Positions 1-64,000 of a stretch of 64,000 nt of DNA are shown here, piece by piece (position 1 is the first letter of the stretch; the number at the start of each line of letters is the position of its first letter). The position numbers and the translations under genes were made by a program. The notes below the pieces were generated by a model. It was given only the letters and a program-made list of their open reading frames with translations. It was not told where the DNA came from and made no database searches. Source of the DNA: Novimethylophilus kurashikiensis (GTDB taxonomy: Bacteria; Pseudomonadota; Gammaproteobacteria; Burkholderiales; Methylophilaceae); assembly GCF_003112435.1 (NCBI RefSeq), contig NZ_BDOQ01000001.1, positions 62,001 through 126,000 of the forward strand, written 5' to 3'.

Positions 1-31
1 GGGCATTCCACCGTTAACGTTAGGAACCACC

Positions 32-460
32 ATGCCCCTGAATCTTGCCATCGATAAAGCCAGCACCAAGGATTGCGCCACCGGCACGCTCAAATTGCCT
101 GAGATTCCTGATTTTCCGCTGGTCATCAACCTGGTCAACCTGACCTTGGGCGGCAAGACTTCCAGCCACTGCCTGGTGAGCGTCGAGATCAACGGCGAAA
201 CCATCGAGCATACCGTTCATCAGCGACGACACGTCGAGGACTGCCGGCATGTCTTGTCGCGCTTGCCCTTTGCGCCCAGCAGCTTGTTCCTGGAGCGAGT
301 GCTGAGCCCGGTCGTCGAAGAACTGCAGGCACAGCTGGGGATTCCCATTGCCTTGCCGATCGCGGTACGCGATCCGCTGACGCATCTCAAGGCCCTGGCG
401 AATGCAGCATCAGCCGGATTGATTAGCCTCAAGCAACTGGAAAATAACCTGGGGCTCTAG
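32..460 (+). CDS. hypothetical protein, 142 aa
   Basis: I do not recognise this protein. It has no signal peptide or membrane segment, and it looks soluble: a beta-rich first half followed by an alpha-helical C-terminal part rich in Leu and Ala. It contains three cysteines without a clear metal-binding spacing. An AGGA stands 6 bases upstream of the ATG, which supports the start. It ends about 100 bases before the GGDEF/EAL gene on the same strand. The opposite strand is also open here, but the plus-strand reading has the better start and a more natural composition. Its upstream partner, if any, lies outside the window. Confidence 0.55.
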   Translation: MPLNLAIDKASTKDCATGTLKLPEIPDFPLVINLVNLTLGGKTSSHCLVSVEINGETIEHTVHQRRHVEDCRHVLSRLPFAPSSLFLERVLSPVVEELQAQLGIPIALPIAVRDPLTHLKALANAASAGLISLKQLENNLGL

Positions 461-563
461 AACCACCAAGCCCTTGATTCAGTTACGGTAAATATGAAAA
501 AAGTATAACTATCTTCGCCCGGATGGTTAAAATGCAATAATCAATCTGCTTGCAGGGGGCTGC

Positions 564-2825
564 ATGTTGACTGGGCTGTGGGATTTTCTCGGCGGCGAAG
601 GCTTTATGCCGCATGGGCATTGCTATTTGTGGAAACCGGGGCTGCTTTGGACGTATGTGGTCTCGGACGGGCTGATCGGCCTCGCTTACTTTTCCATCCC
701 TTTGTCGCTGGTGTACTTCGTCCGACACCGACGCGATCTTCAGTTCAACTGGGTCTTCATTATGTTCTCGGCGTTTATCTTCGCCTGCGGAACGACCCAT
801 TTCATTTCCCTGTGGACGATCTGGAATCCGGTGTATTGGCTGGATGCCTCCATGAAAGCCGTCACGGCGGCCGCATCGGTTGTGACGAGCATCATGCTGT
901 GGCGGTTGATGCCTGTCGCGTTGAAGATTCCCAGTAACCGGCAATTGCAGGCTACCGTGGCGCAGCTGAGGCACGAGGTGGCCGAGCGCATGCAGGCACA
1001 AAGCGAGTTGGCCCATGTCAACGAGACGCTGGAACAACGGGTGCAGCAGCGGACTGCCGAGCTGACGGCAATCAACCAGCAACTTCAGAAGGAAATCAAC
1101 GCACGCAGAAAGACCGAGTCGGAGCTGTTTTCGGAAAAACAGCGGGCGGTCGTTACCTTGGAATCCATCGGCGATGGTGTCATTACCACCGACACCCGCT
1201 CGCATATTACCTACCTCAATCCAATCGCGGAAAAACTGACCGGCTGGTATAACGAGCAGGCCATCGACAAGCCCTTGCTAGAGGTCTTCCGCATCGTCAA
1301 CGAAACCACGCGCAAGCTGATTCCGAACCCGGTCGATGTGGTGCTGGAGCACGGCGAAGTCTATGGGGTGGGCAACCATACCTTACTGTTAAGCCGCGGC
1401 GGGAAAGAGTACGCCATCGAGGATTCTGCCGCGCCTATTCGCGACCATGACGGCAACGTGCTGGGCGTCGTCCTGGTGTTCCACGACGTGAGCGAAAAAC
1501 GCAAGATGACCCAGCGTATGACGTATCTTGCCGAGCACGATTTCCTGACCGACCTGCCCAACCGTCTACTGCTCAACGACCGCCTTTCGCAATCGCTCAC
1601 CTTGGCGCGACGCGATGGATACTTCGTGGCCTTGATGTTCATCGACCTCGATCACTTCAAGAACATCAACGATAGCCTGGGTCACGAGGTGGGCGATCAG
1701 TTGCTCAAGATGATGTCCAAGCGCTTTCTCGCTTGCCTTCGCGACAGCGATACCTTGAGCCGCCAGGGCGGGGATGAATTCATCGTGTTGCTGCCCGAAA
1801 TTGCCGACCACTTTGCGCCGGCCGAAGTGGCGGAAAAGCTTTTGAACGCTGCGGCGACGCCTTTCAACATCTCCGGTACCGAACTCCGCGTCTCGGCCAG
1901 TATCGGCATTGCGGTGTTCCCGGACGATGGGGATACCGTCGAAGCCTTGACCAAGAGTGCCGATGCCGCCATGTATCATGCCAAATCGTTGGGCCGCAAT
2001 AACTACCAGTTCTTCACCCAGGCCATGAACGAGCGGGTGAGCGAGTTGGCGTTGCTCGAGCACAATTTGCGCCGTGCGGTGGAGCACAACGAATTCGAGT
2101 TGGCTTTCCAGCCCAAGATCGAGATTGCCACGGGACGCATCATGGGGGCGGAAGTCCTGCTACGCTGGCGCCATCCCGAATGGGGGCTGGTGATGCCGGA
2201 GCGGTTCATCCCCATCGCCGAAAGCACGGGGCTGATTCGCAGCATAGGCGGGTGGGTCATCCGCGAGACATGCCGACAGAGCCGGGCTTGGCAAGACCAG
2301 GGCTTAGCCGCTGTCCCATTGGCAATCAATCTATCTGCCGTGCAGCTACGCCAGAAGAATTTCCTGCAAGAGATTACGCAAATCCTGTTGCTGAGCGGAG
2401 TGGATCTACATCAGCTCGAGTTCGAAGTGACGGAAAGCGTGGCGATCGAGAGCGAGGCCGAAGTGATTGAGTGGTTGGGCAACCTCAAGGACATGGGCGT
2501 CGGACTATCCATCGACGATTTCGGTACGGGCTATTCCAGCTTGTCCTACCTCAAGCGCCTGCCGGTGGATACCTTGAAGATCGACAAGAGTTTCATCCGG
2601 GATATCTATACCGATCCGGACGATGCCACCATCATCACCGCGATCATTCGCATGGCGCATGGCTTGCGCTTGAAAGTGATCGCCGAGGGGGTGGAAACGT
2701 CCGAACAACTGGCGTTCTTGCGAGCGGAGGATTGCGATCAATTCCAGGGATACCTGATCAGCCTGCCGTTGCCAGCTTCGGAGTTCGCTCAATTCATTCG
2801 GGAGTGGAAGGCGGAGTTGCTTTGA
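564..2825 (+). CDS. ethylene-receptor-like membrane sensor with PAS, GGDEF and EAL domains
   Basis: Predicted bifunctional cyclic-di-GMP enzyme with a membrane sensory input. Residues about 27-115 form three transmembrane helices matching the ethylene-binding domain of plant ETR1: Asp35, Tyr42, Ile45, Pro46, Ile72, Cys75 and His79 (in CGTTH) correspond, at a constant offset of 10, to the ETR1 ethylene/copper-binding residues as I remember them. A coiled coil (about 130-190) and a PAS domain (about 195-315) follow. The GGDEF domain has an intact GGDEF at 402-406 and a cyclic-di-GMP inhibitory-site RxxD nine residues before it. The EAL domain has EVLLR at 530-534 in place of EALLR, and DDFGTGYSSL at 651-660. 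The catalytic motifs suggest both activities are possible. An AGGGGG lies just before the ATG. Whether it binds ethylene is inference. Confidence 0.93.
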   Translation: MLTGLWDFLGGEGFMPHGHCYLWKPGLLWTYVVSDGLIGLAYFSIPLSLVYFVRHRRDLQFNWVFIMFSAFIFACGTTHFISLWTIWNPVYWLDASMKAVTAAASVVTSIMLWRLMPVALKIPSNRQLQATVAQLRHEVAERMQAQSELAHVNETLEQRVQQRTAELTAINQQLQKEINARRKTESELFSEKQRAVVTLESIGDGVITTDTRSHITYLNPIAEKLTGWYNEQAIDKPLLEVFRIVNETTRKLIPNPVDVVLEHGEVYGVGNHTLLLSRGGKEYAIEDSAAPIRDHDGNVLGVVLVFHDVSEKRKMTQRMTYLAEHDFLTDLPNRLLLNDRLSQSLTLARRDGYFVALMFIDLDHFKNINDSLGHEVGDQLLKMMSKRFLACLRDSDTLSRQGGDEFIVLLPEIADHFAPAEVAEKLLNAAATPFNISGTELRVSASIGIAVFPDDGDTVEALTKSADAAMYHAKSLGRNNYQFFTQAMNERVSELALLEHNLRRAVEHNEFELAFQPKIEIATGRIMGAEVLLRWRHPEWGLVMPERFIPIAESTGLIRSIGGWVIRETCRQSRAWQDQGLAAVPLAINLSAVQLRQKNFLQEITQILLLSGVDLHQLEFEVTESVAIESEAEVIEWLGNLKDMGVGLSIDDFGTGYSSLSYLKRLPVDTLKIDKSFIRDIYTDPDDATIITAIIRMAHGLRLKVIAEGVETSEQLAFLRAEDCDQFQGYLISLPLPASEFAQFIREWKAELL

Positions 2826-2980
2826 AGCTATACGCATTTTGAGTAAGAATAGACCTGCAATAAATTCATGGTATTTTCAAAATTCCCTTAATAACCAGGT
2901 TGTTGCCTAGGATTATATTTCTAATTTGTTGCTACAATGATGTTGTGGAAGTAGACGACAATCAATGCAATTAGAAATAA

Positions 2981-4144
2981 ATGAACGGCTCCTTCACTTC
3001 AGGCCGAATTCGCAAGGCCCAATCACAGGATTTAGATCCCAGGCAGGCGGTAAGAGCGTTTCATGCCGCAGTCTCGTCGCCCAAGATGGCGCTCGTGGTG
3101 TTTTTCTGTTCCAGCCATTACGACCTCGACGTGATCGCTGCGGAGATCAACGCTTGTTTTCACGGAGTCCCGGTCATCGGCTGTACCACGGCCGGAGAAA
3201 TCGGACCGTCAGGTTATCGCCAGCACAGTATTTCCGGCTTTAGCCTGCCTGCTGACGATTTCAGCGTGGCCCTCGGCCATGTAGAAAGCCTGGACTCCTT
3301 CAATCCTGCTGCTGCAAATGCCATAGTGAGCCGCTTGCTAGGGCGGCTCGGTAAGCCCGGCACTTTTCATGGCAGCCACTATTTCGCGCTTCAGTTGATA
3401 GACGGGCTTAGCAACCAGGAAGAGATCGTGACGCAGGCTTTTCAACAGGCCCTAGGCGGTATCGCCTTGTTTGGCGGTTCTGCAGGCGACGATCTGAGAA
3501 TAGAAAGCACGTGTGTGTTCAGCGATCACGCATTCCGCCGCAATTCCACGGTCTTGGCCATCATAGAAACTGTGGCTCCGTTCACGATTTTCAAAACACA
3601 GAATTTCATCGGCGGACACGATCGCTTTGTCGTGACCCAGGCCGATGCCGAAAGCCGCACGATTTACGAGTTGAATGGCGAGCCGGCGGTCCAGGTTTAT
3701 GCGCGGGCCACCGGGGTGACGGTGGACGCACTGGACGACAATCATTTTTCCGATTTTCCCGTCGTGGTACGTCTCCACGGCATGGATTATGTGCGCTCCA
3801 TTCAAAAAGCCAACCGCGACGGCAGCCTGACTTTTTATTGTGCTATCGAACGGGGATTGATCCTGAGAATCGGCCAGAGCTTGGATTTCACCGGGAATCT
3901 AGCCTCCGTGCTGGACAATGTCCGTAGCAAGGTAGGCGAGCCGGAATTACTGATTGCCTGCGATTGCGTGCTGCGTCAGATCGAAATGAAGGAAAAAGGC
4001 TGGCAATCCGAGGTCGAACAATTATTCGAACAAAACAATACCGTGGGATTCAGCACCTACGGCGAGCAATTCATGGGGATACATATGAACCAGACCTTGT
4101 CAGGGCTCGCCATCGGCTACGGCAGGGGCGAGCATGATGTATAG
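2981..4144 (+). CDS. FIST domain sensory protein
   Basis: FIST N and FIST C domains fill the 387-residue protein. The N-terminal part carries the family features VIGCTTAGEIG and the later GGSAGDD segment. The C-terminal part ends with the family signature around GEQFMGIHMNQTLSGLAIG. FIST proteins are cytoplasmic sensory modules thought to bind small ligands and are often linked to GGDEF or kinase output. The stop overlaps the start of the next gene by 11 bases, so the FIST protein and the PAS-PAS-GGDEF protein are almost certainly translated together and probably act as sensor and output. The shine-dalgarno region of this ATG is weak, so the exact start is less sure than the family. Confidence 0.92.
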   Translation: MNGSFTSGRIRKAQSQDLDPRQAVRAFHAAVSSPKMALVVFFCSSHYDLDVIAAEINACFHGVPVIGCTTAGEIGPSGYRQHSISGFSLPADDFSVALGHVESLDSFNPAAANAIVSRLLGRLGKPGTFHGSHYFALQLIDGLSNQEEIVTQAFQQALGGIALFGGSAGDDLRIESTCVFSDHAFRRNSTVLAIIETVAPFTIFKTQNFIGGHDRFVVTQADAESRTIYELNGEPAVQVYARATGVTVDALDDNHFSDFPVVVRLHGMDYVRSIQKANRDGSLTFYCAIERGLILRIGQSLDFTGNLASVLDNVRSKVGEPELLIACDCVLRQIEMKEKGWQSEVEQLFEQNNTVGFSTYGEQFMGIHMNQTLSGLAIGYGRGEHDV

Positions 4145-5645
4145 CAAGAAAGTCGCGCCCGATTCGATGACATTCGAAGCGCTGGCCGAGGAGAACCGAC
4201 GGCTGCGCAAGATCATCGATGCATTGATGGATCGCGTCGAATACGGCGAGGCAGGTGAGTCGTCTGCTTACGGTGTTTTTCAATCCACGGTGATGCTGGA
4301 GAATCTGGTCCGGCTGCGTACGCATGAATTGGAAGCCGCGCTTGAGCGCAATGAGAAGATAGGCCGTGATTTGCAGCATGCCAACGAGAAGCTGGCTCAG
4401 AGTGAGGATGGCTTCCGTAACATTGTCGATAATGCCCCCATCGGTATGTCCGTCATGGATACGAGTTATCACTTTGCCTTGGTCAACCGGGCGTTCTGCA
4501 ACATCGTGGGCTATACCAGCGATGAGTTGAAAAATCTGACGCCACTCACCTTGACACACCCAGACGACCTAGCATTAAGCCTCGATAACTTTGAGCGGCT
4601 AATTACCGAGGATATTAGTTCGTACCAAATCGAGAAACGCTATATCCGCAAGGATGGGGAGGTCGTATGGGTGCAGCTGACTACCTCGCTGTTACGCGAC
4701 ACCCAGGGGCAGCCAATCCATTTCGTCGCCCAAATGCAAGACATTACTGAGCGCCGTCGATCGGAAGAGCAGCTGAGACTGGCTGCGACGATTTACAACA
4801 GCAGCAACGAAGCGATGATGATTACCGATGCGCAAAATACCATCGTCGCCACCAATCCGGCGTTTACCGCATTGACGGGCTATGCGGCCGATGACGTGCT
4901 AGGCAAGAATCCCAGCGTGCTGAGTTCCGGCAAGCAGGACAAGCAGTTTTACCAGGCGATGTGGGAAACGCTTGCCCAGCACCATTACTGGGAAGGCGAC
5001 GTCTGGAACCGGAAGAAGAGCGGGGAAGTGTACGCTGAGTGGCTCTCTATCAGCGCCGTGCAGGATGATGACGGCCAGGTGCAGAACTACGTCGCGCTAT
5101 TCACCGATATCACTGAGCAGAAGCAGGCTGCCGATCTGATTTGGAAGCATGCCAATTACGATGCACTGACCCAGTTACCCAATCGCCGGTTGTTCCGCGA
5201 TCGGCTTGAGCAGGGAGTGAAGAAGGCGGAACGTAACGGCGACGTGCTTGCCTTGCTGTTTATCGACCTCGATCATTTCAAGGAAGTGAACGATACGCTC
5301 GGGCACCAGGCTGGAGACGATTTGCTGGTGCAAGTGGCGAACCGCATCACCAGCGAGGTGCGAGCCTCGGATACGGTGGCCCGCCTCGGCGGCGACGAAT
5401 TCACCGTCATCCTGACCGACCTGGCCGATGCCAGCCGTATCGACCGTGTCGCCCAGGCTTTGGTCGATAGCCTGGCAAAGCCTTTCCAGCTCGGCAATCA
5501 GGAGGTCCACGTTTCAGCCAGCATCGGCATCATCGTTTATCCGGATGATGCGAGGGACGTGCACAGCTTGCTCAAGGGGGCGGACAAGGCCATGTATCGA
5601 TCCAAGAGCGAAGGCCGTAATCGCTTCACTTATTTCGGCCGATAG
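4134..5645 (+). CDS. PAS-PAS-GGDEF diguanylate cyclase
   Basis: Predicted cytoplasmic diguanylate cyclase of 503 residues. An N-terminal coiled-coil stretch (about 10-90) precedes two PAS/PAC units (about 95-210 and 220-335), each closing with a DITE motif. The GGDEF domain (about 340-503) has FIDLDHFKEVND, an intact GGDEF, and an inhibitory RxxD site (RASD) five residues before it. There is no EAL domain and no membrane segment. The start overlaps the end of the FIST gene, which suggests that FIST ligand sensing feeds into this cyclase. It is followed by a perfect bidirectional hairpin terminator shared with the convergent beta-propeller gene. Confidence 0.93.
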   Translation: MMYSKKVAPDSMTFEALAEENRRLRKIIDALMDRVEYGEAGESSAYGVFQSTVMLENLVRLRTHELEAALERNEKIGRDLQHANEKLAQSEDGFRNIVDNAPIGMSVMDTSYHFALVNRAFCNIVGYTSDELKNLTPLTLTHPDDLALSLDNFERLITEDISSYQIEKRYIRKDGEVVWVQLTTSLLRDTQGQPIHFVAQMQDITERRRSEEQLRLAATIYNSSNEAMMITDAQNTIVATNPAFTALTGYAADDVLGKNPSVLSSGKQDKQFYQAMWETLAQHHYWEGDVWNRKKSGEVYAEWLSISAVQDDDGQVQNYVALFTDITEQKQAADLIWKHANYDALTQLPNRRLFRDRLEQGVKKAERNGDVLALLFIDLDHFKEVNDTLGHQAGDDLLVQVANRITSEVRASDTVARLGGDEFTVILTDLADASRIDRVAQALVDSLAKPFQLGNQEVHVSASIGIIVYPDDARDVHSLLKGADKAMYRSKSEGRNRFTYFGR

Positions 5646-5653
5646 TCCTGGCG

Positions 5654-5676
5654 TGTAGCGCAGGCGGCCCCGCCTG
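5654..5676 (+). repeat. dispersed TGTAGCGCAGGCGGC palindromic repeat, copy 1 (single arm)
   Basis: The element begins TGTAGCGCAGGCGGC and its GGCGGGG core is partly self-complementary. Near-identical arms occur at 25552-25626 and 27998-28050, in both places as inverted pairs. All copies are intergenic and close to the 3' end of a gene, which is typical of REP-like dispersed elements. Confidence 0.6.
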
Positions 5677-5714
5677 ATCGAATACCGCAGGCAAGATTTC
5701 TTGCGTCACGATAA

Positions 5715-5747
5715 AACTAAAACGGCACCTCAGGTGCCGTTTTAGTT
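5715..5747. terminator. bidirectional intrinsic terminator
   Basis: A perfect 16-base inverted repeat (AACTAAAACGGCACCT and its complement around a central C) sits between the convergent cyclase and beta-propeller genes. The A-rich left flank and T-rich right flank would give a U-tract in either direction. Confidence 0.9.
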
Positions 5748-5767
5748 ACAACCTCAGATACCTGAAA

Positions 5768-6835
5768 CTACGGGCGATCCAAGCTACCCATAGACTTCGG
5801 ATAAGTCACGATGCCCCAGGGCATGTCCTTGTCTGCGATGCGCTTGGTGACTTCGAGTTTTTGCGTGTCGATCACAACCACTTCATTCGATTTGCCGCAG
5901 GCGAGCAGGATGTTCTGATCGTCCGGGGTGAAACTGAAATGCCAGCAGCGGTCGCCCGTGGGAATGTCTTTGACCTTGTCCAGCGTCTTGGCGTCGAACA
6001 CCTGCAAGGCCTTTTCCTTGGAGGTGGCGACGAAGAGATATTTACCCTCGCGGTCGAAGGAGACGCCGTAGGGCGATTTTCCGGTGGCGATGGACTTGAC
6101 CGGGTTGAGCTTGCTGTCGAGCACGACCAGCTTGTCGGAAAACTCCAGCGTGGTCACGTAGGACTTGCCGTCCGGCGCCACCTTGATGCCGCGCGGACGT
6201 TCGCCGTAGGAAGCGACGGAGACGCTCTTCACCAGCTTGCCGGTCTTCATGTCGTGCACGGTGATGGAGTTATCGGACTCGTTGGTCACGATCATTTGCT
6301 TGCCGTCCTTGGAAAACTCGACGCCCTCGGTTTCCGGCTTGCCGACGATATCCTTCACGACCTTGCCCTGCTTGAGATCGACAATGGCGATATGGCCGGG
6401 CAGCTTGTCGTCGTCATCGTCTTCCTTGGCGGCGGGAGTGCCGGGCTTGGGCGGAGGACCGGACTTGGAACTGGGTTCGTAGGTTACGAATACCTTGTCG
6501 CCGTAGACGCGCACGAATTCCGGGTTCTTGCCAATGGGAATCTGCTTGGCGACCTTGCCGGTAGCGGTATCAATGACGGAGATGTTGCTGTCGTCCTTGT
6601 TGGCGGTGACTAGCAGCTTGCCGTCGGCGGTGATACCGATGCCACGCGGGCCCTTGGCCTGGATGTCGAGGCTGGACTTGGTTTCCATGGTGCCTAGGTC
6701 GATGACGCTGACGCCGCCTTCCTGGTTGGAAACATAGGCGACACCTTTGTCTTCGGCGATTGCAGAAGTAGCTGCGACGCCGAGCGCGAGCAGGAGCGCG
6801 GCGTTGAGGCCACGCTTGTGATACGGCTGGTTCAT
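5768..6835 (-). CDS. secreted YVTN-type beta-propeller protein
   Basis: The protein of 355 residues starts with a Sec signal peptide (positive n-region, hydrophobic LLLALGVAATSAIA, cleavage near AIA-ED). It then has repeated blades of the YVTN/lactonase-like beta-propeller type (for example AYVSNQEGGVSVID, VTANKDDSNISVID, IVTNESDNSITVHD). A charged linker with a run of five Asp residues near residue 140 interrupts the blades. The longer in-frame start at 6877 is possible, but AAGGAG nine bases before the ATG at 6835 favours the shorter form. Such proteins act in the periplasm or outside the cell. No ligand or enzyme activity can be assigned from sequence. The gene is monocistronic. Confidence 0.88.
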   Translation of the reverse strand: MNQPYHKRGLNAALLLALGVAATSAIAEDKGVAYVSNQEGGVSVIDLGTMETKSSLDIQAKGPRGIGITADGKLLVTANKDDSNISVIDTATGKVAKQIPIGKNPEFVRVYGDKVFVTYEPSSKSGPPPKPGTPAAKEDDDDDKLPGHIAIVDLKQGKVVKDIVGKPETEGVEFSKDGKQMIVTNESDNSITVHDMKTGKLVKSVSVASYGERPRGIKVAPDGKSYVTTLEFSDKLVVLDSKLNPVKSIATGKSPYGVSFDREGKYLFVATSKEKALQVFDAKTLDKVKDIPTGDRCWHFSFTPDDQNILLACGKSNEVVVIDTQKLEVTKRIADKDMPWGIVTYPKSMGSLDRP

Positions 6836-7069
6836 GCGGTTTTTCTCCTTGATTGGCAGTTGCCGTGGGTCGAACAATTCTTACAGCGGCGGGGAGCCGG
6901 CTTCCCGGTTGCTGATGCTGTGAGTGCGACAGCTCGAAAAAATTCCGTAACGGCCGCTTGCGGCTTTGAGGACGAAGGATTCTAAAGCACGTCCAGCCTC
7001 AAGGCGAGCGCGATATAGCCGTTAATCGACGCATTGCTCAAGCAATTTCATTTGGATTAGACTGGAGCC

Positions 7070-7399
7070 ATGCAGATTCAAGTCGGAGAAACCTGGGGTA
7101 AGCGCCAATCGACGGGGAGTGTGACCGTTTATCTGGTGTTGAAATCGGACCGCCGGGGCAAAGTGACGCTGCAGAACCTCAAGATGCCGACCAGCATCAT
7201 CGAAACCAAGGGCGACAAGCTTGAAAGCGACGGTTATTTTCGCGTGAGCGATACGCCTTACGTCAATCTCTCTTCCAAACGCAGCGTTCGTACACCTATC
7301 GACAAAATCGCACGCTGCCCGCGAACCATTGATATCTTCGAAGGCCGCGCGGATAGCGAGTTTCCCAGTATTCCCCAAATCCAGCCCGAGCTGTTCTAG
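7070..7399 (+). CDS. hypothetical small protein, 109 aa
   Basis: I do not recognise this protein. It is basic, soluble, with a beta-strand-rich N-terminal half (GSVTVYLVLKSD) and no signal peptide. A GGAG lies close to the ATG. The reverse strand is also open over the same span (7022-7378), so strand choice rests on the start context and on the more ordinary amino-acid composition of the plus reading. It converges on the Rossmann-PAS-GGDEF gene with a short gap and no obvious terminator. Confidence 0.5.
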   Translation: MQIQVGETWGKRQSTGSVTVYLVLKSDRRGKVTLQNLKMPTSIIETKGDKLESDGYFRVSDTPYVNLSSKRSVRTPIDKIARCPRTIDIFEGRADSEFPSIPQIQPELF

Positions 7400-7417
7400 C
7401 AGCCTAGGCCTTCTCGG

Positions 7418-8692
7418 CTAATGCTCGTTGGTAAAGCCTTCGTTGGCGATGCGGAAGGTGTTCTTGCCGTTCTGCTTGGCCCAGTACATGGCCTCATCGG
7501 CTTGTTTTAGCAAGGTCTCGAAATCGCTCGAACTATCGGGGTAGATGGCAATACCGATACTTCCGCCGATATGGCATGGCTGGTCCTTAAGGTCGATAGG
7601 CAGGGCCAGCACGTCGATGACTTTTTGGGCCACCCAGGCCGCGTTGGCGTCCTCGCCGACGTTATTGAGGATGAAAGTGAATTCGTCGCCGCCAATACGG
7701 GCAACAATGTCAGATTCGCGAATCACGCTCTTGAGGCGCTTGCCGACTTCCTGCAACAGCACGTCGCCCGCATCATGACCCAGCGTATCGTTGACCTGCT
7801 TGAAGCCGTCCAGGTCCAGGAACAGCACAGCGACCTTGTAGCGGTTGCGTCGCGCCATGGTGATGGAATGTTCCAACTGCTCTAAAAAAAGCGCTCGATT
7901 GGGCAAGCCCGTGAGGTAGTCGTGATGGGCGAGATGGGTGATTTTTTGCTCGACCAGCTTGCGTTCGGTGACATCGCGCACGATGCCGACGAAATAGCGC
8001 TGCCCCTTGATCTCCATTTCCGAAGCCGAGACTTCCATCGGGAATTGTTCACCGTTCTTCTTGATGGCGACGACTTCCTGCCCGCGGATGCCGATAGATC
8101 CGCGTTGGCCGGATTGAAGGTAGCGGGCGATATCGGCGGCATAGGCCTGCTGGGTCTCATCCGACAACAGCATCTTGACGTGCTGACCAAGCACGTCGTT
8201 TTGCGAGTAACCGAAAATTTCTTCCGCGGCCGGGTTGAATGCCTGGATTTCGCCGGTATCTGACACGGTGATGATGCCGTCCATGGCGTGGTGAATGATG
8301 GCGTTGAGCTGGTTCTGGCTGGTTTCCAGCTCGCCCTTGATGCGTTTCAGGTTGGTAACGATCTGCCAGAAGAGCTTGGCTTCCGGCCCGCTGGTGACCT
8401 GTTTGTTGTTCAGGACGGCCTTGACCTCGGCAATGACGCTATCGTCGTGCGTGAGGTTGTAGATGATGCAATCGGGGTAGGAGGTGCAGGCTTGCAGGGC
8501 TTGATGAATATCAGTATAGATCGGAATACTGAATTTCTGTGCGAGGATCATACCCGGTGCATCTGCACTCGAGTCGACGATCCCGACAACCTCTACCAGA
8601 TCGTCTTCAAGAAACATTTCCAACAAGGCATAACCACCGCGCCCAGCTCCCAGAATCAGGACGGGGTAGCCATGAATCTTCCGTTTCACCAT
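7418..8692 (-). CDS. Rossmann-fold/PAS/GGDEF diguanylate cyclase
   Basis: A 424-residue cytoplasmic protein with an unusual input. Residues about 8-115 look like a nucleotide-binding Rossmann domain: a beta strand leading to GAGRGG, then VVGIVDSS at the end of the second strand, as in CoA/NAD-binding or PglD-like domains. A PAS/PAC unit (about 130-245, ending VRDVTERK) follows. The GGDEF domain (about 255-420) has FLDLDGFKQVND, GGDEF and the inhibitory RESD site. The predicted product is cyclic-di-GMP, and the N-terminal domain could couple its synthesis to a nucleotide or cofactor. That coupling is inference. Transcribed alone, away from greB. Confidence 0.9.
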   Translation of the reverse strand: MVKRKIHGYPVLILGAGRGGYALLEMFLEDDLVEVVGIVDSSADAPGMILAQKFSIPIYTDIHQALQACTSYPDCIIYNLTHDDSVIAEVKAVLNNKQVTSGPEAKLFWQIVTNLKRIKGELETSQNQLNAIIHHAMDGIITVSDTGEIQAFNPAAEEIFGYSQNDVLGQHVKMLLSDETQQAYAADIARYLQSGQRGSIGIRGQEVVAIKKNGEQFPMEVSASEMEIKGQRYFVGIVRDVTERKLVEQKITHLAHHDYLTGLPNRALFLEQLEHSITMARRNRYKVAVLFLDLDGFKQVNDTLGHDAGDVLLQEVGKRLKSVIRESDIVARIGGDEFTFILNNVGEDANAAWVAQKVIDVLALPIDLKDQPCHIGGSIGIAIYPDSSSDFETLLKQADEAMYWAKQNGKNTFRIANEGFTNEH

Positions 8693-8859
8693 AGAAATCC
8701 CAGCGGGTTATTGTGACCAACGCCTGAGGCTCGGCCGGATTTGTTTTTACCCGATTGTACCTACTTTTTTGTTTGACTAGGAATAATTACGGGCGACGTA
8801 GGACATGCTTTCGTGGAGTGTAGTCAAAGTCCTACTTTTGCAGGGAAAGGCCTGTTGGG

Positions 8860-9354
8860 TCAGGCTGTTGGCGCGGTATACCGGATTTCGATCACTTCGT
8901 ATTCTTCCTCGCCGCCTGGCGTATGGAGCCTCACTGTGTCGCCCTCGGCCTTGCCCAGCATAGCCTTGGCCAGCGGCGAGATCCAGCTGATCCAGCCGCG
9001 TGACGGATCGAGCTCGTCCTGGCCCACAATGCGGTAGATGTGCTCGGTGTCTTGGTTGATGGAGTACAGCGTCACCCAGGCCCCGAAGTAGACCTTCTCC
9101 AACCCCTGCTGCTTGGCTGAGTCGACCACCTCTGCGAGGTCCATGCGCTTCATCAAAAAACGCAAGCGCGAGTCGATCTGGCGCAGTCGCCGCTTGCCGT
9201 AGATGTAGTCCGCGTTTTCGCTGCGGTCGCCGTTGGACGCCGCCCAGGATACGTCCGCGACCACCTTGGGCCGCTCGACCTTGTAGAGCTGGTCGAATTC
9301 TTCCTTGAGCCGGGCGTAGCCTTCCGGCGTGATGTAATTTTTTTGGTCTGCCAT
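8860..9354 (-). CDS. greB: transcription elongation factor GreB
   Basis: Full-length GreA/GreB family protein (164 residues). It has the N-terminal coiled-coil hairpin (about 10-75) with the acidic tip region NGDRSENADYIYGKRRLR, and a C-terminal FKBP-like domain ending in EYEVIEIRY. The YIYGKRRLR sequence favours GreB over GreA. The factor enters the secondary channel of RNA polymerase and stimulates cleavage of backtracked transcripts. It is divergent from the nucleotidase gene, with only 33 bases between the two starts, so their promoters must overlap. Confidence 0.95.
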   Translation of the reverse strand: MADQKNYITPEGYARLKEEFDQLYKVERPKVVADVSWAASNGDRSENADYIYGKRRLRQIDSRLRFLMKRMDLAEVVDSAKQQGLEKVYFGAWVTLYSINQDTEHIYRIVGQDELDPSRGWISWISPLAKAMLGKAEGDTVRLHTPGGEEEYEVIEIRYTAPTA

Positions 9355-9387
9355 GAGACAGGATTTTACCTACAATAGCGCCATATC

Positions 9388-10314
9388 ATGCCCACCCCAG
9401 ATCAAAAACTACCAGATCAAAAACTCGTCGTCGGCATCGCTTCGCGTGCGCTGTTCGACCTGAGCGAAAGCCATGCCGTATTCGAGCAGCAAGGCGAAGA
9501 GGCTTACTGCCGCTACCAGATCGAGCACGAGGACGACCCGCTGCAGCCCGGCGTTGCCTTTCATCTCGTGCGCAAGCTGCTGAAGCTGAACACCGATCCG
9601 GATGCCCCGCGCGTCGAAGTCATTCTGCTGTCGCGCAATAGCTCCGATACCGGCTTGCGGATTTTCAATTCCATCCGCCATTACCAACTCGACATCACCC
9701 GGGCCGTGTTCACGCGCGGCCAGAGCCCGTTCCGTTACGTGGCGGCGTTCGGCATCCACCTGTTTCTTTCGGCCGATCCCGAGGACGTGCGTCAGGCACT
9801 GGAGGCGGGTTTTGCCGCCGCGACTATCCTGCCTTCCAACGTTGGTCAGCCAACGAATGCCGGCGACCAGTTGCGAATCGCCTTCGACGGCGACGCGGTG
9901 CTGTTTTCCGACGAAGCCGAACGCGTCTACAAGGAAGGCGGCTTGCAGGCGTTTACCGACAACGAAACCCAGTCCGCGCATGAGCCCTTGTCTGGCGGCC
10001 CGTTCAAGAATTTCCTTGCCATGCTGCACCACATTCAGTCCGAATACCCGGCGGATACCTCGCCGATCCGCACTGCCTTGGTCACGGCACGCGGCGCACC
10101 GGCGCATGAACGCGTGATCCGCACCTTGCGGCATTGGGGCATTCGCATCGACGAATCGCTGTTCCTCGCAGGCATGCCCAAAGGGCCTTTCCTGCAAGCC
10201 TTCGGCGCGGATATTTTCTTCGATGACCAGCGCAAGCACTGCGATTCGGCGCGCCTCCACGTGCCCACCGGTCATGTGCCGCACGGCGTGGCGAACGAGG
10301 CGGCAGCCAAATGA
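9388..10314 (+). CDS. 5'-nucleotidase, cytosolic cN-I-like family
   Basis: A 308-residue protein matching the bacterial 5'-nucleotidase family related to cytosolic 5'-nucleotidase I. Recognisable segments are the N-terminal VVGIASRALFDLSES (nucleophile region), VEVILLSRNSSDTGLRIFNSI, the FDGDAVLFSDEAE acidic motif and the C-terminal GADIFFDDQ. It should dephosphorylate nucleoside 5'-monophosphates in the cytoplasm. Its stop overlaps the next gene's ATG (ATGA), so it is co-translated with the AddB-like subunit. A link between nucleotide salvage and the helicase-nuclease is not obvious and may just be operon packing. Confidence 0.88.
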   Translation: MPTPDQKLPDQKLVVGIASRALFDLSESHAVFEQQGEEAYCRYQIEHEDDPLQPGVAFHLVRKLLKLNTDPDAPRVEVILLSRNSSDTGLRIFNSIRHYQLDITRAVFTRGQSPFRYVAAFGIHLFLSADPEDVRQALEAGFAAATILPSNVGQPTNAGDQLRIAFDGDAVLFSDEAERVYKEGGLQAFTDNETQSAHEPLSGGPFKNFLAMLHHIQSEYPADTSPIRTALVTARGAPAHERVIRTLRHWGIRIDESLFLAGMPKGPFLQAFGADIFFDDQRKHCDSARLHVPTGHVPHGVANEAAAK

Positions 10315-13013
10315 ACGGAGAAACGCTCGTTCTCTGTTCCACGCCGCGTCTTGCGCGTAATCTTCGCCTCGCGCATAGCCGCGACCAAGCGGCACAAGGG
10401 TTCAAGCAATGGCGACCGTTGCAGGCGCTCACCCTGAACCAATGGCTGGACGCGCTCTACACTCAGGCTCAACTGATGGGACTGATCCCGGCCGAGCACG
10501 CGCCGCGCCTGGTGCTTGGGCCCACGCAGGAACGCATCCTGTGGGAACGCACCATCGAATCGGAATTGGCGGAAAACCCGGCGGAAGCGCTGTTTGACCG
10601 CGCCGGGCTGGCCGCTGCCGCAATGGAAGCGCATCGCCTGATGCAGGAATGGAGCGTGGATGCCGGGACAGATCACACGCACGAGCAAACGCAGGAAACC
10701 CGGCAGTTTTTGCGTTGGCGCAACGCCTTCCGCGCCGCCTGCCGCAAGCTGGAAGTGCAGGATGTGGCCAGCCAGTTCGATGCCCAGATCGAATGCGTGC
10801 GGCATTTTTCCGTACCGCTGCCCGCGTGCATTCATCTCGCCGGTTTCGACCGAAACACCCCGCAGGAAAAACGCCTGTTTGCCGCCTTGCAACAGCGCGG
10901 TGTCGAAGTACTCACTTGGCCTTTGGGCCTGCCGCAAGCGGCCGATGCGGTACAAATCGCCTACGACGATGCCGAAGCCGAATGCCGCGCCGCAGTCGCC
11001 TGGGCGCATACCCAATTCGCAAACAATCCGGAGGCAAGGCTGGCGATCGTGGTGCCGGAACTGGGTGCGTTGCGCGCCGGGCTCTCCGCTATCCTGGACG
11101 ACGTGCTGCACCCCGAATCCTTGCAGCCCGCGCATGCCGAAATGCCGCGCCGCTACGACTTTTCGCTCGGTACGCCGCTCGCCACGCATCCCATGATCGC
11201 GATTGCGCTGTCTTTGCTGCGCCTCGTCACGCAGCGCTACCGTATCGCCCAGCCCGAGTTTTGCACCTTGCTCGCCAGTGTCTATTGGTCGGCCAGCGAG
11301 AGCGAAGCCGATACCCGTGCGCGGCTGGATGCCGAAATGCGTCGCAAGCTCGGTGCTACGCTGCATATCGAGCAATTGCTGCGCCTTGCCCGCCAGGTGC
11401 AGGGCGAGGGGACTTCGCTCTCGCGGCTGGTGTTGCATCTCGAGAACGTCGCTGCCGCCGATTGGCGCGGACGCAACGCGCCTTCGGCCTGGAGCGCTCA
11501 ATTCTCGGCCTTGCTGAAAGCCTCAGGATGGCCCGGCGAACGCAGTATTTCCAGCCACGAATATCAGGCGCGTCAATCCTGGAGCGAAGCGCTCGCGGAT
11601 TTCGCCAGGCTGGATCTGCTCCTGGGTACCATCCCCGCCACCGAAGCCGTCAGCCGCCTCGCACGACTGTGCCAGGAACGCATCTTCCAGCCCGAAGCCG
11701 TGGGCGAACCGCAGTTGCAGGTGATGGGCATGCTGGAAGCGCAAAGCGCCCCGCTCGACGCCGTATGGGTGATGGGCATGAACGATCATGCCTGGCCGCC
11801 GCCGGCACGCCCCAATCCCTTGCTGCCTGCCGAGGCTCAGAGAAGGGTGGGGGCGCCCAATTCCTGCAGTCGAGTGCAGGCCGAATTCGCACAAGCGATC
11901 CATGCCCGCCTGCTGCACAGTGCCCCGGAAATCGTATTCTCCTGGTCGCACAAGGACGGCGAGCGCGAACTGCGCCCCAGCCCCTTGCTGGCGGGGATGC
12001 CTGAATGGAAAGCGCCTGTCGAACCGGCGCACACCATGGCCGAACGACTGGCCCAGCCCGCCTCCATGCAGCACATCGACGACCACATCGCGCCGCCCGT
12101 GGCCGAGGGGGAAAAAGTGCGGGGCGGGGCGGGGCTGCTCAAAGCCCAGGCCATTTGCCCCGCATGGGCCTATTACCGTTACCGCCTCGGTGCACGGGCG
12201 CTGGAAGAGCCGGTGGATGGCCTCGACAGCATGGACCGCGGCACGCTGCTCCACGCCGTGCTGCAATGTTTCTGGCAGGGTCGCGGATCGGCGGCCTTGC
12301 AAGCCATGGACGAAGCGACGTTGCAGGCAGCCTTGCTGGATGCCGTGGAGCGCGGCGTCGCACAATTCTGTCAAAACCAGGACAAAGCCCTGCCCGAGCA
12401 TTTCCTCGCGCTGGAAAAACAGCGCCTGCAATTCCTGCTTGCGGCCTGGCTCGAATTCGAACGCGGCCGCAGCTCGTTCACCGTGGAAGAATGCGAGCGC
12501 AAGGTTGCGCTCAACATCGAAGGCATCGCCGTCGATCTCACCCTGGATCGCGTGGATGCGCTGGACGACGGACGCCTCGTCGTCATCGACTACAAAACCG
12601 GCGGCACCGTCAGCCACAAAAGCTGGGCCGAAACCAGGATCAGCGAGCCCCAGCTCCCCATCTACGCCGCGCTTGCCCTGGCGGACGGCGAGATTGCCGC
12701 CGTCTGCTTCGCCAAGGTGCGTGCCGACGAACAACGCTTCATCGGCATCGCCCACCTTCCCGAAACCCTGCCCGGCGTCGATTGCCTGGAAGAGGCCCGC
12801 AAATTATTCCTTGAGGAAACCTTCCCCGACTGGCCCAGCGTGCTCAACCACTGGAAAACCTGCCTCGCCGCCATTGCCAACGAGATCAAGGCGGGAGAAG
12901 CCGCGGTGAAATTCGCGAGCGAAGACGATTTGGCCTATTGCGAGGTCAAGCCCTTGCTCAGATTGCCCGAGCGCAAATTGCAATTCGAACGGGAGGCCGG
13001 CAGCCATGGATGA
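10311..13013 (+). CDS. AddB/RecB-like DNA repair nuclease subunit with PD-(D/E)XK domain
   Basis: A 900-residue protein of the proteobacterial probable DNA repair nuclease family that pairs with an AddA-like helicase. The N-terminal two thirds resemble an inactive UvrD-like helicase core and lack a good Walker A. The C-terminal RecB-type nuclease domain begins near MDRGTLLHAVLQCF and contains the catalytic D-x(n)-VIDYKTGG segment, followed by a conserved QLPIYAALA helix. It overlaps the nucleotidase by four bases and the AddA-like gene by eight, forming one translational unit. The pair should process double-strand ends for recombination, as RecBCD or AddAB do. Confidence 0.88.
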   Translation: MNGETLVLCSTPRLARNLRLAHSRDQAAQGFKQWRPLQALTLNQWLDALYTQAQLMGLIPAEHAPRLVLGPTQERILWERTIESELAENPAEALFDRAGLAAAAMEAHRLMQEWSVDAGTDHTHEQTQETRQFLRWRNAFRAACRKLEVQDVASQFDAQIECVRHFSVPLPACIHLAGFDRNTPQEKRLFAALQQRGVEVLTWPLGLPQAADAVQIAYDDAEAECRAAVAWAHTQFANNPEARLAIVVPELGALRAGLSAILDDVLHPESLQPAHAEMPRRYDFSLGTPLATHPMIAIALSLLRLVTQRYRIAQPEFCTLLASVYWSASESEADTRARLDAEMRRKLGATLHIEQLLRLARQVQGEGTSLSRLVLHLENVAAADWRGRNAPSAWSAQFSALLKASGWPGERSISSHEYQARQSWSEALADFARLDLLLGTIPATEAVSRLARLCQERIFQPEAVGEPQLQVMGMLEAQSAPLDAVWVMGMNDHAWPPPARPNPLLPAEAQRRVGAPNSCSRVQAEFAQAIHARLLHSAPEIVFSWSHKDGERELRPSPLLAGMPEWKAPVEPAHTMAERLAQPASMQHIDDHIAPPVAEGEKVRGGAGLLKAQAICPAWAYYRYRLGARALEEPVDGLDSMDRGTLLHAVLQCFWQGRGSAALQAMDEATLQAALLDAVERGVAQFCQNQDKALPEHFLALEKQRLQFLLAAWLEFERGRSSFTVEECERKVALNIEGIAVDLTLDRVDALDDGRLVVIDYKTGGTVSHKSWAETRISEPQLPIYAALALADGEIAAVCFAKVRADEQRFIGIAHLPETLPGVDCLEEARKLFLEETFPDWPSVLNHWKTCLAAIANEIKAGEAAVKFASEDDLAYCEVKPLLRLPERKLQFEREAGSHG

Positions 13014-16000
13014 TCAACGCCTGCTGCTGGAAGACACCCTCAACCGCCAACGCGCCCTCGACCTGGAATCCTTCATCGTCGAGGCTCCAGCTGGGGCGGG
13101 CAAGACCGAGTTGCTGACGCAGCGTTACCTCAAATTGCTCGCGGTGGTGGACGAGCCGGAGGAAATCGTCGCCATTACCTTCACCAACAAGGCGGCCGCT
13201 GAGATGCGGAGCCGGGTGTTGCAGAGCTTGCAGGATGCGGCGGACGAGGTGCCGATCGACAAGCCGCACAAGCAGACGACGCGCGAACTAGCGTTGAAAG
13301 CGCTGGCGCGGTCGGCGGAATTGGGATGGGAATTGCTGGCGCAGCCGGGGCGTTTGCGCATCAACACCATCGATTCGCTGTCCAGCAATCTGGCTCGCCA
13401 GATGCCGTTGATGAGCCGGTTTGGCGCACAGCCCGCGGTGAGTGACGATGCGACCGTACACTATCTCGAAGCGGCGCGGCGCACGCTGGCGATGTTGGAG
13501 GACGAGGGCGGCAACGGCGCGGTGACCGAGGCTTTGCGCTACCTTGATAACGACACGGTTCGACTTTCCAATCTGCTGGCCGAGATGCTGGCGCGGCGCG
13601 ACCAGTGGCTGGAGCATGCCGGGCGGCAATCGGTACTGGCCGAGGTCGAGGCGGCGCTGCGGCATTTGATCCAGCAGGATATCGCTGCGGCCGCCGCTGT
13701 ATTGCCGCCGCGCCTGCAAAACCATTTGATGCCGGCGGCGCGTTACGCCGCATCCAACCTGGCTTGCGATTGCGAAATCGCCTTGCTGCTGGATTGGGAC
13801 ACCGCGATTCCTGCGACGCCCGAGGCGCTGACGATGTGGCGCAGCGTGTGCGAACTGCTGCTCACGCAAAAGGGCGATTTGCGCAAGAGCGTGACGGTGA
13901 AGCAGGGTTTCCCGCCGGGCGAGGAGAGCAAGCCGTACAAGGACATACTGGCCGAGGTGATCGCCTCCATTCCCGATGCGGCGCCCTTGGCCCGGCTGCG
14001 TGACCTGCCAGACCCCCGCGGGGATGAGGACGAGCATCGCATCGTCACAGCGCTGGCGCAGCTTTTGCAGCTGGCGGCGACGCATTTGTGGATGGTTTTT
14101 CAGGAAGCAGGCGAGGTCGATTTCGTCGAGATTTCGCGCCGGGCGCTGCTGGCGCTGGAGGACGACACCGGCCCGACCGATCTGGCGCTCAAGCTCGATT
14201 ACAGCATCCGCCATTTGCTGGTGGACGAATTCCAGGATACCAGCCCTGCGCAAGTCGAATTGCTGCGGCGTCTGACCCAAGGCTGGGAGGCGGGCGACGG
14301 ACGGACTGTTTTCTGCGTAGGCGACCCCATGCAGTCGATTTATCGTTTCAGGAAGGCCGACGTAGGCCTGTTCCTGCAAGTGGCGGAGGCGGGCATCGGG
14401 CATCTGCATTTGCAGCCGCTGCATCTCACGCGCAACAACCGCTCTTGCCCGGCGGTGGTGGAGTGGGTCAATACCGCCTTCGAGCGCGTGTTTCCCACGG
14501 AAGACAGCGTGGCGCGCGGCGCCATCAGCTACCGCCGTTTCGCCGCGACGAAAGCGCCGGTGCAAGGCGAGGGCGTGGTGGTGCATCCGCTGGTGCTGGA
14601 CAACGGCAGCCTCAATGGGGAAGCGAGCGCGCTCGAAGCCTGCTATATCGCCGACCTCATTGAAAAAGAGCGGGCGCAATATCCAGGTCGCAGCATCGCC
14701 GTGTTGGTGAGGGCGCGTGCACACCTTGATGCGCTGGTTGCCGAGATTCGTCGTAACCGCCCGCACTTGCGTTTTCAGGCGGTGGAAATCGAACAGCTAT
14801 CCGGCAGGCAAACGGTGCAAGACGTACTGGCTTTGACCCACGCCTTGTTCCATCGCGCCGACCGCGTGAATTGGCTGGCGATTTTGCGCGCGCCGTGGTG
14901 CGGCTTACAGCTTGCCGATATGCATGCCTTGGCGGCCGATGACCATTATTCGACCCTCTGGCAGCTGATGCAGGACGAAAATCGACTTGGCCGGATGTCC
15001 GACGACGGCCGGCAGCGCTTGCTGCATGTACGGAATGTAATTGCCGAAGCCTTCGCCCATCGCGGCAGGCAATCCGTCAGGCGCTGGATCGAATCGGTGT
15101 GGCTGCGGCTGGCCGGGCCATATTGCCTATGGGATGCAGGCGACGTGCGCGACGTGCAAGCGTTTTTCGACCTCATCGACCAGTTGGACAGCGCGGGTCG
15201 TTTTGACCTGCCGCGTCTGGAAGCCGCGATGGAAAAGCTCTACGCAGCCCCGGACGTGCAAGCCGACGAATCGCTGCAATTCATGACTATCCACAAATCC
15301 AAGGGCCTGGAGTTCGACACCGTCATCCTGCCCGGTCTGCATCGCGTGCCGAAGAAGACCGATGCGCCGCTGGTGCTGTGGGAGAGCGTCCCCATGCCGG
15401 ACGGCGAATTGCAACTCGTGGCGGCGCCCTGGGTGCCCAAGCATAAACGCGAGGATATCCCCAGCGCCTACGATTACCTACAAGGGCTGGAAAACGAACG
15501 CGCCGCCAACGAATCGGCGCGGGTGCTGTATGTCGCCGCCACCCGCACCGAGCGCCGTCTGCATCTGGTCGGCGCCGTCAAGACCGACGCCAAGGGCGAG
15601 CGCAAGGCGCCGTCCAATACTTTCCTGCAACTGCTGTGGAGCACCGTGGGCGGCGAGTTTCTCAACGCCTCTCAGCAGGCGACGACTGAGGTCGAAGCAG
15701 CCGACGAAGCCGAATTCATCCCCAAACTCATCCGCCTGCCGCAACCGTCTACGCCCGAGCCGCTGGCGGTAGAACATGCCGCTATGCCGAGTAAGGCCTA
15801 TGCGGCCGACGAAGAAACTGCCGACACATCGGGCAATCTCGACACCCATTGCGGCACATTGGCCCACCTCTACATGGAACTGATCGTGGCAGAAGGCTTG
15901 GAAGCCTGGACTGTCCAGCGCGTCCAGGCGTTACAGCCCGCGATGACCCGCTGGCTGGCGCAACAAGGCCACGGAGAAGAAGATTGCCAGCGCGGCGCCA

Positions 16001-16347
16001 AACGCGTCATGGATGCCATACTCACTACGCTCTCCAGCGAATCCGGACGTTGGGTACTGCAAGCCCGCGAAAACGCCACCTCCGAACTCGCCCTCGCAAC
16101 CGCCGACCAAGCCAACGTCGCCCTGCACGTCATCGACCGCACCTTCATCGATAACGGCGCACGCTGGATCGTGGATTACAAATCCGCCCGGCTAGGCGAC
16201 GATGCCGCGCAGGAAAACCTCACGCAGCAGGCGGAGAAATACCGGACACAGCTGGAACGCTACGCCGCATTGTTCGCCAACGAAGGACTCCCCGTGTGCA
16301 AGGCGGTATTTTTCATGGCGCATGGGGTCCTCGTTGAATTGAGGTAG
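13006..16347 (+). CDS. AddA-like UvrD-family helicase-nuclease
   Basis: A 1113-residue superfamily 1 helicase. Walker A is APAGAGKTE at about 27-35, motif Ia is ITFTNKAAAEM, Walker B is LLVDEFQDTSPAQ, motif III is VGDPMQSIYRFR, motif V is TIHKSKGLEFD and motif VI is LYVAATRTERRL. A C-terminal PD-(D/E)XK nuclease domain ends with WIVDYKSA followed by a Q-x3-Y-x2-QL-x2-YA helix. This is the order expected for AddA or RecB. The gene starts inside the AddB-like gene. Together the two should form an ATP-dependent end-resection enzyme. A hairpin terminator follows. Confidence 0.93.
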   Translation: MDDQRLLLEDTLNRQRALDLESFIVEAPAGAGKTELLTQRYLKLLAVVDEPEEIVAITFTNKAAAEMRSRVLQSLQDAADEVPIDKPHKQTTRELALKALARSAELGWELLAQPGRLRINTIDSLSSNLARQMPLMSRFGAQPAVSDDATVHYLEAARRTLAMLEDEGGNGAVTEALRYLDNDTVRLSNLLAEMLARRDQWLEHAGRQSVLAEVEAALRHLIQQDIAAAAAVLPPRLQNHLMPAARYAASNLACDCEIALLLDWDTAIPATPEALTMWRSVCELLLTQKGDLRKSVTVKQGFPPGEESKPYKDILAEVIASIPDAAPLARLRDLPDPRGDEDEHRIVTALAQLLQLAATHLWMVFQEAGEVDFVEISRRALLALEDDTGPTDLALKLDYSIRHLLVDEFQDTSPAQVELLRRLTQGWEAGDGRTVFCVGDPMQSIYRFRKADVGLFLQVAEAGIGHLHLQPLHLTRNNRSCPAVVEWVNTAFERVFPTEDSVARGAISYRRFAATKAPVQGEGVVVHPLVLDNGSLNGEASALEACYIADLIEKERAQYPGRSIAVLVRARAHLDALVAEIRRNRPHLRFQAVEIEQLSGRQTVQDVLALTHALFHRADRVNWLAILRAPWCGLQLADMHALAADDHYSTLWQLMQDENRLGRMSDDGRQRLLHVRNVIAEAFAHRGRQSVRRWIESVWLRLAGPYCLWDAGDVRDVQAFFDLIDQLDSAGRFDLPRLEAAMEKLYAAPDVQADESLQFMTIHKSKGLEFDTVILPGLHRVPKKTDAPLVLWESVPMPDGELQLVAAPWVPKHKREDIPSAYDYLQGLENERAANESARVLYVAATRTERRLHLVGAVKTDAKGERKAPSNTFLQLLWSTVGGEFLNASQQATTEVEAADEAEFIPKLIRLPQPSTPEPLAVEHAAMPSKAYAADEETADTSGNLDTHCGTLAHLYMELIVAEGLEAWTVQRVQALQPAMTRWLAQQGHGEEDCQRGAKRVMDAILTTLSSESGRWVLQARENATSELALATADQANVALHVIDRTFIDNGARWIVDYKSARLGDDAAQENLTQQAEKYRTQLERYAALFANEGLPVCKAVFFMAHGVLVELR

Positions 16348-16390
16348 AGATCAATTAATTGATGGCGCAACTGAGGGGCGCAATTTAACA

Positions 16391-16413
16391 GCAGCTTTCG
16401 GCCAAAAGCGGAC
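16391..16413 (-). repeat. integron-flanking inverted repeat, left copy
   Basis: Read on the minus strand this is GTCCGCTTTTGGCCGAAAGC, then TGC. It matches 20 of 23 positions with the plus-strand element at 19114-19136, so two facing copies bracket the integrase and cassettes. Similar palindrome-like GTCCGCTTT...AAAGC elements are, as I recall, dispersed in many proteobacterial genomes, so the bracketing may be fortuitous. Confidence 0.5.
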
Positions 16414-16431
16414 ATCGTAATATCCGCTTTT
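16404..16431. terminator. hairpin terminator between addA-like gene and intI
   Basis: AAAAGCGGA and its complement TCCGCTTTT face each other across ten bases. The A-rich start and T-rich end would serve the converging helicase-nuclease and intI transcripts. It partly overlaps the left integron-flanking repeat. Confidence 0.65.
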
Positions 16432-16439
16432 CCGGTCAT

Positions 16440-17384
16440 TCATAGTCGATCAAATGGGCTTGTAACCGACTTAGTCACTTCAATCACATGGGTATAAATC
16501 ATCGTGGTCTGTAGGTTGCGATGCCCCAACAACAATTGAATGGTTCTAATGTCCGTCCCGGAACTCAGCAAATGCGTTGCAAACGAATGCCGCAAGGTAT
16601 GAATGGACGCATGCTTATGAATCCCAGCCTGAATTAAAGCTTGTTTGAATGCTCTCTGAATCGTGGTGTCCGCCATGTGCCAGCGCACTAATTGCTGGCC
16701 CTGACCCCATCGTCGCAACAACGTGGATGGAAACAAGAATTGCCAGCCAAGCGAGCGTGATGCACTAGGATATTTTCGGAACAATCCCCCAGGCATTTCT
16801 GCATAACCTCCGCCTCGGGCAAGATCGGTAGCATGCAACTGGGCAACCTTTAGCAAATGTTGCTGCAAGGGCTCAAGCAATTGAGCAGGCAAAAGAGTAG
16901 TTCGGTCCTTGCCACCCTTACCATCACGAACATTCAATGTCTTAGCATTGAAATCAACATCCTTTACCCGCATGCTCAGGCACTCGTTAACCCGTAACCC
17001 GGCTCCATAAATCAATTGCGCCATGAGAAGGCACGTACCATTCATCGAATTGAATGTCGCCTTTACCTCATCCACGCTCAATACCACAGGCAAGCGCTGG
17101 CGACGTTGTACTCGCTTTAGCCCTTGCATATGACCGAGTGGCTTTTCAAGCACCGCATCATACAAAAACACAATTGCATTCAAGGCAATCGTTTGAGTTG
17201 AGGCGGATACCTGGCGTTCGATTGCCAAATGATTTAGGAATGCCTGCACCTCGGGCTCTGCCATGGTGTCAGGATGCCGTTTGTTATGGAAGAAGATGAA
17301 ACGGCGTATCCAGTGAATGTAAGACTCTTCAGTCCGCATGCTGAAGTGACGTCGGCGACAAACAGCATGAACTCGATCAAGCAA
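16440..17384 (-). CDS. intI: integron integrase IntI (5' end probably frameshifted)
   Basis: Tyrosine recombinase of the integron class: 314 residues from a TTG start. Catalytic residues are visible as GAGLRVNE (Arg), HTLRHSFATHL (His, Arg), LLGHRN (His) and YTHV (nucleophile Tyr). The extra patch typical of IntI, around LFRKYPSASRSLGWQFLFPS, separates it from ordinary XerC/D. No ATG fits the start. A perfect AAGGAG stands 8 bases before an ATG at 17418, but that frame stops after seven codons. Removing one G from its GGGG would fuse it to intI and restore the usual ...NPPRLLDRVH N-terminus (325 residues). The current gene may be weakly translated from TTG, phase-variable, or decaying. It faces away from the cassettes, as in classical integrons. 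Confidence 0.93.
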   Translation of the reverse strand: MLDRVHAVCRRRHFSMRTEESYIHWIRRFIFFHNKRHPDTMAEPEVQAFLNHLAIERQVSASTQTIALNAIVFLYDAVLEKPLGHMQGLKRVQRRQRLPVVLSVDEVKATFNSMNGTCLLMAQLIYGAGLRVNECLSMRVKDVDFNAKTLNVRDGKGGKDRTTLLPAQLLEPLQQHLLKVAQLHATDLARGGGYAEMPGGLFRKYPSASRSLGWQFLFPSTLLRRWGQGQQLVRWHMADTTIQRAFKQALIQAGIHKHASIHTLRHSFATHLLSSGTDIRTIQLLLGHRNLQTTMIYTHVIEVTKSVTSPFDRL

Positions 17385-17476
17385 ACGAGGCGGATTAGGG
17401 GCGGAATGCTGACCCCATGAATGTAGCTCCTTATTGAGGTTGAAAAATGAAGGAGTGTACTAGCAGAATGGATAGG

Positions 17477-17619
17477 TTGCGTCCGGATTTGCTAATTATT
17501 ATTATTATACGGACGGAGCTTCACCTAACTACAAGAAGTAAAAAGAAAAGTCACATGCCAATCCTCAATTCTTCAATATTATTATACGGACGCACCGGTC
17601 CGTATAATAACTGTTAGCC
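17477..17619 (+). other. attI region with candidate cassette promoter and repeats
   Basis: This stretch lies between intI and the first cassette and ends at the recombination core GTTAGCC (17613-17619, cleavage expected after the G). A candidate outward promoter is TTGCGT (17477-17482), a 17-base spacer, and TATTAT (17500-17505). A 15-base direct repeat, ATTATTATACGGACG, occurs at 17501-17515 and 17578-17592. The second copy pairs with GTCCGTATAATAA at 17598-17610 to form a long hairpin right beside the core. Its exact attI limits cannot be read without integrase footprints. I see no LexA box. Confidence 0.6.
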
Positions 17620-17622
17620 ATC

Positions 17623-17985
17623 ATGAACTTTGCTGCTCTCGGAATTTCCGTCACCTCAAAGCGAGACCTTGGTTCGCTTGTCGAGTATTCGTTTGGGCTG
17701 CCCCAAGGGACCGAAGACCGAGTCATCTCAGAGCTACTCACCAACATGTCGGATGCTTCGGAACTGTCCGTCCTAGACCCAACAAGCGGCGACTGTGCCC
17801 TGGAGGCAAAGCGCAAGGGTGTTGGCTACGAAATTAAGCGTGGTTGTCATGGTGCCTACGGTGTCTGGCGTGCTGCCACGCTGGCAGAGGCACACGCTTG
17901 GTTGCTTCCCGGTGCCCTCGCTTCGGTAAGGCTAGCGCGTCCTGGGTTTGGTGCAACGCTCGTCGTTCCAAAGGTGGGCAACTGA
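17623..17985 (+). CDS. integron cassette 1 protein, unknown, 120 aa
   Basis: The only open gene in the first cassette. It starts 4 bases after the attI core and stops immediately before its attC, the tight fit expected for a cassette gene. The protein is soluble with no signal peptide. Its middle has a VLDPTSGDCALEAKRKGVGYEIKRG segment, shown here only by its ends (VLDPTSG and YEIKRG), and two cysteines. I recognise no family. With no clear ribosome-binding site, it is probably translated from a transcript coming from the attI/intI side. Function unknown. Confidence 0.75.
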   Translation: MNFAALGISVTSKRDLGSLVEYSFGLPQGTEDRVISELLTNMSDASELSVLDPTSGDCALEAKRKGVGYEIKRGCHGAYGVWRAATLAEAHAWLLPGALASVRLARPGFGATLVVPKVGN

Positions 17986-17986
17986 T

Positions 17987-18070
17987 GGCTAACCCTGCGG
18001 TCAAGGCGCGGCCTTTGGCCGCTGGGACGCTCCGCCTGCCGGCGGCGCGCCCCTTACCTCCACGTTAGGC
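17987..18070 (+). other. attC site of cassette 1
   Basis: The site begins with GGCTAAC, the exact complement of GTTAGCC at the start of cassette 1, and ends with core GTTAGGC (18064-18070). Between them are GC-rich inverted segments (GCGCGGCC / GGCCGC and a CCGCCTGCCGGCGG palindrome). Length 84 bases. This is the signature of an integron attC recombination site. Confidence 0.9.
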
Positions 18071-18079
18071 CACACTACG

Positions 18080-18469
18080 ATGCTCTATCTCTGTTTACGC
18101 ATGAGCGTGCTGACACTTTCGGCATTTATCGCTTCGCCTGCGTTCTCAGCACCCCTCTCAGGTGAATACGAAGGCGCGGTGCATGGATATTTGATCGTGA
18201 ATCAAGTCCAACCCAATCACTACAAGGTATGGCTGGGGGTTAGTGGCGGCAGCTGTGGCGGGCTTGTGCTTATTAACAATCTTGTTGCTGAGGTAAAGCA
18301 GCAAACCTTATCCTTCAAAAGGCGCGAGAAGGAACGCTCATGCACAACGACGATAGAGTTCGAAGATACTACTGCAAGCATTTCGGATAGTTGCATAGAT
18401 CAGGAGTGGGAAGAGAAGACTTCCACGACCTGTGCAATGATGGGTGACTATACAAAAATCAAAAGGTAA
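18080..18469 (+). CDS. integron cassette 2: small secreted cysteine protein, 129 aa
   Basis: Starts ten bases after the attC1 core. The first 24 residues are a Sec signal peptide (hydrophobic LTLSAFIASPAFSA, cleavage before APLSG). The mature part of about 105 residues is beta-rich with four cysteines (SCGG, RSCTT, DSCID, TTCAMMG) that could form two disulfides in the periplasm or outside the cell. I do not recognise a family. An alternative start is the Met at residue 8. As a cassette gene it was probably acquired horizontally. Confidence 0.75.
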   Translation: MLYLCLRMSVLTLSAFIASPAFSAPLSGEYEGAVHGYLIVNQVQPNHYKVWLGVSGGSCGGLVLINNLVAEVKQQTLSFKRREKERSCTTTIEFEDTTASISDSCIDQEWEEKTSTTCAMMGDYTKIKR

Positions 18470-18527
18470 AAATCTGAATGATCATGCAAATCCTGCAACT
18501 TCAGCGATGCTTAAGTGGAGAAATGCA

Positions 18528-18587
18528 GCCTAACCTCTCATTCAACCGGGACCGGCTAAAGCCGGCCCGTTAATTCAAACGTTATGT
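18528..18587 (+). other. attC site of cassette 2
   Basis: Begins GCCTAAC, exactly complementary to the GTTAGGC that opens cassette 2, and ends GTTATGT (18581-18587). The interior contains GGGACCGGC/GCCGGCCC pairing, TTCAACC on the left and TAATTCAAACGTT on the right. It is 60 bases long, the classic 59-base-element size. Confidence 0.9.
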
Positions 18588-18606
18588 TTTTACATAAGGA
18601 CAAAAA

Positions 18607-19041
18607 GTGAAAGTTTTTGCCACGTTGTTTTTCTTGATTTTCACCTTACCTGTGTTTGCCGCAGAAAATTTCTGTGATTCTGGAAAACCTCACCCCATAG
18701 ACCTATGGGCAGAAAAAGCAAATGAAAAAACGGGTGGTATTTCAGTCAATGTTCGCAAAGTTCAAAGTGAGGAGTATTCACGTTGGGATAAAGAACTAAA
18801 TCAAACTTACAGTTCATTATTCGCAAAACTTAATGATGCAGATAAAAATCGTCTGAAAGAAGCACAAAGGGCTTGGTTAAAATACAGAGACGCCGAGATT
18901 GAATGGTATTGGTCAAAGGCGATGTTTGGCGATGAGGGCACTTCAGCACCTATCATAGTGGCTGGCATCGGCATCGATATGCTCAGAAAAAGGGTGTGCG
19001 ATTTGATGCAATATAAAAAGAGAGCTGACGATGCTTATTAA
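18607..19041 (+). CDS. integron cassette 3: LprI-like (DUF1311) secreted protein
   Basis: A 144-residue protein with an N-terminal signal peptide (KVFATLFFLIFTLPVFA, cleaved before AENFC). The core, from about residue 55 (YSRWDKELNQTYSSL) through EAQRAWLKYRDAEIEW, is typical of the LprI/DUF1311 family, some members of which inhibit lysozyme. Cysteines at both ends (NFCDSG, RVCDLM) probably form a disulfide. It is clearly more AT-rich than the neighbouring chromosome, consistent with transfer. It acts in the periplasm or envelope. The lysozyme-inhibitor role is inferred from the family name only. Confidence 0.85.
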   Translation: MKVFATLFFLIFTLPVFAAENFCDSGKPHPIDLWAEKANEKTGGISVNVRKVQSEEYSRWDKELNQTYSSLFAKLNDADKNRLKEAQRAWLKYRDAEIEWYWSKAMFGDEGTSAPIIVAGIGIDMLRKRVCDLMQYKKRADDAY

Positions 19042-19043
19042 CA

Positions 19044-19113
19044 ACCTAACTTATCATTCCAGCGGACCGTCAAAAGCTACGCTTTTGCCGTCCGCTGAAT
19101 TCAAACGTTGATC
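19044..19113 (+). other. attC site of cassette 3 (array end)
   Basis: ACCTAAC at 19044-19050 and core GTTGATC at 19107-19113 bound a hairpin with CCAGCGGAC pairing GTCCGCTG and an inner AAAAGC/GCTTTT. The outer ACCTAAC does not match the GTTATGT at the cassette's own start, so this boundary has drifted or been recombined. No further attC is seen before the chemoreceptor gene. The stretch 19114-19315 holds only the flanking repeat and otherwise nothing I recognise. Confidence 0.85.
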
Positions 19114-19136
19114 GTCCGCTTTGGGTCGAAAGCAGA
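19114..19136 (+). repeat. integron-flanking inverted repeat, right copy
   Basis: GTCCGCTTTGGGTCGAAAGC followed by AGA directly follows the last attC core. It is an inverted match (20 of 23) to the element at 16391-16413 on the other side of the integron. Confidence 0.5.
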
Positions 19137-19315
19137 AGGTCAATCTAGACAATTCACCTCAGCCATTATCTAGCCAATGAATTTTAAATAAACCTTTGGT
19201 TGAGTTTTCGGGCGTAATTCAAAAGCCAGAATTTCCGGCCTTGGCCAGAGTGGCATAGATAATTCAATTCCTCATCGAGCTAGAAATTCCAGATCGCGCT
19301 GTCAGTTGCAGTTGC

Positions 19316-20548
19316 TCAAACCTTGAACCCGCTCACCGACCGTTCCAACTCATCCGAAAGCGTTTCCAGGTTTTGCGCCGCCTGCGCGGTTTGTTGCACC
19401 ACCAAAGTATTCTCTTCAGCCATATTGGCGATCAGCGAAATATGCCCGGCGATGTCGGTATTAGCAGCGGTTTGTTCACGAACAGATTGCGCGATGGCAT
19501 CGACGCCCGTGTTGGAGCGCTCGACGGCTTCGTGGATGGATTCCATGGCCTGCATGGCGGTTTGCGAATTGCCCTGGCTGGCCAGCAACAATTGACGGCC
19601 GCGCTCAATGGTTTCGTTGACTTGGACCGACTGGTCGCCCAGGGAACGGGTCACGGCGTCGATCTCGTTGGCTGACTGGGCTGATTTTTCTGCAAGCTTG
19701 CGTACTTCGTCGGCGACCACTGCAAACCCACGGCCTTGCTCGCCGGCACGCGCGGCTTCGATGGCGGCGTTCAGCGCGAGCAGGTTGGTCTGGTCGGCGA
19801 TGTCCTTGACCTGTTGGGTCATGGCGGTGATCACCGTAGTGTTGTCCACGAACTGATTCACTGAGTTGCGGATGGCCTCGATGGACGCCACGGCTGCATC
19901 CATCTGAGTCGCCAGTTCCGACAGTCGCTGGTTGCCGTTCTCGGTGTGGTTCAGGCTGTCTTGCGAAAGCGTGCGGACTTCTTCGGCATTTTTGGAGACG
20001 TTGCCGATGCTGACAGTAACCTGCTCGAAGGTAGATGCCGTTGCGGCGGCAGATTCGCTCTGGCGTTTGGAGCCTTCGACGATCCTGCTGGAAGCGGTCA
20101 CCAAGGCGCTGGAGGCATCTGCAACCTTGCCTGCCGAATTTTTCACGTGGTTGATGATGCCGCCCAAATCCTTGCGGATTTTTTCAGCGCTGACCGCAAC
20201 TTCGCCGAATTCGTCATGGGTGGTAATCGCGACGGGCTGAGTGAAGTCGCCGCGTGCGAGGCGGTCGAGATCGCGGGAGAGTTGCAGGGCTGGGTTGGTA
20301 ATGTTGCGACGGACCAGCCAGAGAAAAGAGCCGAAGGCCAGCAGGATGGCAGCAGCCATGAGACCGATCGTGAAGTAGATGTGCTGCTGGAACTGTGCCG
20401 CCTGTGCAGGCGGCAACAGCAGGCTTTCCTGCCAGGCATCGTTAAGGCCGAGCAGCGAAGCGCCGAGTAACAAGGTCGTGCCGGTACCGGTGATCATCAG
20501 CATCTTGTTGCGGATGCTGCCGGTGAGCGAGTGGATAAGTACGTTCAT
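19316..20548 (-). CDS. methyl-accepting chemotaxis protein
   Basis: A 410-residue chemoreceptor. Two transmembrane helices (about 15-33 and 56-78) leave a periplasmic loop of only about 20-25 residues, so classical periplasmic ligand binding is unlikely. A HAMP domain (about 79-132) and the signalling domain follow. The conserved hairpin tip is present ([19 protein letters not shown] then [18 protein letters not shown]). No C-terminal CheR-binding pentapeptide is visible. It should signal through CheA/CheW to the flagellar motor encoded further along, perhaps sensing membrane or energy state. Confidence 0.95.
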
Positions 20549-20581
20549 GGCACAACCTCTACGTTACGCGGTGACGCCATT

Positions 20582-21205
20582 CTAATGATGGTGCTTCATC
20601 AGCCGCAAGTGACGACGCACATACCACACCACGAATACGACTGCGGCGACGGTAAGCACGATGTGGAATTCGTGGAAATATACCTTCAAGCTAGTCCAGT
20701 TTTCGCCGAATTTCATGCCAACGTAGGCCAGTACCCAGCACCAGATCAGCGAACCGACGAAGGTGTATGCGATGAATCGCAGCATGTTCATGCGGGCAAT
20801 GCCGGCGGGGAAGGCGATGAAGGTGCGAACGGCCGGCAACAGGCGACCGATGAAGATGATGATTTCGCCGTATTTTTCGAACGCGCGATCGGCCAGTTTC
20901 AAGTCGTGATGCGAGATCAGCACCCACTTGCCGTATTTTTCAACCAGCGGGCGGCCGCCGTACATGCCCAGGTAATACGCGGGAATGGAGCCGACGACGC
21001 AACCGATAGCGCCAGCAAGGGCCACGCCCCATAAGGTCAACTCACCCTTGAACACGAGGTAGCCGGAGAACGGCATGATGATCTCGGAGGGCAGGGGAAT
21101 GCAGGCCGATTCGATGGCCATAAGCAGAACGACGCCACCGTAGCCCAGTGTGGAAATGACAGCGATGATCCAACCGGCGAGGGCGGCGATAATTTTTTCG
21201 ATCAT
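20582..21205 (-). CDS. DedA family inner-membrane protein
   Basis: A 207-residue polytopic membrane protein with the DedA/SNARE-associated domain: ESACIPLPSEIIMPFSGY near the N-terminus, the GxxxGxxxxYxxG stretch ending in YYLGMYGGR, and FIGRLLPAVRTFIAFPAGIA. DedA proteins are involved in membrane homeostasis, including undecaprenyl-phosphate or phospholipid flipping. Which substrate applies here is unknown. It follows the chemoreceptor promoter region and is read in the same direction. It is divergent from dsbB across about 70 bases. Confidence 0.92.
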   Translation of the reverse strand: MIEKIIAALAGWIIAVISTLGYGGVVLLMAIESACIPLPSEIIMPFSGYLVFKGELTLWGVALAGAIGCVVGSIPAYYLGMYGGRPLVEKYGKWVLISHHDLKLADRAFEKYGEIIIFIGRLLPAVRTFIAFPAGIARMNMLRFIAYTFVGSLIWCWVLAYVGMKFGENWTSLKVYFHEFHIVLTVAAVVFVVWYVRRHLRLMKHHH

Positions 21206-21273
21206 AGTGAGTCAAACGCAGAAATAGACGGCTCCATTATACTGACGGCTTTTTATTCCCGTGTTCGGTACCC

Positions 21274-21777
21274 ATGAATAAATTGGATCGATTGTTTTCT
21301 TCCGGCCGCTTGGGCTATCTCCTCGGTTTTGTCGTTTCTTTCGGCCTGGTCGGGCTGGCGCTGTTCATCCAGGTGCGTAACAACCTTGAGCCCTGCCCGT
21401 TGTGCATTTCCCAGCGCATCGCTTTCATGGCGCTGGGTCTGACCTTCTTGATTGCCGCAGTGCATAAGCCCACGGGTTTGTGGCGCAAAGGTTACGGCGT
21501 GCTGCATTTCGTCGCGGCTGCGGCAGGTGCGGGCATTGCAGGACGCCATATCTGGATACAAACGCATGCCGACGAAGTGATGGCGGAGTGCGGCGCCGGT
21601 TTCGATTACATTTTCCAGAGCTTTCCGTTCCGCAAGGCGGTAGAGCTTGTATTCAAGGGTACGGGCGAGTGCACGGCTATCGATTGGACGCTGTTCGGCC
21701 TCACGATCCCGGAACTCTCACTGATTGCGTTTGTCTTGCTCGGCATCTATGCCATCTTGCTGGCGCGCGCCAAATAA
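21274..21777 (+). CDS. dsbB: disulfide bond formation protein B
   Basis: A 167-residue inner-membrane quinone reductase with four transmembrane helices. It has the first periplasmic cysteine pair in CPLC (about 41-44), followed by ISQRIAF, and the second pair in AECGAGF and TGECTAID. It reoxidises DsbA and passes electrons to quinone, which suits the several cysteine-bearing exported proteins in this window. Its stop is separated from the cysM start by a single base, so the two are translationally coupled. Confidence 0.95.
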   Translation: MNKLDRLFSSGRLGYLLGFVVSFGLVGLALFIQVRNNLEPCPLCISQRIAFMALGLTFLIAAVHKPTGLWRKGYGVLHFVAAAAGAGIAGRHIWIQTHADEVMAECGAGFDYIFQSFPFRKAVELVFKGTGECTAIDWTLFGLTIPELSLIAFVLLGIYAILLARAK

Positions 21778-21778
21778 C

Positions 21779-22672
21779 ATGTCCCAATACAAAACCCTGC
21801 AGGATTTCGTCGGCAACACACCGCTGGTCAAGCTCCAGCGCCTCCCGGGCGAGACCACCAATACCATCCTGGTCAAGCTCGAAGGCAACAACCCTGCCGG
21901 CTCGGTGAAGGACCGGCCCGCCTTGTCCATGATCCAACACGCCGAAGCGCGGGGCGACATTAAGCCGGGGGATACGCTGATCGAGGCCACGAGTGGCAAC
22001 ACCGGCATCGCGCTGGCTATGGCTGCCGCTATCATGGGTTACAAGATGGTGCTGATCATGCCGGATAACCAAAGCCTGGAACGACGACAGACCATGAAGG
22101 CATACGGTGCTGAACTTGTGCTCACGCCTAAGGCCGGCAGCATGGAATTGGCTCGCGATACTGCGGAGCAAATGCAGCGCGAAGGCCGCGGCATCATCCT
22201 CAACCAGTTCGCCAACCCCGATAATCCGCTCGCGCATTATGAAAGCACCGGGCCCGAAATCTGGCGCGATACCGAAGGGAAGATCACCCATTTCGTCTCC
22301 AGCATGGGGACGACGGGGACCATCATGGGTAACTCACGCTACCTCAAGGAAAAGAATCCGGCCATCCAGATTGTCGGTGTGCAGCCCAAGGACGGCGCGC
22401 AGATTCCTGGAATCCGCAAGTGGCCGATGGAATACCTGCCGGAGATTTGCGATTTCAACCGCATCGACCGCATGATCGATGTAGGGCAGCAGGACGCCGA
22501 GGAAACCACGCGCAGGCTGGCGCGGGAAGAGGGGATTTTTGCCGGGATTTCGTCTGGTGGAGCGCTGTTCGCGGCGTTGCAGCTTTCCAAGGAAGTGGAA
22601 AATGCAGTGATTGTGTCGATCGTCTGCGACAGGGGAGATCGGTATTTGTCTACGGGAGTGTTTCCTGAGTGA
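21779..22672 (+). CDS. cysM: cysteine synthase B
   Basis: PLP-dependent O-acetylserine (thiol)-lyase of 297 residues, making cysteine from O-acetylserine and sulfide or thiosulfate. It shows the PLP lysine in NNPAGSVKDRPAL, the substrate loop EATSGNTGIALA, the phosphate-binding SSMGTTGTIMG and SSGGALF. The sequence ADD-type CysM features (EGNNPAGSVKDR, IPGIRKW) favour CysM over CysK. An in-frame start at 21725 inside dsbB is open, but the ATG at 21779, one base after the dsbB stop, gives the standard N-terminus MSQYKTLQDFVGNTPLV. Confidence 0.95.
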   Translation: MSQYKTLQDFVGNTPLVKLQRLPGETTNTILVKLEGNNPAGSVKDRPALSMIQHAEARGDIKPGDTLIEATSGNTGIALAMAAAIMGYKMVLIMPDNQSLERRQTMKAYGAELVLTPKAGSMELARDTAEQMQREGRGIILNQFANPDNPLAHYESTGPEIWRDTEGKITHFVSSMGTTGTIMGNSRYLKEKNPAIQIVGVQPKDGAQIPGIRKWPMEYLPEICDFNRIDRMIDVGQQDAEETTRRLAREEGIFAGISSGGALFAALQLSKEVENAVIVSIVCDRGDRYLSTGVFPE

Positions 22673-22696
22673 AATATTGGGGGATTGAGGTTGCCA

Positions 22697-22838
22697 CCCC
22701 TCACCCCAACCCTCTCCCGCAAGGGGCGAGGGAGGTTTTTGCGGCTTTTACGACTATGGTCGCTAAATGTGTAATCAATGACTGTGCCGATGCTTTAATC
22801 CCCTCTCCCCTCGCGGGAGAGGGCTAGGGTGAGGGGGC
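22697..22838. repeat. inverted pair of CCCTCACCCCAACCCTCTCCC-type repeats
   Basis: The left unit starts CCCCTCACCCCAACCCTCTC (22697-22735) and the right unit (22800-22838) is its inverted, slightly diverged copy ending TAGGGTGAGGGGGC. Each unit also folds on its own (CTCTCCC/GGGAGAG). This repeat type is commonly found next to DUF559 genes, as here. No protein-coding signal lies between the two arms. Confidence 0.8.
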
Positions 22839-22844
22839 TCCAAA

Positions 22845-23189
22845 ATGTCCAACACCTTCCCCCGTCACCTTCGCACTAACTCCACCGAAGCCGAACAGCG
22901 TCTCTGGCGCGCTTTAAGAAACCGTCAACTCGCCGGCCAAAAATTCCGCCGCCAACATCCCATTCCACCCTATATCGTAGATTTCGTATGCCTAGAGTGC
23001 CGCCTCATTATCGAACTCGACGGCGGCCAACATGCCGAAGCAGTTGTACGTGACGAAGCAAGAGCAGCCTATCTAGAAAGCCTCGGCTACAAAATCCTCC
23101 GTGTCTGGAACCACGAAGCATTAAGCAACACTGACGGCATGCTCGCCGTCATCCTCGAATCAATGAATACACAAGAGGCCCAAGCATGA
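22845..23189 (+). CDS. DUF559 endonuclease-like protein
   Basis: A 114-residue protein of the DUF559 family, related to very-short-patch-repair and other PD-(D/E)XK endonucleases. Typical features are LRTNSTEAEQRLWRALRNRQL, GQKFRRQHPI, the catalytic-type YIVDFVCLECRLIIELDGGQH and the C-terminal LGYKILRVWNHEAL. It begins within seven bases of the right-hand repeat arm, and its stop overlaps the ydbH start (ATGA). The repeats plus this gene look like a unit inserted upstream of the envelope operon. The activity on DNA is family inference. Confidence 0.9.
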   Translation: MSNTFPRHLRTNSTEAEQRLWRALRNRQLAGQKFRRQHPIPPYIVDFVCLECRLIIELDGGQHAEAVVRDEARAAYLESLGYKILRVWNHEALSNTDGMLAVILESMNTQEAQA

Positions 23190-24916
23190 AAGCCGTCATC
23201 GCTTTCCTGCTGATAGCCTTTACCACTTCTGCCTCTGCCGTCAGCCGCATCGACATCCAAATCGGCCAACTTACCCAGTCCGGCATCCAGGCTGAAAACA
23301 TCAATGCCAGCCTCGATATGGAAGGTCGATGGCAAGGCAAGGCCATGCTTAAGCGTGCAGAGCTGAGCGAGGTCGCCAAGAATTACAAACAACTCCCCGT
23401 CACTGTTACCCAAGGTACAGCCTCGGGCCAAGCTCACTTTTCAGGCTCGAACACGCAACTCGAACGGTTGAGCGCCGACATACGACTGCAAGACGTTGCC
23501 TTCAATGACACGGAAGGCTCACACGCCGGAGAGAAAATAAGCGCCACGGTCAAGGCCGATATCGCCAGGGTCAAGGATCACTGGCAGTGGCAGGACGATA
23601 TCCGCTGGCTGGGCGGGGAGGTGTTCTGGCAGCCGTTGTATTTTCCATCTGGGGGGCACGTCCTGGCGGCTCGCGGCTGGTGGCAGAACGATGTGCTCGC
23701 GGTGGAAGAGGGCAGGGTCGTATTCAATGGTGTGGGCAGCTTGGCTTTCCAAGGGCGCATCGATACCGCAGCGAAATCGCTCACCAAGCTCGATCTCTCC
23801 GGCAAGGCACTACAAGCCGCGCAGGGCTACGAACTGCTCGCCAAGCCTTTCCTGGATAAAACCATGCTCGGCAATCTTGAAATGGCCGGCACGCTGGATG
23901 TGCAGGCGAGTTATGCCGGTGGACGTGTTCAAGCATTCAATCTTGGCCTGCACGATGCCGACGTTGAGGATAAAAACGGCCGCTTTGCGATTTACAAGGT
24001 CAACGCTGCGATTCCCTGGTCGTTAAATGCGGTAACCGATGCCAATGTGGGATTCGATGGCGGGCGTATTCTTCAGTTGACGTTAGGAAAAACGACGTTG
24101 CCGGCGCGATTGGAAGGCTGGTCGTTGACTGCGCCAGAGTGGAAAATTCCCGTACTGGACGGTGTGCTCAGCCTGCAGGATATATCGCTCGCGCTGATCG
24201 ACGGTAAATGGCACGGGCATTTGGCGACCAGCATCGCCCCGATCTCCATGAGCGAGTTTTCCCACGCCATGGGGTGGCCGCACATGGAGGGCAAGCTTGC
24301 GGCGAGTATTCCGCTGGTCACTTATAGCGATGGCTTGCTGACTACAGACGGTGCGATGGGATTCGATATTTTCGATGGACATATTACGGTGGATAAACTC
24401 GTCATGCGAGAACCGTTGGGGCGAGCACCCAGGCTCAACACCGACATCAGCATGCGGGGGCTGGACATGGACTTGCTAACGCGAACCTTCGCTTTTGGCG
24501 CGATGGAAGGCCGGCTTGACGGCGACGTAGCCGGGCTGGAACTATCGTCGTGGAAACCCGTGAAGTTCGATGCCAGTTTCCGCAGCAGTCCCGGTAAGTA
24601 CCCCAAGAAGATTTCGCAGCGCGCAGTGGAGAATATTTCTGCCTTGGGCGGCGCTGGCGCCGCCGCGGCGATTCAGCGCAGCTTCCTGCGGTTTTTCAAG
24701 GAATTCAATTACGACCGTATCGGCCTTTCATGTCGGCTGCGCAACGGCATTTGTGCGATGGATGGCGTGGAGCCGGCCAAGGACGGCTACATCATCGTCA
24801 AAGGCAGCGGAATCCCGGCTATAACGGTGATGGGGTACAATCACAGCGTGAGCTGGGAAGAGTTATTGGGGCGCTTACAGCGGGTCACGCAGGGGAACAG
24901 GCCTGTCATCAAGTAA
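23186..24916 (+). CDS. ydbH: YdbH-like intermembrane (AsmA-like) protein
   Basis: A 576-residue exported protein starting with a signal sequence (AVIAFLLIAFTTSASA) and continuing as long repetitive beta structure, ending in the conserved C-terminal part (SQRAVENISALGGAGAAAAIQ, then GIPAITVMGYNHSVSWEELL). Identification rests on the following ynbE- and ydbL-like genes. E. coli YdbH is much longer (near 880 residues), so this form spans less distance or lacks domains. In E. coli YdbH and YnbE form a bridge for phospholipid transport to the outer membrane. The same role is inferred. Confidence 0.85.
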   Translation: MKAVIAFLLIAFTTSASAVSRIDIQIGQLTQSGIQAENINASLDMEGRWQGKAMLKRAELSEVAKNYKQLPVTVTQGTASGQAHFSGSNTQLERLSADIRLQDVAFNDTEGSHAGEKISATVKADIARVKDHWQWQDDIRWLGGEVFWQPLYFPSGGHVLAARGWWQNDVLAVEEGRVVFNGVGSLAFQGRIDTAAKSLTKLDLSGKALQAAQGYELLAKPFLDKTMLGNLEMAGTLDVQASYAGGRVQAFNLGLHDADVEDKNGRFAIYKVNAAIPWSLNAVTDANVGFDGGRILQLTLGKTTLPARLEGWSLTAPEWKIPVLDGVLSLQDISLALIDGKWHGHLATSIAPISMSEFSHAMGWPHMEGKLAASIPLVTYSDGLLTTDGAMGFDIFDGHITVDKLVMREPLGRAPRLNTDISMRGLDMDLLTRTFAFGAMEGRLDGDVAGLELSSWKPVKFDASFRSSPGKYPKKISQRAVENISALGGAGAAAAIQRSFLRFFKEFNYDRIGLSCRLRNGICAMDGVEPAKDGYIIVKGSGIPAITVMGYNHSVSWEELLGRLQRVTQGNRPVIK

Positions 24917-24926
24917 GGAAAAATCT

Positions 24927-25124
24927 ATGCGAAATACCGGAATCATTCTTGCGTTGCTGGCTGCCTTGGCGTTATCGGCATGCGTGACGATCAATATTTA
25001 TTTCCCCGCCGCCGCCGCTGAGAAAGCCGCGGACAAGATCATCGATGAAGTCTGGCAGATCAAGAAGGGCGAACAGAAACCTGCCGATCAAGCCCCTGCC
25101 GCACAGCCGTCCGAGAGCAAATAA
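24927..25124 (+). CDS. ynbE: YnbE family outer-membrane lipoprotein
   Basis: A 65-residue lipoprotein. The signal ends in the lipobox LSAC at about residues 16-19 and is followed directly by the family motif VTINIYFPAAAAEKAADKIIDEVW. AAGGA lies upstream of the ATG. YnbE forms an intermolecular beta-strand stack with YdbH in E. coli. Middle gene of the ydbH-ynbE-ydbL operon. Confidence 0.92.
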   Translation: MRNTGIILALLAALALSACVTINIYFPAAAAEKAADKIIDEVWQIKKGEQKPADQAPAAQPSESK

Positions 25125-25131
25125 GGAGACC

Positions 25132-25551
25132 ATGATGAAAAAACTTTTGCTCGTGTTTTTCATGCTGGTTGCGATGTCGATGCAAGTCTTCGCCGCCGGT
25201 GCCGATCTTGAAATCAATACGCCTGCGATTGCTTCGCTCAAGGGCAGCATGCAGGCGCGTCATGGACAACTGGCAGGGTTTTATGCCAGCGGGGCGATTG
25301 GTTTGACTCGAGACGGCTTGATCGCTGTGCGCGACGCCAATGCAGTGCCATTGTCGCAGCGCCAAAACGTGAACAGCCTGGTGAGCGCCGAGAACGGCGA
25401 TCGCAATTCGCTCTATAAGGAAATCGCCGCGGCCAACGGCCATCCCGAATGGGAATCCGAAGTACGCAATACCTTTGCGCAGCGCTGGGTGCAGAAAGCA
25501 CAAGGCGGCTGGTGGTACCAGGACCAAAGCGGCAGCTGGGCAAAAAAATAA
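25132..25551 (+). CDS. ydbL: YdbL family periplasmic protein (DUF1318)
   Basis: A 139-residue periplasmic protein: signal peptide KKLLLVFFMLVAMSMQVFA and mature domain with LKGSMQARHGQLAGFYASGAIG and NSLYKEIAAANGHPEWE, as in the YdbL/DUF1318 family. Of two adjacent ATGs, the second (25135) has the better spacing to AAGGAG at 25123-25128. Both give the same mature protein. YdbL is proposed to act as a chaperone limiting YdbH-YnbE assembly in E. coli. Confidence 0.9.
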   Translation: MMKKLLLVFFMLVAMSMQVFAAGADLEINTPAIASLKGSMQARHGQLAGFYASGAIGLTRDGLIAVRDANAVPLSQRQNVNSLVSAENGDRNSLYKEIAAANGHPEWESEVRNTFAQRWVQKAQGGWWYQDQSGSWAKK

Positions 25552-25626
25552 TGTAGCGCGGGCGGCCTCGCCTGCATTCTTGGCTTAATCTAGTTTCTTC
25601 AAAGCAGGCGAGGCCGCCTGCGCTAC
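25552..25626. repeat. dispersed TGTAGCGCAGGCGGC palindromic repeat, copy 2 (inverted pair)
   Basis: Left arm 25552-25575 and right arm 25604-25626 are complementary over about 20 bases and would form a strong hairpin just after ydbL. The arms match the copies at 5654 and 27998-28050. It may double as a transcript end. Confidence 0.75.
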
Positions 25627-25638
25627 GGATCGTGCCGC

Positions 25639-26415
25639 ATGACTCCCACCTTAGTTTTCGACATCGAAACCATTCCCGATACCGCCGGCATTGCCAGGCT
25701 TAACGACCTGCCGCCCGATACACCTGCGGCGGACATCGCGTCCCTGGCTTTCCACCAACGTCGGCAGCAGAACGGCACCGATTTCCTGCAATTGCATTTG
25801 CAGCGTGTCGTATCAATTTCCTGCGCTTTGCGCGAGGGCGAAAACTTCAAAGTGTGGACGCTGGGTTCGCCCGAGGACGGGGAAGCGCAGATCATCAAGC
25901 GCTTCTTCGATGGCATTGAAAAATACACCCCGCAAATTGTCTCCTGGAACGGCGGCGGTTTCGATCTGCCGGTGCTGCATTACCGCGCCATGCTTCATGG
26001 AATCCAGGCGCCGCGCTATTGGGATCTCGGCGATGACGATCGCGAATTCAAGTGGAACAACTACATCAGCCGCTACCACATGCGGCATCTGGATTTGATG
26101 GATGTCATTTCCATGTATCAGCCGCGTGCTTGTGCTCCGCTGGATGAAGTGGCGCAGCTGTGCGGCTTCCCCGGCAAGCTGGGGATGGACGGCTCCAAGG
26201 TGTGGGACGCTTTCCAGCGCGGCGAGATCGAAGGCATACGCAACTATTGCGAAACCGATGTGGCGAACACGCACCTCGTCTTCCTGCGTTTCCAACTCAT
26301 GCGCGGCGTTTTGACCCAGGATGCCTACCAGCGGGAAATCAACCTGGTTCGCGAAACCCTAGCGAGCTACAACGGTTCGCATTGGGCTGAATTCCTGGAA
26401 GCCTGGAAGGCTTAA
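25639..26415 (+). CDS. PolB-like 3'-5' exonuclease
   Basis: A 258-residue DEDD-type exonuclease of the stand-alone family related to the proofreading domain of DNA polymerase II (PolB). Visible catalytic motifs: Exo I FDIETIPD at the N-terminus, Exo II in VSWNGGGFDLPVL, and Exo III in YCETDVANTHLVFLR. It should act on DNA or RNA 3' ends in the cytoplasm. There is no polymerase domain, which is normal for this family. It stands between a repeat hairpin and the ethanolamine locus and appears monocistronic. Confidence 0.92.
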   Translation: MTPTLVFDIETIPDTAGIARLNDLPPDTPAADIASLAFHQRRQQNGTDFLQLHLQRVVSISCALREGENFKVWTLGSPEDGEAQIIKRFFDGIEKYTPQIVSWNGGGFDLPVLHYRAMLHGIQAPRYWDLGDDDREFKWNNYISRYHMRHLDLMDVISMYQPRACAPLDEVAQLCGFPGKLGMDGSKVWDAFQRGEIEGIRNYCETDVANTHLVFLRFQLMRGVLTQDAYQREINLVRETLASYNGSHWAEFLEAWKA

Positions 26416-26566
26416 CTTTTATCATCTTCTTCCCATTGCCAAAATGGGATAGCACCTGACTTCTTACGGTTTTACATTGCTTGTGAGGTGAGCCGGTTTA
26501 GGGCTCGAATCGAACAATTATTAACCGATGCCTCGCCGACAAGCGGGGCTAACAAGGAGCAAGGCG

Positions 26567-27946
26567 ATGAGTAACGAAGCGCATTCCCTCAAGCCCGCCC
26601 TCAACGCTTGGCATATGTGGGGCCTGGCAGTGGGGCTGGTGATTTCGGGCGAGTATTTCGGCTGGAGCTACGGCTGGGATAAGGCCGGCACGCTGGGTTT
26701 CATGGTGACGTCCATCCTGATCGCAGTGATGTACACCACCTTCATTTTCAGCTTTACCGAGCTGACCACTTCCATTCCCCATGCCGGTGGTCCCTTCGCC
26801 TATGCGCGCCGCGCCTTCGGGTCCAAAGCGGCGTTTATCGCGGGCTTCGCCACCCTGGTGGAATTCGTATTCGCGCCACCTGCTATCGCGATGGCCATCG
26901 GTGCTTATCTCAACGTGCAGTTTCCGGGTGTTGATCCCAAGATGATGGCGGCGGGCGCTTATGTGGTGTTCATCGCACTCAACATCATTGGCGTGCATAT
27001 CGCGGCTACGTTCGAGCTTTTCGTCACCCTGCTGGCGATCATCGAATTGCTGGTGTTCATGGGTGTCGTCTCGCCTGGCTTCTCGGTGAGCAACTTCGTC
27101 GCACACGGCTGGGCCGGACAAGAGAGCTTTAGCTGGGCGGTGATTCCCGGCATCGTGGCGGCCATTCCATTCGCCATCTGGTTCTTCCTGGCAATCGAGG
27201 GCGTGGCGATGGCAGCGGAAGAAGCCGAGAATCCCAAGCGCACCGTGCCGATTGCCTACATTGCAGGCATCCTCACTCTGGTGGCGCTCGCCCTCGGCGT
27301 GATGGTATTCGCCGGCGGCGCAGGCGACTGGAAGGCGCTGTCCAACATCAACGACCCGTTGCCGCAAGCCATGAAGATGATCGTCGGCGCCAACAGCGGC
27401 TGGCTGCACATGCTGGTGTGGATCGGCCTGTTCGGCCTGGTGGCATCGTTCCACGGCATTATCCTGGGTTACTCGCGCCAGATCTTCGCGCTGGCCCGTG
27501 CCGGCTACATGCCCAAGTATTTCGCCGCCGTGCATCCTAAATTCAAGACGCCGCATCGCGCCATCATCGCAGGCGGCGTGGTGGGTGTGGCCGCTATCTT
27601 CAGCGACGACCTGATCCAGTTCGGCGGCCAGACGCTGACGGCCAACCTCATCACCATGTCCGTGTTCGGCGCCATCGTGATGTACATGATTTCGATGCTG
27701 AGTCTGTTCGCCCTGCGCAAGAACGAACCCAACCTGGCCCGTCCATTCCCGGCGATGTTCTATCCGGCGTTCCCGCTGATCGCTCTGGTGCTGGCCGGCG
27801 TGAGCCTGGTCACCATGATCTACTACAACCAGTTGCTGGCAGGCATCTTCACCGGTTTGATGGCGCTGGCCTTCGGTTACTTCCTAATGACCAAGCACCA
27901 CCGCGATGCTGCCATCGACAAGCATCACGCGGTTGCAACGGCCTAA
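26567..27946 (+). CDS. eat: ethanolamine permease
   Basis: A 459-residue amino-acid/polyamine/organocation family transporter with about 12 transmembrane segments. It closely fits the ethanolamine permease group (opening with HMWGLAVGLVISGEYFGWSYGWD, conserved FAIWFFLAIEGVAMAAEEAENPKR). The start at 26567 is preferred over the in-frame 26528 because AAGGAG lies seven bases before it. It directly precedes eutB and eutC, which confirms ethanolamine as the likely substrate. It imports ethanolamine released from phospholipid breakdown. Confidence 0.93.
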   Translation: MSNEAHSLKPALNAWHMWGLAVGLVISGEYFGWSYGWDKAGTLGFMVTSILIAVMYTTFIFSFTELTTSIPHAGGPFAYARRAFGSKAAFIAGFATLVEFVFAPPAIAMAIGAYLNVQFPGVDPKMMAAGAYVVFIALNIIGVHIAATFELFVTLLAIIELLVFMGVVSPGFSVSNFVAHGWAGQESFSWAVIPGIVAAIPFAIWFFLAIEGVAMAAEEAENPKRTVPIAYIAGILTLVALALGVMVFAGGAGDWKALSNINDPLPQAMKMIVGANSGWLHMLVWIGLFGLVASFHGIILGYSRQIFALARAGYMPKYFAAVHPKFKTPHRAIIAGGVVGVAAIFSDDLIQFGGQTLTANLITMSVFGAIVMYMISMLSLFALRKNEPNLARPFPAMFYPAFPLIALVLAGVSLVTMIYYNQLLAGIFTGLMALAFGYFLMTKHHRDAAIDKHHAVATA

Positions 27947-27975
27947 TGGAGTAGTAGATTGTCATAAGCAATGCA

Positions 27976-28050
27976 GCCCCTCCTCATGGGAGGGGCCTGT
28001 AGCGCAGGCGACTTTAAGGAATCGATCAAGGCGAGGCCGCCTGCGCTACA
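27976..28050. repeat. hairpin plus dispersed repeat, copy 3
   Basis: A GCCCCTCC/GGAGGGGC hairpin (27976-27996) is followed by the dispersed repeat as an imperfect inverted pair: TGTAGCGCAGGCG at 27998-28010 and its extended complement at 28029-28050. It lies between the permease and eutB and could trim or stabilise the transcript end. Confidence 0.65.
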
Positions 28051-28080
28051 GACTCAACCGCAAGAGAGATAGACATTCTC

Positions 28081-29475
28081 ATGGAATATCGTCATACCGT
28101 AGGGGCGCAAACCTACAAGTTTGCCGATTTGAAAGATGTGCTGGCCAAGGCCACACCGGCGCGGTCAGGCGATTATCTGGCAGGCGTGGCGGCGGAAACC
28201 TATGCCGAACGCATGGCTGCAAGGATGTGCCTGGCCGATGTGCCGTTGCCGCAATTCCTCATTGAAGCCGTGATTCCCTACGAGCAGGACGAAATCACGC
28301 GCCTGATCCTCGACAGCCATGATGTCACGGCCTTCAAGGAAATCGGCCACCTGACCGTCGGCGGTTTTCGCGATTGGCTGCTTTCAGACCAAGCCGATAC
28401 GGCGACGCTGCGACGCGTTGCGTCCGGTATCACGCCCGAAATGGCGGCAGCGGTGAGCAAGCTCATGCGCAACCAGGATTTGATTCTGGTTGCACGCAAA
28501 TGCCAGGTAACGACTGCTTTCCGCAATACCATCGGTCTGTCGGGCAGGCTTTCCGTTCGGTTGCAACCCAACCATCCCACCGACGACGCCCGCGGCATTG
28601 CGGCTTCCATGCTGGACGGGCTGTTGTACGGCTCGGGCGATGCGGTGATCGGCATCAACCCGGCCACCGACAGCATCCCGGCGCTGATGGATTTGTATGA
28701 CCTGGTGGACGAGGTCATTACCCAATACGGCATCCCCACCCAATCCTGCGTGCTGACGCACGTCACCAACCAGATTCAGGTGATGGAAAAGGGCGCGCCG
28801 GTGGACCTTGTGTTCCAGTCCATCGCCGGAACCGAAAAAGCCAATCAGGGCTTCGGTATCAATCTTGGCATTCTGCAAGAAGCGCAAGAGGCCGCCCTTA
28901 GCTTGAAACGCGGGACGGTGGGCAACAACGTGATGTATTTCGAAACCGGGCAGGGTTCGGCGCTTTCGGCCAATGCCAATTTCGGCGTAGATCAGCAAAC
29001 TATCGAGGCGCGTGCCTATGCCATTGCCCGACGTTTCTCGCCGCTGTTGAGCAACACCGTGGTCGGCTTCATCGGGCCGGAGTATCTCTATGACGGTAAG
29101 CAGATCATCCGCGCCGGTCTGGAAGACCATTTCTGCGGCAAGCTGCTGGGCGTGCCGCTGGGCTGCGACGTGTGCTACACCAACCACGCCGAGGCCGATC
29201 AGGACGACATGGATACGTTGATGACCCTGCTGGGTGCCGCCGGAATTACCTTCATCATGGGCATCCCCGGCGCCGACGACATCATGCTCAACTACCAGAC
29301 CACCTCGTTCCACGATGCGCTGTACCTGCGCAAGGTCCTCGGCTTGAGGCCCGCGCCCGAGTTCGAGCAGTGGCTGAAAAAAATGAACATCATGGACGAG
29401 AATGGCTTGGTGCAACCGGTGACCAACGCGCACAGCATGTTGCAGAACATGCCGCGAAATTTGCTGGCGGCCTAA
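28081..29475 (+). CDS. eutB: ethanolamine ammonia-lyase large subunit
   Basis: A 464-residue protein matching EutB end to end: DVTAFKEIGHLTVGGFRDWLL, QPNHPTDDARGIAASMLDGL, the active-site region GDAVIGINPATDS, and PLGCDVCYTNHAEADQDD near the cofactor site. The adenosylcobalamin-dependent enzyme splits ethanolamine into acetaldehyde and ammonia. It is followed by eutC. No shell-protein, eutA or aldehyde dehydrogenase gene is present, so this is the compact, non-compartment form. No cobalamin riboswitch is recognisable upstream. Confidence 0.97.
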   Translation: MEYRHTVGAQTYKFADLKDVLAKATPARSGDYLAGVAAETYAERMAARMCLADVPLPQFLIEAVIPYEQDEITRLILDSHDVTAFKEIGHLTVGGFRDWLLSDQADTATLRRVASGITPEMAAAVSKLMRNQDLILVARKCQVTTAFRNTIGLSGRLSVRLQPNHPTDDARGIAASMLDGLLYGSGDAVIGINPATDSIPALMDLYDLVDEVITQYGIPTQSCVLTHVTNQIQVMEKGAPVDLVFQSIAGTEKANQGFGINLGILQEAQEAALSLKRGTVGNNVMYFETGQGSALSANANFGVDQQTIEARAYAIARRFSPLLSNTVVGFIGPEYLYDGKQIIRAGLEDHFCGKLLGVPLGCDVCYTNHAEADQDDMDTLMTLLGAAGITFIMGIPGADDIMLNYQTTSFHDALYLRKVLGLRPAPEFEQWLKKMNIMDENGLVQPVTNAHSMLQNMPRNLLAA

Positions 29476-29535
29476 AGCGCAGTCGCGCAGACGGATTGCG
29501 CGACAACAAGACCGGATTGGATATTGGATTTTTGA

Positions 29536-30345
29536 ATGAGTACCCCTGAGAAACCCACTTTGCTTTCCGATGACCCGCTGTCGGTCGACCCCTGGCAGCA
29601 GCTGCGTAATTTCACGCGCGCTCGTATTGCCTTGGGCCGCGTGGGAACCAGCTTGCCCACCAGGGAGGTGCTGGATTTCGGTATGTCGCATGCGATGGCG
29701 CGCGATGCGGTACACACGCCGCTGGATGCGCAAGCCTTATGCGACGCCTTGGTGCAGCACGGCTTCGAGACCTTGCTGGTACAAAGCGCCGCGCCTGATC
29801 GTTCCACCTACCTGCTGCGGCCCGATCTGGGACGCAAGCTGTCGAACCTCTGTGTTGACCTGCTGGCAAGCCTCCAGTCGGAGGAGTGCGAGATTGCCTT
29901 CGTCATCGGTGACGGCTTGTCCTCGATGGCGGTCAGCAACCATGCGTTGGCGGTCATGGAGCAGATGCGGACACTGGTGCCGTCGCAATGGCGAGTCGGG
30001 CCAGTGGTGGTCGCGACCCAGGCACGTGTGGCTCTGAGCGATGAAATCGGTGCCTTGCTGAAAGCTCGTGTGGTCGTGATGCTCATCGGCGAGCGCCCAG
30101 GGCTCTCATCGCCCGACAGCTTGGGTATCTACATCACTTACGGCCCAGAAGTGGGACGTCAGGATTCTGAACGAAACTGTATTTCCAACGTCCGGCCGGA
30201 AGGTCTCGGATACGAAGCCGCAGCGCGAAAGACGCTGTGGCTGGTCAAGGAGGCCATGCGCTTGAAGCTCTCAGGGGTTGGCCTGAAGGATGAAAGCGAT
30301 GTGGCCGAGATTGCACTTAGCGATTTGCCAAAACTCAGCGATTAA
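29536..30345 (+). CDS. eutC: ethanolamine ammonia-lyase small subunit
   Basis: A 269-residue EutC: DPWQQLRNFTRARIALGRVG near the N-terminus, YLLRPDLGRKL, EIAFVIGDGLSSMAV, VVMLIGERPGLSSPDSLGIY and ERNCISNVRPEGL. The small subunit completes the cobalamin-binding interface of the lyase. The gap to eutB is 60 bases with no terminator, so the two should be co-transcribed. It converges with the AraC-type regulator gene. Confidence 0.96.
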   Translation: MSTPEKPTLLSDDPLSVDPWQQLRNFTRARIALGRVGTSLPTREVLDFGMSHAMARDAVHTPLDAQALCDALVQHGFETLLVQSAAPDRSTYLLRPDLGRKLSNLCVDLLASLQSEECEIAFVIGDGLSSMAVSNHALAVMEQMRTLVPSQWRVGPVVVATQARVALSDEIGALLKARVVVMLIGERPGLSSPDSLGIYITYGPEVGRQDSERNCISNVRPEGLGYEAAARKTLWLVKEAMRLKLSGVGLKDESDVAEIALSDLPKLSD

Positions 30346-30396
30346 TCGGTGATGCTATCTTGATTCAAAGCTGAGCCCAAGGTTCTTGACGCCTGA

Positions 30397-31389
30397 TTAG
30401 TGTTTTTTTGCCGCGATCTCTCCCTGACGACGCAGTGTATCTGACGGCAATTCTCCGAAAAGCTTCTTGTATTCCTGCGAGAAATGACCGAAATGCCAAA
30501 ACCCCCAAGCCGTGGCGGCATCGGTGACCGAAACTCCTTGTTTGAGCATGCGGCGCGTGCCGTTGAGGCGTTGAGATCGCAGGTAGGCGACGGGACTGGT
30601 ATTGAGGAGATTCTGGAAGCTGTATTGCAAGGTGCGGCGGCTAACGCCGAGGTGCTGGCATAGTTCTGCGACGCTGACGGGGTTTTCGGAACGGCTATGA
30701 ACCAGTGCCCGCGATTCTGAAACGATGTGCCAGCATTTGCTTGGGGAGAGATGTTCCGATTGCAACTGCTGACTGTCGATCAGGCAGTCGGCCAGCAGTC
30801 CTAGTACAGTGCTGCGCATGGAGGCCGTTATCTGGCGGTTTTCCAGTATCTCCGGCGTTTGTCCCACTAAGTGAAACACGCCCGACATGAACTCGCGCAC
30901 GGCCTGTACTTTGGCCGGGTCCAGGCTCTGCACATGGGCTTGGCCGTCGTGCTGCATGAGCCATTGCTGCTCTTGTGGCGCAAGGCTGTTAAGCAGCGCC
31001 GAGCGGCTAACGGAAATGCCGCCCATCACCAGTTCGCCAGGTGAAAAAAATTCGAAGCCGTCGTCCCCAGAAAATACATGCATGGATTCTGCCGTGCTGA
31101 CGCTACCGCAGAACATGCCTTGATGCTGCGCGGTGAGGGGGATGCCAATAGCGACCGTGTCGTCGTCCAGACGGCCGCTCTGATAAAGCGATTGGCTGGT
31201 GTATTCCAGAAAAAGGTGCACGTCCTCGAAGCGCATATCCGAGACATAGCCGCTGAAGGCGCCCGAGGAAATCTGCGCGTAGTCCTGGTTCCATCCGCGC
31301 AGAAGCGCGGCTTGCTCCTCAAAATCGTGCGTTTCCTGGCAGAGTGTTCCCATGTTCTTCAGTGCTTGAACGCCGACCGGGCCTAGCAT
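30397..31389 (-). CDS. AraC family regulator, EutR-like
   Basis: A 330-residue regulator. The N-terminal part (about 1-210) is a sensing domain of the EutR/FeaR type. The C-terminal AraC domain has two helix-turn-helix motifs: VSVAELCQHLGVSRRTLQYSF and VTDAATAWGFWHFGHFSQEYKKLFGELP, both given here in pieces (LCQHLGVSRRTLQ; WGFWHFGHFSQEYKKLFGE). Its place at the end of the ethanolamine genes suggests that it activates them in response to ethanolamine (with B12 in E. coli EutR). AAGGA lies before the ATG. Confidence 0.88.
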   Translation of the reverse strand: MLGPVGVQALKNMGTLCQETHDFEEQAALLRGWNQDYAQISSGAFSGYVSDMRFEDVHLFLEYTSQSLYQSGRLDDDTVAIGIPLTAQHQGMFCGSVSTAESMHVFSGDDGFEFFSPGELVMGGISVSRSALLNSLAPQEQQWLMQHDGQAHVQSLDPAKVQAVREFMSGVFHLVGQTPEILENRQITASMRSTVLGLLADCLIDSQQLQSEHLSPSKCWHIVSESRALVHSRSENPVSVAELCQHLGVSRRTLQYSFQNLLNTSPVAYLRSQRLNGTRRMLKQGVSVTDAATAWGFWHFGHFSQEYKKLFGELPSDTLRRQGEIAAKKH

Positions 31390-31603
31390 GGCTCGTCCTT
31401 CTCTACTTTTTTATGACCCCATTCTAAATGCAAAAAATATGCCTTACGCAACTCAAGGATTGATGCGGTTTTCAAGGCATACGGGGTAGTGTAAACGCAT
31501 GACGAAGGTGCGTAGGCCTGTTGACGTGCACCAAACGAGTGAACGGAAGGGGTGGGTATTGGGGTAAACACTGGACATGGCAGCTCAGGTAAAATAAGCG
31601 GTT

Positions 31604-32911
31604 ATGCAAAATTCATCTATCGCAATCGTCGAGTCGCTCGACCAGGAAGGGCGCGGCGTCGCCCATGTAGAAGGCAAGGTCATTTTCATCGAGGGCGCGC
31701 TCATCGGCGAAAAGGTCGTCTATTCCAGCTACCGCAAGAAACCGACCTACGAATTCGCCCGTGTCGAACGGGTATTGAAAGAATCGCCCAATCGGGTTAA
31801 GCCGAAATGTCAGCATTTCGGCGTCTGCGGCGGTTGCGCGATGCAGCATCTGGAATTCTCGGCGCAGGTCGCGGCCAAGCAGCGCATCCTGGAAGGCGAT
31901 CTCTGGCATCTCGCCAAGGTCAAGCCGGAGAGTATGCTGCCGCCCATCTACGGTCCGGCCTGGGGCTATCGCCACAAGGCGCGTTTGCGTGCACGCTACG
32001 TGCCGGCCAAGAACAAGGTGCTGGTGGGCTTCAACGAAAAAAGCTCGAGCTATGTCGCGCTGATGCAAACTTGCGAGATTTTGCCGCCGCATATTTCCGC
32101 GCTCATCGTGCCGCTGCAAGAACTGCTGATGCAGACCTCGATCCGCGATCGTATTCCGCAGATCGAAGTGGCCGTGGGCGAATTCACCTCCGTCCTCGTG
32201 TTCCGTATTCTCGAGGCTTTGGCGCCCGAGGATGAGCTGTTGTTCCGCGCGTTTGCCGACCAGCACAATGTCCAAGTCTGGATGCAGACCAAGGGGCCGG
32301 AAACCGCGGTGCCGTTCCATCCGCTAGATGCGCAGGAACTGACCTACGCCTTGCCGGAATTCGATTTGCGCTACCCCTTTACGCCGACTGAGTTCACCCA
32401 GGTCAATCCGCATATCAACCAAGTGCTGGTGCGGCGCGCCATTGGCTTGCTCGACCCGCAGCCTGGGGAGCGTATCGCCGACTTTTTCTGCGGGCTGGGC
32501 AATTTCACGTTGCCGATCGCGCGCAAGGGCGCCAAGGTGGTGGGGTACGAGGGTTCCAACGCTTTGGTGCGCCGTGCCAAGGCCAACGCCGAACGTAATG
32601 GACTGGTATCGCAGACCGAGTTCCACGAGGCCGATTTGTTCAAGGTCGAGCCGGACAACCTGCAAGCGCTGGGGCATTTCGACAAGTGGCTGATCGACCC
32701 GCCGCGAGACGGTGCCATGGAACTCATCAAGGCCTTGCCGGAAGAGGGCGGTCCCAAGCGTATCGTCTATGTGTCCTGCAATCCTTCTACATTGGCTCGG
32801 GATGCCGGGGTGCTAGTGCAGGTGAAGGGGTATCGCATGCTGGCGGCGGGCGTGGTGAATATGTTCCCGCACACGGCCCACGTGGAGTCGATGGCCGTAT
32901 TCGAACGTTAG
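31604..32911 (+). CDS. rlmD: 23S rRNA (uracil(1939)-C(5))-methyltransferase
   Basis: A 435-residue TrmA/RumA-type RNA methyltransferase. A TRAM domain (about 3-60) is followed by iron-sulfur ligands [10 protein letters not shown], the SAM-binding [16 protein letters not shown], and the catalytic [13 protein letters not shown] near the C-terminus. It methylates U1939 of 23S rRNA. The cysteine pattern and overall length favour RlmD over RlmC or TrmA. It precedes the substrate-binding lipoprotein gene by about 60 bases, and co-transcription is possible. Confidence 0.94.
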
Positions 32912-32971
32912 AAAAGCTGCATGGCCTTCCTGATCGTTCCGATCCCCTTGGGTATCCAGTAGACTCGCAGC

Positions 32972-34456
32972 ATGGAAATTCGCTCCATGCCTGAACACCG
33001 TTCAACCGCGAGCATCGTTACTTGCGTCAAGGCGTTTTTGCTTCTAGCTATGGTTGGGCTTGCTGCTTGCGGCAAGCCCGCTACCCACGACGAAATCCGC
33101 TTCGCCATCGCCCAAGCACCTCTGACGCTTGATCCGCGCTATGCCACCGACGCCGCATCGGAACGGGTTAATCGGCTGATCTATCATCAGTTGGTAGATT
33201 TCGATGTCCATTACCGCCCCGTGCCGTCGCTCGCGACTTGGATTTGCAGCGATGCCAGGCATTGCCGATTTTCCCTGAAGACAGATGGCCGCACTTTCCA
33301 CGACGGCAGCCGTTTGACGGCTGAGGATGTGGTTGCGACCTACCGCTCCTTGCTTGAACTTAAGGATTCACCTCATACCGCAGAATTCGCAAACATTTCC
33401 GATGTTTTAGCTGTTGATGCCGACACCGTCGATTTCACGCTCAAACACGCGGACGACCAATTTCCTGCCCGACTTATCATCGGCATCTTGCCTGCTCGGC
33501 TGTTGGCGCAAGCGCATGATTTCTCGCATCACCCCATCGGCAGCGGGCCGCTAAAATTTGTCGCATGGAACCGGGCGTTGCAATTGCAGCGCGTAAGCGA
33601 CGGCCAAAGGTTCGTACTGCAAGAAGTACGCGACCCGACGGTGCGCGTGCTTAAGTTGCTGCGCGGAGAGGCGGACATGCTTCAAGGCGATTTGCCGCCG
33701 GAACTGGTCGTCTATCTCAAACGTCAGCCGAGTATTGTTGTGAAAGAAGTCCCGGGCACCAATGACTCCTACCTCGGCTTCAATATGCAAGACCTGGTCT
33801 TGCGCGATGTGCGCGTACGGCGGGCCATTACTTTGTCGATTGACCGTGATGCGATTATTCACCAGGCCATGATTGGCGGCACTCGACCCGCTACTGCGAT
33901 TTTGCCGCCCGAGCACTGGGCGGGAAATCCTAACCTTAAGCCTTATCCGCACGATCCAAAGGAGGCGCGGCGGTTGTTGACCGAGGCCGGCATACGTTTG
34001 CCGCTGAAACTGGTCTATAAAACGTCTACGGATGCTCAGCGAGTGCGGCTCGCTACCATCATGCAAGCGCAAATGCAGCAGGCCGGCATCGATCTCGAGA
34101 TTCGCAGCCTCGATTGGGGTACGTTCTTCGACGACGTCAAGCATGGTAAATTTCAGCTCTACGGCTTGACTTGGGTGGGTATCAAGACGCCGGAGATTTA
34201 TCGGCTTGCGTTTCATAGTGCGTCGGTGCCGCCCGCAGGTGCTAATCGTGGCCGTGTGGCCGATGAGATTCTAGATCGCGAGATTGAACGAGGCGATTGG
34301 AGTGCCGCAACAGCTCGTATTCATGAACTGTTGCCGTATGTGCCGTTATGGTACGAGGGGCAGTTTCTTGCCATGCAGGCAGGTTTTGCCGGCGATCATC
34401 TCAGTCCGGACGGCAATTGGGATTGGATGCAAACGTTCCGCCGTAAGTTGAAATAG
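32972..34456 (+). CDS. ABC transporter family 5 substrate-binding lipoprotein
   Basis: A 494-residue periplasmic binding protein of the peptide/oligopeptide type (SBP bacterial 5): DPRYATDAASERVNRLIYHQL, FTLKH..., GSGPLKF, VRRAITLSIDRDAI. The N-terminal signal ends in a lipobox (VGLAAC near residue 33), so it is anchored to a membrane. The start may be 32972 or the Met at 32987. It opens a cluster with two permeases and murein-recycling enzymes, so peptides derived from cell wall are a plausible cargo. This cargo is inference. Confidence 0.9.
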   Translation: MEIRSMPEHRSTASIVTCVKAFLLLAMVGLAACGKPATHDEIRFAIAQAPLTLDPRYATDAASERVNRLIYHQLVDFDVHYRPVPSLATWICSDARHCRFSLKTDGRTFHDGSRLTAEDVVATYRSLLELKDSPHTAEFANISDVLAVDADTVDFTLKHADDQFPARLIIGILPARLLAQAHDFSHHPIGSGPLKFVAWNRALQLQRVSDGQRFVLQEVRDPTVRVLKLLRGEADMLQGDLPPELVVYLKRQPSIVVKEVPGTNDSYLGFNMQDLVLRDVRVRRAITLSIDRDAIIHQAMIGGTRPATAILPPEHWAGNPNLKPYPHDPKEARRLLTEAGIRLPLKLVYKTSTDAQRVRLATIMQAQMQQAGIDLEIRSLDWGTFFDDVKHGKFQLYGLTWVGIKTPEIYRLAFHSASVPPAGANRGRVADEILDREIERGDWSAATARIHELLPYVPLWYEGQFLAMQAGFAGDHLSPDGNWDWMQTFRRKLK

Positions 34457-34501
34457 CATCTGAATATTAATATTAATAACAACAATAGGAAGTTAATAAC
34501 A

Positions 34502-35365
34502 ATGAAAAAAAGTTCTGCATTGCTTGTGTTGCTATGCGCAACTCATCCCGCGCTAGTGTTGGCTGATAATTATCTTTTTCCGACCGATATTCTCGAAGAG
34601 GGAAAAATCGACTTGCAAGCTAGTATTTCCAAATCGACCTACTCGCACTCCTATGGGCTCGAATACAAGGGATTTTCAGGTCGAGGCGAGGAGAAATTCA
34701 AAACAGTGGGCGAGGAAGTTTTGTTGCGCTATGGCTTGGGCTATGAGAGCCAAATTGGCGTGGCCTTGCCGTATGAGTCCTTTCTCCGACGAGACCGCAA
34801 TGCGTCAGCAGGGAGCACGATCCGCTTTACCGAAGCGCACACCGATCTGAATGGCAATGAGAACCTCCAGGTATGGGTGAAACATCGGTTTATCGATGGC
34901 GCCAGCTCGCCGCTGAGTTTGTCCGCGGTATTAGGCATCAAGGCGAATACCGCTAACAAGCATCGCACAGGGGCTTGGGCCGATGTCGTAATGGGCTGGA
35001 AATGGTCCGATCAATTGCAAGGATATGCGGGATATGAAGCTTCAGTATCTGACCAGGATGAGCTTCCCGATCGCCATACAGTGAGTGCGGGTCTTTATCA
35101 GCAGGTGAGCGAACGCTTAACGCTGGTGCCGAAAATTCATTTCACCCACTTCGAGTCGGCATCGAGGTATTCAGAGACTACCCTTCATCCGACGGATGGC
35201 TACGGGGTAGGTTTATTTGCGCATTGGCAGGCATTACCCAATACCTACGTGATGCCAGGGGTTGGATATTCGCATCTGGATGGCTATCGTGATGGCCCAT
35301 ATTTGGCATATGGCGATAGCAATAACGGCAAAACTATTTCACTGTCTTTATATCACTTGTTTTAA
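34502..35365 (+). CDS. predicted outer-membrane beta-barrel protein
   Basis: A 287-residue exported protein with signal peptide (SALLVLLCATHPALVLA, then DNYLFPTD) and alternating-residue beta strands to the C-terminus. It ends in SLSLYHLF, and a terminal Phe is the usual sorting signal for outer-membrane barrels. I cannot name a family with confidence. It resembles the broad group of putative transporters with about 12 strands. Its place between the binding lipoprotein and the YkuD gene suggests an outer-membrane partner of the uptake system. The leader is AT-rich with a run of AATATT repeats. Confidence 0.75.
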   Translation: MKKSSALLVLLCATHPALVLADNYLFPTDILEEGKIDLQASISKSTYSHSYGLEYKGFSGRGEEKFKTVGEEVLLRYGLGYESQIGVALPYESFLRRDRNASAGSTIRFTEAHTDLNGNENLQVWVKHRFIDGASSPLSLSAVLGIKANTANKHRTGAWADVVMGWKWSDQLQGYAGYEASVSDQDELPDRHTVSAGLYQQVSERLTLVPKIHFTHFESASRYSETTLHPTDGYGVGLFAHWQALPNTYVMPGVGYSHLDGYRDGPYLAYGDSNNGKTISLSLYHLF

Positions 35366-35388
35366 CTTTTGCATGCATACTCGGTCGC

Positions 35389-35868
35389 ATGAAAATTGAA
35401 ATATTCATTCCAGGCCAACGCCTCAAGGTGTTGGACGAAAACGCTAAGCTTGCGGCCGAGTATCCTGTCTCTACAGCATTGAAGGGCGTTGGGGAGCAGA
35501 AGGGGAGCTATCGTACACCGACTGGAATGCATGTGGTCCGCGCCAAGATCGGGGCTGGGCAGCCATTAGGATCGGTGTTTATCGGCCGTCGTCCCACTGG
35601 CGAAATCTGGTCGCCGGAATTGGCTGCGCAATATCCCGAACGGGATTGGATCCTGACACGGATTCTCTGGCTGTCCGGGTGCGAACCCGGAAAAAATCGC
35701 CTAGGGGATTGCGACACTATGCAGCGGTACATCTACATTCACGGTACGCCTGATAGCGAGCCAATGGGTGTAGCGCGATCTCATGGCTGTATTCGCATGC
35801 GTAATGCCGATGTGACGGCCTTGTTCGACTTGGTACCGGTGGGGACGCCGGTGCTCATCCGCGCTTGA
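35389..35868 (+). CDS. YkuD-domain L,D-transpeptidase/carboxypeptidase, no signal peptide
   Basis: A 159-residue protein consisting only of a YkuD catalytic domain. The catalytic motif SHGCIRMRN holds Cys134, with His118 in YIHGTPD. There is no signal peptide or membrane anchor: it begins MKIEIFIPGQRLKVL. That differs from periplasmic cross-linking enzymes and resembles cytoplasmic YkuD proteins such as Acinetobacter ElsL, which trim tetrapeptides in murein recycling. The stop overlaps the permease start by a TTGA, so production is coupled to the transporter. The L,D-carboxypeptidase role is inferred from location and context. Confidence 0.88.
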   Translation: MKIEIFIPGQRLKVLDENAKLAAEYPVSTALKGVGEQKGSYRTPTGMHVVRAKIGAGQPLGSVFIGRRPTGEIWSPELAAQYPERDWILTRILWLSGCEPGKNRLGDCDTMQRYIYIHGTPDSEPMGVARSHGCIRMRNADVTALFDLVPVGTPVLIRA

Positions 35869-36785
35869 ATTCCTTCCTGAAACGCTTGCTCGGGGTGATC
35901 CCCGTTGTATTCGGCGTGTTGCTGCTCACGTTCTTACTGGTGCATTTGGTACCGGGCGACCCGGTCGAGGTGATGCTGGGCGAGTCTGCTACTACAGCCG
36001 ACCGTACCCAATTGCGTGCCGAACTGGGGCTGGATCAGCCTTTGCCCATCCAATTCGTTACTTACCTGGGCAAGCTGGCACAAGGCAATTTCGGTTATTC
36101 CATCCACACCCATACCCCGATTTCTCGATTGTTGGCGGAACGTCTGCCGGCCACGGTGGAATTGGCGTTGCTGGCCTTGAGTATTGCCCTGTTTATCGGA
36201 CTGCCGTTGGGTATTGTGGCAGCCATTCGCTACCGACAATGGCCGGACAAGATGGCGACGGTATCGGCCTTGACGCTTTCGGCGATGCCGCACTTCTGGC
36301 TGGGGCCGCTGTTGATGCTGGTGTTTGCGCTGTGGCTAGGCTGGCTGCCGGTGAACGGCATGGAGAGTCGTGCTTCTATCGTGTTACCGGCGCTGACGTT
36401 GGCCTGCGGGTTGACGGCGATTTTGACGCGCATGACGCGCGCTAGTTTGCTGGAAGTGCTGAGTGAGGACTTTGTGCGCACGGCGCGCGCCAAAGGACTG
36501 TCTCAGCGGGTGGTCGTGCTACGCCATGCGCTTAAAGCCGCGCTGTTGCCGGTGGTGACTATCGTTGGGTTGCAATTGGGCTCCCTGCTGGCAGGGGCAG
36601 TGATTACCGAAACGGTATTCGGTTGGGACGGCGTGGGACGGCTCTTGGTAGAGTCCATCGAAAAGCGCGATTACCCGGTGACGCAAGCCTGCGTGCTGGT
36701 GATTGCATTGATCTATGTACTGGTCAACCTGCTGACTGATCTTACCTATGCACGACTCGATCCGCGGGTCCGATTTACTCGATGA
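35865..36785 (+). CDS. peptide ABC transporter permease, DppB/OppB-like
   Basis: A 306-residue inner-membrane permease with six predicted membrane helices. The N-terminal LVHLVPGDPVEVMLGE and the EAA loop region TRASLLEVLSEDFVRTARAKGLS are diagnostic of DppB/OppB. It uses a TTG start overlapping the YkuD stop, and I see no better start downstream. It pairs with the following DppC-like permease. No ABC ATPase gene is present in the cluster. Confidence 0.92.
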   Translation: MNSFLKRLLGVIPVVFGVLLLTFLLVHLVPGDPVEVMLGESATTADRTQLRAELGLDQPLPIQFVTYLGKLAQGNFGYSIHTHTPISRLLAERLPATVELALLALSIALFIGLPLGIVAAIRYRQWPDKMATVSALTLSAMPHFWLGPLLMLVFALWLGWLPVNGMESRASIVLPALTLACGLTAILTRMTRASLLEVLSEDFVRTARAKGLSQRVVVLRHALKAALLPVVTIVGLQLGSLLAGAVITETVFGWDGVGRLLVESIEKRDYPVTQACVLVIALIYVLVNLLTDLTYARLDPRVRFTR

Positions 36786-37573
36786 GCCGATCTGCTGCGG
36801 TTTTGTCGTTCTGGATTCTTCTCGCCCTGGTTGCTCCTTGGTTAGGGTTATCGGCGGACGCGATTCACCTCGACAAAATCCTCGCCGGTCCCGGTATGGA
36901 CGCCTGGCTGGGATACGACGATCTAGGTCGCGATTTGCTGGCACGACTGCTGGCTGGGGCCGGCGTATCATTGACTGTGGCGGGCTGTGTGACGGTGGTG
37001 ACGTTCATCCTTGGCACCTTGGTCGGATTGATCGCCGGCTATCACGGCGGTTGGCTGGATCGCTTGCTCATGCAAATCACGGAAGTGTTCTTGGCGTTTC
37101 CCGGCATTTTGTTGGCGATTGCTTTCGCTGCCGTGTTGGGGCCGGGCGTAGGCAATCTTATCCTCGCCCTGTGCCTGACTTCGTGGGTGGGCTATGCCCG
37201 ACTGGCTCGGGGGCAGGCGCTGGCCCTTGCAAATCGGCAGCACGTGTTGGCAGCCCAGGTCCTGGGAGCTTCGACAATGCGTATTTTGATCAAGCACGTC
37301 TTGCCGCTGTTGGCGGCGCCATTGCTGGTGGAGGCTACCTTCAGCATCGCCAGTCTGATCATTGCCGAGGCAAGCCTGTCGTTCCTCGGTTTGGGCATCC
37401 AACCGCCCCATGCTTCCTGGGGGGCCATGCTGCGAGACGGCGTGCGCTACTTGCTTGTCGCCTCGCATTACGTGCTCGTGGTCGGCGGCAGCCTGATGTC
37501 ATTGGTGTTGGCGGTAAACCTGTTGGGCGATAAACTGCGCGACACTCTAGATGTGAAAGATAGGAATTTCTAA
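36782..37573 (+). CDS. peptide ABC transporter permease, DppC/OppC-like
   Basis: A 263-residue permease with [19 protein letters not shown], the EAA motif region [20 protein letters not shown], and [23 protein letters not shown], all typical of DppC. It overlaps the DppB-like gene at its start (ATGA) and the nagZ start at its end by one base. It is shorter than usual at the N-terminus, a common variation. The absence of the two ATPase subunits means the transporter must borrow them from elsewhere or is incomplete. Confidence 0.92.
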
Positions 37574-38628
37574 TGTCGCTCGGCCCCATCATGCTCGATA
37601 TCGAGGGCACCGAACTCAACGCGGACGACATCCGTCGCCTGCAACACCCCTTGGTCGGCGGCGTCATTCTGTTCAAGCGCAATTACCAGTCTCCCGCGCA
37701 ACTCAAGGCTTTGACGGCTTCCATTCATGCCGTGCGTCAGCCGCCGCTGCTGATTTCCGTCGACCACGAAGGTGGCCGTGTACAACGGTTTCGTGAAGGC
37801 TTTACGCGGATTCCGGCGATGCGCGAACTTGGCAAAATCTGGGATCGCAGCCCCAAGCAAGCCCGCCATCTGGCGACTCAAGCTGGCTGGGTGCTCGCCG
37901 CCGAGTTGCGTGCCTACGGCATCGATTTTAGCTACACACCGGTGCTGGATATCGATTACGGCAATAGCGGCGTCATCGGCGACCGCGCATTTCATCGGCG
38001 GACAGAAGCTATTGCCGATCTCTCATATGCGGTGATGCTGGGACTGAAGAAAGGCGGTATGGCCGCGGTGGGCAAGCACTTTCCCGGTCATGGCTTTGTT
38101 GCAGCGGATTCGCATACCGAAATTCCCGTTGACGAGCGCTTGTTCAGCAAGATCGAAGAGGAAGATCTCGAGCCTTTCCGCCGTATGATCGACCAGGGAT
38201 TGGTCGCCATCATGCCGGCGCACGTGATTTATCCCAAGGTAGATGCGAAGCCGGCCGGTTTTTCCAAAATTTGGCTACAACAGGTGTTGCGCAAGCACCT
38301 GGGTTTCCACGGCATGATTTTTAGCGACGACCTGTCGATGGAAGGCGCCAGTGTGGCGGGAAGCGTTACAGAGCGGGCATTGGCCGCACTTACGGCGGGA
38401 TGCGACATGGTGCTGGTATGCAATCGGCCGGACCTGGCCGACGAGTTGTTGGCCAATATGCAGTGGAAAATGACTGCGCTGAGCATGGCTCGTGTGGCGC
38501 GCATGCACGGCAAGCCGCATCCGCCCAGCCTGGATCAGCTGCACGAGGATGCGGACTTCGTGAAAGCGCTTCACGAGGTGGCTACCATTGGTATCGCTGA
38601 AGGTGATTTGCAACTTGCTGAGAGATAA
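37573..38628 (+). CDS. nagZ: beta-N-acetylhexosaminidase
   Basis: A 351-residue family 3 glycoside hydrolase. It has [13 protein letters not shown], the KHFPGHG motif followed by DSHTEIPVD (the Asp/His catalytic loop), and the nucleophile region [11 protein letters not shown]. It has no signal peptide, so it is cytoplasmic, where NagZ removes N-acetylglucosamine from anhydromuropeptides during murein recycling. It ends a run of overlapping genes (YkuD, two permeases). This is the strongest evidence that the cluster deals with cell-wall fragments. Confidence 0.95.
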
Positions 38629-38710
38629 GGAGAATTCGTCCTTTAATGCTTGAGTTTCAGCTCAGTCGGTTTTATACTGGAATTCAAGCTGTGAGGAAGG
38701 ACGAACTCCA

Positions 38711-39433
38711 ATGGCTGTCTCGGGTGTCACGTTATCTGCCGGTGCAATTGGTGCTTACGCTGCACAAGCGCAAGGTGGAACGGTGCGCCAAAACGGCGGC
38801 GATTCGTCTACGCAGACTGGTAGTAGTACAAGCTTTATCGTCCGATTAAGTCCCCAAGCCCAGATCAAGTCTTCGCTGGAAGATTTGCAAGCCAAAGCCC
38901 AGGCGCTGCAAAACTTCAGTAAATCCCCCAATTTGCAGGACTTTAAAATTGCTGTGCAAGGTGTGGTAAGTGCCATTAACGCCGTTCGACAATCCGCCGA
39001 TATCAAGCAAAGCGACTTCGTTGCCCAGCAGAAGGCGCAGAGCGTGACTCAATCGGTGTTCGGCGATAACGGCGAAAATAAGAGCACGCTGCAAAAAGCG
39101 GGTCTGCAAGTGCAGGAGAACGGGCAGTTCTCCATCAATCAGAATACATTGGACAGCGCGCTGGCAAATAATCGCGAGGGCACCGTATCCGCCTTTACGC
39201 AGCTTGCTTCTCGCGCCGAATCTGCTGCAGGCAAACAACCTGGGATTATCGGCAATAACGACCGCAAAACTGAGAACTTGAGCGCGAGCAACGCGAACAA
39301 CAGTAGCAATTCGGATGAAGCTCGCTTGGCTGCGCAAAAACGGGCGCAGGCACTTGCCGATCAACTGGCACTAGCCAGCGGATATGCTGCCCGGAATGCA
39401 GTCGCGAGTTATTCCAGCATCAATTCTCTCTGA
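38711..39433 (+). CDS. small FliD-like (flagellar cap-related) protein
   Basis: A 240-residue protein with a Gln/Ser/Asn-rich, helical composition. The stretch LQKAGLQVQENGQFSINQNT followed by LDSALANNREGTVSAF matches the C-terminal FliD signature (GI-x-DGTL-x-LD-x-LDAALA-x-NPDAV). It lacks the N-terminal domain and most of the variable middle of FliD and is half the usual length. It may be a truncated cap, a chaperoned flagellar accessory, or an unrelated coiled coil. It stands alone between nagZ and the BI-1 gene, 1.8 kb before fliF. Confidence 0.6.
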   Translation: MAVSGVTLSAGAIGAYAAQAQGGTVRQNGGDSSTQTGSSTSFIVRLSPQAQIKSSLEDLQAKAQALQNFSKSPNLQDFKIAVQGVVSAINAVRQSADIKQSDFVAQQKAQSVTQSVFGDNGENKSTLQKAGLQVQENGQFSINQNTLDSALANNREGTVSAFTQLASRAESAAGKQPGIIGNNDRKTENLSASNANNSSNSDEARLAAQKRAQALADQLALASGYAARNAVASYSSINSL

Positions 39434-39558
39434 GGACATCGCATCCTCAACCGCTCCAGCACTACTTCAAAGCAAGGGTAGAAGCGACTTCGCTTGAAAC
39501 TTTCGAGGGCTTTCGCTAGTCTTATCAGCAGTTTTTAACCATGAGGAAACCTCGTCTT

Positions 39559-40245
39559 ATGTCTGAATATCAACTTTCCCAATCTTCAACCACGGTCGCA
39601 TCGAGCACTCACAAGGTGCTGCGCAACACTTACATGCTGCTGGGCTTGTCGATGTTGCCGACCGTGGCGGGCGCCTTGGTTGGCATGAGCATGAACTTTT
39701 CGTTCATGGCTCAGCATCCCATTATGGTGACGTTGGGTATGCTGGCTGTCATGTTCGGGCTGTTCATGGGGATTTCAGCCAACCGCGATTCAGGCGTCGG
39801 CGTCGTGTTGCTGCTGGTCCTGACCGGTTTCCTGGGCCTGATGCTCGGCCCCATCCTGCAAGTCGCATTGCACCTGCGTAATGGCGGTCAAATTGTCGGT
39901 TTGGCTGCGGGCGGCACCGGTGTCATCTTCATGACTTTGGCCAGCATTGCGACGGTGAGCAAGAAGGATTTCAGCTTCCTCGGCAATTTCCTGATGATTG
40001 GCCTGATCCTCTTGCTGGTGGCCTCTCTCGCCAACATGTTCTTCCACGTGCCGGCGTTGGCCTTGACGATCTCTGCCGTGGCCGTGCTGATTTTCTCCGG
40101 CTTCATCCTGTTCGACGTGAATCAGGTCGTACAAGGTGGCGAGACCAATTACATCATGGCGACGCTGAATATTTATCTGGATATCTACAACCTGTTCGTC
40201 AACCTGTTGCAATTGCTCATGGCTTTGATGGGCGAACGCGATTAA
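39559..40245 (+). CDS. BAX inhibitor-1/YccA family membrane protein
   Basis: A 228-residue polytopic protein of the BI-1 (TMBIM) family, related to E. coli YccA, which restrains the FtsH protease. Seven membrane helices are predicted. The C-terminal FILFDVNQVVQGGETNYIMATLNIYLDIYNLF carries the conserved acidic residues of the family (shown in shorter form: FDVNQVV, YIMATLNIYLDIYNLF). An in-frame ATG at 39541 exists, but the one at 39559, with AGGA upstream, gives the usual N-terminus. A strong terminator follows. Confidence 0.9.
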   Translation: MSEYQLSQSSTTVASSTHKVLRNTYMLLGLSMLPTVAGALVGMSMNFSFMAQHPIMVTLGMLAVMFGLFMGISANRDSGVGVVLLLVLTGFLGLMLGPILQVALHLRNGGQIVGLAAGGTGVIFMTLASIATVSKKDFSFLGNFLMIGLILLLVASLANMFFHVPALALTISAVAVLIFSGFILFDVNQVVQGGETNYIMATLNIYLDIYNLFVNLLQLLMALMGERD

Positions 40246-40266
40246 CTAACGCGAATGGCTGAAACA

Positions 40267-40299
40267 AGCGGGCCTCACGAAAGTGGGCCCGCTTTTTCT
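40267..40299 (+). terminator. intrinsic terminator after BI-1 gene
   Basis: GCGGGCC-TCAC pairs GTGGGCCCGC around a GAAA loop, followed by CTTTTTC. It separates the BI-1 gene from the flagellar operon. Confidence 0.85.
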
Positions 40300-40412
40300 T
40301 TGCCCTTTGATGCAGACCGTTTTGTAGTCTTTTCCTTTACAATATGCCAGCCGTGCGACAGCCGTTGCCAAGAACTATTTCAGCAGGAATCGGGAGATGT
40401 TTTTAAATACAA

Positions 40413-40509
40413 GGGGGGGTGAATGCAAGCGTCCTGCTCGCCACTTGTCGGTAACGGGCCGACACGGTGTGGTTGCGTCTTCTCGCCGTGCCGGGGCGTC
40501 TCTTCATAA
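40413..40509 (+). other. fliF leader with G7 tract and possible 28-codon peptide
   Basis: A run of seven G (40413-40419) just precedes an ATG at 40423 that opens a 28-codon frame ending at 40509. The peptide begins MQASCSPLVGNG, has four cysteines and is followed 22 bases later by fliF. The G run resembles a ribosome-binding site (AAGGGGGGG). Whether this is translated is unknown. The rest of 40246-40531 holds the terminator and no other gene. Confidence 0.3.
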
Positions 40510-40531
40510 CATGGGTCGCGAGGTCTAAACG

Positions 40532-42226
40532 ATGGCCGAAGCTCCCGAGCAACAAGCTGCGACCGGTTCGACTTCCGCGCTCATCCGCGGTTTCAACGAA
40601 CTGCCGCCTGCCCGCAAGATCGGGTTGATGGTCGCCGTGGCGCTGGTGATTGCCATCGTCATCGGCTCCTGGATATGGCTGCAAGCGCCCGATTACCGCA
40701 CGCTGTACAGCAATCTCTCCGAGCGTGACGGCGGCGCCGTGATCGATTCTCTGCAAAAGCTCAACGTCCCCTACAAGATGTCGGATAATGGGACGATTAC
40801 CGTTCCCTCCAATATGGTGTACGAGACGCGCCTCAAGTTGGCGTCGCAAGGCTTGCCCAAGGGGGGCGCTGCTGGTTTCGACCTGATGGACAACATGAAG
40901 CTGGGCGCGACCCAGTTTCAGGAAAACGTCACCTACCAGCGCGCTCTGGAAGGTGAAATTACACGCACTATCGAGGCCATTTCTTCTGTTCAAGGTGCGC
41001 GCGTGCATCTCGCAATCCCCAAGGAAACCGTCTTCGTCCGCGAGCAGCAAAAACCTTCTGCATCAATCCTGGTGAATCTTTATCCCGGTCGCTCCCTTGA
41101 TAAGGCCCAGGTTGAGGGCATCGTCTACCTGGTGGCGAGCAGCGTGCCTGACATGCCGCCAGCTAATGTCACGATCGTTGATCAGAACAGCAACTTGCTG
41201 ACCGCTAACAAGAAGGAAAACACGCTGGGCCTCGATTCGAGCCAACTCGAATACCTGCATGCCGTGGAGCAAACCTATATCCGCCGCATCACGGATATTC
41301 TTGAACCCATTACCGGGCCGAACAACCTTAGGGCACAGGTCACAGCCGATCTGGATTTCGCGCAGACGGAACAGACGGCGGAAACCTATAAGCCTAATCC
41401 CACGCCTGAGCAAAGCTCCGTCCGCAGCCGTCAAACTTCGGAAACGCAATCCGACACCGGTGCCAACGCGTCCGGCGTCCCTGGCGCCATGTCCAATCAA
41501 CCCCCCGGTGCCGCTTCTGCGCCGATCAACGCGCCCAACCGTCCTGCCGGCAGTGCTGCAGGTGCTAACGGCGCGAATGCAGCACCACAGACCACTGGCG
41601 GATCAACCCATAAGGAATCCACGACTAATTACGAACTGGACAAGACGATCAGCCACGTGCGTAACCCGGTCGGCAGCATCAAGCGGCTTTCTGTGGCTGT
41701 GGTGGTGAACAATCGGTCCGAGAAGGACAAGAAAGGCAAATCGGTTACGCGTCCGCTCACCAAGGATGAAATGACGCAGATTTACAACCTTGCTCGCGAA
41801 GCCATGGGGTTCAACCAAACACGCGGCGATACGCTCAACGTCGTCAATGCCTCCTTCAACATCAGCGAAGAAGAGGTGGCATCGCCTCCCTTGTGGAAAG
41901 ATCCCTCCATGGTTTCCCTGGCTAAGGACCTGGTGAAATACCTGATAGTGGCGGGTCTGTTGATGTACTTGTTGATGGGTATTATTCGTCCCACCTTGCG
42001 CGATCTCCAGCAAGCCGGCGAGGCCGAAGAACGGGCTGAGCGCGAAGCCGAATTCGGCGAGAGGGGCGGACTCGAAGATGCTGCTGAAGGTGTTGGTGAT
42101 GTGGTAAACATCGGCGGCAAGCGTGCTCATACGTACGAAGACGATTTGCATATGGTCAAGGAGTTGTCCAAGGATGATCCGAAGTTGGTGGCGAACGTCT
42201 TGAAGGATTGGGTGACTAAAGTATGA
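40532..42226 (+). CDS. fliF: flagellar MS-ring protein FliF
   Basis: A 564-residue inner-membrane ring protein. A first membrane helix (about 29-50) precedes LYSNLSERDGG and the ring-building domain with PKETVFVREQQKPSASILV (shown as its core KPSASILVNL). A long low-complexity Pro/Ala/Asn-rich segment (about 290-375) and the second helix (about 462-482) follow. The C-terminal tail that binds FliG is rich in Glu. First gene of the fliFGHIJ operon. GAGGT precedes the ATG, and the stop overlaps fliG. Confidence 0.97.
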   Translation: MAEAPEQQAATGSTSALIRGFNELPPARKIGLMVAVALVIAIVIGSWIWLQAPDYRTLYSNLSERDGGAVIDSLQKLNVPYKMSDNGTITVPSNMVYETRLKLASQGLPKGGAAGFDLMDNMKLGATQFQENVTYQRALEGEITRTIEAISSVQGARVHLAIPKETVFVREQQKPSASILVNLYPGRSLDKAQVEGIVYLVASSVPDMPPANVTIVDQNSNLLTANKKENTLGLDSSQLEYLHAVEQTYIRRITDILEPITGPNNLRAQVTADLDFAQTEQTAETYKPNPTPEQSSVRSRQTSETQSDTGANASGVPGAMSNQPPGAASAPINAPNRPAGSAAGANGANAAPQTTGGSTHKESTTNYELDKTISHVRNPVGSIKRLSVAVVVNNRSEKDKKGKSVTRPLTKDEMTQIYNLAREAMGFNQTRGDTLNVVNASFNISEEEVASPPLWKDPSMVSLAKDLVKYLIVAGLLMYLLMGIIRPTLRDLQQAGEAEERAEREAEFGERGGLEDAAEGVGDVVNIGGKRAHTYEDDLHMVKELSKDDPKLVANVLKDWVTKV

Positions 42227-43224
42227 GCATGGACGATAACGGCATCCGCAAGAGCGCCATCCTGCTCATGAGCATCGGCGAGGAAGAAGCCGCGAATGTG
42301 CTCAAGTTTCTCGGACCCAAGGAGGTGCAGAAAATCGGTACCGCCATGGCCGCCTTGGCTAATGTCACACACGAAGAAATCCGCGATACCTTGCGCGAAT
42401 TCCGTTCAGAAACCGAGGAACGGACGACCCTGGGGATGGCGTCGGACGAATATATTCGCTCCGTGCTCACCAAGGCGCTAGGCGACGACAAGGCCGCCAA
42501 CCTGATCGAGCGCATCCTGCAGGGTGGCGATACCAGCGGGATCGAAAGCCTCAAGTGGATGGACTCGGCTTCTGTGGCTGAGCTAATCAAGAATGAGCAT
42601 CCGCAGATCATCGCGACCATCCTCGTGCATCTCGATTTCGACCAGTCCAGCGAAATTCTCGGTCATTTCGTCGAGCGCCTGCGCAATGATGTGATGGTGC
42701 GTATCGCCACGCTGGACGGCATTCAGCCACATGCCTTGCGCGAACTCAACGACGTGCTGACCAAGCTGCTGGCTGGTGGCGATCACATCAAGAAAACTGC
42801 CATGGGCGGAGTCAAGACGGCTGCCGAAATCCTCAATTACATGGGGACGCAAGCGGAGAGCAGCATTATCGGCAACATCAAGGAATTCGATGCGGAGCTC
42901 GCGCAGAAGATCCAGGACGAGATGTTCGTGTTCGAGGATGTTGGCAAGGTCGACGACCGCGGTATTCAGTTGTTGCTGCGCGAGATTCAGTCCGAATCCC
43001 TCATCATTGCGCTCAAGGGAGCTACGCCTGAGCTTCGCGAGAAGATTTTCAAAAATATGTCCCAACGTGCCGCAGAAATGCTGCGCGACGACCTCGAGGC
43101 CAAGGGGCCTGTCCGGCTTTCCGAAGTCGAGGCGGAGCAAAAAGAGATTCTCAAGATTGTGCGCCGCTTGGCCGACGAAGGTCAGATCGTGCTTGGCGGC
43201 AAGGGCGAAGATGCATTTGTCTAA
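42223..43224 (+). CDS. fliG: flagellar motor switch protein FliG
   Basis: A 333-residue C-ring protein. It has the FliG middle EHPQ motif (NEHPQIIATILVHLD) and the C-terminal torque domain (LLREIQSESLIIALKGA, VRLSEVEAEQKEILKIVRRL). Charged residues expected to face the stator are present. It binds FliF on one side and FliM on the other. Overlaps fliF by four bases. Confidence 0.97.
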   Translation: MSMDDNGIRKSAILLMSIGEEEAANVLKFLGPKEVQKIGTAMAALANVTHEEIRDTLREFRSETEERTTLGMASDEYIRSVLTKALGDDKAANLIERILQGGDTSGIESLKWMDSASVAELIKNEHPQIIATILVHLDFDQSSEILGHFVERLRNDVMVRIATLDGIQPHALRELNDVLTKLLAGGDHIKKTAMGGVKTAAEILNYMGTQAESSIIGNIKEFDAELAQKIQDEMFVFEDVGKVDDRGIQLLLREIQSESLIIALKGATPELREKIFKNMSQRAAEMLRDDLEAKGPVRLSEVEAEQKEILKIVRRLADEGQIVLGGKGEDAFV

Positions 43225-43249
43225 CTTCCGGCAAACGCAGGGAGGGTGA

Positions 43250-43936
43250 ATGGCTGGAAAATTTACCCAAAGCGAGCATTTGACGGATTTTATGCGCTGG
43301 AGCCTGGAAAACCTGGAGAAGCAACCTCAAGCAGAAGCTCATCTAGGAAACGCTTCCGAGGGCGGAGAACCCGTTCATCTCCCGACGGCGGAGGAAATCG
43401 AGCGCATTCACCAGGAGGCGCACAAGGAAGGCTTTGAAGCCGGCCAGCGTGAAGGCTATGAGGCCGGCATGCAAAGCGGGCAAGTCGAAGTTGCGTTTCA
43501 GGCCGAGCGGCTGAAGACGCTGGCCGATAGTTTCGATAACGCGCTCAAGCATTTTGAGGAAGAGCTGGCAAACAGTGTCGGCCATGAAATCCTTGCGCTA
43601 TCACTGGATGTGGCCAAGCAAATGCTTCGCCACGCGTTGCACGTTAAGCCCGAATTGCTGGTTCCGGTCGTGCGCAGTGCGATGGAAAGCCTGCCGCAAA
43701 ATGTCCAACATCCCCACGTGCACTTGCATCCCGACGATGCCGTGCTGATCCGGGATGTCATGCAGGCCGAAATGGCCCATGCTGGCTGGCGTATCGTCGA
43801 GGATGCCCGCATCATGCGCGGCGGGTGTATGATCGAAACCGCTTCAGCCGAAATCGATGCCACGCTCCCAAGTCGTTGGAAGCGCATTGCCAAGGCGCTC
43901 GGCCAAGACAGCGATTGGCTCGATCAAGACGATTGA
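43250..43936 (+). CDS. fliH: flagellar assembly protein FliH
   Basis: A 228-residue regulator of the export ATPase. The N-terminal part has the helix with repeated GxxxG-like glycine spacing (EGFEAGQREGYEAGMQSGQ). The C-terminal domain (about 100-228) is related to the stator stalk of F-type ATPases, with HLHPDDAVLI and ARIMRGGCMIET. It binds FliI and links it to the export gate. GGAGG stands before the ATG. Confidence 0.95.
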   Translation: MAGKFTQSEHLTDFMRWSLENLEKQPQAEAHLGNASEGGEPVHLPTAEEIERIHQEAHKEGFEAGQREGYEAGMQSGQVEVAFQAERLKTLADSFDNALKHFEEELANSVGHEILALSLDVAKQMLRHALHVKPELLVPVVRSAMESLPQNVQHPHVHLHPDDAVLIRDVMQAEMAHAGWRIVEDARIMRGGCMIETASAEIDATLPSRWKRIAKALGQDSDWLDQDD

Positions 43937-43959
43937 CCTGCTTGGGGTAGGTTAGCTCC

Positions 43960-45366
43960 ATGATTCCCTCCATTCTTCAAAAATGCCACCACCTGCTGGG
44001 CGAATGCCGCGAGGTGTTGCCGCGGGTATCGCCGTGGGTCATCACCGGGCGCCTCTCTCGCGTTTCCGGCCTGGTCATGGAGGCTGTGGGTATCAAGGCG
44101 CCGGTAGGCAGCGTGTGCTCGGTTTCGCTGCCTGATGGGCAATTGGTGGATGCGGAAGTCGTCGGCTTTGCCGGCGAACGCTTGCTGTTGATGCCGTCTA
44201 CCGATGTCTATGGCGTTCATCCAGGGGCGCGGGTTTCCTTGCTGGAGCCGCCACCGCCGACGCCTCAGCCTGGGCAGAGCGTGCAGCTTCTTCGCAGGCG
44301 CTCGGAGGATCGAGTCAAGCAATTACCCGTGGGGCCCGAGTTGTTAGGGCGTGTCATCGACGGTAGCGGACGTCCCCTTGACCTATTGGGGCCGCTTACC
44401 TTGTCTGAGCGCATCCCCCTGCAAAGCCGTCCGATCAATCCCTTGATGCGCACTCCAATCCATCACACGCTGGATGTCGGTGTGCGTGCCATCAACGCCT
44501 TGCTTCCCGTCGGACGTGGGCAGCGGATGGGCTTGTTTGCCGGGGCAGGCGTCGGCAAGAGCATGTTGTTGGGCATGATGGCCCGGTACACCACGGCGGA
44601 TATCAACGTGGTGGGGCTGATCGGTGAGCGCGGCCGCGAAGTGAAGGAATTCATTGAACAAATCCTGGGCGAGGAGGGCATGGCGCGCTCTGTCGTCGTG
44701 GCGGCACCGGCCGATACCTCGCCTCTCTCTCGCCTTCATGGTGCGGCTTACGCGACAGCGATTGCCGAATATTTTCGGGATCAAGGCAAGAATGTCTTGC
44801 TCATCATGGATTCCCTCACGCGCTATGCCCAGGCCCAGCGTGAGATTTCGCTCGCCGTAGGCGAGCCTCCCGCGACCCGTGGTTATCCGCCGTCGGTATT
44901 CGCCAAGTTGCCGCAACTGGTTGAGCGCGCCGGTAACGGTAGCGAGGGTGGCGGTTCCATCACGGCTTTCTATACCGTGCTGGCCGAGGGGGACGATCAG
45001 ATGGACCCAATTGCCGATTCTGCGCGTGCCATCCTTGATGGCCACATCGTGCTTTCCCGGCAATTAGCCGATTCCGGACATTATCCCGCCATCGACATCG
45101 AAGCATCCATCAGCCGTGTCATGCCGGCCTTGCTCTCGCCTGAAGAGCTCAACAACGTGCGGCGGTTCAAGCAGGTGTATTCGCGCTTTCAGCGTAGCCG
45201 TGACCTCATCAGTGTTGGAGCCTATGTGCGCGGTAGCGACCCTGAGATCGACGAGGCCATTGCCTTGTATCCGCAGTTGGAAGCATTTCTGCGCCAATCG
45301 ATCGGGGAGCGCGTGAGTGTGGAAGACAGTCGCGGCCAATTGGCAGGATTGTTCGGTCACGCGTAG
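43960..45366 (+). CDS. fliI: flagellum-specific ATPase FliI
   Basis: A 468-residue AAA-type rotary-ATPase homologue that powers type III export of flagellar parts. Walker A is GAGVGKS at about 195-201; Walker B region is [13 protein letters not shown]; signature [25 protein letters not shown] loop. Length is normal. It follows fliH by 23 bases and precedes fliJ by about ten. Confidence 0.97.
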
Positions 45367-45376
45367 CGCTTGAACC

Positions 45377-45835
45377 ATGGCTACCTTCCGGCTCGCACCC
45401 TTGGTTAAATTCGCTGAAGAACGCAGCGAGGCAGCCGCGCAGGAACTACAGAGGCATCGCATACAACTGAATCAAGCCGAGGAAAAACTGAAACAGTTGC
45501 AAGGCTTTCTCGCCGACTATCAGGCCAGACTCGGTCACACGGCCGGACAAGGGGTAACGGTACAAACCTTAATCGACTTCCAGCAGTTCATCGGCAAGCT
45601 GGAAATTGCAATACGTTCGCAATCCGAAGAAGTCGTGCGATGTCGTCAACGCTGGGAAAACGCCCAGGAAATCTGGATGGAGCGCGAGCGCGAACTCAAG
45701 GCTTATCTGGCGTTGCGCGATCGTCACGACCGCGAGGAAATACGCAAGGACAATCGCCGCGATCAACGATTGCAGGATGAATTCGCACAGAATGCGTTGC
45801 GTCGACGAGCGGCCGAAGAAAACTCCCAGGATTAG
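45377..45835 (+). CDS. fliJ: flagellar export chaperone FliJ
   Basis: A 152-residue, almost entirely alpha-helical coiled coil with many Glu, Gln and Arg residues, typical of FliJ, which sits in the centre of the FliI hexamer and activates export. Identification rests on size, coiled-coil form and place right after fliI. The next gene, fliK, has its own promoter in the gap. Confidence 0.9.
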   Translation: MATFRLAPLVKFAEERSEAAAQELQRHRIQLNQAEEKLKQLQGFLADYQARLGHTAGQGVTVQTLIDFQQFIGKLEIAIRSQSEEVVRCRQRWENAQEIWMERERELKAYLALRDRHDREEIRKDNRRDQRLQDEFAQNALRRRAAEENSQD

Positions 45836-45838
45836 CTC

Positions 45839-45854
45839 TGGCATATACTTTGCT
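45839..45854 (+). promoter_or_regulatory. sigma-54 (-24/-12) promoter upstream of fliK
   Basis: TGGCATATACTTTGCT matches the -24/-12 consensus (TGGCAC-N5-TTGCT class) with GG and GC at the invariant positions and correct spacing. It lies 36 bases before fliK. Class II/III flagellar genes in many proteobacteria use sigma-54. Confidence 0.75.
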
Positions 45855-45890
45855 CTAACTCGATCAGATCGTTTTGAAATCGAGTAAGAC

Positions 45891-46994
45891 ATGCAAAATG
45901 TAAACGTTTCATCCCAGTTGATTGCACCCCAGAAATCGGCCAAGGCAGCTAGTGCTTCTGCGGCGTCGGATGCTGCGGCGGCTGCAGGAACGACCGATCA
46001 AAACACACCTGAATCCCCCGCCGATACTTTCGGGAGAATCCTGGCTCAGCAGATGACGGCAACCAAGCCGGGCAAGGCTGAGGAGGTGATTGCGGCACTG
46101 AAGGATCAGAGCAAGAAAGGCGATGCTGTCGGTGAGGAAGACCCGACAGCCGCTGCGCTCGCGCAAGTGTTGTATATCGATCCCAATGCGCTCCCCGTAC
46201 AGAAATTCCAGGCGTCCAATGCCAGCGATAATGCCCAGGAGAACTCTGCTTTAACGCGTGGCGTGCCAAGCGCCATGTCGGCGATTTCCGGCAAGGAATT
46301 GCCGGTGCAAGACGGCAAGCCTGCCGATATTGCCGCCTTGCCGCAAACCTCAGACAAGCCTGATATCGGCGAACAAAGCGCTACCGATACCCTCGCCAAA
46401 TCATTCGATTCCGTCCTCGCAAGCAAGCAGATTGACGTCAAGACTGACGCACCTTCAGCATCCCCTAGCACGGCCGTGCCTACACTCCAGGCTCCCGCGG
46501 TGACGCAGCAAGTCAATCAGGCTAGCAATGACCAGAAGCCGCTGACGGTGCCTCAGCAAGTGGGCTCATCAGAATGGGGAACTGGTCTGGGCGACAAGGT
46601 GGTATGGATGGTCGGCAATCAAACTCGCGGTGCGGAAATTCACCTGAATCCACCTGCATTAGGTCCGCTCGAGGTGCGGGTGAGCATCAGCGATGGTCAG
46701 GCGAATCTATCCTTCATGACGCAACATGCCGCGGTACGCGAAGCTATCGAGGCGGCAACGCCACGCTTGCGTGAAATGCTGGGTGATAACGGTATTGGCA
46801 TGGGGAGCGTATCCGTTGATGTCGGTTCGTTCGCCCAGCAGCAGTCGCAACAGCAGCAGGCGGAAAACAACAATCGGCCTGCTGATCCTAATGCCTGGTT
46901 CTCCTTGTCGGGCGAGGACGGTGCATCAATCCAGACATTCACCAGTTTTGTTCAGCCCTCCAGAGGGCGTGGGGCAGTGGATTACTTTGCCTAG
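45891..46994 (+). CDS. fliK: flagellar hook-length control protein FliK
   Basis: A 367-residue secreted ruler protein. The first two thirds are low-complexity Ala/Ser/Asp/Lys-rich sequence. The conserved C-terminal hook domain (about 240-330) has EIHLNPPALGPLEVRVSI and LSFMTQHAAVREAIEAATP, both as in FliK. A Gln-rich segment (QQQSQQQQA) follows. It measures hook length and switches export substrate at FlhB. It closes its transcript with a strong terminator. Confidence 0.94.
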   Translation: MQNVNVSSQLIAPQKSAKAASASAASDAAAAAGTTDQNTPESPADTFGRILAQQMTATKPGKAEEVIAALKDQSKKGDAVGEEDPTAAALAQVLYIDPNALPVQKFQASNASDNAQENSALTRGVPSAMSAISGKELPVQDGKPADIAALPQTSDKPDIGEQSATDTLAKSFDSVLASKQIDVKTDAPSASPSTAVPTLQAPAVTQQVNQASNDQKPLTVPQQVGSSEWGTGLGDKVVWMVGNQTRGAEIHLNPPALGPLEVRVSISDGQANLSFMTQHAAVREAIEAATPRLREMLGDNGIGMGSVSVDVGSFAQQQSQQQQAENNNRPADPNAWFSLSGEDGASIQTFTSFVQPSRGRGAVDYFA

Positions 46995-47005
46995 ACGAAC
47001 TGGGC

Positions 47006-47051
47006 TTGAATAAAAAAGGCGCCCTTTGGGGCGCCTTTTGTTTTTATTCAA
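47006..47051. terminator. bidirectional terminator after fliK
   Basis: A 46-base palindrome: TTGAATAAAAAAGGCGCC pairs with GGCGCCTTTTGTTTTTATTCAA around CCTTTGGG. The GC stem with A and T tracts is a textbook terminator. It splits the flagellar genes into fliF-K and fliL-R transcription units. Confidence 0.92.
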
Positions 47052-47146
47052 TGGGTTATGAGGTTGTGGGGTGTTCTGTCTGTATGCTAGCGAACACAGC
47101 GGCAAGGGTGACCTGACAAAGTGCATAAAATAAATTAGCAAAATAC

Positions 47147-47174
47147 TTGTTTTTTATATGAATTTATTTATAAA
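47147..47174 (+). promoter_or_regulatory. candidate sigma-70-type promoter for fliL-R
   Basis: TTGTTT (47147-47152), 16 bases, TATAAA (47169-47174), in an unusually AT-rich leader. A TTGGAG ribosome site precedes fliL. The assignment is by eye only; a sigma-28 or sigma-54 match was looked for here and not found. Confidence 0.4.
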
Positions 47175-47245
47175 ATGTCTCCGAAGTTTCTGACTAAATT
47201 ATAGTCCCGTCCGTGTGTTTTAAATTTTTCACTTTGGAGTCTTGA

Positions 47246-47773
47246 ATGGCAAAAGACCCCGCTGCCGCACCAGAAGCGCCAGCAAGCAAGAAAAAACTGA
47301 TCATAATCATCGCTGCAGTGCTCATTTTGGCCATTGTCGGCGGTGGCGCTGCATTCATGCTGATGGGCGGCAAGAAAAAACACGGGAAGAATCAGGAAGA
47401 GGTCGTGCAGGAAGAGGGCGCTAGCGAGGAAGAAGCACCCGCAGCCAAGCTTTCCACGGTAGCCTTCGAAGAAAAATTCACAGTGAATCTACGCACTGAA
47501 GACGGAAGCAACCATTTTATTCAGGTTCCTAAGGTTGAACTTGAGGTGGCTAACGAAAAAATAGTTAAGAAGGTAGAGGAAACCAAGTCCAAGATTTCCG
47601 ATCGCATCAGCAGCACCTTGCGCAGTAAGACTATGCAAGAAATGATGGAGCCTGGCAGTGACCTCAAGTTGAAGGAGGAATTGCGGAAAGTGATCAATGA
47701 AACGATTGGCATCAAAGATCCATCCAAAGGGGTGAAGGAAGTCATTCTTCCTTCGTCTTTTATCGTTCAGTAA
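47246..47773 (+). CDS. fliL: flagellar basal body-associated protein FliL
   Basis: A 175-residue single-pass membrane protein: short cytoplasmic N-terminus, helix about 18-40 (LIIIIAAVLILAIVGGGAAF), an acidic Glu-rich linker, and a periplasmic FliL domain (FTVNLRTEDGSNHFIQVPKV ... LREELRKVIN-type C-terminus). FliL surrounds the stators and affects torque. First gene of the second flagellar unit. Confidence 0.94.
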   Translation: MAKDPAAAPEAPASKKKLIIIIAAVLILAIVGGGAAFMLMGGKKKHGKNQEEVVQEEGASEEEAPAAKLSTVAFEEKFTVNLRTEDGSNHFIQVPKVELEVANEKIVKKVEETKSKISDRISSTLRSKTMQEMMEPGSDLKLKEELRKVINETIGIKDPSKGVKEVILPSSFIVQ

Positions 47774-47788
47774 GGTATTAAGGCGGGT

Positions 47789-48775
47789 ATGGCCGACGAT
47801 ATCCTTTCACAGGAAGAGGTAGACGCCCTACTCAAGGGGGTTACCGGCGAAGCCGATGTCGAAGATGCATCGGTCGAGGAGTCTGGCGGCCCGCGCAACT
47901 ACAACCTGGCTAGCCAGGACAAGATCGTCCGTGGGCGCATGCCCACGATGGAAGTCATCAATGAGCGCTTCGCTCGCAACTTCCGCATCGGGCTTTTCAA
48001 TTTCACACGTCGTACAGCTGAAATCTCCATCGGCCCGGTCAAGCTGATGAAATACGCGGAATTTGTCCGCAACCTGGTCGTTCCGACCAACCTCAACATG
48101 GTGCATGTGCATCCTCTGCGCGGTACGGCGTTGCTGATTTTCGATCCCAACCTGGTGTTTCTCGTGGTCGACAACCTCTTCGGCGGTGATGGTCGCTTCC
48201 ACATGCGCGTCGAAGGCCGCGACTTTACGCCGACCGAGCAGCGCATTATCCAGAACCTGTTGAGCGTTGCCATGGAAGAGCTGCAAAAGGCCTGGGAGCC
48301 TGTGCATCCCATCAATTTCGAGTACATCCGCTCGGAAATGAACACACAATTCGCCAACATTGCGACGCCTAGCGAAGTCGTTGTAACCACGACGTTCAAC
48401 ATCGAGTTGGGCTCGGTCAGCGGCGATTTTCACGTGTGTCTGCCCTATGCTATGATTGAGCCGATTCGCGATCTGCTCTACGAAGGCATGCAGGGTGATC
48501 GCATGGAAGTCGACGAACGCTGGGTTCACTTTCTTTCCAACCAGGTGCAAGCCACGGAGGTCAAGCTGGTGGCTCAACTGACGCAGGCAGAAGTCACGGT
48601 AAGAGAGCTTCTGTCGATGAAGGTTGGCGACGTTATTTCGCTCGATATTCCAGAATCAATTACTGCCAGCGTGGAGGGGGTTCCAGTGCTGGAGTGCGGT
48701 TACGGAGTCCACAAGGGCCAGTACGCACTTAAGGTAAAGCGTTTTCTCACAGTTGAAGATACGGTAACAGGGTAG
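47789..48775 (+). CDS. fliM: flagellar motor switch protein FliM
   Basis: A 328-residue C-ring protein. The N-terminal LSQEEVDALLKG is the CheY-P binding peptide, followed by the CheC-like middle domain (LFGGDGRF) and the C-terminal surface-presentation domain shared with FliN (LLSMKVGDVISLDIP). It links chemotaxis to rotation direction. It follows fliL by 15 bases. Confidence 0.97.
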   Translation: MADDILSQEEVDALLKGVTGEADVEDASVEESGGPRNYNLASQDKIVRGRMPTMEVINERFARNFRIGLFNFTRRTAEISIGPVKLMKYAEFVRNLVVPTNLNMVHVHPLRGTALLIFDPNLVFLVVDNLFGGDGRFHMRVEGRDFTPTEQRIIQNLLSVAMEELQKAWEPVHPINFEYIRSEMNTQFANIATPSEVVVTTTFNIELGSVSGDFHVCLPYAMIEPIRDLLYEGMQGDRMEVDERWVHFLSNQVQATEVKLVAQLTQAEVTVRELLSMKVGDVISLDIPESITASVEGVPVLECGYGVHKGQYALKVKRFLTVEDTVTG

Positions 48776-48778
48776 CCA

Positions 48779-49240
48779 ATGGCTGAAGAAGAGCTAAACG
48801 CGGCAGCAGATTCGGGGGGGGACGAACAGTTCACCGCCGATGATTGGGCTGCGGCGATGGCTGAACAAGCCGCTGCCGACTCGACGGAAAGCGAGCCGGT
48901 AGAAGAACCGCAAGCATCTGCTGCGCGGGCCGCTATTTTCAATAATCTCAGCGCCGATCCCGGCCTCACGCCTGAAGCTGCAAAAAATCTAGAGCTGGTC
49001 ATGGACATTCCAGTCCAAATGACCGTCGAACTCGGCCGCACGCGTATGCCCATTCGTAGCCTGCTGCAACTTGCTCAAGGCTCTGTGGTAGAGCTCAACG
49101 AACTCGCCGGCGAACCCTTGGATGTGTTCGTCAACGGCTGCCTGGTAGCGCAGGGCGAAGTCGTGGTGGTGAACGAAAAATTCGGCATTCGCCTGACTGA
49201 TATCATCACGCCATCCGAGCGACTGAAAAAGCTCAAATGA
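48779..49240 (+). CDS. fliN: flagellar motor switch protein FliN
   Basis: A 153-residue protein with an acidic, Ala-rich N-terminus and the conserved C-terminal SpoA domain (LGRTRMPIRSLLQLAQGSVV, then GEVVVVNEKFGIRLTDI). A run of eight G (48814-48821) covers codons 12-15; slippage there would break the gene. The present length keeps the frame. fliO overlaps its stop. Confidence 0.96.
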   Translation: MAEEELNAAADSGGDEQFTADDWAAAMAEQAAADSTESEPVEEPQASAARAAIFNNLSADPGLTPEAAKNLELVMDIPVQMTVELGRTRMPIRSLLQLAQGSVVELNELAGEPLDVFVNGCLVAQGEVVVVNEKFGIRLTDIITPSERLKKLK

Positions 49241-49680
49241 TCCCGATGCTGGCCTGCACTCGCCGCGCAGCGGGCATCTCAATGCTGTTGTTTCCAATTC
49301 TGTCTTTCGCTGCCGAAACGCCGGCGCATGCCGCTGCATCTCCTGTTGCCGGGACATTGCAAATGTTGTTGGGCCTGGGGATCGTTCTTGCGGCTATCGC
49401 TGGCACTGCCTGGCTATTGCGGCGGATGGCGCCGGGGCAAGTGGGCGGTGCGGGCAATCTTCGTGTGGTAGCGGGCGTTGCCGTCGGTCCTAAGGAGCGC
49501 GTGGTGCTGGTCGATGTCGGCGAAACGCGCCTGGTACTCGGTGTTGCCACCGGCCAAGTCAATCTGCTCCACCAAATGCCGCGTCCCGATGACGCCGATC
49601 AAGCATCTGCATATCCAGCCATGCCGCCTTTTGTTGAAAAGCTGAAGGAGTACATGGCGGCCCGACAGGAGCGCAAGTGA
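49237..49680 (+). CDS. fliO: flagellar biosynthesis protein FliO
   Basis: A 147-residue membrane protein with one main helix (about 45-65, [19 protein letters not shown]) preceded by a weak signal-like segment. The cytoplasmic part contains [20 protein letters not shown], typical of FliO. It helps FliP assemble into the export gate. Overlaps fliN (ATGA) and fliP (GTGA). Confidence 0.93.
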
Positions 49681-50420
49681 GGGGCTGGCGGTGGCTTGCG
49701 ATATTGGTTGGTGTGGCCCTCCCGACGCTGGCGCTGGCTGAGCAAGGCATTCCTGCCTTTACCAGCGCACCAGGTGCTGGCGGTGCGACCAATTATTCGG
49801 TCTCGCTGCAAACCCTCATCCTGCTCACGGCGCTGACTTTCCTGCCGGCTGCCTTGCTCATGATGACGGCGTTCACCCGCATCGTGATTGTGCTTTCTTT
49901 GTTGCGCCAGGCATTAGGCACGATGCAATCGCCACCCAACCAGGTGCTGATAGGGTTATCGCTGTTTCTTACGTTTTTTGTCATGTCGCCGGTGTTCGAC
50001 AAGATCTACACCGACGCCTATCAGCCTTATGTCGCTGACAAGCTCAATGTCATGCAGGCTTTGGAAAAAGGTTCTGAGCCGCTCAAGGCTTTCATGCTGC
50101 GTCAAACCCGCAAGGACGACCTCGCGCTGTTTGTCAAAATCTCGAAATCGCCGCCGCTGGACGGGCCTGAGGCCGTACCGCTCAAGATTCTGGTGCCGGC
50201 CTACGTCATCTCTGAACTCAAGACCGCATTCCAGATCGGCTTCATCATCTTCATTCCGTTTCTCATCATCGATTTGGTCGTCGCCAGTGTGTTGATGTCC
50301 ATGGGGATGATGATGCTGTCGCCCGTGACCATTTCCTTCCCCTTCAAGCTTATGCTGTTCGTGCTGGTCGATGGCTGGGGTCTTATCATCGGTTCGTTGA
50401 TACAGAGTTTCTACGTATGA
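49677..50420 (+). CDS. fliP: flagellar export gate protein FliP
   Basis: A 247-residue membrane protein. It begins with a cleavable signal (GTG start; [15 protein letters not shown]) and has the two FliP signatures: [17 protein letters not shown] and [20 protein letters not shown] (with MGMMMLSP). Forms the FliPQR export pore. The GTG start overlaps the fliO stop. Confidence 0.97.
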
Positions 50421-50689
50421 TGACGCCCGAGACCGTATTGACCATCGTCGAGCAGGCGCTTGAAATCGGCGTGATGGTATCTGCCCCTTTGCTTGGAGCG
50501 GCATTGGTGACGGGTTTGCTGGTGAGCTTGTTTCAGGCAGCTACCCAGATCAACGAAATGACCCTGTCCTTCATTCCCAAGCTATTGGTACTCGTCGTGG
50601 TGCTCATGGTGGCGGGGCCGTGGATGATCAACCTCATGGTGGATTACATGCATCGCCTGTTTTCCGGTATCCCTGGCGCGATCGGATAG
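50417..50689 (+). CDS. fliQ: flagellar export gate protein FliQ
   Basis: A 90-residue protein of two membrane helices: [20 protein letters not shown] and the loop [19 protein letters not shown], which is invariant for FliQ. Overlaps fliP by ATGA. Confidence 0.96.
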
Positions 50690-50698
50690 TTGCAGCAC

Positions 50699-51481
50699 AT
50701 GCTGACGGTTTCGTCCATTCAGCTCAACGCCTGGCTTGCCGCATTTTTCTGGCCTTTTTTCCGCATTCTGGCTCTCATCGCATCTTCGCCATTTTTCGGC
50801 GCACGAGGCATTCCTGCCCACGCTAAAATCGGCACGGCCATCGTGCTTACCCTTGTGATAGCCCCGCTGTTGCCACCGATGCCTACATCGATACAGCCCG
50901 CCTCGGCTCAGGGGCTGCTAATCCTCGTTCAGCAACTCATGATCGGTTACGCGATGGGCTTGGTCATGCGCCTGGCGTTTACCGCGATGGAAATGGCCGG
51001 CCATATCGCCGGCTTGCAAATGGGCTTGGGCTTCGCCACTTTTTTCGATCCCCAAAACTCAACCCAGGTGCCCATTCTCGGCCAGTTTCTCGGCGTGATG
51101 GCCATGTTGCTGTTTCTCGCTTTCAACGGCCATCTGCTGGTCATCAGTACCTTGGTCGAGAGCTTCAATACCTTGCCCATTGGCACGCCGATGGCGCTCA
51201 CCAGTTGGAAGGCTCTTGTGCTCGCAGGCAGCAATATTTTTACTTGGGGCGTGATCATGTCGATGCCGGTGGTGGCAGCGCTGATGCTGGCCAACGTGGC
51301 GCTTGCCGTGCTCACGCGGGCCGCACCGCAACTCAATATTTTTGCGGTGGGGTTTCCCATCACCCTCGCGCTCGGGTTGATCGTACTGTCGCTTTCACTG
51401 CCTTACTTCTTGCCCATCTTCAACGGAATGGTGGAATATTCCGTCCAGGTCATGTTGAAACTTGCAAAACCCGGAACTTGA
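50699..51481 (+). CDS. fliR: flagellar export gate protein FliR
   Basis: A 260-residue membrane protein with six or so helices, starting MLTVSSIQLNAWLAAFFWPF, the standard FliR N-terminus. A TTG directly after fliQ (50690) is in frame but less likely. ALEMAGHIAGLQMGLGFAT-type and QILGQFLGVMAMLLFLAFNGH-type regions are present. Completes the FliPQR pore and ends the export-gate set. Confidence 0.95.
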   Translation: MLTVSSIQLNAWLAAFFWPFFRILALIASSPFFGARGIPAHAKIGTAIVLTLVIAPLLPPMPTSIQPASAQGLLILVQQLMIGYAMGLVMRLAFTAMEMAGHIAGLQMGLGFATFFDPQNSTQVPILGQFLGVMAMLLFLAFNGHLLVISTLVESFNTLPIGTPMALTSWKALVLAGSNIFTWGVIMSMPVVAALMLANVALAVLTRAAPQLNIFAVGFPITLALGLIVLSLSLPYFLPIFNGMVEYSVQVMLKLAKPGT

Positions 51482-51485
51482 TCCC

Positions 51486-52151
51486 ATGACGGAACCAAAA
51501 CGCGAATTGTCCGCCCTGGAGGCTTATCTCAAACTGATGCGCAGCAAGGGTGCAACCGAGGAGAACTTGGCGAAGCGCGCCTCGTTCATCCGGTTAATGT
51601 TCCCCTTGCTGGACGGCCAGCCGCTAGACGGTTCCATCTACCGTGATGCCATCGACGACGCCATGATGCAGCGTCCGCGGGACGAGTGGCCGGTCTGCCT
51701 GGCCTTTGCCCGGGAGTATTTCTATTTCTGGATCAACGATCTCAAATCCATCGCAGCGCTGCACTCCAGCGGCGAGTATGAGATCGAGCCTCCCAGCGGT
51801 GCGGCCCATACCGACGAAACGCTTAAGGAGGCGTGGAAGCGGCTCGATACCGAACGCTTCGAGGTACACGAAACCTGGCCCCTGCAAGCCTACAAGGCCG
51901 CGCTGCGGGAAGAGGGGGCTGAAAAGTCTGTGGTGGAAACCCGCGAAAAACTGGTCAAGCTACTGCTGCTGGACTTGCGCGGGGTCAGCGAGAAGAACGG
52001 CAAAACCTATCGCGTCGCCGTCGATTCCCTGTTGGTGATCTTCAAGCTGCCGGAAACCCGGCGCCTGTTTCTTAATGTGGTGCGTGAATTTTATTATTTC
52101 TGGATCGGCGATCCAGAGGCGGCCAGCCGGATTGTGCTGGACCGCCAATAG
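51486..52151 (+). CDS. unknown protein with internal duplication, 221 aa
   Basis: I do not recognise the family. The protein consists of two related halves: ALEAYLKLMRSKGATEENL... ending in CLAFAREYFYFWINDLKSI, and PLQAYKAALREEGAEKSVV... ending in LNVVREFYYFWIGDPEA. Each half is helical, about 80 residues, and closes with the aromatic REYFYFWI/REFYYFWI motif. There is no signal peptide or membrane helix. It begins four bases after fliR and is therefore part of the flagellar transcript, or at least read through. An upstream in-frame ATG lies inside fliR. It converges on the polyphosphate gene. Confidence 0.75.
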   Translation: MTEPKRELSALEAYLKLMRSKGATEENLAKRASFIRLMFPLLDGQPLDGSIYRDAIDDAMMQRPRDEWPVCLAFAREYFYFWINDLKSIAALHSSGEYEIEPPSGAAHTDETLKEAWKRLDTERFEVHETWPLQAYKAALREEGAEKSVVETREKLVKLLLLDLRGVSEKNGKTYRVAVDSLLVIFKLPETRRLFLNVVREFYYFWIGDPEAASRIVLDRQ

Positions 52152-52163
52152 CCGGACGCGCGC

Positions 52164-53663
52164 CTATTTCTCCGGTTTTATCTGTTCCAAGCCTTTTTCG
52201 ATACGCTCGCACAGTGTTTTCAGGATTTTGATGCGGGCGTAATTCTTGTCGTTGGCTTCCACAATGGTCCAAGGCGCGTAATCGGTGCTGGTACGGTCGA
52301 TCATGTCGCATACGGCGGCCTGGTACTGGTCCCATTTCTCGCGATTACGCCAGTCCTCCTCGGTGATCTTGAAGCGCTTGAAGGCCACTTCCTTGCGCTC
52401 CTCGAACCGCTTCAGTTGTTCGTCCTTGCTGATTTGCAGCCAGAACTTGATTACCAGGAAATGCTTGCGCGATAACTGCTCCTCGAAATCGTTGATCTCG
52501 CTGTAGGCCCGCATCCAGTCGTATTCCGAGCAAAAGCCCTCCACGCGTTCCACTAGTACTCGTCCGTACCAGGAGCGGTCGAATACTGCCAAGCGCCCAT
52601 GTCTCGGTACATGCCTCCAGAAGCGCCATAAATAAGGCTGGGCGCGCTCTTCCTCGGTCGGCGCTGCAATCGGAGTAATCCTGTAAATGCGAGCATCGAT
52701 GGCCTGCGTAATACGCCGGATGCTACCGCCTTTTCCCGCTGCATCGGCGCCTTCGAACACGCAAATAGCCGAAAGCTTTTTAAAACGCGGATCGCGCGTC
52801 AGCAAACTGAGCTTGCCCTGGTATTCCTCCAGTTTTTCTTCATAGTCTTTCTTATCCAGCTTCTTGGAAAGGTCCAGTTTGCTCAATAGATGCACCTTGT
52901 CCACCGGTTGGATCAACGGCGGTGCGGTCACGGCTTGGGGCTTGGCTTCGGGATGGTCGAGCCGATTGCGGATGGCTTCCAGGATCTGCTTGGCGACGGT
53001 GAGGTTGCGGTAATTGGCATCCGTGCCTTCCACGATGATCCAGGGCGCTGCGGCAGTACTGGTTTCGCGCAAGGTATGTTCCGAAATTTCGCGGAATTCG
53101 TCGTACATCTTGAGGTGCTTTTTATCGATGTCGGAGACGCGCCAGCGCGTCTTGGAGTCGGCCTCAAGTTTCTTGAAGCGCTCCTTTTGTTTTTCCTTGG
53201 AGAGATGGAACCAGAACTTGAGGACCAACGCACCTTCGTCCGTGAGCATTTTCTCGAAGCGCACGATTTCATCGAGTGCCTTGGTCAGCCCCTCGTTCTT
53301 GATCTCGCCATAGGCGCGCTTGATGATGGGGTCGGTGTACCACGAGCCAAAGTGAATCCCGATGCGGCCTTTGGGCGGCAAGGCTTGCCAGTAGCGCCAC
53401 ATGTGGGGGCGCTCGGCTTCCTCTTCCGAAGGGGCGCCGAAAGCCGAGGTGCGAATGGTGCGCGGGTCCATCCAGGCATTGAGCAGGTTGGCGGTTTCGC
53501 CCTTGCCGGAGCCATCTACACCGCTGATGAGGATAATGACTGGAAATTTCTTGGACTCGGCCAAGTCGTACTGCGCTTCCAGCAAGGCCTCGCGCAGTGT
53601 TGGGATTTCCTTCTGGTATGTCTCCTTATCGATTTTGTGACCCAGTTCCGCCGATTCGAACAT
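52164..53663 (-). CDS. pap: polyphosphate:AMP phosphotransferase (two fused PPK2 domains)
   Basis: A 499-residue class II PPK2-type enzyme. Two homologous domains each carry a Walker A: GVDGSGKGE (first half) and GADAAGKGG (second half), with lid/Walker B regions GIHFGSWYTDP and AVFDRSWYGRVLVERVEG. The fused arrangement is that of the AMP-phosphorylating PAP enzymes, with the C-terminal half catalytic. It converts AMP plus polyphosphate to ADP. Of two in-frame ATGs, 53663 has GGGAGG at the right distance and gives the usual MFESAELGHK start. Monocistronic. Confidence 0.95.
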   Translation of the reverse strand: MFESAELGHKIDKETYQKEIPTLREALLEAQYDLAESKKFPVIILISGVDGSGKGETANLLNAWMDPRTIRTSAFGAPSEEEAERPHMWRYWQALPPKGRIGIHFGSWYTDPIIKRAYGEIKNEGLTKALDEIVRFEKMLTDEGALVLKFWFHLSKEKQKERFKKLEADSKTRWRVSDIDKKHLKMYDEFREISEHTLRETSTAAAPWIIVEGTDANYRNLTVAKQILEAIRNRLDHPEAKPQAVTAPPLIQPVDKVHLLSKLDLSKKLDKKDYEEKLEEYQGKLSLLTRDPRFKKLSAICVFEGADAAGKGGSIRRITQAIDARIYRITPIAAPTEEERAQPYLWRFWRHVPRHGRLAVFDRSWYGRVLVERVEGFCSEYDWMRAYSEINDFEEQLSRKHFLVIKFWLQISKDEQLKRFEERKEVAFKRFKITEEDWRNREKWDQYQAAVCDMIDRTSTDYAPWTIVEANDKNYARIKILKTLCERIEKGLEQIKPEK

Positions 53664-53745
53664 ATGCATGCCTCCCGCTTAATTTCCCTGATGCGATACA
53701 CGCATATTAACGCTGGAGATCGCGCTCTGCATGGGAATGCACGGC

Positions 53746-54222
53746 CTACGGCCTATGTTTGTTGGCGTCCTCCAAATCGGGGATATCGGAAATCTCGCTA
53801 TTGAGCGCACCCTGGAGCAGATTGTTTTCACGCACCACATAGCCGGCCGCTACCATGACGAGCCCCAAACCGATCAAGGCGCTAAAGCTTAGGATGTGCT
53901 TGAAGATCGGCATGCCTGGGAACATGGTATCCAGCGCCGCGCAAATCAGCGCGAGCAGCAGGAACATGGCAGCAAACAAGCCGATATTGGTGGCCGTTTT
54001 CATCAGGTTGCAGCGTTCCTTGTACATGAAAATCTGCTGCTTCAGGTTCTTGCGGCGGTCGTCGCTGAGTTTCTGGTCGCGATAACTCGCGATCAAGGAC
54101 CGGAAGCGATCGAATGCCGCAATGTAACGCTGCTGCAAGAACGTCATGAAAATCCAGGAAGCAAACACGATCGCTGCCGGCGGCCCGATCGCGTTCATGA
54201 AATCCTTGGTGGCGAATTCCAA
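53746..54222 (-). CDS. DUF2721-like membrane protein
   Basis: A 158-residue inner-membrane protein with an N-terminal helix (about 12-30), a charged cytoplasmic helix (YRDQKLSDDRRKNLKQQIFMYKERCNLM) and two more membrane helices (about 78-98 and 112-130), here indicated by their ends. Layout and RRKNL...R pattern resemble DUF2721 proteins; the match is by eye. It follows iorB by 11 bases on the same strand, so it is probably at the end of that transcript. No function known. Confidence 0.6.
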   Translation of the reverse strand: MEFATKDFMNAIGPPAAIVFASWIFMTFLQQRYIAAFDRFRSLIASYRDQKLSDDRRKNLKQQIFMYKERCNLMKTATNIGLFAAMFLLLALICAALDTMFPGMPIFKHILSFSALIGLGLVMVAAGYVVRENNLLQGALNSEISDIPDLEDANKHRP

Positions 54223-54233
54223 GATGTCTTCCT

Positions 54234-56456
54234 TCAGGTCTGCATGAGCGACGGCACCAAAGGCAGGGTGCGAATGCGCTTGCCGGTAGCAGCGAACACG
54301 GCATTGGCAATTGCTGGCGCAACCGCTGCCGTTCCCGGCTCGCCGACCCCGCCTGGCGCTTCATTGTTCCGGATCAAGTGCACCTCGATCACCGGCGCCT
54401 CGTTCATGCGCAATACTCGGTAATTATCAAAATTGCTTTGTTCCACGCGCCCTTGCTTCACGGTGATCTGATCGTAAAGCGCGCCGGAAATGCCGAAAAT
54501 AATGCCGCCTTCCATCTGCGCAACGACGGTGTCCGGGTTAACCACGGTGCCGCAATCGACGGCGCATACCACGCGTTTAACGCGGATGTCGTCCTTGCCG
54601 ACTTCCACTTCAGCCACCTGCGCCACATAGCTGCCGAACGCGAATTGCACAGATAAGCCGCGTCCCTGGTTCTGCGGCAAGGCGCCCCCCCAACCTGCCT
54701 TGTCGGCGGCGAGTTGTAGTACAGCCTTAGCACGAGGGACATGGTCGATCTGGCTTAATCGGTAGGCCAGCGGGTCTTGTTTGGCCAAGTGCGCCAGTTC
54801 GTCGATAAAGCTCTCGATCATGAACATGTTGTGCGTCACGCCCACGCCGCGCCACCAGCCGGTCACGATGCCCGGCGGCTCTTGGCGTATGTACTCCACC
54901 AGTAGGTTGTCGCGCGCGTAAAGCGGGTCGCGGGCGCCTTCCACGGCATCGGGGTCGAGGCCATTTTCCACCATTTGCGGTACCCAGCGCGACATGACGG
55001 ATGAGCCCGTCACGCGGTGGCTCCAGGCAATGGGCTTTCCCTGATCGTCGAGTGCAGCCGATAGCTTATCGTAGTAATAAGGCCGGTAGATGCCATGCTG
55101 CATATCCTCCTCGCGCGTCCACACGACCTTGACCGGGTAGGGGAGTTGCTTGGCGATGGCGACTGCCTGGTTGATGAAATCTACGTCCAGCCGTCGCCCG
55201 AAGCCGCCGCCGATGTAGTGGTTGTGAATGAAAATTTTTTCCGCAGGCAGCTTGGTCAGCGTCATCGCCCCGGCTTGCGCCAGAGTCGGCACTTGCGTAC
55301 CCACCCAAATATCGCAGCGGTCCGGTTGGACGTGCACCGTGCAATTCATCGGTTCCAGCCCGGCCTGCGACAAAAACGGCACCTGGTACGTGGCCTCGAA
55401 GCGATGCTTGGACTGCTCGAATGTCTTGCGGAAATCCCCCACCGAGCGCGCCACCACGCCGGGTGCAGCGCGGCCCTGGTTGTTCGAAGCCTCCTGCAAC
55501 TGGCCGACGATATCCTTGATGTCCAGGCTGGCATTGCGCCCGCCGTCCCACTTGATGTCTAGCGCTGCCAGCCCCTGTTTGGCCGCCCACATATGGTCCG
55601 CGACCACGGCGACGGCGTCTTCCAGTTTGACCACCTGCACGACACCCTTGATGCTCCGCGCCTTGCTGTCGTCCACGCTGGTGAGTTTGCCGCCAAGTAT
55701 CGGAGATGCCGCCACCGTCGCGATCTTCATGTTGGGCACTTGGGCGTCGATACCGAATTTGGCCTGTCCGTTCACCTTGGAAGGTGTATCCAGCCGTTTC
55801 GCCGGAGTGCCGATCAGGCGGTAATGCTGCGGGTCTTTTAGCTGAACCTTCTGCGGAATAGGCAGCAAGGCCGCGGCACCGGCCACTTCGCCATAGGAAA
55901 CCGTCTTGCCGGACTTTCCGTGCGAGATCATGCCGCCGCTTGTAGTGCATTCTTCCAGCGGTACATTCCACTGCTTGCTAGCCGCCGTCAGTAACAGGAT
56001 GCGGGCCATGGCGCCGGCTTCGCGCAATGGCTTCCAGGCTCCGCGGATGGACGTCGAGCCGCCGGTAACTTGCGAGCCCAGGATCGGGTCCGCATATTTC
56101 TTGTCGTCGGCGGGGGCTTGTTCCAGCTTGACCTTGGCGAGATCGATGTCCATTTCTTCCGCGACCAGCATGGGGATGGAGGTAAATGTGCCTTGTCCCA
56201 TCTCGACCTTGTGTACGGTTAATGTGACCAGCCCATCGGGATCGACACGAATGAAGGCATTGGGTACGAATGGACGCGATTCGGTCCTAAACGTCGACGT
56301 CTCCGCACCGTGCTTGGCCTGAGGCCCCATCACTCTAGGCAGCAAAAACCCGAGCACCAGGCCCCCGCCAACGCCGGCTGTGGCAATAAGAAATTCGCGG
56401 CGAGCGAGGCCGGTTTCCGGCAGCGCGGGAAGTTCGGTTTCCAGGCGAGTCATCAT
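54234..56456 (-). CDS. iorB: isoquinoline 1-oxidoreductase-type molybdo-hydroxylase, large subunit
   Basis: A 740-residue subunit of the xanthine dehydrogenase family, IorB branch. A Tat signal is present ([20 protein letters not shown]), so it is exported folded with its cofactor. Molybdopterin-binding segments include [47 protein letters not shown] and [18 protein letters not shown]. Of two adjacent ATGs, 56456 overlaps the iorA stop. Together with IorA it hydroxylates N-heterocycles or oxidises aldehydes in the periplasm; the substrate cannot be read from sequence. Confidence 0.92.
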
Positions 56457-56914
56457 GCGGCTTTCACGTTGGCGGCCTGCTTGATGGCGGCGCGAATGCG
56501 GGGGTAGGTGCCGCAGCGGCAGATGTTGCCCGCCATGGCCTGGTCGATATCCTGGTCGGTCGGGTTCGGCGTGGATTTGAGCAGCGCCGAAGCGGCCATC
56601 ACCTGGCCTGATTGGCAGTAGCCGCACTGCACCACTTCCAGCGCGAGCCAGGCTTGTTGCACCTTGCGGCCCTCCGGCGTGTCGCCGATGGCTTCGATAG
56701 TCGTGATCTTCTTACCGGCCGCTGCCGAGACCGGCGTCACGCAGCTGCGAATAGGATTCCCGTCCAGATGCACGGTGCAGGCGCCGCATAGCGCCTTGCC
56801 GCAGCCGAACTTGGTGCCGGTGAGCCCGATGACATCGCGCACCGCCCACAGGATAGGCATGTCGTCGGGGATGTCGAGGGCGTGATCCTTGCCGTTGACG
56901 TTGAGGGTGACCAT
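56453..56914 (-). CDS. iorA: isoquinoline 1-oxidoreductase-type 2Fe-2S subunit
   Basis: A 153-residue iron-sulfur subunit. Plant-type cluster ligands lie in [17 protein letters not shown], and the second cluster ligands in [11 protein letters not shown] and GNICRCGTY. It transfers electrons from the molybdenum subunit. An earlier ATG at 56920 is in frame, but the one at 56914 has the better-spaced GAGAG. Overlaps iorB by the TGA/ATG. Confidence 0.93.
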
Positions 56915-56995
56915 GGGCATCTCTCAAGGGAGGGGAGTCGCTACCTTAACGCGGTTCGGCCAGGTTGCATGGTGCGCCAAGCCGCACTGGCTGCG

Positions 56996-57700
56996 TTATT
57001 GTTCGTCGTCTTCCTCGTCGTTGTAGCCGTAGGGCAATTCGTCGTCGTTCTCGAGCATGACTTCCTCGATCTCCGCATCGCGGTCGTTCATGATGTTTTC
57101 GCGAATACGATAAACGCGGGCGTGACGCCGTTGGTCCGGAGTCAGGTCGCCGAACAGGGATTCGATCTCGGTTTCGTCCAGGTGCGGCGCCTCCTCGGCA
57201 TTGTCCAGCAGATGCGAGGCTGCGTCCGAGTCGAGGTCTATCTCGGAAATGAACTGCAAGGATTCGTCGTACAACTCGGCTTGCATGGCGCTGCCTTCGG
57301 TCAGCACGATCAAGTATCCGCCCCCCGGCTGCTCGAAATGATGCGCCACGGCGTGGCTATCCTGCTCTGACGGCGCTTGCATGCTTTGGTCGAACAGCGG
57401 CGTATCCTGGCTGTGCAGTTGCTGCATGGCAGAAAGATTTTCCTGAAGCTTGGCTTCGTCGGGGCCGCGGTCCTGCAAATCGGCATATCCCAGGTCGTCC
57501 ACGCGGGGACCGTCGCCGCCGAATTGGGCGGCGTTTTCTTCATTGAGTCCCGCGGCGTCCGAAAGCTCGGTGGAAAACGGATAATGCTCGCTCGATACCT
57601 GACCGACGTCGTTGGCCGCCTCTGCGGGAAAATCGGCGACGGCGTCCTCGGCCATCGGCTCGGGTCTGGAACTGGCTTTTTGTTGGGCTGGCGTACTCAT
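56996..57700 (-). CDS. acidic hypothetical protein, 234 aa
   Basis: I do not recognise this protein. It is strongly acidic, with Asp/Glu-rich stretches and a C-terminus of DELPYGYNDEEDDEQ. The middle has a short beta segment (GGGYLIVLTEGSAMQAELYD). It is soluble, without a signal. The start at 57700 has AAGGAG 11 bases upstream; an earlier in-frame ATG at 57739 lacks one. It lies between iorA and the TAXI gene with its own leader. Confidence 0.65.
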   Translation of the reverse strand: MSTPAQQKASSRPEPMAEDAVADFPAEAANDVGQVSSEHYPFSTELSDAAGLNEENAAQFGGDGPRVDDLGYADLQDRGPDEAKLQENLSAMQQLHSQDTPLFDQSMQAPSEQDSHAVAHHFEQPGGGYLIVLTEGSAMQAELYDESLQFISEIDLDSDAASHLLDNAEEAPHLDETEIESLFGDLTPDQRRHARVYRIRENIMNDRDAEIEEVMLENDDELPYGYNDEEDDEQ

Positions 57701-57869
57701 GGCAATAAGGTCTCCTTGCAATGTTGCAATGCCACCCATGGTCAGGAGATTAATCTTCCCTGTCGGTGCGCTACCCTGTGTTTGCGTTACATCTGATCAA
57801 ATGTCAGTCGTATGAAAGGCGGCTCCATTAAAATTACTTCTTTAACCTTAATCGATCCCGGAGCAAATC

Positions 57870-59255
57870 TTGGCTGAGGCGAACCAAAGAAAAATTTCAC
57901 TCAAGTTTCTTCCCATCCCAAAAATCGTCCGAATATCCTGGCAAGACTTGTTCGCCTCGCTGGCGCCCGTCGTTGTGGTCAGCGTCGTGGTCATCGCCAT
58001 CGCGATTCATTTCGTGCAACCGGCACCGCCCAGCACCATTACCATGACCGCCGGGCCCAAGGGCAGCGTCTTGTATTCGGTGGCCGAGCGCTATCAGAAA
58101 AGCCTGGCCAAAAAAGGCATCAAGCTCGTCATCATGGAATCCGCGGGTTCGCTGGATAACCTCAAGCGGCTGATCGATCCCAATGTGACGGTGGACGTAG
58201 GCTTTGTGCAGGGTGGGGTGGCGGACGACCTGGATATCGGCGAATTGACCTCGCTGGGCAGCGTGTCTTACGAGCCGTTGACTATTGTTTATCGGCATCC
58301 CCATGCCATCCATCGCCTGTCTGAGCTTAAGGGAAAACCGATTGCCGTCGGACCGGAGGGCAGCGGCACGCGTGTCTTGGCCCTGGCCATCCTCAAGGCC
58401 AACGGCATCGATCCTGCCAACGCCAATCTGGTCAGCCTGAGCGGCGACAAGGCGGTGGATGCATTGATCGACAAGCAGGTGGACGCGGCCTTCTTGATGG
58501 GAGATTCCGCGGCGCGGGGCTTGATCCGCAAGGTGCTACATACCAAGGACTTGCGCATGTTCGATTTTCCTCAGGCGGATGCCTACCTGCGGCGCTTCCG
58601 CTATCTGAACAAGCTGGATATCCCGGCCGGTACGTTCGACCTGGGCGCTAATCTGCCCGCCAAGCCGACAGTCATGATGGCACCTACCATGGAACTGATC
58701 GCCCGTCCCGACCTGCATCCCGCGCTATCCGACATCCTTATCGAAACCGCGCAGGAAGTGCACGGCAAGGCCACGCTGCTGCAAAAACACGGCGAATTCC
58801 CCGCGCCGCTGGAGCACGAATATCCCATCAGCGAGGAAGCCAACCGCTATTACAAATCCGGCAAGGGCTTCGCTTACCGCTACATGCCGTTCTGGCTGGC
58901 GAGCCTGACGGATCGCATCCTGGTCATGATCGTCCCGGTGCTCGTGGTGCTGATCCCCGGCCTGCGCTTTGTACCCACGCTATACGGCTGGCGCATCAGG
59001 CGTCGCATTTATCGTCATTACGGTGAGTTGATGGCGCTGGAGCGTGCCGCGCTGGGGGAACTGTCCGACGAGGAGAAATCCGAATTGAGCCGTCGTTTAG
59101 ACGGTATCGAGCGCGCCATCATCAGCGGCAAGATACCCGGTGCCTTTGCCGACGAAACCTATGTGCTGCGGCAGCATATCAAGTTTGTGAGGGAGCGACT
59201 GGCGCTGGCAACGTCAGCCAAAGCAACGAATCACAAACAGGAGACGTCGCAATAG
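57870..59255 (+). CDS. TAXI-family solute receptor with two membrane helices
   Basis: A 461-residue protein of the TRAP-associated extracytoplasmic immunogenic (TAXI) receptor type. After a membrane helix (about 28-48) the periplasmic binding domain shows SAGPKGSVLYSVAERYQK-like opening (TAGPKGSVLYSVAERYQK), LKGKPIAVGPEGSGTRVLA and the typical two-lobe continuation. A second membrane helix lies near 350-370, followed by a cytoplasmic helical tail. It is thus anchored at both ends, unlike free TRAP receptors. No TRAP permease gene is nearby. TTG start with GGAG seven bases upstream. Ligand unknown. Confidence 0.88.
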   Translation: MAEANQRKISLKFLPIPKIVRISWQDLFASLAPVVVVSVVVIAIAIHFVQPAPPSTITMTAGPKGSVLYSVAERYQKSLAKKGIKLVIMESAGSLDNLKRLIDPNVTVDVGFVQGGVADDLDIGELTSLGSVSYEPLTIVYRHPHAIHRLSELKGKPIAVGPEGSGTRVLALAILKANGIDPANANLVSLSGDKAVDALIDKQVDAAFLMGDSAARGLIRKVLHTKDLRMFDFPQADAYLRRFRYLNKLDIPAGTFDLGANLPAKPTVMMAPTMELIARPDLHPALSDILIETAQEVHGKATLLQKHGEFPAPLEHEYPISEEANRYYKSGKGFAYRYMPFWLASLTDRILVMIVPVLVVLIPGLRFVPTLYGWRIRRRIYRHYGELMALERAALGELSDEEKSELSRRLDGIERAIISGKIPGAFADETYVLRQHIKFVRERLALATSAKATNHKQETSQ

Positions 59256-59268
59256 CGATATTAGAAAA

Positions 59269-59297
59269 CAAAAGGGGCCGAACGGCCCCTTTTTTAT
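59269..59297. terminator. bidirectional terminator
   Basis: AAAAGGGGCCG pairs CGGCCCCTTTT around AA, with A and T tracts on either side. It serves the TAXI gene and the convergent Ser/Thr-rich protein gene. Confidence 0.92.
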
Positions 59298-59317
59298 TGG
59301 CGATGTATTTCCGTCGA

Positions 59318-60016
59318 TCAGGCAGATGCGCTGATGTTGAGTCCGGGATTGCGGCCATTCTGTAGATTAGTGGCAATCGATTTCAGGAAGTCCGAAAGCG
59401 AAGCTTGGTTGCTCGTGCTGCCGCCCATCGCCGTCATCAAATTCTGGAAATCCTGTTGCAATGCGGAAACGGAAGAATTGGAAGTGCCGGTGGCCGACGA
59501 CGAATCGCCGGTGGATAGCTGCTGGATGATGTTTTGCAAACCGTTTTCCATCTTGCTCAGGCCGCCGTGGTAATGCCGCCCACCGCCCACACCCTGGGCT
59601 GCGGATGCGCTGCTGCCATCGTTGTCGCCGTCGCTATCCGTACCGGCGCTGGCGGTAGTGTTTTGTGCGCCTTGGGCATGCATGGCGGCAAACAGGTCGT
59701 GCATGAATGTTTGCAAGGCTTGCTGCGGATCGGTGGTGGAGGACGTTGTCGTGCTGTCTGATGTGGTTCCATCGGTCGAGGCGGTGGTCGAGGTGCCGGA
59801 ACCGGAGGTGCTCGAAGCCGAGGATGCCCCGGTCACGCCCATCTGGGACAGTGCCTGCATGATGGCAGAGGCGAAGGCCCCGCCCTTGCCGATGCCGCGT
59901 GCACCGCGGTTTCCGTCATTGTCGCCGTCACCGTCCCGCCCGCGATTGACCTGGGAGTTGGATGCATAGGGATTCAGCGAACCGACGCCGCCGAACAGGC
60001 TGTTGATGGATGACAT
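59318..60016 (-). CDS. Ser/Thr/Gly-rich low-complexity protein, 232 aa
   Basis: I do not recognise a family name. The sequence begins MSSINSLFGGVGSLNPYASN and alternates helical blocks (FASAIMQALSQMGV, LQTFMHDLFAAMHAQGA, LQQDFQNLMTAMGG) with Ser/Thr/Asp/Gly-rich linkers (DGDGDNDGNRG, TTSDSTTTSSTTD). The acidic DGDGDND segments could bind calcium, which is speculation. There is no signal peptide. AAGGAGGA gives a very strong ribosome site. A GTAAC direct-repeat motif lies about 85 bases before the start, shared with the response regulator operon, suggesting common control. Confidence 0.7.
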   Translation of the reverse strand: MSSINSLFGGVGSLNPYASNSQVNRGRDGDGDNDGNRGARGIGKGGAFASAIMQALSQMGVTGASSASSTSGSGTSTTASTDGTTSDSTTTSSTTDPQQALQTFMHDLFAAMHAQGAQNTTASAGTDSDGDNDGSSASAAQGVGGGRHYHGGLSKMENGLQNIIQQLSTGDSSSATGTSNSSVSALQQDFQNLMTAMGGSTSNQASLSDFLKSIATNLQNGRNPGLNISASA

Positions 60017-60101
60017 GTTGTTCCTCCTTGTTAAAAGATTGTTCGAGCGAAGGCTCGATACGAAAAAGTTAGCGGTATTACCAGAGCGAAAATTGAGCCA
60101 G

Positions 60102-60122
60102 TTTTTGTAACAAATGGTAACG
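60102..60122 (-). promoter_or_regulatory. operator-like GTAAC direct repeat, site 1
   Basis: Plus strand TTTTTGTAACAAATGGTAAC then G: two GTAAC units ten bases apart (60107, 60117) after a T run. Read with the gene it is GTTACCATTTGTTACAAAAA, resembling the RstA box. It precedes the Ser/Thr-rich protein gene. The rest of 60123-60300 has no gene I can support. Confidence 0.6.
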
Positions 60123-60300
60123 AAGTGTATATGCCTGCAACCGCTCCGAAAGCCGCGTCATTGCTTGATCCTGAGTCAGATGCCTGCATTACGGCTGACA
60201 ATGCAATGGAGCGAGCGACACCGTAAAAAGATCAAGCGGCAAAGCACTGCCAGCAAAATGGCAATGTTTGCCGCTTGATGAGTGGGGAATGCAATACCAA

Positions 60301-60834
60301 TTAAGGCGGCGGCAAATACCCAGGTGGTGGGGGCGGCGGTGGATAATAGGATGGCGTACTTTCCCTGACAGATGGGGTTGCTCTATCGTATGGTGCAGTC
60401 ATGAGCCTGCCCGAAACCGGTACGCGATGACCGTACCCGTACATGCACTGGACGTAGGCATTGTCGTATCGACTTTGCGATCCGTAGGCTGAGGAATCTG
60501 CTTCGCCAAGCCCCACCGCACTGCCCACGATCAATCCCGTTGCCGCTCCAACGCCGCCACCGCGTCCTCCGCCTGCTACAGCACCGGCTACGGCCCCGAT
60601 GGCCGTGCCGGCAGCTGCACTGCGAGCCAGGCTGCTATCGGCATTTCGCGCCGCTGAACTGCCGCCGATCCGATCACTTGCAAATGCGCGGCACAACCCG
60701 TCATCGTTGCGGAATTGATCGAAACTTTTTCCCGTGCCCGGCAATGCCATGACGCTCGGCCCGTTGGGCATTGTCGAGCACGCACTCAATAACAGCACCG
60801 CGAGCACAAGTGGTTTTCTGCGATGGTCGGACAT
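60301..60834 (-). CDS. lipoprotein with glycine-zipper segment
   Basis: A 177-residue lipoprotein: signal ending in lipobox LLSAC (about residues 15-19). The middle (about 65-110) is a glycine-zipper membrane-inserting segment (AAGTAIGAVAGAVAGGG, then GAATGLIVGSAVGL). The C-terminus is Tyr/Pro-rich and ends in a polyproline run (PPPPPPPGYLPPP). AGGGAG stands before the ATG at 60834; longer in-frame starts run into the neighbour and lack one. It follows the His/Tyr/Pro-rich secreted protein by 13 bases, forming a two-gene operon. Confidence 0.85.
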   Translation of the reverse strand: MSDHRRKPLVLAVLLLSACSTMPNGPSVMALPGTGKSFDQFRNDDGLCRAFASDRIGGSSAARNADSSLARSAAAGTAIGAVAGAVAGGGRGGGVGAATGLIVGSAVGLGEADSSAYGSQSRYDNAYVQCMYGYGHRVPVSGRLMTAPYDRATPSVRESTPSYYPPPPPPPGYLPPP

Positions 60835-60847
60835 GACGTTCTCCCTG

Positions 60848-61222
60848 TTATTGCTGCGGCGCGGGTGGGGTCGGAACGACTTGCTTCCAGCCGCCTGGGC
60901 AATCCTTGATGTAGGGGTAGTAGCCGTCCGGATTGTCGCAGTGATACCAATATCCCGTATTCGCCGGCGATGTCGCCCCCGAGGGGGCCGGAGCTTGGGG
61001 CGCCTGTTCGATATAGACCGGCGGCTGGGCCGGCGCAACAACCACAGGCGGATAGTAGGGGTAGGGATAGTAATAAGGCGGCGGGTAATAGGGATGCGGG
61101 TAAGGCATTCCGAAGTAGAACCCCAGCCCGATATGGCCGTGGCCGTGGTCGGCCAATGCGGCTGGGCTCAGGCTGGCACCGGCCAGGGCAAGCGCGCCGA
61201 GAAGGATTTTCGGGATGTTCAT
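60848..61222 (-). CDS. secreted His/Tyr/Pro-rich small protein, 124 aa
   Basis: A signal peptide (KILLGALALAGASLSPAALA) is followed by DHGHGHIGLGFYFGMPYPHP and a Tyr/Pro-rich middle. The C-terminal part has WYHCDNPDGYYPYIKDCPGG followed by WKQVVPTPP, a two-cysteine motif seen in many small exported proteins of betaproteobacteria. The His-rich start of the mature protein could bind metal. It leads the operon with the glycine-zipper lipoprotein and has an operator-like site upstream at 61301. Confidence 0.82.
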   Translation of the reverse strand: MNIPKILLGALALAGASLSPAALADHGHGHIGLGFYFGMPYPHPYYPPPYYYPYPYYPPVVVAPAQPPVYIEQAPQAPAPSGATSPANTGYWYHCDNPDGYYPYIKDCPGGWKQVVPTPPAPQQ

Positions 61223-61300
61223 GCTGAATCTCCTTGCAGTCGTTGAAACACAACGCTATTCAACGCCCGCAAGGTATCTCGAATAATTCAGCTAGCCGTT

Positions 61301-61323
61301 TTTTTGTAACGTATCGTAAACGG
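61301..61323 (-). promoter_or_regulatory. operator-like GTAAC direct repeat, site 2
   Basis: Plus strand TTTTTGTAACGTATCGTAAA then CGG: GTAAC at 61306 and GTAAA at 61316, again ten bases apart behind a T run. It lies about 80 bases before the His/Tyr/Pro-rich protein gene, between it and the histidine kinase gene end. Confidence 0.6.
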
Positions 61324-61336
61324 ACTGACGACCTTC

Positions 61337-62689
61337 TTAGTTTGAAGGTGCCAGCGGCAGCTCCAGCACGGCCACGAGACCGAGTTCTGCTACCCCCATG
61401 TTTTTCAAGATAATTCGGCCTTGGTGACGCTCGGCGATGATGCGGGCGATGGTCAGCCCTAAGCCCGTGCCTCCGGACTCTCGCGACCTGGAATCTTCAA
61501 GTCGATGAAACGGTTGAAAGACTTTTTCCAAATCGTGGGCAGGAATCCCTTCGCCGCCGTCGATAACCGAAATCAACGCTTTACCTGCCGATTTTTGTAC
61601 CGATACATGGGCGAACTGTCCATATTTGACGGCGTTGTCCATGAGGTTGGAAATACAGCGACGCAGGGCGAGCGGCGATCCCCAGATCGTCGTGTTGGAC
61701 GTCCCGTCGAAGGTGATTTCGCTGCCGGCGTCGATCGCGTCGTTGCACAAGGCTTCGGTGAGCGAATCGATATCCACCAGTTCGAAAGGTTCGTCCGTGG
61801 TGATGGTGTGCGCATAGTCGAGCCCTTCCCGAACCAGTGATTGCGTCACTGTGAGGTCGGCTACCAGTGCGGTGCGTAGTGCAGGATCGCTTACTTTTTC
61901 CAGACGCAGCCTGAGGCGCGTCAGCGGCGTTTGTAAATCGTGCGCGATGGCGGACAGCATGAAGGTGCGTTCCTGGATATAGCTTTGAATGCTGGCTTGC
62001 ATGCGGTTGAATGCGATAGAGGCTTCCCTGACTTCGCGCGGCCCAGGAGTTTCGGCCAGGGGTGGGTGCTTGAGATTGCTGCCGAGCGCATTGGCAGCCC
62101 GGGCCAATTGGCGCAATGGCCTGGTCGTCATGAGCGCCACGATCCATGCAAAGACGGCCAAACCCGCCATGAAAGTAATCAGGTCGCGCATGAAGTTTCC
62201 GCGGAAGGGCGGCGGCGGATGGTCGTGACGGGCGACATCGAGCTTGATGCGCGTGCCATCCTTTAATGCGGTGAACACGCTGATGCAATGCGGTTTATCC
62301 TCAGGATGGGGGCCGGTGAAGGCGGGACAGTCCTTGTTTTCCTGGTCGACAATTTCAATAGGCCGATCGCTGCCGAGCTGCTGGCGCAGTTCCTGGGTGA
62401 TTTCAGAATCCGGCGCCTGACCGACGACGCCGACGGTGGGCGCTAGATCGACGCGCAGGCCGTAGTTGGCATAGACCTGGGCAATGGCTTGGCGGGAAGC
62501 TTGCGGTGCAGAGTCCAGCAATTGAATGGCTTGTTCGATGCGCTCTGCTGCGTGGTGGGTACGCAGGTGGGATTCCAGGTTCTTGCGTTCGGTGCCCGCC
62601 AGGGTAAACACCAATGCGCCAGAAAGCATCGTTCCGCCGATGAGGATCAAAAAAGTTCGAACGGTAATCGAGTCGAGCGGATTCCACAT
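61337..62689 (-). CDS. sensor histidine kinase, EnvZ-like
   Basis: A 450-residue inner-membrane kinase. Helix 1 about 10-31, a periplasmic domain about 32-169, helix 2 about 170-188, HAMP about 190-235, phospho-acceptor His250 in SAIAHDLQTPLTR, then the ATPase domain with DNAVKYGQ (N box), DGGEGIP (G1) and GGTGLGLTI (G2). The periplasmic domain holds C121, H128, H134 and C135, and a later RHDHPPP, a set that could bind a metal or sense redox state. The start overlaps the response regulator stop by one base. Confidence 0.94.
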   Translation of the reverse strand: MWNPLDSITVRTFLILIGGTMLSGALVFTLAGTERKNLESHLRTHHAAERIEQAIQLLDSAPQASRQAIAQVYANYGLRVDLAPTVGVVGQAPDSEITQELRQQLGSDRPIEIVDQENKDCPAFTGPHPEDKPHCISVFTALKDGTRIKLDVARHDHPPPPFRGNFMRDLITFMAGLAVFAWIVALMTTRPLRQLARAANALGSNLKHPPLAETPGPREVREASIAFNRMQASIQSYIQERTFMLSAIAHDLQTPLTRLRLRLEKVSDPALRTALVADLTVTQSLVREGLDYAHTITTDEPFELVDIDSLTEALCNDAIDAGSEITFDGTSNTTIWGSPLALRRCISNLMDNAVKYGQFAHVSVQKSAGKALISVIDGGEGIPAHDLEKVFQPFHRLEDSRSRESGGTGLGLTIARIIAERHQGRIILKNMGVAELGLVAVLELPLAPSN

Positions 62690-63441
62690 TATCGATACTC
62701 CACCTCAACCGGTACCGTCAGCACATAGCCCTCGCTGCGAACGGTCTTGATGATGGCGGGCGATTTGGCGTCGTCCTGCACTTTAAGCCGGATGCGGCTG
62801 ACTTGCAGATCTATGGAACGATCGTAAGGGCCTGCTTCGCGCCCGTGCATCCAATCCATCAGTTGATCTCGGCTCAGCACCCGATTCGGATGGTCGAGAA
62901 ATAGCTTGAGCAAGCGGAATTCGGCACCCGAGAGGGATACGACCACGTCGGTCGGACTGATTAAATGGCGGGCCATCAGGTCCAGTGCCCAACCTTGAAA
63001 ACGCAATCTTAAAGCTTCGCGTGATACCGGCTCCTGCACGGCGGCAGCGGCTGTCCGCCGCAATACGCTGCGAATGCGCGACAGCAGTTCCAGCGGTTCG
63101 AAAGGCTTACAGACGTAATCGTCCGCGCCGCTCTCTAGCCCGACGATGCGGTCGATGTGATGCGTCTTTGCTGTCAGCATGATGACGGGGATATTCGAAT
63201 CTTGGCGCAACTCTCGACAAAGCTCGATGCCGTTCCGGCCCGGCAAGTTGAGGTCGAGCACGATGAGGTCGTATGCGGACTGTTCTAGCCGATGAAACAT
63301 TTCCTCCCCGTCGCCGGCTTGCTGAGGATTCAACCCGTTTTGGCTGAGGAAGTCGGAAAGCAGCGCGCGAATATCCCGGTCGTCGTCCACGATCAGGATA
63401 CGCGGGCAATGCGACGGTTGTGGCGGTGTATTGAGGCTCAT
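62689..63441 (-). CDS. OmpR-family response regulator
   Basis: A 250-residue regulator. Receiver domain: acidic pair DDD near 19-21, phosphorylation site Asp63 in VLDLNLPG, Lys in CKPFEPLEL. C-terminal winged-helix DNA-binding domain (about 150-245): LSGAEFRLLKLFLDHPNRVLS and SIDLQVSRIRLKVQDD then IKTVRSEGYVL. It is encoded just before the kinase. The GTAAC direct-repeat motif upstream of this gene and of two nearby transcripts would fit the tandem binding of OmpR-type dimers, so autoregulation is likely. Confidence 0.94.
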   Translation of the reverse strand: MSLNTPPQPSHCPRILIVDDDRDIRALLSDFLSQNGLNPQQAGDGEEMFHRLEQSAYDLIVLDLNLPGRNGIELCRELRQDSNIPVIMLTAKTHHIDRIVGLESGADDYVCKPFEPLELLSRIRSVLRRTAAAAVQEPVSREALRLRFQGWALDLMARHLISPTDVVVSLSGAEFRLLKLFLDHPNRVLSRDQLMDWMHGREAGPYDRSIDLQVSRIRLKVQDDAKSPAIIKTVRSEGYVLTVPVEVEYR

Positions 63442-63579
63442 GGCAGTTGGATCCGTGGGCAGTCTTGTTGCTGCGCATCGACGAGTTCATTGAAGAGTTG
63501 CTGTCCCGCATACCGAGCACCAGCATAGGCGAACTATTTGAACAAGCACTTGTATCCGCGGTTTTTCCACAACGAGCAT

Positions 63580-63600
63580 TTTTGTAATGTTTTGTATCAG
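63580..63600 (-). promoter_or_regulatory. operator-like GTAAC direct repeat, site 3
   Basis: Plus strand TTTTTGTAATGTTTTGTATC then A: GTAAT at 63585 and GTATC at 63595, ten bases apart after a T run, the weakest of the three sites. It lies about 140 bases upstream of the response regulator start. Confidence 0.5.
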
Positions 63601-63638
63601 TTGCTTGGTTGGGATGCACTACAAATGCCCAACAACGG

Positions 63639-63674
63639 GGCACCGAAATTGTGCAGTGATTCATAATGGTGCAA
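63639..63674 (+). promoter_or_regulatory. NtrC-like binding sites upstream of amt
   Basis: GGCACCGAAATTGTGCA (63639-63655) agrees with 10 of 12 fixed positions of the NtrC consensus TGCACC-N5-GGTGCA, and a half site GGTGCA follows at 63669-63674. They lie 50-90 bases upstream of the sigma-54 element, the usual place for an enhancer. Confidence 0.55.
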
Positions 63675-63725
63675 AAATAATGTTTGGTGAGGTTTTGTGT
63701 CTATTTAAAACAATGACTTATGTAT

Positions 63726-63741
63726 TGGCTTGATTATTGCT
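63726..63741 (+). promoter_or_regulatory. sigma-54 (-24/-12) promoter of amt
   Basis: TGGCTTGATTATTGCT has the invariant GG and GC at correct spacing and a full TTGCT. It lies 39 bases before the amt start and explains the gap 63442-63779, which has no gene I can support. Confidence 0.8.
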
Positions 63742-63779
63742 AAATTGCACCGAAAAATTTTTTCGGAGGAGGCAGTCAA

Positions 63780-64000
63780 TTGGATCATCCTAATAACGCA
63801 AACGACGTTCTATTTATTCTGCTGGGCGCCATCATGGTGCTCGCCATGCATGCCGGGTTTGCTTTTCTTGAGGTAGGCACGGTACGCAAGAAGAACCAGG
63901 TCAATGCCCTGGTCAAGATCATGGTGGACTTCTCGATTTCCGCCATCGCCTATTTCTTTATCGGTTATGGCGTCGCCTACGGCATCAGCTTCCTGCATGG
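63780..64000 (+). CDS. amt: ammonium transporter (N-terminal part, cut by window end)
   Basis: The reading frame starts at a TTG with GGAGGAGG nine bases upstream and runs to the end of the window without a stop (73 codons). The translation includes ILLGAIMVLAMHAGFAFLEV, GTVRKKNQVNALVKIMVDF and IAYFFIGYGVAYG, which are the first helices of Amt family ammonium channels. No signal peptide is obvious before helix 1. The sigma-54 and NtrC-type sites imply induction under nitrogen limitation. glnK is not upstream; it may follow outside the window. Confidence 0.92.
   Translation, partial: MDHPNNANDVLFILLGAIMVLAMHAGFAFLEVGTVRKKNQVNALVKIMVDFSISAIAYFFIGYGVAYGISFLH

Follow-up and report, generated by a model that had tools for sequence, protein, structure and literature searches.

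What signal is received by a protein that joins an ethylene-receptor-type membrane domain to the enzymes of cyclic-di-GMP (c-di-GMP) turnover, and by what route might the signal reach those enzymes? The question is raised by an ORF at positions 564-2825 of a 64,000-nt stretch of DNA, the window analysed here, from contig NZ_BDOQ01000001.1 of Novimethylophilus kurashikiensis (Methylophilaceae). The product (Table 1) carries an ethylene-binding domain (EBD; Pfam ETR1_N) followed by PAS, GGDEF and EAL domains, and other proteins of this EBD-PAS-GGDEF-EAL layout are termed ‘window-type’. C-di-GMP is the bacterial signal that chooses between swimming and sticking. The reading we favour, and consider probable, is that this single protein both senses ethylene through Cu(I) and sets c-di-GMP.

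Table 1. Features of the EBD gene, in window coordinates.
Feature	Position	Strand	Residues	Basis or remark
EBD-PAS-GGDEF-EAL gene	564..2825	+	753 aa	single open ORF, ATG start
Likely ribosome site AGGGGG	554-559	+		4 nt upstream of ATG 564
Motif PHGHCYLW	609..632	+	16-23	its P, H, G, C and W hardly vary among bacterial EBDs
EBD	642..929	+	27-122	Pfam ETR1_N; three predicted membrane helices
D35 (= ETR1 D25)	666..668	+	35	alignment, conservation
Y42, I45, P46 (= ETR1 Y32, I35, P36)	687..701	+	42, 45, 46	alignment, conservation
I72, C75, H79 (= ETR1 I62, C65, H69)	777..800	+	72, 75, 79	alignment, conservation
K98 (= ETR1 K91)	855..857	+	98	alignment; covaries with D35
Continuous predicted helix, EBD to PAS (signalling helix)	936..1160	+	125-199	model; 185-199 pLDDT <50
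PAS domain	1155..1502	+	198-313	Pfam
GGDEF domain	1530..2003	+	323-480	Pfam, E 6e-50
GGDEF motif	1767-1781	+	402-406	intact
RxxD I-site (R393..D396)	1740-1751	+	393-396	intact
EAL domain	2064..2768	+	501-735	Pfam, E 6.7e-79
EAL residues			EVL 530-532, N589, T623-E624, DDFG 651-654, K672, AEGVE 707-711, Q728	all present

A chance resemblance of the EBD to plant receptors is excluded. Pfam ETR1_N matches it at E 1.9e-40 (137.5 bits against a cut-off of 27), and a whole-genome profile search gives it 142.4 bits as the sole match (E ≤ 0.001) in the 3.69-Mb genome; the EBD profile found zero matches in 14 control genomes. The sequence-only reading had proposed three N-terminal membrane helices that keep all seven ethylene-binding residues of ETR1 at one constant offset, and both parts are borne out. 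A structural model of residues 1-132, built with 61 bacterial sequences, has helices at 25-55, 62-87 and 91-121 (mean pLDDT 87.6, with block means of 92-96 over residues 31-120 and values below 50 at residues 17-19, PHG). BLASTP against residues 1-129 of ETR1 aligns 97 aa at 39% identity (E 5e-23) and pairs the seven residues at a single offset of +10, so that the Cys, His and Asp positions fall together (C75/C65, H79/H69 and D35/D25). The stretch from ETR1 D25 to H69 aligns free of gaps; a gap of 3 residues then precedes the pairing of K98 with K91. We take the seven residues to be D25, Y32, I35, P36, I62, C65 and H69, and 25 and 91 to be the ETR1 numbers of the Asp and Lys of the salt-bridge pair discussed below. 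A PDB sequence search with the EBD found no solved relative at E ≤ 1, and a fold search with the EBD model gave 120 matches at E ≤ 10 and none at E ≤ 0.001.

Ethylene binding requires seven residues (PMC11819568, PMC6682694), and ETR1 holds Cu(I) through C65 and H69 (PMC13012798). The seven and K98 are invariant in all 13 intact window-type proteins, the 12 others being 59-70% identical to the N. kurashikiensis product. Among Methylophilaceae EBDs at large, 28 of 32 keep all seven (the broken EBD of G308 is left out of residue counts and trees), the exceptions being G300 (Y42C and C75Y, with H17I and C20S), G284 (D35N), G391 (I45T) and G393 (P46L). The G300 receptor, a GGDEF-EAL protein (L161:4899-7538), has an EBD from which the Cys ligand, Y42 and both the H and the C of PHGxC are gone, and it may have lost copper or ethylene binding.

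Changing the conserved Asp of ETR1 to Asn lowers its affinity about 100-fold, and a salt bridge from this Asp to a Lys has been proposed (PMC13012798). Among 74 profile-found EBDs, K98 is lost in 7/7 that lack D35 against 4/67 that retain it (Fisher 1.8e-7, a test that ignores relatedness, and four of the seven D35 losses come from a single genus, leaving about four independent events). This pair is the best of 35 columns tested for covariation, the next best reaching a Fisher value of 0.016. The consistent loss of K98 with D35 fits the proposed salt bridge, and the covariation lends evolutionary support to the Asp-Lys pair of ETR1, which is intact in the N. kurashikiensis protein. In genus g26 of the order, four (L014, L016, L019 and L022) of the six EBD-GGEEF proteins, the others being L010 and L011, pair an Asn in place of D35 with an Arg in place of K98, and thereby carry the low-affinity ETR1 change in natural form.

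The PHGHCYLW motif directly precedes the first membrane helix and has C20 as its single Cys. Of the EBDs without H17 or C20, 4/6 have lost C75 or H79, as against 1/68 of those that keep both (Fisher 6e-5; the order matches L008, L009, L011 and L017 were excluded from this comparison and from the trees). Other conserved columns are lost alongside H17/C20 too, which looks like general decay, so that a place for PHGxC in the copper site is no more than a candidate reading. The single N-terminal Cys of EBD proteins may form a dimer disulphide (PMC6682694), and a disulphide or an extra copper ligand are candidate roles for the PHGxC..W motif.

That the output would be GGDEF plus EAL rather than a histidine kinase was also claimed from the sequence, and it holds: Pfam finds both enzyme domains and no HisKA or HATPase at E ≤ 0.001, so that the protein does not belong to the histidine-kinase receptor type. 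The GGDEF motif and the RxxD I-site are invariant in 13/13 intact window-type proteins, and so are the listed EAL residues, with the exception of E708 (at least 90%). By sequence the closest solved structures to the GGDEF-EAL half are 5m3c (E 4.5e-131), the motility regulator 4rnh and DosP, each of which carries both GGDEF and EAL; E530, N589, T623-E624, the DD pair at 651-652, K672, E708 and Q728 align with 5m3c and 4rnh. From these motifs both enzyme activities are predicted for the product. A full-chain model, built with the 13 window-type proteins, runs from helix 125-199 into PAS, GGDEF and EAL (mean pLDDT 72.8), but its pTM of 0.41 makes the placement of the domains unreliable.

How, then, might the signal pass from one half to the other? 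By comparison with its homologues, the EBD is predicted to bind Cu(I) and ethylene. Ethylene as the intended signal of the sensor is a well-supported prediction, because AzoEtr1, which has the same seven residues, binds ethylene (PMC11819568) and the homologue SynEtr1 has been termed an ethylene receptor (PMC6682694); the D35-K98 covariation backs it further. In the proposed mechanism, Cu(I) would be coordinated in the membrane domain by C75 and H79 and ethylene would bind at the copper, with the D35-K98 pair tuning affinity and linking ligand binding to motion of the helices. The third membrane helix would pass its motion through the continuous helix 125-199 of a dimer to the PAS domain, and this would alter the ratio of GGDEF cyclase to EAL phosphodiesterase activity. 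Ethylene would in this way change c-di-GMP directly, with no His-Asp phosphorelay, and in plant-associated methylotrophs the sensor might report a nearby plant and help to decide between swimming and attaching. That ethylene raises rather than lowers net c-di-GMP is a guess, to which we lean only slightly.

The genome has features that bear on such a role. N. kurashikiensis has five PilZ and two flagellin matches, and on these and the intact GGDEF and EAL motifs it is suggested that ethylene could control biofilm or motility in this bacterium. Its over-cut-off matches also include five PQQ dehydrogenases of the methanol/ethanol type and three Cu-ATPases, the latter being ordinary, with at least one in 13 of the 14 controls too; a search of the genome for ACC deaminase gave none over cut-off. 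Across the family, flagellin is present in 31/32 EBD-bearing genomes (all except G396) compared with 52/155 lacking an EBD (Fisher 5.5e-12), a link that genome size and relatedness confound and that is therefore not proof; the small g122 genomes listed for both searches (0.8-1.4 Mb) are without both. One study found Methylophilaceae abundant and actively using methanol in every soil, bulk soil among them, with a higher diversity of active members close to plants (PMC7065363). Elsewhere in the window there are a gene for FliF, of the flagellar M-ring (40532-42226), and one for EutB, the large subunit of ethanolamine ammonia-lyase (26528-29475), which in this methylotroph lies beside an amino-acid permease.

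The immediate neighbours do not point to a dedicated partner. A FIST gene (2981-4144) begins 155 bp after the EBD gene and overlaps by 11 bases a PAS-PAS-GGDEF gene (4134-5645), and a second PAS-GGDEF gene on the minus strand (7418-8692, with a below-cut-off DapB_N match) brings the c-di-GMP genes to three in 9 kb. FIST and PAS-PAS-GGDEF were considered as operon partners and rejected, FIST recurring in 1/32 family loci (G317, E 5e-16). When six window neighbours were sought in the 32 family loci (28 of 11 kb and four of 5.5-8 kb), no fixed EBD partner was found. Other GGDEF proteins lie near the EBD in 6/32 (G116, G420, G421, G392, G284 and G283), and a seventh such match, in G316, comes from the second fragment of that genome's own broken gene. 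Promoter and terminator scans of window positions 1-9400 stayed near their shuffled controls (6 vs 5.4 and 8 vs 10.1).

EBDs are common in bacteria. They were found in 32/187 Methylophilaceae genomes, spread over 8/24 genera, in 21/250 genomes of an order-wide sample (19 of them over cut-off) and in 29/398 across the phylum (28 over cut-off). At least 583 relatives came from a pattern scan of named genomes, and the best 80 of these were kept. The below-cut-off loci L020, L021 and L190 are excluded from the counts, with L190 kept among the 29 phylum loci. The family count is of 33 EBD genes, one per genome but two in G283, with three contig-end fragments of G395 excluded. C-di-GMP enzymes form the output of 27/33 and histidine kinases that of the other six; the former comprise 22 GGDEF+EAL proteins (15 window-type, broken in G316 and G308, and seven longer), four with GGDEF only and one with HD-GYP. 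The best 80 of the at least 583 named relatives comprise five loci from Methylophilaceae and 75 from outside the family, the latter being 67 kinases (by phmmer), three GGDEF+EAL proteins (L051 from a Deltaproteobacteria MAG, L076 from Aphanothece and L097 from Iningainema) and five unclassed, among them L035, which has a kinase ATPase domain by Pfam. The contrast in c-di-GMP output between 27/33 in the family and 3/75 outside it within these best 80 (Fisher p 1.7e-16) is descriptive only, the two sets being drawn differently and their members related. Elsewhere in the order sample, GGEEF is carried by 6/18 over-cut-off EBD genes, all in one genus (f22/g26), and the 29 phylum loci comprise 19 kinases, 10 unclassed (several cut short) and no c-di-GMP outputs. 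Two window-type genes, L149 (G316, Methylophilus sp. Leaf416) and L162 (G308), appear broken while intact in related genomes; both genomes stand under the Methylophilus genus code.

A quick tree of 121 EBDs requires nine changes between c-di-GMP and kinase output (five unclassed rows uncounted), and a careful tree of 53 rows, hand-picked from the 121 with the long-branch G284 and G300 excluded, gives nine changes overall and four inside Methylophilaceae. A single clade for the 25 family c-di-GMP-linked EBDs is rejected (AU p 3.5e-6, for a group set by output domain after the quick tree had been seen), so that outputs were gained or exchanged repeatedly; such counts are blind to gain versus loss, and thus both repeated joining and output exchange would serve. 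The HD-GYP protein of G396 (L138:4866-6041, with HDIGK, HHE and GYP; Pfam HD_5 E 1.7e-40) is an EBD phosphodiesterase whose EBD sits among the very similar kinase EBDs of G380 and G395 (support 99/89). The placement of the N. kurashikiensis row in the careful tree is not starred and the EBD offers only 110 columns, which leaves the exact number of events unsure. Even so, Methylophilaceae appear to have rewired the EBD sensor more than once.

The case for a one-protein ethylene sensor is thus drawn from several directions. Counted for it are the ETR1_N match, the seven residues with K98, the intact enzyme motifs, the predicted membrane-to-PAS helix, the D35-K98 covariation and the 28/32 intact family EBDs, together with the PilZ, flagellin, Cu-ATPase and PQQ dehydrogenase matches and the soil study (PMC7065363). 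Counted against it are the two broken genes among 15 of window type and the 155/187 family genomes free of an EBD, which imply a dispensable function; the G300 protein, which keeps GGDEF-EAL without C75 and Y42, so that the output can outlast the ethylene site; and the lack of an ACC deaminase over cut-off, of a fixed neighbour partner and of a better full-chain pTM than 0.41. The literature searched, as accessible, gave no report of binding or activity for any EBD-c-di-GMP protein, and this too is counted against it.

The same evidence bears on what else the protein might be. The copper site could be kept for a natural ligand other than ethylene, such as copper itself, O2, CO, NO or another small unsaturated molecule. 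CoxC senses CO with a copper MHYT domain, a role in sensing NO or O2 is proposed for MHYT-GGDEF-EAL proteins (PMC11347149), and the ACC deaminase search gave no sign of ethylene use by N. kurashikiensis. Conservation, however, extends beyond the two copper ligands to all seven ethylene residues and K98, the D-K pair tied to ethylene affinity covaries, and ethylene is bound by AzoEtr1, whose residues are the same (PMC11819568), so we regard a different ligand as unlikely. We give rather less credence to an EBD that binds ethylene while the enzymes answer mainly through PAS, or while one catalytic domain is silent, which would leave an anchored phosphodiesterase or cyclase. The behaviour of CdgB, mainly a phosphodiesterase in its host yet able to raise c-di-GMP in E. 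coli (PMC9683572), would suit such a protein, as would the G300 receptor with its copper site lost and its enzymes kept; against this, the 13 window-type proteins show no variation in GGDEF or the I-site and next to none in the EAL residues, and a mere anchor would be expected to drift in its EBD residues, where 28/32 keep all seven. Least probable by far is an ETR1-like membrane segment without function, whether by chance or as a remnant: broken copies do occur in two genomes coded as Methylophilus, but the profile match, the intact residues and their conservation across orthologues tell heavily against a remnant, and chance is already refuted.

Membrane-to-cytoplasm signalling in ethylene receptors is listed as an open question, with no high-resolution EBD structure (PMC13012798), and an EBD joined to an enzyme with a simple c-di-GMP readout makes this question directly testable. 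Natural variants are on offer in the D-to-N change accompanied by K-to-R, the loss of the copper Cys and the swapped outputs on very similar sensors. A further suggestion is that bacteria feeding on methanol, a plant vapour, may also sense a plant hormone. A wider proposal, which we find evenly balanced, is that Methylophilaceae made ethylene a direct c-di-GMP input by joining the EBD to GGDEF-EAL, GGDEF and HD-GYP in several separate EBD lineages, giving phosphorelay-free one-component receptors by which methanol feeders recognize living plants. Such receptors would form an ethylene-receptor class of their own, with ligand binding and enzyme output both measurable on one chain.

Parts of this arrangement have precedents. 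A wide range of output domains, some absent from plants, is reported for bacterial EBD proteins in a review (PMC7700396), so the class as such is already known. In the literature searched, which most subscription papers lay outside, no paper was recognised, from the accessible text, on an EBD fused to GGDEF, EAL or HD-GYP, and the EBD-c-di-GMP wiring may be undescribed. The Geitlerinema GeiEtr2 locus groups an EBD receptor gene with a diguanylate cyclase gene, but these are separate proteins, and the sensory domains of GeiEtr2 are followed by a terminal receiver domain, not by GGDEF-EAL (PMC6682694).

DosP, which senses O2 by haem and lacks a membrane domain, and the 4rnh motility regulator, which we take to be MorA, resemble the catalytic half by sequence but have no EBD. 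The MHYT domain, another membrane sensor, is larger than ETR1_N. Judged by analogy, the nearest functional analogue of the predicted product is CdgB (MHYT-PAS-GGDEF-EAL), which is a dual-function enzyme (PMC9683572). CdgB, MucR and NbdA (MHYT-[PAS]-GGDEF-EAL) likewise place a copper-type membrane gas sensor ahead of (PAS-)GGDEF-EAL (PMC9683572, PMC11347149), and copper-dependent CO sensing by MHYT has been shown for CoxC (PMC11347149); their MHYT is a different membrane domain, for diatomic gases, whereas the sensor here is ETR1_N. On the sensory side, the same three-helix EBD with the same seven residues is found in AzoEtr1 of Azospirillum brasilense, SynEtr1 of Synechocystis and plant ETR1. 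AzoEtr1 binds ethylene and, by the title of its paper, affects biofilm and root colonization (PMC11819568); unlike the N. kurashikiensis protein, it is an EBD-PAS-histidine kinase with a response regulator gene adjoining. All three of these receptors have a histidine kinase as their output, whereas the N. kurashikiensis protein, which has no kinase, carries PAS-GGDEF-EAL behind the shared sensor in a single chain.
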